Shown here in pieces: positions 1 to 39,140 of a stretch of 39,140 nt of DNA (position 1 is its first letter; every line of letters starts with the position of its first letter). This DNA comes from an uncultured Verrucomicrobiales bacterium (GTDB taxonomy: Bacteria; Verrucomicrobiota; Verrucomicrobiia; Verrucomicrobiales; Akkermansiaceae). A program made the translations under genes and the position numbers. A model generated the notes under the pieces. The model was not told the DNA's origin and did no database searches. It saw only the letters and a list, made by a program, of their open reading frames with translations. The DNA is taken from positions 1 through 39,140 of the forward strand of contig CASICJ010000054.1 of the NCBI GenBank assembly GCA_949373085.1, given 5' to 3'.

Positions 1-1171
1 AGCTAGGCCAAGGGTCAGAGAAAGTCTCACCTCTTTGCCAGCCCGTAATTTCATCGTCGGTGCAAAAGGCATTCTGTAAGGACGAGGCGAAAGACTCACG
101 ATCTGCCTTGAGGCCAATGAGAGTGAGTTCGTTGTGGCGATCACCGAAAAGGGGATGTTTGGTTTTAAGCAATGCTTTCAAGTGCTCGATCTCTTCGGCT
201 AAGAGTTTTCCATCTCGATTATGAGCAAGTTCGGCACGCCAGAGCCCCGTCAGTTCAAGCGCAATCTGGCTGCCAGATTGTTGCCAAAGTAAAACGTCCC
301 GAGGGCGCGAAGCTAGCCAAAGGAATCCTTTGGTGCGGTAAAGACCAGTCCCCATTTTACTGCGACAAGCTTCATATAAACGCTCTGGATGAAAGGGTCG
401 AGGGTCGCGAATGACGATCGCATCCACGCTGTCGACCGTAGCTGATTGCTGCGTGAGACCGGATTCATTGGCTCGACTTTCTAAGACTGAGAGTTTTGGG
501 GCTGGGGTCGCTTCAAGTTGCGGTAAAAGAATTCCAGCTTGAGCCGAGAGTCCAATAGTCGCCTGTGGTTGGAGTGCCTGGAGGGTTTTAACTTGAGCCT
601 CTACGTTGGGTTCTGGAACGGTATCAATTTTGGTAAGAATGATTACGCTGGCGAAGGCAATTTGTTCAGCAAGTACTTCGGCGACATGGCGCAGCGCGAT
701 ATCTTGAGAATTCGCGGATACGCCGGTAAGAATTTTGCCATCTTCAAAGTCGCGATGAAGATTGAGGGCATCGACCGTGACGATAAAGTGGCGCAGGAAG
801 AATCTTTTATTCTGCGTTAGGGCTTTGATTAGGGGCCATGGTCGAGCCGCGCCAGTACTCTCGCAGAGAACGAGAGGAGGGGCAGGCTCAAGCGCAGAGA
901 TCTCTTCGAGAGCTTCTCCTGCTGAGTCATGAAGTTGCTCGCGTGCATGCCTTCCATGTAACGCCGCCACGCCGCCTACAAGATGGCCAGGAGAAGGTTT
1001 TGAGTTCTCATCCGAGAGCAGTTCTGCGTCGAGCCCAAATTCACTCAAGTCGTGTACGATTACCGGAGCATCTTTAAGCTTCTCGTCGCGTCGCCAACGC
1101 CGGAGGAGCGTGGTCTTACCTGAGCCGAGGAAGCCGCAAAGGATAACGATGGGAACGGAGTCGGAGTTCAT
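1..1171 (-). CDS. COG0523/CobW-family GTP-binding protein (partial, 3' end beyond left edge)
   Basis: Reading the minus strand from the ATG at 1171 gives 390 open codons that run off the window. The N-terminus has the family P-loop (CGFLGSGKTTLL, residues 12-23). It is followed by the family's HDLSEFGLDAELL segment (canonical NEFGEVGID), an ESTG motif, the guanine-specificity motif TKID, and a C-terminal CobW_C domain (RTKGFLWLASRP, LFGDRHNELTLIG, DPWP near the edge). Little more than a short tail is therefore missing. COG0523 proteins are G3E GTPases that deliver metals (Zn, Co, Fe) to client proteins. The usual CxCC metal motif after switch I is absent: the aligned stretch reads GGVAALH. 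Its metal is therefore uncertain. The upstream Fur/Zur-like palindrome suggests metal-responsive expression. Family assignment is firm; the substrate is unknown. Confidence 0.88.
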   Translation of the reverse strand, partial: MNSDSVPIVILCGFLGSGKTTLLRRWRRDEKLKDAPVIVHDLSEFGLDAELLSDENSKPSPGHLVGGVAALHGRHAREQLHDSAGEALEEISALEPAPPLVLCESTGAARPWPLIKALTQNKRFFLRHFIVTVDALNLHRDFEDGKILTGVSANSQDIALRHVAEVLAEQIAFASVIILTKIDTVPEPNVEAQVKTLQALQPQATIGLSAQAGILLPQLEATPAPKLSVLESRANESGLTQQSATVDSVDAIVIRDPRPFHPERLYEACRSKMGTGLYRTKGFLWLASRPRDVLLWQQSGSQIALELTGLWRAELAHNRDGKLLAEEIEHLKALLKTKHPLFGDRHNELTLIGLKADRESFASSLQNAFCTDDEITGWQRGETFSDPWPS

Positions 1172-1291
1172 GAATTAGATTCCTAAGAGTCATTCACATG
1201 GGTGGATCCGTGAGCTTCAAAAAATAGTGAAGAATGAAACGCAAACGAAGCCGCTGTGAGTCCCCAATCTTTATTGGTCACTTGTTACAAA

Positions 1292-1306
1292 TGCAAGTAA
1301 TTCGCA
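1292..1306. promoter_or_regulatory. Fur/Zur-like 7-1-7 palindrome
   Basis: The site reads TGCAAGT-A-ATTCGCA, a 7-1-7 imperfect palindrome (5 of 7 positions symmetric) with flanking AA/TT that extends the symmetry. This is the layout of Fur-family operators such as TGATAAT-A-ATTATCA. It lies about 120 bases upstream of the minus-strand COG0523 gene and 138 bases upstream of the plus-strand lactonase. COG0523 genes are frequently Zur- or Fur-controlled, so the former is the likelier target. No regulator gene is in the window, so the match is suggestive only. Confidence 0.4.
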
Positions 1307-1443
1307 TTAAATTCCATAATGTTGGAGTTACCCGATCTAGTTTAGGTCTAGTCTAAATAACTTTGAAAGGCTACCCACATTTGAATCGTTCTTCCCGAGA
1401 TCAAAAACGACCTTCTGGTTTTGGCCATTGATTTCTTTAGCTT

Positions 1444-2595
1444 GTGAAATCAGCATTTTGCATGGCCCTATTTCAGAAGCTCATTTTCCTCTTGGTTCTA
1501 ACCGTTCCAGTTGCTGCCAAAACGCTCGTTTATTTCGGAACCTACACGGGTAGTGGGAGCAAAGGGATTTACCGTTCAATACTCGATGAAAAAACCGGTG
1601 AACTGTCCGACCTAGTGCTCGCCGCGGAGCTAGAGAACCCATCTTTCCTCGTCGTCAGCCCAGACCAAAAGTATCTTTTTGCCGTTTCCGAGAACGGAAA
1701 GTTCAAAGGCAAAGAGGGTGGTGGTGTCAGTTCATTCGCGATTGGGAAAGACGGCGGGTTGACACTTATCAGCCAAGTAAACTCCGGCGGCGGCGCGCCC
1801 TGTCACATTTCAACTGATCCTCAAGGCAAGTGCCTCTTGGTTGCCAACTACATGGGTGGGAGCATCTCAAGTTACCAAATTGCCGCCGATGGAAAGCTCG
1901 TTTCGCCAGCTGCCGGTGGATTTACCCAGCATGAAGGCCAAGGTGCTCAGCTTCCCCGTCAGGCCTCGCCGCATGCGCACTCCGTGAACGTCGGTCCAAC
2001 CGGTAAACGCGCGTATGTCGCGGATTTGGGTTTAGACAAAGTTCTTATTTACAAGCTCGACGCAGCTGGCGGAATGATTGCGCCAAATGCTCCGCCATTT
2101 CTTAAATTGCCGGATGCCACCGGGCCGCGACACTTCTCTTTTCACCCAAGTGGTAAGTGGGCCTACACAAATTTAGAAATGTCGCTCCAAGTTGCAGCGT
2201 TGAGCCACGACGCGAAAACCGGCGCGCTCGCAGTCCTGGAAATTGAATTAACTGTGCCGGAGGGGACGGAGCGTAAAGGCAACAGCACGGCTGAGTGTTT
2301 GGTGCATCCGACAGGAAAGTGGGTTTACGTTTCTAACCGGGGCCATAACTCAATCGCGGCGTTCGCAATTGACCAGAAAACCGGGAAGCTTGATTTCATC
2401 GAGCGCGAATCCACGCAGGGAAAGACCCCGCGAAATTTCGGCATCGATCCCAGCGGCAAGTTTCTTATCACCGGCAACCAAGGCTCCGGAAATGTTGTCG
2501 TATTAAAGATCAATCAAGACACTGGTTCTTTAGATCCAATCGGCCATGAAATTGAAGTTCCAGAGCCTGTTTGTATTCGTTTCGTGAGGCGTTAG
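1444..2595 (+). CDS. Exported YbhE-type lactonase, seven-bladed beta-propeller (6-phosphogluconolactonase family)
   Basis: 383 residues, starting at GTG 1444. An in-frame ATG at 1462 would start directly on a clean signal peptide (MALFQKLIFLLVLTVPVAA) and may be the true start; neither has a clear Shine-Dalgarno. The mature part begins KTLVYFGTYTGSGSKGIYR, typical of the lactonase family PF10282. It continues as repeated blades with the pattern LxxxPSFLVVSPDQKYLFAVSE, PHxHSVxxxPTGKRAYVADLG, GPRHFSFHPSGKWAYxxxE and TPRNFGIDPSGKFLITGNQ. Members hydrolyse sugar lactones such as 6-phosphogluconolactone. With a signal peptide, this one more likely acts on extracellular aldonolactones. Monocistronic, with a divergent neighbour upstream. 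Confidence 0.88.
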   Translation: MKSAFCMALFQKLIFLLVLTVPVAAKTLVYFGTYTGSGSKGIYRSILDEKTGELSDLVLAAELENPSFLVVSPDQKYLFAVSENGKFKGKEGGGVSSFAIGKDGGLTLISQVNSGGGAPCHISTDPQGKCLLVANYMGGSISSYQIAADGKLVSPAAGGFTQHEGQGAQLPRQASPHAHSVNVGPTGKRAYVADLGLDKVLIYKLDAAGGMIAPNAPPFLKLPDATGPRHFSFHPSGKWAYTNLEMSLQVAALSHDAKTGALAVLEIELTVPEGTERKGNSTAECLVHPTGKWVYVSNRGHNSIAAFAIDQKTGKLDFIERESTQGKTPRNFGIDPSGKFLITGNQGSGNVVVLKINQDTGSLDPIGHEIEVPEPVCIRFVRR

Positions 2596-2641
2596 GGAGA
2601 GCTTTAAAGTATAGTCTTGAAGTATTCGCTCAATTAAGAGT

Positions 2642-4504
2642 TTAGCGTAGGACTACAAAACGGGTTTCACCTGCTGGGATGGTAAGTGAGATTTTTGGGC
2701 TTACCTTTAACTTCCTCCCGTCACGTAATAAGGTGGCGCTGGAAACTGATATTTGCGGTGTCAAGATGACACTTGCGATCTTGTCTTTCTGCACAACAGC
2801 AGGTTCGGTAGGTTTCTTAATCACGCCTTCGTTATTGACGATTTCGACGATCCAGCCGGATGCGGTGCGGTTGATCTGGTATTGCACCGGATCACCTTCT
2901 ACCCGAACTGGTAACAGGGTGTTGCGCAGCTGGGCAAGGCGTGCATTTGATATTGCTGCTGATCTTTTGGTAATAGGATTTCGCCACTCCTCAAGCACTT
3001 CCACATCGCCCGTGCCCTGAAGACGTTTGAAATCGTCGCCAAGTTGGTTTGCATGGCGTCCGTTCATTAGTAGCCGACTTCCTCGGCGAAGTGCCTCGAA
3101 TAGATTAGAGACAAAGAGCGTGTCGAATTCGTGGTCTCCCACCAACAATATTACCGGATAGGACGCCAGCGTCTCCGTTCGTGCGTTCGACAAAATCACG
3201 TCGAACATTTCGCCGTAGGGGGTGGGACGCAGGAAACTTTTTTCAGGATTAACCGGATCGGCAGCTTTGTGAATATGGTCTGAACCAGCGAACAATTGTG
3301 CTTCAAATAGATCATGAGTTTCCTCGTCGCCGGGTGTGTTTTCAACGATACCCCAGGGACGCGACTGGTAGGGATTGTAGCCATTGTAATGGTCGAGCAC
3401 GATCCCTACCGGAGTGTATGGCACGCCTGGCTCATGGGTCCGCATCGTTTTGAAGGTCTCAACAGCCGCACGCCCATGCTCCGTCAAGGTCCAGTCCGGA
3501 TCACGATTTTCGAAAAAGATGGAGATACTGTTTTCTGGTGTGACTAGCGCTGCCCCGGCAAACCAGCTGTGCAACCACAGACGTTTATAGAAACTGAGCG
3601 AATGTCCGGCATCTAGGCCTCGGGCATATTTACCTTCCATCCTGAGCGGGCCGTTGGTCGTGCAGGACCCCGCGAACCAGGGACTCACCTGAATAGAGAA
3701 TGGTTTATCCCATCGGCGTGCTGCTCCACGGGCAAAAGCAATCTTGGATTGTGCAAATGCGATGTTCTCACCCAGTTCAAGGCCAATCACCTGGCTTCCC
3801 CATTCGCCGACATAGGCTTCATAATGGGAATGACCATTAATACTGATGGTGCGTCCACGCATGGCCCGGTTTCGTGTCAGGAAATAGTCACGCACTTGAT
3901 CGTAGCATTCCTTACGCGACCGGGGTTTCGCATCGTATCCCGCAAATCCTGCAGGTTTTATGTGATGTTTGAATTGCTCGAACTCATCCTTGAACACCGC
4001 CCTGTGCCAATCTTCGTTAAGAGACAAGTTATGAAAGTAATAGGCCCACTCTCCCAACTGGATCGCCATGAACGTATCGCTGTCATCCATCACCTGTAAC
4101 ATGGCTTCATCCGCGTCCGTCAGCTGGGAACGGCCATGCTTTACTTGAAATTCGCCGCCATACGGCGGATACCCGACGACCGGCCAGTTGATTTTCGCGA
4201 AGTATTTGTAGGAAGCCGCATTCGCCGCTACCGTGGCAGGTCCTGGATCAAAGCCGTTTCCCAAACCTACTTCTTTCATCCGTGTGATGAGTCGTTTCAC
4301 TTCATCCAAATTTCCCGGACATCCATACAGCGAAAAGACTCGCCCGTCTTGTCCCTTTAACGTTTTGACATTCCATGCCTCTGGTGGTTCCACGAGCGAA
4401 ACTTCCTGTGCGGTGCTGTCCGACCCAAACATGGTCAGGATAATAATAAGACCAATATGAAATACCGGAGAGAATCGTGTTACAGGTTTTATAGTAAGCG
4501 GCAT
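2642..4504 (-). CDS. Exported glycoside-hydrolase-like protein, function unknown
   Basis: 620 residues with an N-terminal hydrophobic segment (about residues 13-31) followed by a plausible signal peptidase site near STAQ. I do not recognise a family with certainty. The first ~350 residues look like a TIM barrel: regularly spaced beta-type strands ending in polar or aromatic residues (IQLGEWAYYFHN, SINGHSHYEAYVGEWGSQ, FSIQVSPWFAGS, ALVTPENS). Conserved-looking Glu in GEWGS and TPENS are possible acid/base and nucleophile of a clan A glycosidase. A following Rossmann-like segment (YPVILLVGDHEFD, then LRRGSRLLMNGR) resembles the trimerisation/amidotransferase-like domain of GH42 enzymes. The C-terminus is a small beta domain. 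Neighbouring exported sugar enzymes fit a carbohydrate role. Catalytic residues are guesses. Confidence 0.6.
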   Translation of the reverse strand: MPLTIKPVTRFSPVFHIGLIIILTMFGSDSTAQEVSLVEPPEAWNVKTLKGQDGRVFSLYGCPGNLDEVKRLITRMKEVGLGNGFDPGPATVAANAASYKYFAKINWPVVGYPPYGGEFQVKHGRSQLTDADEAMLQVMDDSDTFMAIQLGEWAYYFHNLSLNEDWHRAVFKDEFEQFKHHIKPAGFAGYDAKPRSRKECYDQVRDYFLTRNRAMRGRTISINGHSHYEAYVGEWGSQVIGLELGENIAFAQSKIAFARGAARRWDKPFSIQVSPWFAGSCTTNGPLRMEGKYARGLDAGHSLSFYKRLWLHSWFAGAALVTPENSISIFFENRDPDWTLTEHGRAAVETFKTMRTHEPGVPYTPVGIVLDHYNGYNPYQSRPWGIVENTPGDEETHDLFEAQLFAGSDHIHKAADPVNPEKSFLRPTPYGEMFDVILSNARTETLASYPVILLVGDHEFDTLFVSNLFEALRRGSRLLMNGRHANQLGDDFKRLQGTGDVEVLEEWRNPITKRSAAISNARLAQLRNTLLPVRVEGDPVQYQINRTASGWIVEIVNNEGVIKKPTEPAVVQKDKIASVILTPQISVSSATLLRDGRKLKVSPKISLTIPAGETRFVVLR

Positions 4505-4534
4505 TTCTAGAAGCGGGTTTTTCTTTAATATTGC

Positions 4535-4715
4535 TTACGCGGCATTTTTCACGTTGGAGGTCCTGAGAATTTTATGGCCGTTATCTTCAAGATATTTATA
4601 GCCAAGATCGTTGGTCAATACGGCCGGCAGTGAACCCATCTTCTTTTAAAATTGGGTAGATTTCTTCCATTTTGCGCAGGCCGGTAGTGATGAGAATTAG
4701 GACCTCGACCGGGCT
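4535..4715 (-). pseudogene. Frameshifted C-terminal gene remnant
   Basis: Two minus-strand frames join into one protein-like tail. The upstream part reads VEVLILITTGLRKMEEIYP...KEDGFTAGR; after a one-base shift near 4625-4635 it continues VLTNDLGYKYLEDNGHKIL...SNVKNAA and ends at TAA 4537-4535. Codon use and residue composition look like real coding sequence. The fragment starts directly after the stop of the dehydrogenase gene and has no start codon of its own. I read it as the surviving 3' end of a deleted gene; I cannot name the parent family. It could also be chance. Confidence 0.35.
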
Positions 4716-4717
4716 TT

Positions 4718-6982
4718 TTAGCGGTGGATAATTTGCGCTGAGTGCCAGAAGCCAAATTCATTACGCCAGTCGTTGGGGCGGTTTTCGAGGGTGAGGTCGA
4801 TTTTTTGGCCCGCGAATTTGCTAAGGTCGACTTTGAGTTCGAGCCACTCCGATTTGACCGTTTTAAAGGAAACGATTTGGTCGTGGAGGACTTTGCTGTT
4901 TGCGAGAACGCGGAGTTGCCAGTCGCCGTGTGGATGGTAGCTACAGCGAATTTTGAGGAAGGTCGATTTGCCTTTGGGAACTTGGAGTTGGCGCTTAAGT
5001 GAGCAGGGAGTTTTCTTATCGAGGGGATGGGTTTGGACCGCCTTCTCGTTTCGGAAACTTTCTAAAGCGACGACCCCACCTTCGCCGACGTTTTCGACTT
5101 TGAAGCCGGGAGCGATTGCTTCGATGGCTTGAGCCCACTTGGCGCGGAGGTTCTGGCGCGGTTTTTTGTGGCTCTGGGGAGAGCCGCTGATCATACGACG
5201 GGCAACGGATTCGGTGAGGAAGGGGATTTTTGTTTGAGCGGCGAGAGCGAGGGCCTTTTTTGGGTGCCCGGTGACGAGAGGTTCCAAGGCGAACCAGATC
5301 ATGCGGGGAAGTTTGGGATCGTCGATATCTTCAGCGTGTTGGGAAAGCGCGTTCAGAATGGGGAAGCGATGGTCGAGGGGAAGTCGAGGCGCCGCGGCCG
5401 CGAGGTAGAGTCGGACGGTGGGAGAGGGGTCGCTTTGGGCGAGTTTTTCCAAGATGGGCTTGATGGAAGCGGGTGGGGTTTTGTCTTCGCTGAGAAGTTG
5501 GATGGCCCAGGCGCGGACGTGTTCGTCGGAGTGGGAGAGAAGTTGGATGAGCCTCTCTTTGGCGTCTTTTGAAAAGCGTTTGGTGACGTGTTGGGCCCAG
5601 AGGGCGCGGAGACGTTTGGGGGAGGTTTTTGAGCTCTCGAAGAATTCGTCGAGAGCTTTATGGACGGCCTTCCGATCGAGCTTTCCGGAAATGGTGCGAT
5701 GGTGGAGTTCGGTGCGAGCCTGGCGGACGAACCAATCATTGGGGTGGTTCTGAAGTTGGCAAAGTTCAAGATCGGTGAGAGAGGGAATGTTCGGGCGAGC
5801 GATGCGTTCTGCACCTTTGGGCATGATGCGATAGATGCGCCCACTCTTTGGGAAGTTGATGGCGTTTCCGCAGATGTCGGTGTCGTGCCAATCTAAAACA
5901 TAGATGCCCCCATCAGGTCCGATTTCCATACTGAAGCCGACCCAGGCGAGATCGTTGGTGGGCATGAAATCACTCCCGTGTCGGCCGATGTAGGTGGAGC
6001 CGTTCGGCTCCATGTAATCGGCGAGGACGGCATGCTCGTGGATGTTGCACATGAAGAGTTGGTCGTGGTATTCGGCGGGGAAGGTGTCGGCCAAATAGAA
6101 GCGGGCTCCGCCGTGCGCAGAGAGGTGGGTGTGGTCGCGGATCGTCTGGATGGGCGCGTAAGTGTAGGGATTGAGGTTGGGACGGGATTGTTTGTGGTAG
6201 ATGCCACCTTGGACGATGTGGAAGAGGTGGGGGATGACGCAGCAGGTGGCGAAGCCGTGGCCGAGATCATTGAAGTCGAAGCCCCACGGATTAGAGAGGC
6301 CACGTGCGAAGATTTCGAAATCGCGAGTTTCGGGGTGGAAGCGCCAGATGCCAGCATCGAGGTAGAGGCGGTCGTCTTTAGGAGCACCAGGTTTTCCGAT
6401 GAGAGAGTGGGTGAAAACGCCTTGGCAACCGTAGAGCCAGCCGTCGGGGCCCCAGATGAAACTGTTGAGGGTTTCGTGGCGGTCCTTCATGCCCCATCCG
6501 TCGAGAAGAACTTCGGGTTCGGCGTCGGGGACGTCGTCGCCATTGGCGTCGGGAATGAAGACAAGATTAGGCGGAGCTCCAAGGTAAACCCCGCCGTGTC
6601 CGATGGCGATACCGGAAGCGAAGGTGATTTTGTCGTGGAAGAGCTTCTTGGTGTCGAAGACACCGTCGCTGTCGGTGTCTTCAAAAATCTGAATGCGACT
6701 GAGTTGTTCGTTTTTGTGGGAGCGCCGGTTGACGTAGTTGTAGTTTTCCACGACCCAGACGCGGCCTTTGGCGTCGAAAGTGAAGGCGATGGGTTCGCCG
6801 ATGTGTGGTTCGGAGGTGTAAATGGAAACGTCGAATCCCTCCGGGATGGACATCTTGGCGACGGCTTCTTTGGGTGTGAGGAAGGGGGCGTCGCTGGATT
6901 TTTGTTGCTTGCCACGGTTCTGGGCAAGCGATGAGGTGATCGCCAAGGCAGAGATGGAGAGAAATAGAGTGAGCGTTTTCAT
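4718..6982 (-). CDS. PVC-type membrane-bound dehydrogenase-like beta-propeller protein with HEAT-like repeats
   Basis: 754 residues with a signal peptide (MKTLTLFLSISALAITSSLA). Residues ~35-395 form a six-bladed propeller typical of the Pirellula/Verrucomicrobium 'putative membrane-bound dehydrogenase' family. Diagnostic stretches are SIPEGFDVSIYTSEPHIGEP, AFDAKGRVWVVENYNYV-like blades, RIQIFEDTDSDGVFD, ASGIAIGHGGVYLGAPPNL, and LDWHDTDICG. Residues ~410-600 are helical HEAT-like repeats. The last ~130 residues form a beta-rich module (KSTFLKIRCSYHPHGDWQL). Many relatives end in a CxxCH cytochrome c domain; this one has none, so it cannot bind covalent heme by itself. Family members are thought to oxidise sugars or related compounds in the periplasm, but the substrate is unknown. 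Similar domain logic recurs in the next gene (7108-9135). Confidence 0.85.
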   Translation of the reverse strand: MKTLTLFLSISALAITSSLAQNRGKQQKSSDAPFLTPKEAVAKMSIPEGFDVSIYTSEPHIGEPIAFTFDAKGRVWVVENYNYVNRRSHKNEQLSRIQIFEDTDSDGVFDTKKLFHDKITFASGIAIGHGGVYLGAPPNLVFIPDANGDDVPDAEPEVLLDGWGMKDRHETLNSFIWGPDGWLYGCQGVFTHSLIGKPGAPKDDRLYLDAGIWRFHPETRDFEIFARGLSNPWGFDFNDLGHGFATCCVIPHLFHIVQGGIYHKQSRPNLNPYTYAPIQTIRDHTHLSAHGGARFYLADTFPAEYHDQLFMCNIHEHAVLADYMEPNGSTYIGRHGSDFMPTNDLAWVGFSMEIGPDGGIYVLDWHDTDICGNAINFPKSGRIYRIMPKGAERIARPNIPSLTDLELCQLQNHPNDWFVRQARTELHHRTISGKLDRKAVHKALDEFFESSKTSPKRLRALWAQHVTKRFSKDAKERLIQLLSHSDEHVRAWAIQLLSEDKTPPASIKPILEKLAQSDPSPTVRLYLAAAAPRLPLDHRFPILNALSQHAEDIDDPKLPRMIWFALEPLVTGHPKKALALAAQTKIPFLTESVARRMISGSPQSHKKPRQNLRAKWAQAIEAIAPGFKVENVGEGGVVALESFRNEKAVQTHPLDKKTPCSLKRQLQVPKGKSTFLKIRCSYHPHGDWQLRVLANSKVLHDQIVSFKTVKSEWLELKVDLSKFAGQKIDLTLENRPNDWRNEFGFWHSAQIIHR

Positions 6983-7107
6983 TTACCTAGAGAGTGGGAC
7001 TTGTTTTTCGTGTCGTATGTAAGCGAGTAGATCGAATAATTAGTTTCTTTTGTATAATCTGGATAATGTGTTCGAGGTTCTTAAATAGGTGTGTTTTTAC
7101 GGTCGGG

Positions 7108-9135
7108 TTACTGAACTGCAAAGATTCCCTGCATAATTAATCCATGACCGGGATAAGTGCAGATAAAGTGGTAGTTCCCAGGTTCTTCTGGCACGGCGAA
7201 ATAGAGGGTGTATTTCATACCCTGCGCAACCTGGGGTGTGGAAGCCAGTAGCTCGGGGATTTCCGGAATGAAGTTTTTCTTGAGGCCTGCCGCTCCCATG
7301 GCAACCGCAGCGTCCAGTACTGTCTGTCTTGAACCGGGAGTGATGATAGCCAGGTTGTGCGTCATGCCACTGGAATCATCGTTGGGAAAAACAAAAACAA
7401 TTTTTTCACCCGCTTTTGCTTCAATTCGATCAGTGTTGAATTTAAGACCCGCTAACACACCCACCTCGATCCGGCGTGCATTCGTAAAACCATCGGGTAG
7501 CGGGTTGACCGGGTTTTTGCTGATTTCGGAGAGTTCGCCCATTTCCAGAATTTTCCCGTATACTTCATCGAATGAACCACCCAGCATCTTTTGTAAATTA
7601 CGAGCGTTATAATTTGGGATTTCCGTTTTGGTAATCTTTCCGGCTCGCAACGCCTCGAGTAGTGCCTTGGCATAGGATAACTTGGAAGCGAGAGTATCTA
7701 TGGTTGCCCGTTTGCCAACGGTATCAAAATTCTCGTATTTGGAAATCAGTTCCTTGGGAGCTTCAGGATAATTAAAAAGAGAATAAGCACGAATTGCATC
7801 CACTTTTAAAGGGCTATCCAGCAATGCATTGAGATTTTGGGGAAGCTCCTGGAATCGCATCGCCACCAAGCCGGAAAGGGCTTCTTTTCGGTCTTCGAGA
7901 CTCGCATCTCCATTCAAAACAAGTTTTAATGCATCCTGACTAACGGAAAGATCACCGAAGATCTGACTAAGACGGTCGATGAGTTTGGTGAGTTGAGGAT
8001 CTTTTTGATCGAGGAGGCTTGCACGAAGGCGGAACCAGTTGGGGGGCGGAGTGAGGTTGCGTTGGCCGTCGAGTCCGAGGAGGATTCCATTGAGCAGGGG
8101 CTTTTGAATCGCGGGGTTATCAGTGACTGCGAGTTGGGCGAAGAGGAGGGAAAAAGCTTCCTTACGATCCATCTCAACGATGCTTTCGAGGCGCGCTTGA
8201 TTGAGGTCAATGAGGGGGACAGGTTTGGCGGGAGTGGTGATGAAAGTGACGTCGCGGTAGGGAATCTTGCTGTAGTCTTCCCACTTTTTTGTGAGGGCTT
8301 TTGGATCAAGTTTTCCGGTGTGAATAATAAAACGGTGACGAATCGTTTCGGTCTCACCTTTTGGGATTTTCCAGTTGCCAAGGATTGCGCGGGAGGGTCC
8401 GATCCCGAGTTGTCCGTCGACTCGCCAGGGCTGGGGGAAGTCACTGTTTTTTGGATGGTCAAAAATGGCAATGTGTCCCCAGTCGTCCCGTCCTTCGATA
8501 TCCATTCCAACATCAACCCAGACCGCGCGTTTGCCTTCGGCCTGGCCGTTTTTCTGGAGGGCGGAATTCACGACTTCTCCTTTCGTTTTATCGCGATGCC
8601 AAGGCATGCGAAGAAAGAGCCCGCCGTATTTCCATTTGCCGATGGTGACATCGGCCTTTGCTGTTCCTTGCCAGGTGAGGTCGAGGGTGTGCTCTTCATC
8701 TGAGGAGGACATGATCCAGGTTTGGGTCTGCGTGAGGACAGCTTGCCCCTTGGCATCGAGGAGGTCGTAGGAGGTTTGCCAAGAAACAGAGGAGCCGGAT
8801 TGCTCTAGGATTTTAGCAGAGTTACGTTTCCAGTAATCGCTTTGTAGATTATGGAAGTAGTCGCGGCCGTTCACACGAGTAAAGCCCCAATAAAGACCGG
8901 TTTGATGTTTGTGGTGTCCGGGGCTGAATTCGGTGAGCGCGCCCTTGCCATCGGGAGCAATGATGGGGTGGAGGTAGGGTCGCGTCGTAGGGGCAGCGAC
9001 TTGGGTGAGAATCTTCGTGTCACCGCGGTGGACCGAGATGAGGCCAGCTTGCGAGTCGTGTCTGAGACGCAGGTCATCGGCGTCCACAAAAGGAGTGTAA
9101 GTGGCGAGGAGGAGGAACGAGAGAAGTCGGGTCAT
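7108..9135 (-). CDS. DUF6807 (PmoA-like) protein fused to HEAT-like repeats and a C-terminal azurin-type cupredoxin
   Basis: 675 residues with signal peptide MTRLLSFLLLATYTPFVDA. Residues ~20-290 match the DUF6807/PmoA-like fold, with PYLHPIIAPDGKGALTEFSP, HHKHQTGLYWGF and GKWKYGGLFLRMPWH. Residues ~300-530 are helical repeats. Residues ~545-675 are a type-1 copper domain: His593 (GMTHNL), then C659-x4-H664-x3-M668 (CTYPGHGLIM), the azurin ligand spacing. The role is probably a periplasmic enzyme or binding protein that passes electrons through copper, but no reaction is established for DUF6807. The propeller dehydrogenase at 4718-6982 is encoded downstream in the same direction, 125 bases away, and may be a partner. 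Domain calls are strong; function is inference. Confidence 0.85.
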   Translation of the reverse strand: MTRLLSFLLLATYTPFVDADDLRLRHDSQAGLISVHRGDTKILTQVAAPTTRPYLHPIIAPDGKGALTEFSPGHHKHQTGLYWGFTRVNGRDYFHNLQSDYWKRNSAKILEQSGSSVSWQTSYDLLDAKGQAVLTQTQTWIMSSSDEEHTLDLTWQGTAKADVTIGKWKYGGLFLRMPWHRDKTKGEVVNSALQKNGQAEGKRAVWVDVGMDIEGRDDWGHIAIFDHPKNSDFPQPWRVDGQLGIGPSRAILGNWKIPKGETETIRHRFIIHTGKLDPKALTKKWEDYSKIPYRDVTFITTPAKPVPLIDLNQARLESIVEMDRKEAFSLLFAQLAVTDNPAIQKPLLNGILLGLDGQRNLTPPPNWFRLRASLLDQKDPQLTKLIDRLSQIFGDLSVSQDALKLVLNGDASLEDRKEALSGLVAMRFQELPQNLNALLDSPLKVDAIRAYSLFNYPEAPKELISKYENFDTVGKRATIDTLASKLSYAKALLEALRAGKITKTEIPNYNARNLQKMLGGSFDEVYGKILEMGELSEISKNPVNPLPDGFTNARRIEVGVLAGLKFNTDRIEAKAGEKIVFVFPNDDSSGMTHNLAIITPGSRQTVLDAAVAMGAAGLKKNFIPEIPELLASTPQVAQGMKYTLYFAVPEEPGNYHFICTYPGHGLIMQGIFAVQ

Positions 9136-9673
9136 TGTTTCTTGAATTGAACTTAGTAGAGCCGTGGTAAAATCAGAGATTTGAAGGAGTATGCCGAAGC
9201 TGAGTGATCACTGATTTCGAAATACAACTGGAATGGTAGCGTCTTTTCCTAACCATTTCTTGTGCAGGGACGACCATGATTTGTGTAAAAACAACATATT
9301 CCCTCAAAATATTAGAGTAGAAAAGACAAAGGATAGCATGCTCCTAGGATCAGAGCTGACTTGGAAAGAACTCATGGTTGGGGTTACCTTAAGAGAAAGA
9401 ATTATCAACACGGAGGTTCTACGCCAATTCATTCGGGTTTTATTCAAAATTACGCATTGATTGGAAGACCGCATTGGATTGTGAGACGAGAGGATTTTAT
9501 TCGAAAGAGTGCGCGAAGATGGGTTTTCTACCTCTATTGAGGTCGTTGGACGGATTAGGTTTTTCTTCGGGAAATCGGAGGTTCCTTCCAATTTTTTGAA
9601 TCTAGCCTTCTTGGAGATACTGAGAAGTGTAATTCTCAATCGCCAAATGCGGGGCATGGGGTAGCCTCCAGTA
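9136..9673. other. 538-base intergenic region, no gene recognised
   Basis: This lies between two divergent genes. Short open frames exist on both strands but have no recognisable motif, no start context and no compositional support. It presumably holds the promoters of the cupredoxin fusion gene (minus) and the SHD1-hydrolase gene (plus). I found no convincing repeat, terminator or RNA element. Confidence 0.5.
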
Positions 9674-10642
9674 ATGCAAAACAAATTTTTGAGGTTGTTT
9701 CCTGCTCTTTTTTTGATGCTGGCTATTGTGTGGCCGTTTGCCGGGGCCGGAGAAGTCCGGACTTGGACAGCTGCCGATGGGCGAACCCTCGAGGCGGAAT
9801 TTATTACCGCGAACGAAAGGAATGTGACCCTTCGTCGCAAGTCGGACCGGAAACGTTTTACTTTGTCGCTTGATAAGATCTCAGAGTCGGATCGAAAATG
9901 GGTAGCAGAGACGCTTGAGGACTTAGATGGACCCGGCGAGAAGGAGCCTAGCGGGATTTTCGAAGGCCGTTTGACAGAAGAATGGGAGAAGATGGACTAC
10001 GAGAGCCTCAAGTTTCGTTTTTACAGCGAAAAAAGAATGAGCCCGAAGAAACGTCATCCACTCTTGATTTTTTTGCACGGAAAGGGGTCTGGCGGAAGTG
10101 ATAACGAGAAGCAGCTCAATGGGATCGTTCGTGATTTTGCTCAAGGACGGTTCCATGAAAAAAACCCTTCCTTCATTTTTGCACCCCAATGTCCTGATGA
10201 TTCGAAAGGTTGGCGCGGCGAATATCTTGACGATGTCATTGGGCTCGTTCGCGCGGCTATTAAGAACTTACCCATCGATGAGGACCGTGTCTATATCACC
10301 GGGCTCTCGATGGGAGGATTTGGAACTTGGTCTGCCCTAGCCGAGGCCCCTGATCTTTTTGCGGCAGCGGTCCCGGTTTGTGGGGGAGGCGATCCGGGAA
10401 CGGCCAAGGTGATTAAAGACATCCCAATTTGGACTCACCACGGAGTAGCAGACGCGGTTGTGAGTGTAGAGTTTACACGTCGAATGGTGGCTGCTTTGGA
10501 GAAGGAGAAGGGTAATATTATATACACCGAATATGACGAGGCCTCTGGGGTAAAACATGATGCTTGGACTCCTTGTTATTCGAATCCAGATGTCTTTGAG
10601 TGGATCTACGAACAGCGAAGAGGACAGAAGGAAAAGAAGTAG
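9674..10642 (+). CDS. Exported SHD1-domain alpha/beta-hydrolase (esterase/peptidase-like)
   Basis: 322 residues with signal peptide MQNKFLRLFPALFLMLAIVWPFAGA. Residues ~28-78 form an SHD1-like beta domain (RTWTAADGRTLEAEFI, FTLSLDKISESDRKWV), a module common in PVC exported proteins. Residues ~95-315 form an alpha/beta-hydrolase of the esterase/dienelactone-hydrolase type. The oxyanion strand is LLIFLHGKGSGG, the nucleophile elbow is GLSMGGFGTW with Ser212, and the acid Asp is probably in HHGVADAVV. The catalytic His is in VKHDAW. Families with this layout cleave short esters such as acetyl or feruloyl groups on polysaccharides. The substrate cannot be read from sequence. It stands alone between two minus-strand genes. 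Confidence 0.85.
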   Translation: MQNKFLRLFPALFLMLAIVWPFAGAGEVRTWTAADGRTLEAEFITANERNVTLRRKSDRKRFTLSLDKISESDRKWVAETLEDLDGPGEKEPSGIFEGRLTEEWEKMDYESLKFRFYSEKRMSPKKRHPLLIFLHGKGSGGSDNEKQLNGIVRDFAQGRFHEKNPSFIFAPQCPDDSKGWRGEYLDDVIGLVRAAIKNLPIDEDRVYITGLSMGGFGTWSALAEAPDLFAAAVPVCGGGDPGTAKVIKDIPIWTHHGVADAVVSVEFTRRMVAALEKEKGNIIYTEYDEASGVKHDAWTPCYSNPDVFEWIYEQRRGQKEKK

Positions 10643-10839
10643 GTTCTGTGACTTGGTATTTCAGCCTAATCAAAGTCTTCTTCTCACTCGAAGGCTCGGC
10701 TTACTTAGCTATCTAGGGTGGACGAGAAACTAGATCTCCTCTGCGGTGAACTCGGTTGTCGAGTTTTCGGAGTGGTGAACTGGAGTTGAGATGTGGCTCG
10801 GCTAACCTTTAAAAGGTGGGGGAAGCTACAAAGCTCGCA

Positions 10840-11988
10840 TCATTTCCTCGGCGATATGGTGTAAATTTTGTGATCGTGGGAAAGGATTAGGAGCTCCCCA
10901 TCGGAATCCTGAACAAAAGCGGTTGGCTTGATGGTGCTCTTTGTGCGTTTAAAGATTTTGGTGTTACTGGTCTTTCTTCCATTTTGGAAATCAAGAGCCC
11001 AAATATTACCGTGAACAAAGTCCCCATAGATATATTTCCCCTGGAGTTCAGGAACCGCTTTGCCACGATAATGGATTCCTCCGGTGATAGAGAGACCGCT
11101 ACTGCGATCATATTCGTGGATGGGGTCGATGAATTCAGTTGCTTTGGATGGAGCATCGGTGCGTGCATTAGCGGAATGGGCTCCTTCTCGGTAGGACCAT
11201 CCGTAGTTCCCTCCTTTGGTGATAATATTGATTTCTTCCCAAGCGTTTTGGCCAACGTCGGCAGCCCAGAGCTGATTTGTATCTGGGTGAAAGGTGAGGC
11301 CCCAAGGATTACGGAGGCCGAGAGCAAAGATCTCGGGATGATGGCCGGGTTTTTTGAGAAAGGGATTGTCGGAAGGAAGACCATAGGGACGGTTACCGGT
11401 GCGGGTGTTCACGTCGATACGGAGGATCTTGCCGTTGTAAACGAAGGTGTTTTGAGAAAAGCGCTGTGGGTCGTTTGCTTTTCCGCCGTCACCGATTGCG
11501 ACGTAAAGATAGCCGTCAGGGCCAAAGATGATGTTTCCGGAGTTATGATTCCAGAAGGGTTGAGGGATTTCCAACAAAACACGCTCGGACGAGATGTCGG
11601 CCCTGTCAGGGTCATCGGCGAAGGTTCGCATCTCGCTGACGCGGGTGTGCTTGGGATCTTGAAGTGAATAGTAGATGTAGAACTTACGATTTTTGGCATA
11701 ATCGGGGTGGAACGCGAGTCCAAGAATTCCTTCCTCGAATTGTTGCTTGATAAGTGGTCGGTCGGTTAGGTCAAGAAAGGTGATTTCCTCGTCCGAGGAA
11801 CGGTCTTTGGGTAGGATTGTGATTTTTCCAAACTGCTGGACAAGGAAGAGGCGTTCCGTGCCATCGGGTGGTATGGTAAGAGCGACCGGAAGTTTAATGT
11901 TTTGGGCCTTGAAGGTCTGAGTGATTTTGATCTCGGGAGCGGCTAGGAGGATTGACGCGGTGAGGAGAAAGGTTGCGATGATTTTCAT
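10840..11988 (-). CDS. Exported PQQ-dependent sugar dehydrogenase (glucose/sorbosone dehydrogenase family)
   Basis: 382 residues from ATG 11988, chosen because it begins a clean signal peptide (MKIIATFLLTASILLA); the frame extends 12 codons further upstream without adding sense. Family motifs of the six-bladed GSDH propeller (PF07995) are clear. They include RLFLVQQFGKI, EEGILGLAFHPDY, WNHNSGNIIFGPDGYLYVAIGDGG, GKILRIDVN, PEIFALGLRNPWGL, and WAADVGQNAWEEIN followed by GGNYGWSYREG. The His of NHNSG matches the catalytic His of soluble glucose dehydrogenase, and the downstream Arg and Lys positions suit PQQ binding. It probably oxidises aldoses or lactol groups in the periplasm, feeding the lactonase type of activity encoded at 1444. 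PQQ synthesis genes are not in the window. Confidence 0.88.
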   Translation of the reverse strand: MKIIATFLLTASILLAAPEIKITQTFKAQNIKLPVALTIPPDGTERLFLVQQFGKITILPKDRSSDEEITFLDLTDRPLIKQQFEEGILGLAFHPDYAKNRKFYIYYSLQDPKHTRVSEMRTFADDPDRADISSERVLLEIPQPFWNHNSGNIIFGPDGYLYVAIGDGGKANDPQRFSQNTFVYNGKILRIDVNTRTGNRPYGLPSDNPFLKKPGHHPEIFALGLRNPWGLTFHPDTNQLWAADVGQNAWEEINIITKGGNYGWSYREGAHSANARTDAPSKATEFIDPIHEYDRSSGLSITGGIHYRGKAVPELQGKYIYGDFVHGNIWALDFQNGRKTSNTKIFKRTKSTIKPTAFVQDSDGELLILSHDHKIYTISPRK

Positions 11989-12277
11989 GGGAGTAATAGT
12001 GACTGAAAAATAGAGGTCGTCCAAGGTTGATTTTAGCTGGTAGATCGAGAGGTTGTTGGGGGGTGATGGAATGATCGCTTAGCAAGATTTGGGTTTTACC
12101 AAAAAGGGTGAGGGTGAAGAAATAGAGAAGTAGGAGAAATTTTATGAGTCCAAAAATCAAGCTATGCTATCAAATAGATTTGGGGATTTTTTTCGTTATA
12201 GGGATCTTTTATAGAGCGATTCTGATGGAGTAGTGGAAAGGTGGGACGAAGGACAGTAACTCAGTATGCAGAAAAGA

Positions 12278-12305
12278 AAAACGACGTTTTTACGAACGTC
12301 GTTTT
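12278..12305 (-). terminator. Intrinsic terminator of hppA
   Basis: Perfect 11-base inverted repeat (AAAACGACGTT / AACGTCGTTTT) around a 6-base loop, 32 bases beyond the hppA stop. Read on the minus strand it is followed by TTTTTCTTTTC. The symmetric A and T flanks could also stop transcripts coming from the left. Confidence 0.85.
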
Positions 12306-12336
12306 GTATTTGGAGTGATCAGGGACTCGCGTTTTT

Positions 12337-14388
12337 TTAGAGGAGTCCCGCTATAACGAGACTGACTATGGCCATAACGTTGATCAGGATGTTCATTGAG
12401 GGACCGGAGGTGTCCTTGAGGGGGTCACCGACGGTGTCACCGACGACGCTAGCAGAGTGCGTGTCGGACCCTTTGCCGCCATTGTTGCCGTCCTCGACAT
12501 GCTTTTTGGCATTATCCCAGGCGCCACCGGCATTGGACATGAAAAGTGCAAGAAGAACACAACCGAGGAGAGCTCCGATAAGGCACCCGGCGAGAGTTTT
12601 GGCTCCAGCTTGAGTTCCTTCGGCCCCAATAAAGTTGAACCCAAACCCAACTACGATTGGTGTCCCAACTGCGAGAAGGGCAGGCCCGATCATACTTTTG
12701 GTGGCAGCCTTGGTGGCGATGTCGATACAGCGGTTACTGTCTGGTTCGACTGTCCCTTTGAGTATGCCGGGCTCGGCTTTAAACTGTCGCCGAATTTCTT
12801 CGATCATGCTGCCAGCGGCCTTACCCACCGCATCCATGGTGAGGGAGCCATTGTAGAAGGGAACCGCACCTCCAATCAGGAGTCCGACGAAGAAGTAGCG
12901 GAGAGAATCTGGCGAAGCGAGATCAAGTGAGATTCCGGTTTTTTGAATAAAGGCTGTAATGAGCGCGAGGGCTGCGAGGCCAGCTGCACCGATCGCGAAG
13001 CCTTTACCGATTGCGGCAGTGGTATTTCCGACGACATCAAGGGAGTCCGTGATTTCACGGGTTTCATCACCCATCTCGGCCATTTCTGCGATACCACCAG
13101 CGTTGTCGGCAATTGGACCGTAAGCATCGATAGCCATCGTGATACCAACAGTTCCGAGCATTCCGATTGCGGCGAGGCCGACGCCGTAAAGACCGGCACA
13201 TTCGTAGGAAACGTAAAGTGTAGCGGCGATGGTGAGGATAGGGAGGACGACGGATTGAAGTCCGACTGAGAGTCCACAGATCACAAGAGTAGCAACGCCT
13301 GTTTCACCTTGGGATGCGATGGTCCGAACTGGTTTGCCGCCGGTGTAATGTTCGGTGATGAGGCCAATGATCACTCCTCCGATAGATCCACAAAGAACAG
13401 CGATGCCGAGTTTTGCGCTGAGCTCGAAGAAACTGGTGACGCCGAAGGCCGCGATAATGAAAAGTGCAGCGGCTCCGATTGTGCCAATACGAAGGGCGAG
13501 GGCAGGATTCTTTCCTGCACTGATATTCACCATGAGTATGCCGAGGACTGAGCAGACGATTCCAACGGTGGTCAAAATGAGAGGAAGCTGTATCAACATC
13601 GATTCGCTAGCCCCAATTTGTGTTGCGTAAGCGGCGCCCGAAGAAGCAGCAATGGCGACCGTTGCGATTTGGGCCCCACAGTAGGACTCGAAAATGTCAG
13701 AACCCATGCCGGCGACGTCACCAACGTTGTCGCCTACATTATCGGCAATCACGCCTGGGTTGCGGGGGTCGTCTTCGGGGATTCCGGCTTCGACCTTACC
13801 AACGAGGTCGGTCCCCACGTCGGCAGCTTTGGTGAAAATCCCACCGCCAACACGATAAAAGAGGGCGACTAGAGAAGCGCCCATCGCGAAGCCTTCGAGA
13901 ATTTCAGGGAGGTGATCTTTGTGAGCTGCACTTTCGGAGTAGAAGGCAAAGAGGGTTCCGAGCCCAAGAAGCCCCATCGCTGCAACAGTGAGCCCCATAA
14001 CGGCGCCGCCGGAGAAAGCGATCTTAAGCGCGCGAGCAGGTCCTTTTTCGTTGGCTGCCACACAAGTGCGGACATTGGCGAGGGTAGCCGTTTTCATTCC
14101 GATGTAACCAGCGGCCGATGAAGCGAGGCATCCCATAAAAAAGGCAATCGATTGAGGACCACGGTATTCGGGCTTTTGGAAAAGGAAAAGAGCAAGACCC
14201 AAAGCGATTGCAAAGAGGGCGATGAGTTTGAACTCACGGCTCATAAAGACCATGGCACCGTGATGGATCTTCTCGGCAATTTTCTCGGCTTTTCCGCCGC
14301 CGGCACTCTGCTTCTTGATATCAAAAAAAATGATGGCCGCAAGAACGAGGCCGATGACTCCGAAGAGGGGGGTGATAATTGGTTGCAT
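12337..14388 (-). CDS. hppA: Membrane-bound ion-translocating inorganic pyrophosphatase
   Basis: 683 residues, about 16 predicted membrane helices, full family length. It couples pyrophosphate hydrolysis to H+ and/or Na+ export across the inner membrane. Signature sites are present: [11 protein letters not shown] starting at D190, [16 protein letters not shown] after it, [15 protein letters not shown], and the C-terminal [18 protein letters not shown]. In the cation-specificity segment it reads [10 protein letters not shown]. The Ala and Gly, where K+-independent enzymes have Lys and Thr, predict a K+-dependent enzyme, the group that includes Na+ pumps. I cannot decide H+ versus Na+ from inspection. 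It is monocistronic with a strong terminator. Confidence 0.97.
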
Positions 14389-14634
14389 TTCGATGCTATT
14401 TAAAACGATTGGAGGTGACGCGGACCCTGATCACCTCTTTCCGTTTGAGCAATTAAATTCCCACATTGATTATAAAGTTTTTTAATTTGGCAGGCATATT
14501 TAATATTGACCTAGGATTGTGAGTCCTACCCTTTCAAGGGCAGGAAGGGGAGCGTGTGTGAGTCCTGCAATTACCCCTAGTTTAGAACACGGACTCCAAG
14601 GACTTATTTTTCGAATTTTCTAAATGAAACTAAA

Positions 14635-14727
14635 ATGCTTTCGCCCTTCAAATACCCCCTTTTGAGCCTTACTTTTTTATCTCTCTTTGCAAATGCTGGT
14701 ATTGCAGAGGGCTTGACCGAATATTAG
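14635..14727 (+). pseudogene. Signal-peptide remnant of a LamG-type secreted protein
   Basis: ATG 14635 opens a 30-residue frame that is an almost pure signal peptide (MLSPFKYPLLSLTFLSLFANA) followed by GIAEGLTEY and TAG. After the TAG the same frame reads SFDGA and then TAA. Secreted LamG/concanavalin-like proteins of this phylum commonly start their mature part GLxxYWxFDG. The TAG therefore sits where Trp (TGG) is expected, suggesting a nonsense mutation and then decay. The rest of the gap from 14389 to 14865 shows no gene. Confidence 0.45.
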
Positions 14728-14865
14728 TCTTTTGATGGTGCCTAAAGCGCGGCGGGCGATCCTTCCCATGAAGGGGCGTCGACTTACGAAGCGGTTTTGA
14801 GGATTCTAACTAATACGCGCAAAACTGACAAATCTTGTGATGGTGCATCGTAACTAAAACTTACC

Positions 14866-16158
14866 GTGAATTCGTCATCAAGTAACAATTTCTCTCGTCG
14901 AAGAGCCCTAGGCGGGCTCGCATCGCTTGCGACTGTCTCGATTGTACCTAGCCGTGTGCTTGGTCTCAATGGTCAGACCGCACCTTCCAACCAATTGACT
15001 CGCGCCATTCTTGGATGTGGAGGAATCAGTAACTCCCATTTGGGCATGCCCGGAAAAATCTTAGCGCTGTGCGATGTCGACTCAAATCGCCTGAAAGGCC
15101 AAATGGCGAAGGTGCAAGGCGGGGGTAATAAGGATGTGAAAGGCTATCATGATTTTCGTGATGTCATCGCTCGTGATGACGTGGACATTATCCACACTTG
15201 CACTCCTCCCCATTGGCACGCGCATATGGCGATTGCGGCTGCAAAGGCCGGTAAGGCGATTTGGGGAGAGAAGCCCATGTCTCGGACAATCGGTGAGGGA
15301 ATGGCGATGAAAAAAGAAATCGAGAAAGCCGGTGTCGCCTTCCGAATCAACACTTGGTTTCGGTTTAAATCGAATTTCTATGGTTCTGGCGTGACTGCTC
15401 GTCAGGTGAAAAAAGCGGTCGATGGTGGTCTGCTTGGTAAAGGTCCATACAAGGTGACTTTATCGGGTGTGACTGGTTTCAATTGGAAGTTCAACTGGTC
15501 TGGTAAGACAAATTTGCCGATCCAGCAGGTTCCAGATCACTTTGACTACGACTTCTGGCTTGGGCCAGCTCCTTACCGTCCTTATAACGCGCACCGAACT
15601 CATGGGACATTCCGTGGATACTGGGATTATGATGGTGGTGGATTAGGTGATATGGGTCAGCACTATCTTGATCCGGTTCAGTATATTTTAGGGAAAGACA
15701 ATGAGCTTCCGGTTTCGGTTGAAATTGATTCAGATCCTCAGGATATAGACGCCGTAGGTAGTTGGCGCCGTATCACATATAAATATGCTGATGGAACGAC
15801 CATTATTCTCGATGGCGAGAATAAGGACAAGGATGCCGCGTTTATCGAGGGGCCAGAAGGTAAGATCTTCAAGGGTTTCAAATCGGATGTGAAAGGTTTT
15901 TCCGAGAAGGTGAAATCACTTCCAGAGCCTGCTCCGCAAGTGACTGATTTCCACCAGGCGATCCGTGAGAAAAAGAAGTTTGCGCTCAACGAGCAAAATG
16001 GCTTCAACTCCTGCACCCTTATCAATCTCGGTAAGATCGCACATCGCTTAAATACCAACCTTAAGTTTGATCCTCAGAAGATGCAGTTCGTCGATCACGC
16101 GCTTGCAAATTCTTTGATCGATCAACCTTGTCGCGATAAATGGAAGCTTCCTGCTTAG
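14866..16158 (+). CDS. Tat-exported Gfo/Idh/MocA-family oxidoreductase
   Basis: 430 residues from GTG 14866. The twin-arginine signal (SRRRALGGLASLA, residues ~10-22) supports this start and predicts folded export with bound NAD(P). The Rossmann dinucleotide site is AILGCGGISNSHL, followed by ALCDVD and the HTCTPPHWHAHMAIAAAKAG strand-turn. The family hallmark EKP is in GEKPMSRTIGEG. The C-terminal half has the substrate-domain pattern DYDGGGLGDMGQHYLDPVQY with the likely catalytic acid/His pair. Members oxidise or epimerise sugars, cyclitols or amino sugars; the specific substrate is not readable. A terminator follows, so it is transcribed separately from the sulfatase at 16229, though both suit polysaccharide breakdown. 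Confidence 0.9.
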   Translation: MNSSSSNNFSRRRALGGLASLATVSIVPSRVLGLNGQTAPSNQLTRAILGCGGISNSHLGMPGKILALCDVDSNRLKGQMAKVQGGGNKDVKGYHDFRDVIARDDVDIIHTCTPPHWHAHMAIAAAKAGKAIWGEKPMSRTIGEGMAMKKEIEKAGVAFRINTWFRFKSNFYGSGVTARQVKKAVDGGLLGKGPYKVTLSGVTGFNWKFNWSGKTNLPIQQVPDHFDYDFWLGPAPYRPYNAHRTHGTFRGYWDYDGGGLGDMGQHYLDPVQYILGKDNELPVSVEIDSDPQDIDAVGSWRRITYKYADGTTIILDGENKDKDAAFIEGPEGKIFKGFKSDVKGFSEKVKSLPEPAPQVTDFHQAIREKKKFALNEQNGFNSCTLINLGKIAHRLNTNLKFDPQKMQFVDHALANSLIDQPCRDKWKLPA

Positions 16159-16176
16159 TAAGCTGACTTTTTTCAG

Positions 16177-16209
16177 ACGGCTACCTCTCGTGAGGTAGCC
16201 GTTTTTTTT
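16177..16209 (+). terminator. Intrinsic terminator after the Gfo/Idh oxidoreductase
   Basis: Perfect 11-base stem (ACGGCTACCTC / GAGGTAGCCGT) with loop TCGT and an immediate run of T residues, 19 bases after the stop codon. Confidence 0.95.
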
Positions 16210-16228
16210 ACGCTATTCCCTTTAAATT

Positions 16229-17689
16229 ATGAAATCTCTCTTACTTTTTATTTGCTCCTTTTTTCCGGTGATTGTTTTCGGTGACCGAGCTAAGCCCAAT
16301 CTTGTATACATTCTTGCCGATGATTTGGGATACGGAGATCTCAAGAGTATGAATCCGGAAGGGAAAATCAAGACACCTGGATCAGATCAAATGGCAAAGG
16401 AAGGGATGGTTTTTACCGACGCACATTCTAATTCTGCTGTTTGCACGCCGACTCGTTATGGGGTTTTGACTGGGCGCTATGCTTTTCGCTCGCGGATGAA
16501 AAAAGGGGTGCTGAATGGTTATTCCAGCTATCTGATTGAGGATGGCCGTATGACCGTGCCGTCATTTTTGCAAAATCAGGGGTATCATACTGCTTTTATC
16601 GGGAAGTGGCATCTTGGCTGGGATTGGGCGATGGATGGTGAGAAAGTTGATTACTCCAAGCCGGTTGAGAACGGACCGAAAGAGAAGGGATTTGAGTATT
16701 CTTACGGTCATTGTGGTTCTCTCGATATGGCTCCCTACGTTTGGGTTGAAAATGGAATGCCTACAGCGGTCCCTACAAAAGAGACTGGGCGGTCGAAGAA
16801 GGAGTCAAAAAATGGTTGGTGGCGTAAGGGACCAACCTCGCCGGACTTTGAACACGAGGATGTTTTGCCGAACCTCACCCGTAGAGCGGTGAAGTATGTC
16901 AAGGAACAGGTTAAGAACGAAAAACCGTTCTTCCTCTATCTTGCTCTGCCTTCTCCACATACTCCGGTGTTGCCCACTCCTGAGTTCGAGGGGAAAAGTG
17001 GGCTGAATAGTGCCTATGCAGATTTTGTCACGATGACCGACGATACGGTGAAGCAGATACTCGATGCTTTGAAGGCAGGAGGGGTCGATGAGAACACGCT
17101 CTTCATTTTCACGAGTGATAATGGTTGTTCACCCGAAGCGGATTTTGCAGAGTTGGAGGAGCAGGGTCACAATCCCAGCTCTATTTATCGTGGTCATAAA
17201 GCAGATATTTTTGAAGGCGGACATCGGGTTCCTTTTATTGTGCGGTGGCCCGCTAAGGTGAAGGCGGGAACAAGTTGCGATGACCCGACTTGCTTGACTG
17301 ATCTTCTGGCGACGATGGCGGAAGTCTTGGGTCAAAAACTTCCAGCTGAAGCGGGAGAGGATTCGGTCAGCATGTTGTCGAACCTCATAGGGGCGGGTAA
17401 GCAGCCGGTTCGTGAGGCGATTGTTCACCACTCTATCAATGGGACCTTTGCGATTCGTCAAGGTAATTGGAAGTTGATCGATGCTCCTCACTCCGGAGGT
17501 TGGAGTCGTCCGAAGCCTGCTCAAAAGGCGCTTTATAAAGATCTCCCTAAAATTCAGCTTTATGATTTGCAAAAAGATCCCGCGGAGTCTCGAAACGTAT
17601 CGGTCGAAAATCCGAGCATCGTAAAGAAGCTGAAAATGCTCCTAGAAAAATACCGCGAGGATGGTCGGAGTGTTCCGGTTGCTCGGTGA
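16229..17689 (+). CDS. Exported type I sulfatase (arylsulfatase-like, S1 family)
   Basis: 486 residues with a signal peptide ending near FGD. The metal site starts with NLVYILADDLGYGD. The formylglycine signature is CTPTR at residue 72 (NSAVCTPTRYGVLTGRY): Cys72 would be oxidised to formylglycine by a sulfatase-maturing enzyme encoded elsewhere. Further family sites are FIGKWHLGW, LALPSPHTPVLP (His near the sulfate), FTSDNG (second metal Asp-Asn) and the C-terminal LYDLQKDPAESRNV. It hydrolyses sulfate esters, most plausibly on algal or animal sulfated polysaccharides after secretion. The exact S1 subfamily cannot be given without a search. Ends with TGA, showing that TGA is a normal stop here. 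Confidence 0.95.
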   Translation: MKSLLLFICSFFPVIVFGDRAKPNLVYILADDLGYGDLKSMNPEGKIKTPGSDQMAKEGMVFTDAHSNSAVCTPTRYGVLTGRYAFRSRMKKGVLNGYSSYLIEDGRMTVPSFLQNQGYHTAFIGKWHLGWDWAMDGEKVDYSKPVENGPKEKGFEYSYGHCGSLDMAPYVWVENGMPTAVPTKETGRSKKESKNGWWRKGPTSPDFEHEDVLPNLTRRAVKYVKEQVKNEKPFFLYLALPSPHTPVLPTPEFEGKSGLNSAYADFVTMTDDTVKQILDALKAGGVDENTLFIFTSDNGCSPEADFAELEEQGHNPSSIYRGHKADIFEGGHRVPFIVRWPAKVKAGTSCDDPTCLTDLLATMAEVLGQKLPAEAGEDSVSMLSNLIGAGKQPVREAIVHHSINGTFAIRQGNWKLIDAPHSGGWSRPKPAQKALYKDLPKIQLYDLQKDPAESRNVSVENPSIVKKLKMLLEKYREDGRSVPVAR

Positions 17690-17752
17690 GGAAAAAGTCA
17701 GGCTTTCACCACTGCTGAGTTGTTAGGGGGATTTCCCTCGTTTCTGTTTGGG

Positions 17753-17772
17753 ATCTTGACGTAGGTCAAGAT
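17753..17772. promoter_or_regulatory. Perfect inverted repeat upstream of the multidomain secreted protein gene
   Basis: ATCTTGAC-GTAG-GTCAAGAT, two perfect 8-base arms, ends 31 bases before the likely ATG at 17804. It may be a repressor operator or a hairpin in the 5' leader. A TTGACG lies inside it and TATGTT 15 bases later, a short-spaced sigma-70-like pair; the promoter reading is weak. It lacks a T-run, so it is not a standard terminator for the sulfatase. Confidence 0.4.
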
Positions 17773-17803
17773 TGGCTATGTTCTGTAGGCTCACTTGCAA
17801 ACA

Positions 17804-20800
17804 ATGATGAAGAAAGCCTTCCTTATTCTCTCTTTCGGCACAGGGATACTCTCCGCTCAGACGAGCACTTTTATCACTGATGGTGATTGGCTCGATCCTG
17901 CCAACTGGGACACCGGCGCCGTCGTGCCCGACAACCAAACTGCTTTCATTAATGCTAATGCGGTCGTTGACCGGAATACCGGTAATGCTAATCTCGATAA
18001 TCCTTCTCGGATTGAGATCGGGTCTGGGCCCGGCATTTCCGGAAGTGTTACCGTAACTGGGGGAACTTTGAGTGGTGCTCATGGTGGGGGGAACGGGATC
18101 TTTGTTGGAGTCAATGGAGGAACTGGGACGCTTAGGGTTGAAGAGGGGGCAACTTACCGGTCTCAGGGTGGGACGATGCAGTTTGCAGTTGGTGATTTCT
18201 TGGGTGGAACAGGCTTTGTTTCAGTAGCTGGTGTGATGCAGATCTACAAATTCCTCAACGTGAACAATGGAACTTTTGAGATGCTGCCAGCCGGAAAGTG
18301 TAACCTTTTTAATTCTAATGACGCTAGCTCAATTGGTGCGGAGGGGACTCTTTCGTTTGTGATCGATGGTAGTGACGTGGGTTCTCTAGAGCGCTCTAAT
18401 ACGAATGGGCTCAACCTGACAATCGATGCGGCAGCGACTTTAAAAATAAACTTAGGTGGAGATTTTGAGCTCAATGATTCATGGACCTTGATGCGATACA
18501 CCTCATTTTCCGGTCAATTTAAGGAGGGTGAGTCTTTTACTAATGAGCAAGGTTACACTTTTGCGGTTGATTATGGGTCGGGCAATAATGATGCGGTGAC
18601 TCTCACGCTTACATCTGATTCAGAGCGTCCCAAGATTAGTAATCTGACTGCGACTCCTGCTGCAATTTCAGCCGGTGCCTCCAGCACCCTTACATGGACT
18701 GCTTCAAATTTTGATTCGCTCACTCTTGATCCTGGCGAAGTTGATTTGACTCTTCTGACTGAAACAACAATTTTTCCAACTGAATCAACCACTTATACGC
18801 TGACTGCGGTAAAAGGAGCTGCTTCAGTTTCCAGTGAAGTGACCGTAGTGGTCGATGAACTACCACAGATAAACTCGTTTACCGCGAGCGAACTGCTCAT
18901 TGCTCCAACTGAGTCCACAACCTTGGCTTGGGACGTGTCCGGTGCTGATTCTGTTGGGATTTTCCCCTCTTTTTCCTTCTTCGATGACGAAATCCAGACA
19001 ACAGGAAGCGATTCCATTTCGCCAATTGCTACAACGATTTTCACTCTTACCGCAACTAATGCAACCGGCAGTGTTAATGCCTCGTTGGAAATAGTGGTCG
19101 ACTCACTTGAAGCTGCTATTATTCATCTCTGGGATCCTTCGCTTCCTCGACAGACCAGCGGAGCTATCTTGGATTCGGTGGGCGGTAAAAATTTTGACAT
19201 CACAGGTGGCGAGCTGATTACTGGCTTGACTTCAGATTCAAATAATTTGAAGGCTGCTATCAATCGCGTGAATTTAGCGGCGAATACCGGTGGGGATATG
19301 GGGCTTGGTTTTCCAACGCAAGATACCTCATTCGAAATTTGGGTAATGCCCGGTGAACTCAGCGATGACTATCAGGTAATTTTTGAAACCGGCGGTCCGT
19401 CTGAGGGGTCTGCTATTTTGATGAATTCAATTATGCTGCGATTTCTTCACAGCACTGGGGATGTAAACACGCTGGATCTTGAGGTTCCTTTAACTTTGAT
19501 CAACCCGACGGACTTTGTTCAGATCCTAGTCACTCTGGATTCTGAAGCTCAGGTTGTTAACGCGTATGTCAAAGGATCTGCTGGTGGTGCTATTTCGGCA
19601 AGTGCGACAGCTCTAATCGGAGTTCCGAATGGTCGGGCTAGCCTATTTACTTGGTCCGGATTTGGAGGAGGTGCCGATGGCGCGCTGGGCGGAACGGGAG
19701 GAATAGCCCCTCTGGGTGTCACAAGCTTCAAGGGTTCTGTGGGCTTATTTAAAATCTACGATCGAGCATTAACTGAAGCAGAAGCAGATGAAGCTTATCT
19801 CAAAGTTGCCGATAGAATTACCGAAAGTGATAGCGATTTTGATGGGCTTCCGGACTTCTGGGAAACCAGATTTTTTGGTGATCTAGCACAGAGCTCAGCG
19901 GATAATAATGACGACGACGGGTTGACAAACCTGGAAGAGTTATTTGCCGGAAGCAATCCAACTTTGGCCGATTCTGATGCAGATGGTTTGGATGATGATG
20001 TTGAGATTTCTCTCGCTGAGCCGACTGATGTAAATAATCCGGATACGGATGGGGATGGTTTAACGGATGGGGAAGAGGTGAATGGCAATCCGTCTAGTAA
20101 TCCTTTGATCGTCGATTCGGATTTTGATGGCTTTGATGATTTTTTCGAGGTGTCGATTGGTTCAGACCCCAATGATTTTAATAGTCTGCCACCGGCTGAT
20201 GAAGTGGGGATACCACTTGCAAACTTAAATACTCTCGGAACAGGCAGTTCGTTTGATGCTCTTTTTAGTGTAGCAGATACACTGGATGTGAGTTTTAAAA
20301 TGCTCGTGGAGTTTGAGGAGAAAGTTGATGGGGATCGGGAAGTGATTTTCGAAACTGGTGGGGCAACGGTTGGGATTTCGCTGACTTATGAAGCCGGCAA
20401 CAACCTGGTTTATCGGGCCTCTGGTAGTGGAGGACTTGAGCTCGCAGTGGCAGCCCATACTCTCACTGAAAGACAGCTTGCGGGTGGAGAGATTTCAGTA
20501 GTCGTAACGTACGATGTTGCTGACGAAAATGGTGACTCGGTCATTGCAATCTATTTGGATGGAGCTTTGGTTGCGTCTGATTTTAAACCTTTGGGTGGTG
20601 ACTGGACTGGCACTAATGGTTCCGCGTTTGGGGTTGCTAGTGAAATCATGGCTGGTGATGGAATGAATGGAGGGTTGACGGGGATTACTTTTGCTTCGGG
20701 CTCTATCAACACGAGTAAGGGGCTTACTGTTTACAGTGACACCCTCTTTATGGGTGGACCCGAAGCGGCTTTAGTCATAACGAATTTAATCTCGGATCGA

Positions 20801-20986
20801 GAGGCTGGGACGGTGATGCTGACTTTCGATTCGAGGCCGGGTCAGAGCTATACGATCGAGCGCTCATTTGATCTTGTCACCTTTGATGTAATTGAAACAG
20901 GAATTACCTCGCTTGGTGACGAGACCAACTCACCAGTAATCGCTGCACCAGAGTTGCGGTCATTCTACCGGGTAGTCGAGGAGTAA
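17804..20986 (+). CDS. Large secreted multidomain protein: beta-helix-like N-terminus, two Ig-like modules, two LamG-like domains, calcium-type repeats
   Basis: 1060 residues from ATG 17804 (MMKKAFLILSFGTGILSA signal peptide; a TTG at 17795 is less likely). Residues ~20-270 resemble autotransporter/PEP-CTERM-type repeat strands (GSVTVTGGTLSGAHGGGNG, GTGTLRVEEGATY). Residues ~275-430 contain two similar Ig-like modules ending TTTYTLTAVKG and TTIFTLTATNA. Residues ~430-670 and ~800-960 look LamG/concanavalin-like. Between them (~675-790) is a run of DxDxDGLxD repeats as in thrombospondin type-3/calcium-binding linkers. The C-terminus (PGQSYTIERSFDLVTF...FYRVVEE) is the short module often ending secreted verrucomicrobial proteins. 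It probably binds or adheres to glycans outside the cell; no catalytic site seen. Confidence 0.8.
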   Translation: MMKKAFLILSFGTGILSAQTSTFITDGDWLDPANWDTGAVVPDNQTAFINANAVVDRNTGNANLDNPSRIEIGSGPGISGSVTVTGGTLSGAHGGGNGIFVGVNGGTGTLRVEEGATYRSQGGTMQFAVGDFLGGTGFVSVAGVMQIYKFLNVNNGTFEMLPAGKCNLFNSNDASSIGAEGTLSFVIDGSDVGSLERSNTNGLNLTIDAAATLKINLGGDFELNDSWTLMRYTSFSGQFKEGESFTNEQGYTFAVDYGSGNNDAVTLTLTSDSERPKISNLTATPAAISAGASSTLTWTASNFDSLTLDPGEVDLTLLTETTIFPTESTTYTLTAVKGAASVSSEVTVVVDELPQINSFTASELLIAPTESTTLAWDVSGADSVGIFPSFSFFDDEIQTTGSDSISPIATTIFTLTATNATGSVNASLEIVVDSLEAAIIHLWDPSLPRQTSGAILDSVGGKNFDITGGELITGLTSDSNNLKAAINRVNLAANTGGDMGLGFPTQDTSFEIWVMPGELSDDYQVIFETGGPSEGSAILMNSIMLRFLHSTGDVNTLDLEVPLTLINPTDFVQILVTLDSEAQVVNAYVKGSAGGAISASATALIGVPNGRASLFTWSGFGGGADGALGGTGGIAPLGVTSFKGSVGLFKIYDRALTEAEADEAYLKVADRITESDSDFDGLPDFWETRFFGDLAQSSADNNDDDGLTNLEELFAGSNPTLADSDADGLDDDVEISLAEPTDVNNPDTDGDGLTDGEEVNGNPSSNPLIVDSDFDGFDDFFEVSIGSDPNDFNSLPPADEVGIPLANLNTLGTGSSFDALFSVADTLDVSFKMLVEFEEKVDGDREVIFETGGATVGISLTYEAGNNLVYRASGSGGLELAVAAHTLTERQLAGGEISVVVTYDVADENGDSVIAIYLDGALVASDFKPLGGDWTGTNGSAFGVASEIMAGDGMNGGLTGITFASGSINTSKGLTVYSDTLFMGGPEAALVITNLISDREAGTVMLTFDSRPGQSYTIERSFDLVTFDVIETGITSLGDETNSPVIAAPELRSFYRVVEE

Positions 20987-21138
20987 GAGCTTCCAGCTTT
21001 TTCATAGGGAAGGATAATTTGAGGTAGGTTTTTTGACTTGGAAAACCTTTTGAGTTTCTAAGTCCCAGTCGGGCAGCTTGAAATCAGAGGTTCAAAACCC
21101 TTTTACGATGGTGCTTTCTCTGCTATTTCGCTCATACC

Positions 21139-21660
21139 TTGACGCGCGAGACAGAAAAGCCGACCGGACATCTTCCAGTTCCGTTGATCACTTTTAGCTT
21201 TGTATCCCTTTTTTTGGGGACTGCGACTGAGGCCATGGGTGCTTTTGATGGCTTGAATGAATGGGTGCGAGGACTTTGGGTCACAAATGGTCTGGAGATT
21301 CGGGGCGAGATGGGGCTGCCTGGAAAAACTGGAATTGTTCTCACTGCCGCTGCGTCCTTTGGTTTGATTGCCGCGATTCTAGGGACACCAGGAAGCGCAC
21401 GGAGATTGATTTTGGGCGCTTCGGTATCACTTTTGAGTTTTACCCTGGTTCCGGTCTTTGCCGTATGGGGTTATTTTTGGAAACCATTCGGACTAATTCT
21501 GGCCGTTATATGGTCTTGGTTTTCCGCTACGGTTTACGCCCAGACTCATAGAATGCCCTGTGAAGGTCGGCGGGGAGATGATGCCCAAAATGTTATTCGC
21601 CTTAAAGAGGGGGAGCATATGACTAAACAACACTCGAGTCGCGCAGATGGCCAAGGTTGA
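21139..21660 (+). CDS. Hypothetical membrane protein upstream of recR
   Basis: 173 residues from a TTG start, with about four hydrophobic helices (residues ~14-35, ~63-85, ~92-110, ~115-133) and a polar C-terminal tail. No family recognised. The 3' end overlaps the recR start by 14 bases, which suggests translational coupling in a two-gene operon. The TTG is the only candidate start before an upstream stop, so the N-terminus is uncertain. Confidence 0.55.
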   Translation: MTRETEKPTGHLPVPLITFSFVSLFLGTATEAMGAFDGLNEWVRGLWVTNGLEIRGEMGLPGKTGIVLTAAASFGLIAAILGTPGSARRLILGASVSLLSFTLVPVFAVWGYFWKPFGLILAVIWSWFSATVYAQTHRMPCEGRRGDDAQNVIRLKEGEHMTKQHSSRADGQG

Positions 21661-22246
21661 GTATCCTTTCGAAGTCCGCTCTTTGGTAGCGGAGTTGAAG
21701 CGTTTGCCGGGAGTTGGACCTAGGAGCGCCGAACGAATTGCCGTGTATCTTTTACAAAATCCTAAAGCGGCGCCGATGGATCTCTCGAGTGCTCTCAAGG
21801 ATTGCTACGAGGTTGTTAAGGCTTGTGCAACTTGTGGTTTTTTTACGGGTCAATCTGGTTGCGCCGTTTGTAGTAAACAAGGAAGAGATACTCAGCTGCT
21901 CTGTGTGGTGGAGCAACCCACCGACATTTTACCGATTGAGCGGTCAGGAGTTTTCCGAGGACTCTATCATTGCCTAGGGGGAAAGCTTTCGCCTCTTGAT
22001 GATGTGCGTCCCGAAGATCTCCGTATCGGCGGATTGATACGCCGAGTTCGTGAAAACCCGGGAAGCGAAGTCATTTTGGCAACTAGTTCTGATGTTGAAG
22101 GTGAAGCGACGGCGAATTATCTGTATGAAGTGCTCGAAAGTACGGGATGCCAGGTGACGCGTCTCGCCCAAGGTCTTCCAGCCGGAGGAGGATTAGAGTT
22201 TGCAGATGAGTTAACGCTCTCGCGGGCCTTTGAGGGAAGGCGCTAA
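21647..22246 (+). CDS. recR: Recombination mediator protein RecR
   Basis: 199 residues, the standard RecR length. In order: a helix-hairpin-helix (RLPGVGPRSAERIAVYLL, ~19-37), a four-cysteine zinc finger (C60, C63, C72, C75), a Toprim domain (LLCVVEQPTDILPIERSG; LATSSDVEGEATANYL), and the C-terminal Walker-B-like GLPAGGGLEFADELTL. With RecF and RecO it loads RecA at single-stranded gaps. All expected residues are present. Confidence 0.97.
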   Translation: MAKVEYPFEVRSLVAELKRLPGVGPRSAERIAVYLLQNPKAAPMDLSSALKDCYEVVKACATCGFFTGQSGCAVCSKQGRDTQLLCVVEQPTDILPIERSGVFRGLYHCLGGKLSPLDDVRPEDLRIGGLIRRVRENPGSEVILATSSDVEGEATANYLYEVLESTGCQVTRLAQGLPAGGGLEFADELTLSRAFEGRR

Positions 22247-22276
22247 AAAACGCGGTTCCCTGAGGAGCACCGCGTT
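22245..22276 (-). terminator. Intrinsic terminator of the azurin-like gene
   Basis: 8-base stem AACGCGGT / ACCGCGTT (22249-22256 with 22269-22276). On the minus strand it is followed by six T. It lies between convergent recR and the cupredoxin gene and touches the recR stop codon; it may also help end the recR transcript. Confidence 0.75.
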
Positions 22277-22302
22277 CTAGAGGGTAGGGCCAGCTAGGAA
22301 AA

Positions 22303-22788
22303 TTACTTAACAGTGATCTTACCCTGCATCAGAGCGAAGTGTCCGGGAAAGCTACAAAGATACTGATACTCCCCGGCCTCTTTAATGCTGAACGTGACCG
22401 AGTCAGACTCACCACCGCCCAGAACCTTGGTTTTGGCAATGACGGCTTTCTTAGAGGCCTCGTCGACTGGAATGTAGTTAGTGGCGGCCGCAGTCATCGC
22501 TTTGCTTGCCCAACCCGCTAGGTTGGTTCCTTTTTGAAGGATGACGAGATTATGCCCCATCGCAATTTTGGGAAGTTTCCCAACGTGTTTAAGAGTTATT
22601 TTGACGGTATCGCCAGCTTTGATTTCAAAAGCTTTTTTGTTGAACTGCATCTGATCGTTTGCTTCCACCACGACTTCTTGATCAACCTTCTTTTCGGTGT
22701 TGTCATTTTCGGGTTGTGCAAAAACAGTCGCTGGGGAGAGAACGAGAGCTGCGGCAAAGAGCTTGGAAGTAACTTTTTTCATATGCAA
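22303..22788 (-). CDS. Azurin-like periplasmic copper protein
   Basis: 161 residues; a second Met two codons in may be the true start. The signal peptide ends near TVFA. The mature protein has a type-1 copper site with azurin spacing: His79 (AMGHNLVIL), then C145-x4-H150-x3-M154 (CSFPGHFALM). The helix-containing insertion between His and Cys (LAGWASKAMTAAATNYIP) is also azurin-like. It should carry single electrons between periplasmic oxidoreductases and is a candidate partner for the copper-fused and PQQ-type dehydrogenases nearby. Azurin, rather than plastocyanin, is favoured by the C-x4-H-x3-M spacing. Confidence 0.93.
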   Translation of the reverse strand: MHMKKVTSKLFAAALVLSPATVFAQPENDNTEKKVDQEVVVEANDQMQFNKKAFEIKAGDTVKITLKHVGKLPKIAMGHNLVILQKGTNLAGWASKAMTAAATNYIPVDEASKKAVIAKTKVLGGGESDSVTFSIKEAGEYQYLCSFPGHFALMQGKITVK

Positions 22789-22858
22789 TTATAAGATGTG
22801 TGAATGAGACAAATCCGCAAGTGGTAATATTTCAATTTTAGTAATAGTATTTTTGGTT

Positions 22859-23446
22859 TTATTGGATGCGAAAGGTACGTCCTTTTCCGCTGGTCCAGGC
22901 CTGATAAAGAGATCCGTAAAGAGCATTGAGCTCGACTTCGTTCATGATACGAAACTCGATGGTGCGAGCGTGTGTTGTCGTTGGGTAGCTTTTCTGCGCC
23001 ATTTCATCAGCTTTGGTTCCGGTTCGGCTCTGTCCACGATTGCGAAGTTGTTCGGCCCGCTTTTGAATTCGGGCGAGAGCGTTAAAAGTGGTGTCTTTTG
23101 TAATAGGTTCAATGTAGTAAAAGCGGGCAAGGGCTGTGCCCGTAGTGTCTACTGTGGCCTCGGTGACAAGGAGGGTGCCGTCAAGAACGTAGGAATGTTT
23201 GCTGACTGAGGTGATTGCACCAAGATTTACAGAATATTCGCCACCAGGAAGACTGCATTCCCAACGGCGCTTTTGGTTTTCGTCGTCATTAACCCCTTCA
23301 AGCGTCTTCTCGTCCTTTTCATCTTGTTCATTCTGCTCTTGTTGTTGGTTAGTCGAGTTCTGTTGACCACCGCTAGGAGAAGCGGTTTGAGCGGTAATAA
23401 AAAGCGCTGAAAGTAGATAGGTGAGTAGAAATGGGATAGGTTTCAT
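22859..23446 (-). CDS. Exported protein of unknown function
   Basis: 195 residues: signal peptide (MKPIPFLLTYLLSALFITA), then a low-complexity Gln/Glu/Asn/Asp linker (~20-60), then a ~130-residue folded part with a WECSLPGGEYSVNLGAITSVS start and a helical region around RIQKRAEQLRNRGQ. No family recognised. It follows the azurin-like gene's promoter region in the same orientation, about 70 bases upstream of it, so the two could be cotranscribed. Confidence 0.65.
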   Translation of the reverse strand: MKPIPFLLTYLLSALFITAQTASPSGGQQNSTNQQQEQNEQDEKDEKTLEGVNDDENQKRRWECSLPGGEYSVNLGAITSVSKHSYVLDGTLLVTEATVDTTGTALARFYYIEPITKDTTFNALARIQKRAEQLRNRGQSRTGTKADEMAQKSYPTTTHARTIEFRIMNEVELNALYGSLYQAWTSGKGRTFRIQ

Positions 23447-23544
23447 TTGGTCATAAATATTATTTGATCCTGGTCAGACGTCAAAGTCTGAATTTCAAGA
23501 TCGCTACGGATTGAAATTGGCCTCCGTTTCATTACTCTCATGGT

Positions 23545-24024
23545 ATGGGGGAATATCGATCGAATGTTGCGGCTTTGATAATCAACAAGGATGGTTACCT
23601 TCTTGTCTGTGAGAGATTACTGAACCCCGGTGCTTGGCAATTTCCACAGGGAGGAGTTGACGAGGGTGAATCGCTGGAAGCAGCAATCTTGAGGGAGATA
23701 GAGGAAGAGATTGGTCTTAAGCCAAAAGACTACAAAATCGAAAGTTCGAAGGGTGTTTATCGATATGACTTCCCTCCTGAAGCACAGAACAACAAGCCTC
23801 CTTACAAAGCCGGTTTTGTGGGTCAGGAGCAAACTTACTTCCTTTGCCAGATTAATGAAGGGGTGACCAAGGTGAATTTAATGCAAGAGCCCCGCGAGTT
23901 TCGTTCGGCGAAGTGGATTCGGCCTAATGATTTTGAGTTGGCGTGGCTGCCCGATTTTAAAAAGAAAACCTACCAAAAAGTGATGAGTGATTTCTTTGGA
24001 GTGCAGTTGATCGTGGTCAGCTGA
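23545..24024 (+). CDS. rppH: RNA pyrophosphohydrolase-type Nudix hydrolase
   Basis: 159 residues. The Nudix box is complete (GGVDEGESLEAAILREIEEE then IGL, residues 36-58), giving the metal-binding Glu residues. The surrounding pattern YRSNVAALIINKDGYLLVCER, GAWQFPQGG, YDFP and QEQTYFLCQ is typical of RppH/dinucleoside polyphosphate hydrolases. RppH removes pyrophosphate from 5'-triphosphate RNA and so starts decay. An Ap4A hydrolase activity is the main alternative. The gene ends in TGA, a normal stop. Confidence 0.88.
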   Translation: MGEYRSNVAALIINKDGYLLVCERLLNPGAWQFPQGGVDEGESLEAAILREIEEEIGLKPKDYKIESSKGVYRYDFPPEAQNNKPPYKAGFVGQEQTYFLCQINEGVTKVNLMQEPREFRSAKWIRPNDFELAWLPDFKKKTYQKVMSDFFGVQLIVVS

Positions 24025-24035
24025 TGTGTGAGGTG

Positions 24036-24070
24036 AAAAAAGCCCGCCACTCCGGAAGGGGAGGGCGGGT
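24036..24070 (-). terminator. Intrinsic terminator of the peroxiredoxin gene
   Basis: GC-rich stem CCCGCC / GGCGGG plus a G-U pair, with a 15-base loop. On the minus strand a run of six T follows. It lies between convergent rppH and the peroxiredoxin gene. Confidence 0.8.
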
Positions 24071-24090
24071 CAAGGTTTTGGGAAAATGAC

Positions 24091-24585
24091 TTAGGAAAGC
24101 TCGCCGAGTCTGGCTTTGATCGCTTCGAAATCAGGAAGGTCGCCAGGGCTGTCGTTGACTTGGGCGTATTGGACGATACCGGATTTATCGATGAGGAAAG
24201 CGGAGCGTTTAGGAACTCCTCCCATGATGAGGTTCTTCTCGGGGAGAAATTGATCATAGGCGATACCATAGGCTTCCGTAGCTTTATGATCGTAGTCGGA
24301 TAGGAGCTGGAGACTAATGCCTTCCTTTTCGGCCCATGCTGCTTGGGCAAATGGATTATCACCGGAGATTCCGAGGACTTTGCAGTTCAGATCAGAGTAA
24401 GCTCCAAGACCAGCGGAGATGTCACAAAACTCTTGCGTGCAGACACCGGTGAAGGCCATGGGGACAAAAAGGATTAGGATGTTCTGCTCACCGGTTATTT
24501 TGGAGAGAGTGACAACTTCGGGACCACCTTCGCCGAGTCCGACGAGGGAGAAATCAGGGGCATGATCGCCAATTTGGATGCTCAT
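24091..24585 (-). CDS. Peroxiredoxin (AhpE/BCP type)
   Basis: 164 residues of the AhpC/TSA fold: GDHAPDFSLVGLG start, LFVPMAFTGVCTQEFC active site, GISGDNPFAQAAWAEKEGI, FLIDKSGIVQYAQV. The peroxidatic Cys is C49 in the P-x3-T-x2-C motif. C54 at C-x4-C spacing matches the resolving Cys of atypical two-Cys BCP enzymes, while the flanks are AhpE-like. It reduces peroxides with thiol donors. It has its own terminators on both sides and so is a single-gene unit, but it lies directly downstream of the selenoprotein candidate. Confidence 0.93.
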   Translation of the reverse strand: MSIQIGDHAPDFSLVGLGEGGPEVVTLSKITGEQNILILFVPMAFTGVCTQEFCDISAGLGAYSDLNCKVLGISGDNPFAQAAWAEKEGISLQLLSDYDHKATEAYGIAYDQFLPEKNLIMGGVPKRSAFLIDKSGIVQYAQVNDSPGDLPDFEAIKARLGELS

Positions 24586-24672
24586 ATCGGTGGGATCATA
24601 GTTGAGGTTGATGGGATGGAAACTGAGAAATACGAAAAAATGTTAGAGGGCCTTCTGAATGTCTGAATAAAG

Positions 24673-24703
24673 AAAAACCCGAGCCGTTTCAACGACTCGG
24701 GTT
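24673..24703 (-). terminator. Intrinsic terminator of the selenoprotein candidate gene
   Basis: Near-perfect 13-base arms (AACCCGAGCCGTT / AACGACTCGGGTT, one mismatch) with a two-base core, followed on the minus strand by TTTTTCTTT. It sits 33 bases after the TAG stop of the 24736-25302 frame. A functional-looking terminator after the full-length frame supports the full length as the real gene. Confidence 0.88.
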
Positions 24704-24735
24704 TCTCAGTTTGAGATTGTTTTATCTGATGAGAG

Positions 24736-25302
24736 CTAGAGCGGGCTGCTGGCTAACTTGGTTGCCTTTTTGATGACAGATTTGCGTTTCTTGGTCATTT
24801 CACCAATTTTTTCCCCATCGTAAGAGTCGGCAGTAGCCATGAGGAGGGTAATAGAACCTGCGTTTACAAAAGCAGCACTCACTTCTTCCAATTTTTCGAG
24901 ATCGGCACGCAATCTCTCATTGGTTTGCGCTCATGTGCCACCGGTGACGGCGATTGCGTAAGCTTCCTTTGGTGCAGCAATTTTCCTTTGCATGACGCGC
25001 TCGAGTTTAAGACCACCAGCTTTCAATGCTTTCCCCACGTTGACGCGGGTGAATTTTACATCTTCGCTTTTGGTAGTCACGAAAGCAGTCATGCCAGAGA
25101 GCATCACTTTCTCAACGCCACCTATTTTACTCAAGGCCACACGGGCCTTTTTTGCAGCACTTCACCCACCACCGCTGAAGGATACGGTGTATCCGCCGAT
25201 GGTCGATGCAGCGACGTCTTCAGCATCAGCCGGGGCAGCATTCGCTACCGGGGCTATTGCTCCGAAGGCACACATCATGCCAAATCTAATTGTTGCGTTC
25301 AT
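24736..25302 (-). CDS. Selenoprotein candidate: exported tandem HMA/MerP-like protein with two in-frame TGA (Sec47, Sec124)
   Basis: The frame runs from ATG 25302 to TAG 24738-24736: 188 codons with two internal TGA, at 25164-25162 and 24933-24931. Residues 1-22 are a signal peptide (MNATIRFGMMCAFGAIAPVA, cleavage near ANA). Residues ~37-105 and ~113-180 each show the beta-alpha-beta-beta-alpha-beta order of heavy-metal-associated domains, e.g. GGYTVSFSGGGU, SAAKKARVALSKIGGVEKV, then AYAIAVTGGTU, AQTNERLRADLEKLEEV. Both TGA codons replace the first Cys of the HMA GxTCxxC loop and lie 77 residues apart. The second loop Cys is Ala or Thr, and no Cys exists outside the signal peptide. SECIS-like hairpins follow both. 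The role is probably periplasmic binding of soft metals or selenol redox chemistry. The alternative is a pseudogene with two nonsense mutations. Confidence 0.78.
24888..24923 (-). promoter_or_regulatory. SECIS-like stem-loop after TGA 2
   Basis: Two-tier hairpin: CCAAT/ATTGG, then an internal loop, then GAGAT/ATCTC, closed by a 9-base loop TGCGTGCCG. The apical loop begins 20 bases after the TGA and has G as its second base, meeting the general rules for bacterial SECIS elements (apical loop about 16-37 bases downstream, G in the first two loop positions). Confidence 0.55.
25133..25149 (-). promoter_or_regulatory. SECIS-like stem-loop after TGA 1
   Basis: Perfect 6-base stem AAGGCC/GGCCTT with loop CGTGT. 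The loop starts 19 bases after the TGA and has G as its second base, fitting the bacterial SECIS pattern recognised by SelB. No conserved bulged U as in E. coli fdhF is evident; that bulge is not universal. Confidence 0.55.
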
Positions 25303-25387
25303 TTCATTACTAGGTTAACGCACCAAGATGGCCCTGCAAGTGGAGTTTTTCAGTTTGTTGTTGTAAGTAAGCTTTTGAAAATTGAAT

Positions 25388-25422
25388 AAAAAAACGCCTC
25401 GGAGGAAAAATCCTACGAGGCG
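25388..25422 (-). terminator. Intrinsic terminator of rpsU
   Basis: Stem CGCCTCG-G-AGGA / TCCT-A-CGAGGCG with loop AAAA, followed on the minus strand by seven T. It separates rpsU from the selenoprotein candidate, so that gene needs its own promoter in 25303-25387. Confidence 0.93.
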
Positions 25423-25457
25423 GTAGTTGGTTGGAGCTTATTTTGTATCAGAAATTT

Positions 25458-25715
25458 TTATTTTTCGTTCCGGGCAGCTTTAGTTGCCTCGGCTGTGGCA
25501 ACCTGAGACTCACTTTGGAATTTCCAACGAACCTTGTTACGCTTGGGAGCAGTGCGGGCCTTACGAATTGCGCGGACGATGTTGCTTTCATGGGAGCGGC
25601 GACGGCGCATTTCCTCAAGAATGCCCTCGGTATCGAGCTTGGTTTTCAAGCGCTTCAGTGCGCGATCGACACTCTCTCCACTTTTGACATTAACGCCACG
25701 AATATGCTTTTCCAT
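25458..25715 (-). CDS. rpsU: 30S ribosomal protein bS21
   Basis: 85 residues. The bS21 core is clear: VNVKSGESVDRALKRLKTKL, then GILEEMRRRRSHES and a basic stretch VRAIRKARTAPKRNK. It binds near the anti-Shine-Dalgarno region of 16S rRNA and affects initiation. A C-terminal extension (WKFQSESQVATAEATKAARN) is longer than in E. coli (71 residues). Monocistronic, with a strong terminator. Confidence 0.92.
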   Translation of the reverse strand: MEKHIRGVNVKSGESVDRALKRLKTKLDTEGILEEMRRRRSHESNIVRAIRKARTAPKRNKVRWKFQSESQVATAEATKAARNEK

Positions 25716-25888
25716 GATAAATAGCCACCGGGATCCAGCGGGATCGGGAAATTAGGTGTGAGGCAGGGAACCGTCAAGCCTGCATTTAAGGGAAAAGTAG
25801 AGAATCTTAAACTCGTAGTTACTTAGGTTTTGCTGAGTTTCTTTTTTACCGTTACTCGAAGGGGGGAGAATTGGCAGCTGCTTTGTCC

Positions 25889-27469
25889 TTATGCGGGATA
25901 AATTACGGGCCTGCCAGCTTCGACGACGAACTTGGCTCTAGAGCTTGTGACCCCCCCGGGTTTTAAGACATCAGTGATTGTTTTAAAATTAGCGGTGTAG
26001 GTTTTTGGAGTGACGTCACACAGGATATAACCACGCTCACGGTTGTGGAATTTGTTACAGGGGTTTTTAGCCTGAAGGGTCTCGAGGGCATTGATTCTTG
26101 GATTGCCATTGCCGCCGCTGGCGAGTGAGGTTGCAACAAACTCGGTAGCAACTGTTGGAAGATCAGCTTTGAGATCATCGATTCGTAATTCATTAGCCCA
26201 GTGCGAGTGAATATCACCGGTTAGTACGACAGCATTCGAGATCTTGTGATCTCGGATGTGTTCGAGAAGTTTTTGGCGTTCGGCGGCGTAACCTGGCCAT
26301 TGATCCATTGAATAGGCAGCTTCTCCCGTCGTATTGCGATTGACCAAAGCCATCATAACTTGTTGGGCGAGTATATTCCATGTGGCACTAGATAACTTGA
26401 GCGAATCAAAGAGCCATTTTTGTTGTTCCCTACCGAGCAAAGTGTTGCGCGGATTTAGGGCAGCTTCGTTTAAAGGATCCTTACCGTCGTTGTTGGGCTG
26501 GTTGGTCCGGTATTGTCGGGTATCTAGGACGAAGAGTTCGGCCAGATTTCCGAACTTACCTTTGCGGTAAAGTTGCATGTTTGGTCCCTTGGGAAGCGAG
26601 GTTGAACGGAGTGGCATCATTTCGTAATAGGCCTGATAGGCGTTGGCTCGGCGGAGAAGTAGTTGGGCTGGTGTTACGCCGGATTGTTCGGAAATGTCAT
26701 TACTGTAATTGTTGTCGACCTCGTGGTCGTCCCAAGTAAGGAACCACGGGCAGGCAGCGTGCATGGCCTGAAGATCAGGATCTGTTTTGTATTGGCTGTA
26801 ACGTAAGCGATATTGTTCTAGTGTTTCGATCTCGGGGCCAAGATGGCGCCGGACTTTACCACCTCGGCCACTGGCGTATTCATAAATGTAATCGCCAAGG
26901 TGAAAGACAAGGTCGGGTTGGTCTTGAGCCATTTGCTGGTAAGCAGTAAAAAGACCTTGCTCCCAATGTTGGCACGAGGTGACAGCGAAACGAAGTTTTT
27001 CGGGGTTTGCATCCGGGGCTGGCATGGTTCGTGTCCGACCGATTGGGCTTGTGGCATCACCTGACTGAAAACGGTAGTAATACCAGTGGTCCGGCTTGAG
27101 GCCTTGAGCCTCGATATGGACTGAAAAACCGAGTGCAGAAGTCGCGGTAGTGTTGCCAGAGGTAATTATTTTGTTGAAAGAGTCGTCGGTCGCGACTTCC
27201 CAGCGAACTTCGACAGGATGGTTTGGCATTCCTCCCCCGGGCTCGAGTGGTTTGGGTCCAAGGCGGGTCCAAAGAATAACACTTTTATAATCAGGGTCGC
27301 CAGAGGCAACTCCCATGGAAAAGGGGTTGGAAGAAAAACTGACTTTTTTGGGAGTGCCGCCGGCCTTACTGAGAAGGGGGATTGCGGAGAGGGAAGCGGT
27401 GTAGGTGAGAAAAAGTCGTCGGGAAAGATGGCCCTCGTGTTGGAAGGCTGAAGGGAGTTGTTCAAACAT
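25889..27469 (-). CDS. phoD: PhoD-like alkaline phosphatase / phosphodiesterase (Tat-exported)
   Basis: 526 residues. The twin-arginine signal is SRRLFLTYTASLSAIPLL (residues ~16-33). An N-terminal Fn3-like domain (SMGVASGDPDYKSVILWTRL) is followed by the metallophosphatase: TSCQHWEQG with the metal Cys, HLGDYIYEYASG, TWDDHEVDNNYSND, VLTGDIHSHWANEL and TEFVATSLASGG. These are the PhoD metal ligands (Fe and Ca in characterised enzymes). It releases phosphate from mono- and diesters such as cell-wall teichoic acids or environmental organophosphate. No Pho box was identified upstream. Confidence 0.94.
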   Translation of the reverse strand: MFEQLPSAFQHEGHLSRRLFLTYTASLSAIPLLSKAGGTPKKVSFSSNPFSMGVASGDPDYKSVILWTRLGPKPLEPGGGMPNHPVEVRWEVATDDSFNKIITSGNTTATSALGFSVHIEAQGLKPDHWYYYRFQSGDATSPIGRTRTMPAPDANPEKLRFAVTSCQHWEQGLFTAYQQMAQDQPDLVFHLGDYIYEYASGRGGKVRRHLGPEIETLEQYRLRYSQYKTDPDLQAMHAACPWFLTWDDHEVDNNYSNDISEQSGVTPAQLLLRRANAYQAYYEMMPLRSTSLPKGPNMQLYRKGKFGNLAELFVLDTRQYRTNQPNNDGKDPLNEAALNPRNTLLGREQQKWLFDSLKLSSATWNILAQQVMMALVNRNTTGEAAYSMDQWPGYAAERQKLLEHIRDHKISNAVVLTGDIHSHWANELRIDDLKADLPTVATEFVATSLASGGNGNPRINALETLQAKNPCNKFHNRERGYILCDVTPKTYTANFKTITDVLKPGGVTSSRAKFVVEAGRPVIYPA

Positions 27470-27606
27470 AATTTAAAGATTGTTTAAATACTGACCGTAT
27501 TATCAAACCATGTCACTTTAAGATATGGTATTATCCGATCTGCTGGATTCGCTTCTCCGTGTATCAGTTGGTTTGCCTTTCTAAATTGAGGTTCCTACAG
27601 CCCCCC

Positions 27607-29832
27607 ATGTTCAATTTTCGTAAACTTACGACTGTGGTCATATTTACCATTGGTTTTTTTTCGCCGGCTCCAGCCCATGGCGCTGATTTTGAGCTCGTGG
27701 GGCGGGAGTTAGCGAGGATGCTTCAGAATGGTCATTACGCCCGCCTTGCATTTAACGAGAATCTAAGTCGTCGATTTCTCGAGCGATATTTGGATTCGCT
27801 CGATGGAAGCAGGGTCTACTTTTTAAATCGTGAAGTGACCGAGATGAAGCGACGCTATGAGCGCGTTCTTCATGATCGGATTAGCACTAAATCCATCATG
27901 CCGGTGGCGAATAGCATTCATCAAATTCACCGAGGACGGGTGATGGCCCGGGTGGCTTATGTGAAAAATCTTCTTGCGGTCAAAGAATTTCCCTTCGAAG
28001 GAGAGAGAGTTGTGATGGTCGATCGGAGTAGGGCTTCTTGGCCGGTCGATGATTTAGAGCTTCAAAAAATCTGGAGTGATAATCTGGAGAATTTATTGCT
28101 TTCTGAAATGGTTCGTCGAGTCCGGCTCAAAGCCCGAGCGATTGAAGCCGGGAAGCCAGATCCATTTCGAAGAAAACCTTCAACCAAGAAAGCGGTTGAA
28201 CTCAAGTTTGATAGATTACTCACATCGATAGAGGAACTGGAAGAAGAAGATGTCGCAAACTACTTTTTCTCGGCGGTGACGAAGGCTTATGATCCGCACA
28301 GCGAATACTTTAGTGCGAATGAAATGTCGCAGTTTAAGATTGATGTCAGCAACGAGTTGGTCGGGATTGGCGCAAGACTTCATAGCAACGATAATGGTGA
28401 GATCGAAATCAAGGGGATTGTGAACGGAGGGCCGGCTGATCGCCAGGGAGAGCTGAAACTTGGTGATCGAATTACTGCAGTTTCGGCAAAAAATGATGGT
28501 GAATGGAAGAGTGTTCTTTTCAAATCACTCGACAGGGTCATTGAGGATATTTTGGGAGAAAAGGATGCGTTGGTTGGCCTCCGTGTCAGACGCGAAGTGA
28601 ATGGGGACGATCGGGTCACCGATATTGCTATTCCACGTGGGGTCGTAAAGATGAAAGACGAACTAGCGACGGCTCGAATTTACGACTACCGGCAGGACAA
28701 AAAATCACTGCGTCTGGCTGTCATGACGATCCCATCATTCTACTTTAATTTTGAGAATTCAGGTAGTCGGGTTTCCGTTGATGTCGAGCGTTTGTTGGGG
28801 CGCCTGAAGAAGGAACAGGTCGATGGACTCGCTCTTGATTTACGGGATAATACCGGGGGGTCGTTACCAGAGGTACAGCGTCTTACTGGATTCTTTACGG
28901 GACGCGGTCCGGTGGTGCAGGTTCGTTCAAAAAGTGGTCAAATTCGCGCCCTAAACTCTCTCCACCGTAAACCTTTGTATGACGGACCAATGATAGTTTT
29001 AGTCAATAGAAACAGCGCTTCTGCAACCGAGATTCTGGCGGGCGCACTTCAGGATTATAATCGGGCAGTTGTCGTCGGGGCTTCTTCAACATACGGTAAA
29101 GGAACCGTCCAGAAGATGATGGATATTTCTGAATACATGCCTATCCTTGCAGATCGCGAGGACGCGGGATGGCTGAAGCTGACTTTCCAAAAATATTATC
29201 GGGTTTCTGGAAGCTCCGTTCAAATTAAGGGAGTAGTTCCAGATCTAATTTTACCCGGCCTGAGTGATGCTTACGAAAACGGAGAAGGATTTAAGAAGTA
29301 TGCTCTCCCACACGACGTGATACGCCGAAGCCCGGAATTCACGCCGCTTGAGCGTAATGAGCTGTTTATTTCGGAACTTATTGAGAAGAGTCGTGAACGA
29401 GTGGATGCCGAACCGTATTACAAGGGCCTGGCTTCTGAAATCCAAAGAGCCAAGAAGGGACTCAAAGAAAACACAGTTTCACTTAATCTGAATAAGCGGT
29501 TGGCTGATTTAAGAGAAGAGGAAAACCGTCGTGCGCTGCTGATTCAGGAGCGTAGCAAGCATTTCGCAGCAATCAAAAAAAGGGACCAAAAGGAACTCAA
29601 GATTTCCCGGCTTACCTTAGATGATGTCAATGCTGGTAAGCTTCCCTCAGTTGATTCAAGGGAAGAGACTGACGGTTATATTAGGCGCACAGCCGATGAA
29701 ATTGCTGATCTCGAGGAGGCCTTAAAATGGCCTAATGGAATCGATGCCGTACAACGGGAAGGTCTGCAGGTGCTACAAGACCTGATTCAAGCCATCGAGT
29801 CGGAGGATCTTGCTCAGGTCGACACTGAGTAA
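27607..29832 (+). CDS. prc: C-terminal processing (tail-specific) protease, S41 family
   Basis: 741 residues from ATG 27607, chosen over GTG 27559 because it begins the signal peptide (MFNFRKLTTVVIFTIGFFSP). The order is: N-terminal helical domain (LSRRFLERYLDSLDGSRVYFL, typical of Prc), a PDZ domain (VGIGARLHSNDNGEIEIKGI; GGPADRQGELKLGDRI), then the S41 core. The core includes ALDLRDNTGGSLPEVQRL, catalytic Ser within NRNSASATEIL (~470-472) and Lys498 in YGKGTVQ. The C-terminal ~200 residues are a charged helical domain like that of long Prc forms. It cleaves periplasmic proteins from their C-termini and affects wall hydrolase and lipoprotein turnover. Confidence 0.94.
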   Translation: MFNFRKLTTVVIFTIGFFSPAPAHGADFELVGRELARMLQNGHYARLAFNENLSRRFLERYLDSLDGSRVYFLNREVTEMKRRYERVLHDRISTKSIMPVANSIHQIHRGRVMARVAYVKNLLAVKEFPFEGERVVMVDRSRASWPVDDLELQKIWSDNLENLLLSEMVRRVRLKARAIEAGKPDPFRRKPSTKKAVELKFDRLLTSIEELEEEDVANYFFSAVTKAYDPHSEYFSANEMSQFKIDVSNELVGIGARLHSNDNGEIEIKGIVNGGPADRQGELKLGDRITAVSAKNDGEWKSVLFKSLDRVIEDILGEKDALVGLRVRREVNGDDRVTDIAIPRGVVKMKDELATARIYDYRQDKKSLRLAVMTIPSFYFNFENSGSRVSVDVERLLGRLKKEQVDGLALDLRDNTGGSLPEVQRLTGFFTGRGPVVQVRSKSGQIRALNSLHRKPLYDGPMIVLVNRNSASATEILAGALQDYNRAVVVGASSTYGKGTVQKMMDISEYMPILADREDAGWLKLTFQKYYRVSGSSVQIKGVVPDLILPGLSDAYENGEGFKKYALPHDVIRRSPEFTPLERNELFISELIEKSRERVDAEPYYKGLASEIQRAKKGLKENTVSLNLNKRLADLREEENRRALLIQERSKHFAAIKKRDQKELKISRLTLDDVNAGKLPSVDSREETDGYIRRTADEIADLEEALKWPNGIDAVQREGLQVLQDLIQAIESEDLAQVDTE

Positions 29833-29862
29833 GAATGATTCCCTAATATTAAAATTGGGCTT

Positions 29863-30483
29863 CTAGTAATTGAGTCCCAGTTTTTTTAGCTTGGGTGTAA
29901 TTTGTTGCGGGCAGTAAGAATTTTCTCCCTTCTTGCGGAAGTAGTAATTTTGATCCTCGTCTTTTGCAGCGTAGAATTCCTCGGCGTCTCGGATTGTGGT
30001 GACGATTGGCTTTTCGAAGTCTGCTTGGGCTTCCTTTTTCGAGGATTCTGCGACTTGGCGCTGCTTTGGCGAATGGGCGAAGATGTGGCTCATGTAAATT
30101 GATCCTTTATCGACTCCTTGCCCATCCGGGTCGGTGGGGTTGTGAGCCTTCCAGAACCATTTCAGAATTTCCTGAGTGGAAATTATTTGCGGATCAAAGA
30201 CAACTTGAACAACTTCGATATGTTCGGACTTTAGTGAGTAGATTTCTTCGGAGGTGGGGTTGGGAATATGGCCTCCCATGAATCCAGAAGTGGCTGATAT
30301 TACTCCGTCAAGTTGCTGGAATACTGCCTCCACGCACCAATAGCAACCACCACCAAGAGTGATTGTTTCGTGCTTTTTGGGATCAGTCGGCTCGTCGGGT
30401 TTGACCTCGACAATCTTGGGTTTACACGAGGCAAGAAGCAATGCTGCGATCAGAAAAGTGGTGATGTTGTATGAGGACTTCAT
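29863..30483 (-). CDS. msrA: Peptide methionine sulfoxide reductase MsrA, lipoprotein form
   Basis: 206 residues. A lipoprotein signal (FLIAALLLASC, lipid Cys20) places it on the outer side of a membrane. The catalytic motif is GGGCYWC with C47 as the nucleophile (usually GCFWC). Other family sites: ATSGFMGG, IEVVQVVFDP, FWKAHNPTDPDGQGVDKGS, FYAAKDEDQNYY. It reduces the S form of Met sulfoxide in exported proteins. MsrA is sometimes a selenoprotein; here the active site is Cys (TGC). The gene converges with prc, which it nearly abuts. Confidence 0.95.
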   Translation of the reverse strand: MKSSYNITTFLIAALLLASCKPKIVEVKPDEPTDPKKHETITLGGGCYWCVEAVFQQLDGVISATSGFMGGHIPNPTSEEIYSLKSEHIEVVQVVFDPQIISTQEILKWFWKAHNPTDPDGQGVDKGSIYMSHIFAHSPKQRQVAESSKKEAQADFEKPIVTTIRDAEEFYAAKDEDQNYYFRKKGENSYCPQQITPKLKKLGLNY

Positions 30484-30492
30484 GGTTAAAAA

Positions 30493-31794
30493 TTACTTCT
30501 GGTTTTGATTTCTTTTAAGGGTCATTTCGACCCGTTGCTTTATTCCTTCTGGAACGGGATTATTATTTACGTAGTCGACAACTCCGGCTTCGTCCTTGCT
30601 CATCCATCTTCCAATCATCCGGTGGAAGGTGCTGCGCTGATCATCTTCGCTGGAGAGTCTCATGATCCAGTCAGCAGCAAAGGCCGGTTCTTCGCCCACA
30701 GAGGTCCAAACAAGAGAGCGAACGCTTTCGTCGAAGGCGGGATTCCCTTCGTAGTTTGCGAGCCAATCTGAGGCAGCAACGACATCCTCATTTTCGATTA
30801 TTTCACGAACAAGAGCAGGGCCGGCGGACGCTACAATTTCCTCGGGCTGCCCCTCGACCCATTCCCGTGCGGCGCTAAGATCTTCATCAGCCCATTGTTG
30901 GATGATTTCCCCTGCGGAGGACTTTAGAATTTCCGATCCCATCGAGGAGGCCCATTGAGCGGCGGCACGGGGATCGTTTTTAGCGAGTTGTCCGGCGAGA
31001 CGGCTAGCGGCTCCCGCTTTGAGCTTGTCATCGCCGAGGCTCGCAATCCATTTCTTGGCGCTTTCGGTGCCTCCGCTAGTGACTTCGGCAAAGACGGCAT
31101 CAAGCGCCTGGCCGCGTCCGCGAGAAAAAGGGAGTTCTTCGAGCAACTCGGTGGCGCGAACTAGGTTGATTGAGGAAATTCCTTCGATCACTCCGACTAT
31201 CCAGGGGTTGGCATCGGCACCTTTTGCATCGCTATCGAAGTTTTCGCGAGCCCATGCTACCGCGCCTTCGGTATCGTTTTTGGCCCAAGCGGAAACAATG
31301 GTCTGGCGAGCGAAATTGGTCCCGGTTTTTTCCTTTGCATAATCGAGGGCTTGAAGTGGACTAACTTGAGCCCAGGCGGATAGAAGCATGCGGTATTCGC
31401 CGAATTGTTCGTTTTCGATCCCACCCTCACGGAAGGCATCGACAGCGGCGAGGTATTGGTCGGGCGAGAGATTTTTAACGAATTTGAGAAATTCTTCGGC
31501 CCGGGCAATCGGGTCTGACATGTTTTTGAGAGCTTTTGCTTCTTCTCGAATCGCTTCAATCTGCTCTTTACTTGCGCTTCTAGTAGTTTTTGAAGCGTTC
31601 CGATCGACAATTGTAGAGGGGCTTGAGGATTTGACTCTACGGGAGATAGTTCTGGATCCAGAGGAGGCAGAGTTTGTCTTGGAATCAGAGGTATTAGCAG
31701 CCTCTGCTGAGTCTGCAGATCCTCGCCCGACGAGAAAGGCGGCTCCGCAACTGACGGCCCAGGCCGCGGCAAAAATTCCCTTTTTTGAAGTCAT
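30493..31794 (-). CDS. Anchored helical-repeat protein, paralogue 1
   Basis: 433 residues: one N-terminal membrane segment (GIFAAAWAVSCGAAFLVGRG), a Ser-rich linker to ~75, then helical repeats of roughly 30-40 residues with the pattern A-x2-W-A/I at one end and D-P-x-A at the other (NDPRAAAQWASSM, EDLSAAREWVEGQ). It ends with a polar NQNQK tail, 9 bases before msrA. It is clearly paralogous to 32427-33782 (WIVGVIEGI versus WVVGLIEGM at matching places). The fold should be an alpha-alpha superhelix as in TPR/Sel1 proteins. Function unknown; possibly a periplasmic scaffold. Same strand as msrA, so the pair is probably an operon. Confidence 0.75.
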   Translation of the reverse strand: MTSKKGIFAAAWAVSCGAAFLVGRGSADSAEAANTSDSKTNSASSGSRTISRRVKSSSPSTIVDRNASKTTRSASKEQIEAIREEAKALKNMSDPIARAEEFLKFVKNLSPDQYLAAVDAFREGGIENEQFGEYRMLLSAWAQVSPLQALDYAKEKTGTNFARQTIVSAWAKNDTEGAVAWARENFDSDAKGADANPWIVGVIEGISSINLVRATELLEELPFSRGRGQALDAVFAEVTSGGTESAKKWIASLGDDKLKAGAASRLAGQLAKNDPRAAAQWASSMGSEILKSSAGEIIQQWADEDLSAAREWVEGQPEEIVASAGPALVREIIENEDVVAASDWLANYEGNPAFDESVRSLVWTSVGEEPAFAADWIMRLSSEDDQRSTFHRMIGRWMSKDEAGVVDYVNNNPVPEGIKQRVEMTLKRNQNQK

Positions 31795-31922
31795 GTCGTA
31801 AGTATACTAGACTTTTAACGGCGCTGGTCCGGCTTTTTTTTCGGATCTGTTTGTCTGGTAGGTCATTAATAAAGAATAAATCCACGGTTGCGGCAAGCGT
31901 CAGTGAAGCGTATGTCCCTACC

Positions 31923-32369
31923 ATGAATCTTTTAGAGGACGACTCATCAGTTATGGGAAAAACCCGTGACCTTTGCGAAACTATTGCCGGTGATTCGGAT
32001 TATCGCGAACTTCTTGAGAAGGTGGAGAAGTTCCTTGGCGATGACGAAGCTCGCTTGAGCTACCAAACGGTGCACGAAAGCGGGCAAGCCTTGAATCAGA
32101 AACAGCAATCAGGCCTTCAATTGTCAGATAGTGAAATTGCAGAATTCGAAGGTGCGCGCACGGAGCTCTTAGATAACCCGATCGCTTCCGACTTCATGCA
32201 AGCCCAGCAAACTTTCGAAGCTCTCCAGTCGAGCGTGAGCCGCATGGTAGGAATGACTTTGGAGCTGGGGCGCGTCCCAACTCCTGAAGATGTTGCTCAA
32301 GCAAGCGGTGGAGGGTGCTGTGGTGGCGGTGGCGGTGGTGAAGGTGGCGGCGGCGGATGCGGTTGCTAG
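31923..32369 (+). CDS. YlbF-family protein with a Gly/Cys-rich C-terminal tail
   Basis: 148 residues from ATG 31923; the frame is open further upstream, but that part reads as leader and overlaps the divergent gene. Residues ~10-125 are all-helical with the YlbF/YmcA (DUF964) look: MGKTRDLCETIAGDSDYREL, then QALNQKQQSGLQLSD, then LLDNPIASDFMQAQQTFEAL. In B. subtilis YlbF, YmcA and YaaT form an Fe-S-containing complex acting on RNase Y. The last ~21 residues are an extreme Gly/Cys tail with four Cys (GGGCCGGGG ... GGGCGC), a likely metal or Fe-S ligand set. It is transcribed divergently from paralogue 1. Confidence 0.8.
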   Translation: MNLLEDDSSVMGKTRDLCETIAGDSDYRELLEKVEKFLGDDEARLSYQTVHESGQALNQKQQSGLQLSDSEIAEFEGARTELLDNPIASDFMQAQQTFEALQSSVSRMVGMTLELGRVPTPEDVAQASGGGCCGGGGGGEGGGGGCGC

Positions 32370-32426
32370 CCTATCCCGTAGTTTCCCGGACCCTCGTTTA
32401 TTAGGCGTAAAGAGGGGCCTCGATTG

Positions 32427-33782
32427 TTATTCTTTTTGTTTTCTCTTTTTTTTGGGTTTAGGGAGAATTCCTTTTAGCGCCTTCTCCGGCAGGAAATCCG
32501 AGTTTTGGGTAGCCCAGGCAATGGCTGCGTTTCCGTCGGTTTTGTGCCAGCGTTTTAAAATGTCACGATAGTAGCGTTCTTGGTCTTTGGGGCGCGAAAG
32601 GGTTGAGACGTTTTCGAGGGCGGTTTGCGGGTCTTTCTGGCCTGTTTCTTGTAAAAAACGAATGCGGGCGCCATCAAGGTCGGGATCGTTACCTAGACCC
32701 CGAAGCCAGGTTGCAGCTTCCTCCGGATCTTTGCGGGCGAGGTATTTAGCAACTCCTTGGGCTGCCTCCGTCATGGTTTCTTGTGGGAGGCTTTCGGCCC
32801 ATAATTTGGCGCCATCAAGGTCCTGCTGTGCGTATATTTCCGAGACAACTTCGGAGGCATCGCGCCGAGTGGCAACCGTGGTCATGTTACGGATCCAATC
32901 AGAAGCAGATGCTGGATCTCGGCGGGCTAGCGAGCTGGCGAGTCGTTTGGCGGTATCCCGCTGGAGTTTTGGGTCTTGGATTTGTTCGATCCATTTACCG
33001 GCAAATTCGACACCTCGGATCACTACCTCGGGAAGGATTTCGCGGATTGCTTGGTTTCTGGTGTTGCGGTCTTCGATGTCCTTGAGTGCCCGGAGTGCGC
33101 CTTCAGGATCATTTCGTGCCATTCCTTCGATCAGGCCAACCACCCAGTCATTGACTTCGCCGCTGTCTTCAAGGCCTCGAATGGCATTTGCAGCTTCCTC
33201 GGGGCTATCGGCCGCCCAAGCCGAGATTGCGGTTTTTCGGGTCCAACCGTCAGTTTCGTTTTCATCGAGAAAGGCGATTGCTGTGAAAGGATCTCGGTCC
33301 ATCCAGGCGGAGATTAGCATGGAGAACTCGCTCCGATTATAGTCAACCCACCCGGATTCGCTAAAATTTTCGACAATATCGGCTAGTTCACTGTTATCGA
33401 TACGATCAATAAAACTGATCATTTGGCGGGTACGTTCGATGCGATTCCCGATATTAAGAACATCGGAGAGCTCGATCATGGTTTGATGGATGGCTTCCTC
33501 ATTGGCCGTAGATATCGAACCTTCCGTGATTTTCCTTCGTCCTATCTTTTTAGCGTCAGCAATATAAGACGGTGAATCGAGCGAGCGGGAATCGTGGGGA
33601 GGCTTGGCTGGGAGTGAGATTCCAGTCCCATCAGTGAAGTCAGGATTTGATACGCTTTTCCGCCCAACAAGTAGGCCAATTGCGAGCGTAATCAGCCAGG
33701 AACTGGCGATCAGGGTGTTGCGGGGAGTGATTCGATAAGGCAAAACTCTGAAGGATGGTGGTTCTAACAGCGATAGAATCAA
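32427..33782 (-). CDS. Anchored helical-repeat protein, paralogue 2
   Basis: 451 residues from a TTG start (no in-frame ATG precedes the membrane segment, so the N-terminus is uncertain). Same plan as paralogue 1: one membrane segment ending in LLVGRKS (compare FLVGRGS), a Ser/Pro-rich linker, then repeats such as RDPASASDWIRNM, QDLDGAKLWAESL and KDPEEAATWLRGL. The C-terminus is basic (LPKPKKKRKQKE), unlike paralogue 1. Together the two copies flank the ylbF-like gene, suggesting an old tandem duplication. Function unknown. Confidence 0.72.
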   Translation of the reverse strand: MILSLLEPPSFRVLPYRITPRNTLIASSWLITLAIGLLVGRKSVSNPDFTDGTGISLPAKPPHDSRSLDSPSYIADAKKIGRRKITEGSISTANEEAIHQTMIELSDVLNIGNRIERTRQMISFIDRIDNSELADIVENFSESGWVDYNRSEFSMLISAWMDRDPFTAIAFLDENETDGWTRKTAISAWAADSPEEAANAIRGLEDSGEVNDWVVGLIEGMARNDPEGALRALKDIEDRNTRNQAIREILPEVVIRGVEFAGKWIEQIQDPKLQRDTAKRLASSLARRDPASASDWIRNMTTVATRRDASEVVSEIYAQQDLDGAKLWAESLPQETMTEAAQGVAKYLARKDPEEAATWLRGLGNDPDLDGARIRFLQETGQKDPQTALENVSTLSRPKDQERYYRDILKRWHKTDGNAAIAWATQNSDFLPEKALKGILPKPKKKRKQKE

Positions 33783-33938
33783 CGTTCTTTCAGTTGGCTC
33801 CTATTTCTTCGACGAATTCAATTACGCTTTCTGTTGCTTATTTTCACTACTTGGGTTTAGTCTCAAGTCCTCGCCGTCGCTAGCTGCCTCTTTGGGGTGC
33901 TTGGCTACGGTTTTCTTTCACGCACTAAGAAAATAAAA

Positions 33939-34964
33939 ATGGCTAGTAACATGACCGCACTCAACCCGGACCGGGCGACGTTGAATTTTCTCAATAGTTT
34001 CCCTGAGGCTGCCCGTAAGCGCGGGGAGCATCTTCAGGAAGAAGGAGCGGTGACGCAGATTTTTGGAAATCACCTCTTTATTCAGGGGCGGGTTGAGAAT
34101 AACGGTGGGGTGCATCGTACTACACTGAGACTCCAAGGTAATCGTTGGTTTGGCAGTTGCTCTACCGAGGACGAGGAAACATCAGGAGCAGTGATGTTCG
34201 CTGCTATGCTTGAGCGCCTTCACCGAGGGGAAGATCTACCGGAGTCGCCTAATGAGTTTGATGATACGCCGATCGTCGATCTTATCGAGGAAAAGCTCGA
34301 CCGTGAGCTTGATGATAAAGAGGCGGATTTTGTCTTTCGGGTCGAAAAGCGCTATCGAAGATATGTGATTGAGGGAGAGATCCATGATCATGATATGGTT
34401 CGCTTGAATCCTCGCTGGGAAATCGCGAGTTACGAGCCTCTGGAACTCTGGCCGGTTCCTCCGGGCGATATTTTAGAGTTCTGGAACTATTTAGGCTATG
34501 CCTTCGATAAGAAAAATCTTCGATATCCTGAATTCATGGATGCGGTCACCGACCTCGAAAATGTTCAACGTCGAATGCGCGATTGGGAGCAGGAGAGGGA
34601 AGTTGCAGCTTGGTATGACAGGATTGAAAGTGTCAATGAACGGCCACCCCAGGAAATTCCGCACAAAATTGAGTTTCGCCTGATTTCCACGATCAACGAA
34701 GCCCGTGTCGAGGCACGAGAGGAATACGAAGAAGAGTGGGTGTCTCTACGAGAAAAGGGGGAAATCGAACGCATCTTGAAGTTGTTTGATGCTTCAGCCT
34801 TGCGGATGGATGCCGCGAGCCAAATCCTTTGGGAACACTTTTTGCGCTACAGCGAAAAGACTGGTGAGCTTTATCTCGATCTGGAAGATGAAAAAGCTGT
34901 GCTGCTTCATGAATCTTCTCTTTCACCAAAAAGAGTTAAAAGGCTACATGGTGAATCTCGATGA
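33939..34964 (+). CDS. SNF2-family helicase, N-terminal portion (part 1 of a frameshifted gene)
   Basis: ATG 33939 starts an accessory N-terminal region of a SNF2 helicase. Residues ~1-85 resemble the SWIM-type domain that often precedes bacterial SNF2 motors (EGAVTQIFGNHLFIQGRV), but the zinc ligands are degenerate (WFGSCSTEDEETSG). True homology seems to end at ...EKAVLL around 34907. There an extra C (34908) shifts the frame and the next in-frame part continues in part 2 as MNLLFHQKELKGYMVNL. In its own frame, part 1 runs out to TGA 34964 with an unrelated tail. Confidence 0.7.
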   Translation: MASNMTALNPDRATLNFLNSFPEAARKRGEHLQEEGAVTQIFGNHLFIQGRVENNGGVHRTTLRLQGNRWFGSCSTEDEETSGAVMFAAMLERLHRGEDLPESPNEFDDTPIVDLIEEKLDRELDDKEADFVFRVEKRYRRYVIEGEIHDHDMVRLNPRWEIASYEPLELWPVPPGDILEFWNYLGYAFDKKNLRYPEFMDAVTDLENVQRRMRDWEQEREVAAWYDRIESVNERPPQEIPHKIEFRLISTINEARVEAREEYEEEWVSLREKGEIERILKLFDASALRMDAASQILWEHFLRYSEKTGELYLDLEDEKAVLLHESSLSPKRVKRLHGESR

Positions 34965-36438
34965 AAGGCCGTTTCGCGTGGTCGACGAACCTCTTCGCTG
35001 GCTCTGTGATGACGATCCTATGGATCCCAATTCATTTGCCCTGCAGTTGGTGACCCAAAGTGGCGAAAAGGTTTCTCATTCGGTCCGTTTGCTACCGGGT
35101 CGAACCGAACTTTATCAGTCCGACGAGACCGTTTTCCCCGGGCCTCCGCGGTGGATGGAGGACACCGAGATCATGCCTCGCTACTCGATCCCCAAGCTAG
35201 TTATTGATTCTCTTGAAGGAGTCGAATTCCTGCGCAAGATTGGAGCGAGTTTGCCCCCTTCCATGAAGCGCCGGGTGACCGACCTGGACCTCTTTCCTCA
35301 TCTTAAGATGTGGGTTGAGCAAGGTCTGACAGCTGCCGAAACCGAGCACTTAGTCGTCGATGTCAAAGCCCTTGAAGCAAAAGGGCGCCGAGAGGAGAAG
35401 CTAATCAAAGCGGGTTGGGATCTCATCAAACAGGAGCCCGTTAAAGGTAAAGCACTCCTCCGTTTTGCACGCGAGAAACTCTATCCGATCCCCGAGATTC
35501 TTCTCCAAATGGGCTTAACTTACGACGAGAAGCTTGAGGCCTTTAAAGGACGGATCACAAAGCAGTTTCCGGAAAAATTTGCTGAATGGATCGAAGCAAT
35601 GCCTGAATCAGTAGAACTCGACATCGAGGCAAAGCTGAAAACTATTCTCAGCGACCCAGTCACTGCGGCGATCCGTTTTGAAGTCGTGAACCAGGAGATT
35701 GATTGGTTTGATCTCCGTGTCGTGATTGATGTCGAGGGTGTCAATCTTTCTAAATCCCAGATCCGTCAGCTTGTAGCAGCCCGCGGTGGTTATGTCCGTA
35801 TGGATGATGGCTCGTGGATGAGACTTGAGATTAAGCTCGATCCAGATCAGCGCGATGCCGTGACACGTCTAGGGCTCGATCCTTTCGACCTTTCAGGCGA
35901 GACCCACCGAATGCATGCCATGCAATTGGCTGATCCCAAGGCTGCCGAAGTCTTCGACCCGAAGGCGTGGAAGCGAATCAAGGATCGCGCCCGCGACATT
36001 CAGATCGATATCAAGCCCGATGTGCCGACTGAATTGAATGCCAAGCTTCGTCCTTATCAGGTCGAAGGATTCCAGTTCCTGGCCTATCTTTCGACCAATG
36101 GATTCGGTGGAATTCTTGCGGATGATATGGGTCTTGGTAAAACCATTCAGAGTATCACTTACATTCTCTGGTTGCGGAAAAATGCCGAGTCAGATGAGAA
36201 GATGAAGCGACTTGGACCGGCTCTCGTGGTTTGCCCGAAATCCGTTCTCGATGTCTGGGCGACCGAGGCCGGGAAATTTGCTCCGGAATTGAAAGTGAAG
36301 ATCCTTCGCACTCGCGATGATCTCGATCTTAGGGAGGTCCGCGAAGAGCTCGATATTCTCGTCCTGAACTACGCTCAACTCCGCGTCTGCGGGGAGGAGT
36401 TAAACAAAGATCCGCTGGCTAACCGTAATCCTCGATGA
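34909..36438 (+). CDS. SNF2-family helicase, middle portion with ATP-binding motifs (part 2)
   Basis: From ATG 34909, exactly at the first frame junction, to TGA 36438; the last few codons after 36414 are out of frame. It begins MNLLFHQKELKGYMVNLDER. The SNF2 motor starts near residue 380 with the Q-motif/motif I block LRPYQVEGFQFLAYL and ADDMGLGKTIQSI, then motif Ia ALVVCPKSVLDVWATE and DILVLNYAQLR. The frame ends just before motif II, which lies in part 3. A separate gene starting at 34909 by coupling is conceivable for this junction, but not for the second one, where no start exists. Confidence 0.75.
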   Translation: MNLLFHQKELKGYMVNLDERPFRVVDEPLRWLCDDDPMDPNSFALQLVTQSGEKVSHSVRLLPGRTELYQSDETVFPGPPRWMEDTEIMPRYSIPKLVIDSLEGVEFLRKIGASLPPSMKRRVTDLDLFPHLKMWVEQGLTAAETEHLVVDVKALEAKGRREEKLIKAGWDLIKQEPVKGKALLRFAREKLYPIPEILLQMGLTYDEKLEAFKGRITKQFPEKFAEWIEAMPESVELDIEAKLKTILSDPVTAAIRFEVVNQEIDWFDLRVVIDVEGVNLSKSQIRQLVAARGGYVRMDDGSWMRLEIKLDPDQRDAVTRLGLDPFDLSGETHRMHAMQLADPKAAEVFDPKAWKRIKDRARDIQIDIKPDVPTELNAKLRPYQVEGFQFLAYLSTNGFGGILADDMGLGKTIQSITYILWLRKNAESDEKMKRLGPALVVCPKSVLDVWATEAGKFAPELKVKILRTRDDLDLREVREELDILVLNYAQLRVCGEELNKDPLANRNPR

Positions 36439-37600
36439 AGGACAGCAGATCAAGAACCCGGATTCGAAGGCTGCGAAGTGTGCCCGCGAATTGGATGCGG
36501 AAAATCGCCTCGTCCTCACTGGTACCCCGATTGAGAACCGTCTCATGGACATGTGGTCGCTGATGGCCTTTGCGATGCCCGGTGTTCTCGGAACGCGCGC
36601 TTACTTCAAGCGCCGCTTTGACAAGCGGAAGGACCCGAGCAGTCAGAATCGTCTCGCCGCTCGCTTGCGTCCTTTCCTTCTTCGCCGGACCAAAGGTCAA
36701 GTGGCAAAAGATCTTCCGCCAAGAACGGAGGAAGAGGTTTTCGCTGGAATGGAGGGAATTCAGGAAGAACTCTACAAAGCCGAACTGAAGCGTATCCAGA
36801 AGGCTCTTCTCGGACTCGATTCGGACGAAGCGGTGAAGAAGAACAGCTTCGCGATTCTTCAAGGGCTGATGCGTTTGCGTCAGATCTGTTGTCACCCCGG
36901 TCTTATCGATCCAAAGTGGCTCAAGGAGGAGAGCGCCAAGATGAACGCCTTGTTCTATTTGCTCGACCAGCTTCGCGAAGAAAACCACAAGGTGCTCGTC
37001 TTCTCGCAGTTCGTTTCCATGCTCGACATCATCAAGACGCGTCTTGAAGTCGAGAGTCGTCCCTTCAACTATCTCACCGGTCAGACCAAGGACCGGAAAG
37101 GGGAGATTGAGAAATTTCAAACGACCAAGGATCCATCGGTCTTCCTTCTCTCGCTCAAAGCAGGTGGTGCTGGTCTCAACCTGACCTCGGCGTCCTACGT
37201 CATCCTTTACGATCCATGGTGGAACCCCGCCGTGGAGAATCAGGCCATTGACCGGACGCACCGAATTGGACAGAAGAACAAGGTGATCGCCTATCGTCTC
37301 CTGACCCGCGATTCCGTGGAGGAGAAGATTCGGATCCTGCAACACCAGAAGACGGCGCTCGTGACCAATATTCTCGGAGACGAAGGCTTTGCCTCGAATC
37401 TCGGAATGGAGGATCTTCAGTTTATTCTCAGCCACGGAGGTGGAGATGATGAAATCCCACCACCACCCCCTAAGGTTGCCAATGTCCAAAAGGTCACGAC
37501 AAAAAAGAAATCCATTGTCCAGAAAGTGGCTAAGAAGGCAGCCAAGAAGGTAGCTAAAAAAGCTTCGAAGAAGGATAGCAAAAAGGATTCGAAGTCGTAG
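36416..37600 (+). CDS. SNF2-family helicase, C-terminal portion with motifs II-VI and a histone-H1-like tail (part 3)
   Basis: Reading resumes at 36416 as WLTVILDEGQQIKNPDSK after an extra C at 36415. Motif II is DEGQ, motif III LVLTGTPIENRLMD, motif IV VLVFSQFVSMLDI, motif V LSLKAGGAGLNLTSA, and motif VI DRTHRIGQKN. After residue ~350 comes a Lys/Ala-rich tail (KVAKKAAKKVAKKASKK) like eukaryotic histone H1 and bacterial Hc1/AlgP-type DNA-binding tails, likely adding non-specific DNA binding. Together the three parts would make ~1215 residues. SNF2 enzymes translocate on double-stranded DNA to remodel protein-DNA complexes. An ATG at 36491 is too late to keep motif II. Confidence 0.78.
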   Translation, partial: WLTVILDEGQQIKNPDSKAAKCARELDAENRLVLTGTPIENRLMDMWSLMAFAMPGVLGTRAYFKRRFDKRKDPSSQNRLAARLRPFLLRRTKGQVAKDLPPRTEEEVFAGMEGIQEELYKAELKRIQKALLGLDSDEAVKKNSFAILQGLMRLRQICCHPGLIDPKWLKEESAKMNALFYLLDQLREENHKVLVFSQFVSMLDIIKTRLEVESRPFNYLTGQTKDRKGEIEKFQTTKDPSVFLLSLKAGGAGLNLTSASYVILYDPWWNPAVENQAIDRTHRIGQKNKVIAYRLLTRDSVEEKIRILQHQKTALVTNILGDEGFASNLGMEDLQFILSHGGGDDEIPPPPPKVANVQKVTTKKKSIVQKVAKKAAKKVAKKASKKDSKKDSKS

Positions 37601-37617
37601 CGGAATTAGAAAATTAG

Positions 37618-37644
37618 TGCCATGAAGCTTCTTGCTTCATGGCA
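37618..37644 (+). terminator. Hairpin terminator after the SNF2 gene
   Basis: Perfect 11-base inverted repeat (TGCCATGAAGC / GCTTCATGGCA) with loop TTCTT, 17 bases past the stop. The following T-rich stretch is broken (TCGACTCTTTCTTTTTTG), so it is a moderately strong terminator. Confidence 0.7.
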
Positions 37645-37820
37645 TCGACTCTTTCTTTTTTGAGGACGACTGATTTGGGCTCAGATAAGCGGGTTTAACT
37701 CGGGAGTTTGAGCCTTTTTCCTTCGCAAGAAGTAGCCAGAGTTCTCGTGGCTGGGGGTGGAATGGGATTAAGCGGGGAGAGAGTTCTTGATGCTTTGGAA
37801 AAGTTAAATATTCTCAGCCC

Positions 37821-39140
37821 ATGGCCGCTGCCGTGAGTTACACTGAAGACGATATTAAAAGCCTCGATTGGAGGGAGCATATTCGGTTGCGTCCGGGAAT
37901 GTATATCGGGAAGCTGGGAGATGGATCTTCGGCGGACGATGGGATTTACATCCTTTTAAAGGAGGCGCTCGACAACTCGGTTGACGAGTTCGTGATGGGC
38001 CACGGCAAAGAGATTACGATTGATATTGATGATGAGAGTCGAGTTGAGGTGAGGGATTACGGACGAGGAATTCCTCTTGGTAAACTAATGGATTGTGCTG
38101 CCAAAATCAATACAGGTGCAAAGTATGATAGTGAGGCTTTTAAGAAATCGGTGGGCTTAAATGGTGTGGGTATTAAGGCGGTGAATGCGCTGAGCGAATT
38201 CTTTGAGATTCAGGCTTGGCGTGAGGGTAAGACGAAGGCGATTGAGTTCTCAAAAGGAGAAGTGGTTGAGGAGATGAAGAAACCAGTGCCCGATGAATCA
38301 GTGGGCGGAACCCGCTTGGCCTTTGATGTTGATCGGACAGTTTTCCCCAAGCGAACAAAGTTCCGTGATCCCTTCGTGGAGAAGATGTGTCGCTATTATT
38401 GCTACCTAAATCCGGGTCTGGCGCTGATCTTTAATGGAAAGAAATTCCGATCAAGAAATGGGCTTTTGGATCTTCTGAAAGAAGAAATGGATGAAGCTCC
38501 GCTTTATGAACCGATTCATTTGACGGGTAAGGACATCGACGTGGCTTTCACCCATAGCCAGGGTGGGAGTGAGGACTATTATTCCTTTGTCAATGGTCAG
38601 AATACGACGCAGGGCGGGACCCACCTCGCGGCGTTTCGAGAGGCACTGGTAAAAGTGATCCGCGAATTTTATAAGAAAAGTTATGATCCTTCCGACATTC
38701 GCGCCGGAATTACGGGAGTGATTTCAGTGCGGATTGAAGAGCCGGTTTTTGAAAGTCAAACAAAGACGAAATTGGGGTCGGCCACGGTCGCTCCGGAAGG
38801 CGAGACGGTAAGGACCTTTATTGGGAATTTCCTGAAGGAGGAACTGGATAACTATCTTCACAAAACTCCAGCAGCAGCTGAGGCGATTCAGAAGCGTATT
38901 CTTGCTGCTGAGAAAGAGCGCAAGGAACTTAGTGGAGTGAAGAAATTGGCTCGGGAGCGAGCGCGCCAGACTAAGGTTCACAACAAGAAGCTCCGCGATT
39001 GCCGAGCTCACTATAATACCAAGCATAAGCGTCGAGCAGACACCACGGTGTTTTTGACAGAGGGTGATTCAGCTAGTGGATCAATCACGAAGTGTCGCGA
39101 TGTGGAGTCGCAGGCCGTGTTTTCCCTGCGAGGAAAACCG
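37821..39140 (+). CDS. parE: Type IIA topoisomerase B subunit, ParE/GyrB type (partial, runs off right edge)
   Basis: 440 codons from ATG 37821, open to the window end. The GHKL ATPase is complete: [30 protein letters not shown] (Mg-binding EALDN), [28 protein letters not shown]. The transducer domain has [13 protein letters not shown] and [12 protein letters not shown] with the conserved QTK lysine. The TOPRIM domain begins [14 protein letters not shown]. The pattern resembles the topoisomerase IV B subunits of Bacteroidetes and PVC bacteria rather than E. coli GyrB, so parE is preferred, without certainty. The A subunit would be expected just downstream. Confidence 0.9.

What the first reader, a model, noticed from the sequence alone, without database searches (positions are those of the whole stretch)
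24736..25302. Two-selenocysteine tandem HMA-like exported protein hidden by two in-frame TGA codons
Seen directly: one 188-codon frame with a good signal peptide and two ferredoxin-like repeats, interrupted only by TGA at codons 47 and 124. Both TGA codons occupy the same structural place, the first Cys position of an HMA-type GxTCxxC loop, each after Gly-Gly-X. The protein has no other Cys in its mature part. Random decay is unlikely to place both lesions exactly there and leave no frameshift or TAA/TAG. TGA is a normal stop in neighbours (sulfatase, rppH), so this is local recoding, not a changed code. A selenol in each domain without the second loop Cys (Ala, Thr) would be an unusual single-ligand soft-metal site or a redox centre. 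Sec-containing Mer-like proteins have, to my recollection, been reported from marine metagenomes; a double-Sec tandem form is not known to me.
Basis: partly seen in the sequence, partly recalled or inferred. Interest (0 to 1): 0.95.

Follow-up and report, generated by a model that had tools for sequence, protein, structure and literature searches.

The report
Exported double-selenocysteine tandem HMA protein
A verrucomicrobial bacterium carries a gene with two internal TGA codons that are predicted to be read as the selenium amino acid selenocysteine, one in each of two predicted metal-chaperone-like domains of a likely exported protein, and all 50 copies found in 386 genomes of its order keep both TGA codons, which marks a selenoprotein family that standard annotation would likely miss.

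Summary
On the minus strand (25302-24736) one 188-codon frame is broken only by TGA at codons 47 and 124. A profile search of 386 genomes of the same order found the tandem gene in 50 (this genome included). All 50 have TGA, never Cys, at both sites, down to 20% identity. Behind each TGA lies a 6-7 bp hairpin with a GU or GG apical loop, kept far beyond what synonymous coding explains and fitting the bacterial SECIS model. The genome has selA, selB, tRNA-Sec and selD (selD is split by a frame change). Selection is purifying after both TGAs. TGA is a stop in 6 of 26 window ORFs, so this is local recoding. AlphaFold2 and profile matches give two HMA (MerP/CopZ-type) domains with Sec at the first-Cys place and no second Cys: U-x-x-A and U-x-x-T. 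No Cys form was found. A second exported Sec protein, one HMA domain with UxxxC, occurs in the same genome and mostly together with the tandem gene (28 of 50 carriers, 1 of 336 non-carriers). I file it as a new selenoprotein family in a known superfamily, below the cut-offs of MerP and of the UxxU metal-binding selenoprotein. Soft-metal(loid) binding is the likelier role, redox the main rival; neither was tested.

The parts
24736..25302 (-). Coding frame of the double-Sec protein, 188 codons plus stop TAG
   Evidence: 50 genomes carry it; dN/dS 0.06-0.18 for codons 48-123 and 0.02-0.05 for codons 125-188 in 5 pairwise comparisons
25237..25302 (-). Apparent signal peptide, residues 1-22 (MNATIRFGMMCAFGAIAPVANA)
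   Evidence: read by eye (recalled signal-peptide rules, no tool); residues 1-31 have pLDDT < 50; some relatives instead read like lipoprotein leaders such as LASC
25162..25164 (-). TGA, predicted Sec47
   Evidence: TGA in 50 of 50 copies at this column
25133..25149 (-). SECIS-type hairpin 1: 6 bp stem, 5-nt loop CGUGU, 18 nt between TGA and loop
   Evidence: 95% of cells paired in 50 sequences; 39 of 50 stems fully paired, against at most 6 of 50 in 500 synonymous-codon controls; bSECIS criteria met in the window and in 45 of 50
24976..25203 (-). Predicted HMA-like domain 1 (residues 34-109), loop GGGU-SAA
   Evidence: AlphaFold2, Foldseek and VIA-align
24931..24933 (-). TGA, predicted Sec124
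   Evidence: TGA in 50 of 50 copies at this column
24898..24916 (-). SECIS-type hairpin 2: 7 bp stem, 5-nt loop CGUGC, 21 nt between TGA and loop
   Evidence: 94% of cells paired; 29 of 47 distinct sequences fully paired, against at most 4 of 47 in 500 synonymous-codon controls; bSECIS criteria met in the window and in 42 of 50
24754..24966 (-). Predicted HMA-like domain 2 (residues 113-183), loop GGTU-AQT
   Evidence: AlphaFold2; CopA, MerA, ZntA, MerP and CopZ chains by family profile; homologous to domain 1 (hhalign 98.5%)
24672..24707 (-). Terminator-like hairpin just after the stop codon
   Evidence: a consensus match; 2 found against a mean of 2.9 in shuffles, so not evidence by itself
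25312..25339 (-). Possible promoter TTGCAG..TAACCT close to the start codon
   Evidence: read by eye from upstream sequences of same-genus carriers; not reported by the consensus scan; weak

Best explanation
The gene at 25302-24736 (minus strand) carries two in-frame TGA codons that are predicted to be read as selenocysteine, giving a likely exported protein of two predicted HMA-like domains, each with one predicted Sec and no partner cysteine, which would bind a soft metal or metalloid ion through its selenolates. Shown by sequence: both TGAs, their conservation in all 50 copies found, the hairpin behind each, and the Sec-decoding genes in the same genome. Inferred: each hairpin acts as a SECIS element for SelB and Sec-tRNA; the N-terminus sends the protein across the inner membrane as a soluble or, in some relatives, lipid-anchored protein; and the Sec at the start of helix 1, where MerP, CopZ and CopA carry the first Cys of CxxC, is a metal ligand. 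With one Sec per domain and a U-x-x-A / U-x-x-T asymmetry, the two domains may share one ion between two selenolates, or pass it on. A likely partner is the single-domain exported Sec protein (UxxxC) of the same genome. My odds: recoding to Sec about 0.97; metal or metalloid handling about 0.55.
Confidence: 0.62

Rival explanations
1. Same double selenoprotein, but the two Sec residues form a redox pair: an intramolecular diselenide (or a selenenylsulfide with a partner) opened and closed outside the cytoplasm, used to reduce peroxides, disulfides or metalloid oxyanions.
For: Two predicted Sec and no Cys in the mature protein of the window; U-x-x-T in domain 2 (Thr in 42 of 50) is a motif that the review table lists for OsmC-like and GPX-like selenoproteins, and the review holds that most uncharacterised selenoproteins likely serve redox functions (PMC13188914 section 7 part 1); an AhpC/TSA peroxiredoxin gene lies next downstream in the window and in its close relatives L011 and L013.
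Confidence: 0.3
2. TGA in these genomes is reassigned (code 4 or 25), so the residues are Trp or Gly and there is no selenium.
For: Four JGI proteins have W at both sites.
Against: 6 of 26 window ORFs and 2 of 50 family members end in TGA; the frames hold TGA at two fixed sites, each with a SECIS-type hairpin; full Sec machinery. Tables 4 and 25 reassign TGA throughout (recalled).
Confidence: 0.01
3. The frame is a decayed gene or an assembly error.
For: The genome is a draft (72 contigs, 81% complete).
Against: 50 genome assemblies keep the same two TGAs and an otherwise open frame; purifying selection behind both.
Confidence: 0.005
4. TGA is read through by a near-cognate tRNA, or the pieces are made separately, without selenium.
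For: No protein data exist in these calls.
Against: Two spaced hairpins with the bSECIS loop G, under selection independent of coding; 49 of 50 carriers show tRNA-Sec or selB over cut-off.
Confidence: 0.02

Closest known systems
NF041115 UxxU metal-binding (seleno)protein ('putative mercuric reductase', UxxU, 2 Sec in PMC13188914 Table 1)
   Same: HMA-type small domain with Sec in the metal loop; weak profile match in 47 of 50 members, best 4.7e-9
   Different: 74-position model with both Sec in one UxxU motif; curated cut-off 95 bits, the window scores 17.6. Here one Sec per domain, two domains, no UxxU.
MerP (TIGR02052), periplasmic mercury-binding protein; Sec MerP listed from GOS metagenomes (PMC2398784, passage)
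   Same: Exported, HMA fold, Sec/Cys at the same loop; weak match in 31 of 50 members
   Different: One domain, CxxC, mer operon (recalled); the window scores 16.4 against a cut-off of 92.55, no mer neighbour seen
CopZ chaperones and tandem HMA domains of CopA / ATP7B
   Same: Best fold and profile matches; two HMA domains in a row in B. subtilis CopA
   Different: Cys-xx-Cys, cytoplasmic, part of an ATPase or a Cu chaperone (recalled); here predicted Sec only, likely exported, stand-alone; domain arrangement differs (TM about 0.31 for the whole)
Other double or metal-linked selenoproteins: MbdU (NF045648), MerT/CopZ fusion (NF045683), Sec cation-transporting ATPase
   Same: Sec tied to metal handling, some with two Sec
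   Different: Other layouts and motifs (CU, C/SxxU, UxxC); NF045683 matched 2 of 50 at best 0.041; NF045648 was not among the 25 families shown of 51 matched
Single-domain exported Sec HMA protein of the same genome (G000:C67:25832-26179, UxxxC)
   Same: Apparent signal peptide, HMA (PF00403 over cut-off), one TGA with a hairpin behind it, profile relative of both tandem domains (hhalign 96.6%)
   Different: One domain, keeps a Cys (U-A-S-G-C)

Membership tests
Bacterial selenoprotein gene (UGA-Sec recoding) | In-frame TGA at the same site in independent homologues | tested here: met
   50 of 50 at both sites
Bacterial selenoprotein gene (UGA-Sec recoding) | bSECIS hairpin: 3-9 nt loop, 4-16 bp stem, G in the first two loop positions, 16-37 nt from UGA, MFE <= -7.5 (PMC13188914 Fig. 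2 legend, passage) | tested here: met
   Window: both sites pass; family 45 of 50 and 42 of 50; control 1039 of 6659 positions. Synonymous-codon control
Bacterial selenoprotein gene (UGA-Sec recoding) | selA, selB, selC, selD in the genome | tested here: met
   with 10, 41; selD is interrupted by a frame change
Bacterial selenoprotein gene (UGA-Sec recoding) | Cys-containing homologues at the Sec site | tested here: not met
   No Cys form of the tandem protein. Customary supporting evidence, not a requirement; Cys stands at this place in the wider HMA superfamily (e.g. three weak matches read)
Bacterial selenoprotein gene (UGA-Sec recoding) | Selenium in the protein | not testable with these tools
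   Needs 75Se labelling or mass spectrometry
HMA domain superfamily (PF00403) | Beta-alpha-beta-beta-alpha-beta fold with the metal loop before helix 1 | tested here: met
   AlphaFold2 mean pLDDT 78.9
HMA domain superfamily (PF00403) | Profile match | tested here: inconclusive
   29 of 50 members match at E <= 1, best 1.2e-7; the window's own protein does not
HMA domain superfamily (PF00403) | Two-thiol CxxC metal site | tested here: not met
   U-x-x-A and U-x-x-T in the window; no Cys at U+3 in 50
MerP (TIGR02052) | Score over the curated cut-off | tested here: not met
   16.4 against 92.55 bits
MerP (TIGR02052) | mer genes alongside | tested here: not met
   9 neighbouring window proteins scanned, none a Mer protein, 2 without any Pfam match
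UxxU metal-binding selenoprotein (NF041115) | Score over cut-off; UxxU in one loop | tested here: not met
   17.6 against 95 bits; sequence

The most novel reading that the evidence does not exclude
Verrucomicrobiales run a dedicated extracytoplasmic selenium-based soft-metal(loid) trap made of two exported selenoproteins: an obligate double-Sec tandem HMA protein in which the two selenolates, one per domain, hold one ion between them (or lock as a diselenide when oxidised), and a single-domain UxxxC HMA partner that loads or unloads it. Cys cannot stand in, which is why no Cys form of the tandem protein exists.
Probability: 0.25. Interest if true: 0.82.

Novelty: new variant of a known kind. 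Interest (0 to 1): 0.64.

Why it matters
A whole protein family with two predicted Sec per chain lies hidden behind two stop codons: in a word-based search of 5.8 billion predicted proteins only four relatives surfaced, all with Trp at both sites, as if TGA had been read as Trp. It offers a case in which Sec seems not exchangeable with Cys: 50 of 50 copies keep TGA at two sites, in a fold whose known metal sites use Cys pairs. That makes the question 'what can Sec do that Cys cannot' testable on a small protein. It also extends predicted Sec use to extracytoplasmic HMA-type proteins of Verrucomicrobiota, a phylum whose name does not occur in the main text of the 2022 and 2026 prokaryote selenoproteome reviews that I searched.

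Tried and rejected
Decay or assembly error, reassigned code and plain readthrough were each tested and set aside (see rivals). A Cys form of the tandem protein was sought by word-plus-HMM search of 5.8 billion proteins (in one search only the 7994 candidates sharing most words were scored), by genome scans of order, phylum and class samples (386, 387 and 384 genomes, overlapping) and by a named-contig scan: none. One search also gave 14 weak matches; I read three of the shorter or TGA-bearing ones (G001, G575, G693), which are ordinary CxxC HMA domains (the TGA of G575 lies past the domain), one is the single-domain Sec gene of this genome, and the others are parts of frames of 289-847 aa without TGA, not read. 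In one search four weak matches outside the order are short frames (117-128 aa) with one TGA, two of them also with TAA or TAG; not followed up. Seven weak matches are the single-domain Sec proteins. Of the 31 matches to the single-domain protein I dropped G103 (part of an 832-aa frame without TGA) and, on check, G134 (a remnant without the loop). Gene neighbourhood as a clue to function: 16 regions compared. The flanks are shared only with the close relatives L011 and L013, not with three other same-genus regions (L016, which is cut short, L104, L105); three g10 regions share a convergent neighbour, a putative rRNA methylase, which says nothing on function; clusters 0 and 1 recur at no fixed place. 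Consensus promoter/terminator scan: no more sites than shuffles give. Rfam over the window at gathering thresholds: no hit, which I take to be silent on bacterial SECIS elements (recalled). The distance between the two Sec in the model could not be measured, as no coordinates are laid in the Python box. Papers: listings only; passages of PMC2398784, PMC13188914, PMC9312934, PMC4807772 and PMC1088965; term counts only (all zero) for PMC12013277; section 7 parts 1-2 of PMC13188914 (its whole Table 1) read.

Full report
What is there. The minus strand of 25302-24736 holds a 188-codon frame ending in TAG, broken only by TGA at codons 47 and 124. The window is contig C54 of a 3.41 Mb, 72-contig, 81%-complete draft genome. 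The nearest named relatives are Akkermansiaceae and other verrucomicrobial metagenome-assembled genomes. The gene lies between an S21 ribosomal protein gene (25458-25715) and an AhpC/TSA peroxiredoxin gene (24091-24585), all on the minus strand.

Conservation of the two TGAs. A first scan of named genome contigs gave 9 loci. The 8 full-length ones have TGA at both sites and the cut one has the first. Four JGI proteins have Trp at both sites, as expected if TGA had been read by another code. With an alignment of these, 50 of 386 genomes of the same order (this one included) carry the gene. The best match in each of the 50 contains exactly two TGA and no other stop. I took out all 50 frames; TGA is at the aligned columns in every one. 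Identity to the window falls to 20%, and only six columns are invariant: G44, G46, U47, G70, G121 and U124. Phylum and class samples (387 and 384 genomes, overlapping with the first) gave 3 and 11 tandem genes, all already among the 50 and all with two TGA.

The frame is translated past both TGAs. Against five same-genus genes, dN/dS is 0.06-0.18 for codons 48-123 and 0.02-0.05 for codons 125-188. TGA also works as a stop here: 6 of 26 window ORFs end in TGA, and 2 of the 50 family members themselves end in TGA. So this is local recoding, not a changed code.

Recoding signals. Counted from the T of TGA as zero, a 6 bp hairpin spans 15-31 behind TGA 1 and a 7 bp hairpin spans 17-35 behind TGA 2. 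Both have a 5-nt loop with G, then U or G, at loop positions 2-3 in all copies. Over 50 sequences, 95% of site-1 cells pair and 39 of 50 stems pair fully. Over 47 distinct sequences, 94% of site-2 cells pair and 29 of 47 stems pair fully. With synonymous codons dealt anew 500 times, the means are 65% and 59% and the best runs give 6 of 50 and 4 of 47. Sliding the 3' arm by 1-3 lowers pairing to 21-61%. The four-part bSECIS model printed in PMC13188914 (legend of Fig. 2, passage) is met by both window sites, by 45 of 50 site-1 and 42 of 50 site-2 sequences, and by 1039 of 6659 control positions. The model is thus lax and the synonymous control is the stronger test.

Machinery. The same genome has selA (413 bits), selB (318 bits) and selD (269 bits for its main part), each over its curated cut-off, and a tRNA-Sec (53.6 bits over a cut-off of 47; ARAGORN calls tRNA-SeC with anticodon tca). 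selD has its own TGA in the GGU place and a frame change near codon 82, perhaps an assembly slip. RF01852 over its cut-off is not specific by itself: 5 of 14 control genomes and 181 of the 386 pass. I therefore counted only listed rows of at least 88 nt, a filter of my own: 44 of 50 carriers and 49 of 336 non-carriers. Of the six carriers without it, five have selB over the cut-off (a search in which 2 of 14 controls pass); G337 shows neither.

A probable partner. The same genome has a second apparently exported Sec protein: 116 aa, one HMA domain (PF00403 over cut-off), motif U-A-S-G-C, with a hairpin behind its TGA. A search with it gave 31 of 386 genomes. I read all of them but G103, which is part of an 832-aa frame without TGA: 29 have the TGA in the HMA loop with a Cys four residues on, and G134 has only a remnant without the loop. 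Of the 29, 28 are tandem carriers: 28 of 50 carriers against 1 of 336 non-carriers, or 1 of the 49 non-carriers that pass my tRNA-Sec filter. Shared descent inflates these counts. Two genomes carry two such units side by side, in one as a two-domain protein.

How it most likely works. Inference: two exported selenolate sites in a metal-chaperone fold speak for capture of a soft metal or metalloid ion. With a single ligand per domain, either both domains share one ion or a partner supplies the second ligand. The rival is a diselenide/selenol redox function. Neither is tested, and gene neighbours do not help.

Known or new. The 2026 review's Table 1 (119 families or subfamilies; section 7 parts 1-2 read) lists HMA-linked or metal-linked selenoproteins: NF041115 with UxxU, MerT, a cation ATPase, and the double selenoprotein MbdU. 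None is described there as two HMA domains with one Sec each. NCBIfam gives NF041115 at 17.6 bits (cut-off 95) and MerP at 16.4 bits (cut-off 92.55) for the window, so it is a member of neither by those rules. My literature searches showed no title or abstract on such a protein; subscription papers and supplements were not searched. I file it as a new selenoprotein family and a new variant of the HMA-selenoprotein kind.

Noticed in passing
G000:C67:25832-26179 (locus L110, minus strand): Second apparently exported Sec protein of the same genome, one HMA domain with motif UxxxC, found in 28 of 50 tandem carriers and in 1 of 336 other genomes of the order sample.
   Followed up: partly
L122 (G318:C32:1-2600) and L123 (G274:C47:4500-6255): Two adjacent single-HMA Sec genes (one with a lipoprotein-like leader) in G318, and a two-domain UxxxC protein with two TGA in G274: a second, separate route to double-Sec HMA proteins.
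   Followed up: partly
L124 (G000:C8:1589-2519): selD of this genome has a TGA in its GGU place and a frame change near codon 82; assembly slip or real frameshift not decided.
   Followed up: partly
window 25312-25339 and upstream regions of same-genus carriers: A TTGC box about 37 nt before the start codon recurs in 18 of 21 same-genus carriers (counted by eye), with a TAA-rich box ending about 9 nt before ATG in several; the mRNA may be leaderless.
   Followed up: no
window 25258-25272 (codons 11-15): Cys within the leader core (MCAFGA) is kept in 20 of 21 carriers of the genus, odd for a signal peptide; some other members instead have lipoprotein-like Cys.
   Followed up: no
window 22303-22788, minus strand: A plastocyanin/azurin-type copper protein gene about 2 kb downstream, kept in the close relatives L011 and L013 but in no other region compared; possible copper link.
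   Followed up: no
G737, G742, G747, G756 (family f86): Short frames of 117-128 aa with one TGA matching domain 1 of the profile, outside the order; possible single-domain Sec HMA proteins there.
   Followed up: no
L144 (G023:C79:149288-149823): A single-domain Sec HMA gene with a lipoprotein-like leader in a Sec-decoding genome without the tandem gene, the only such case in the order sample.
   Followed up: no
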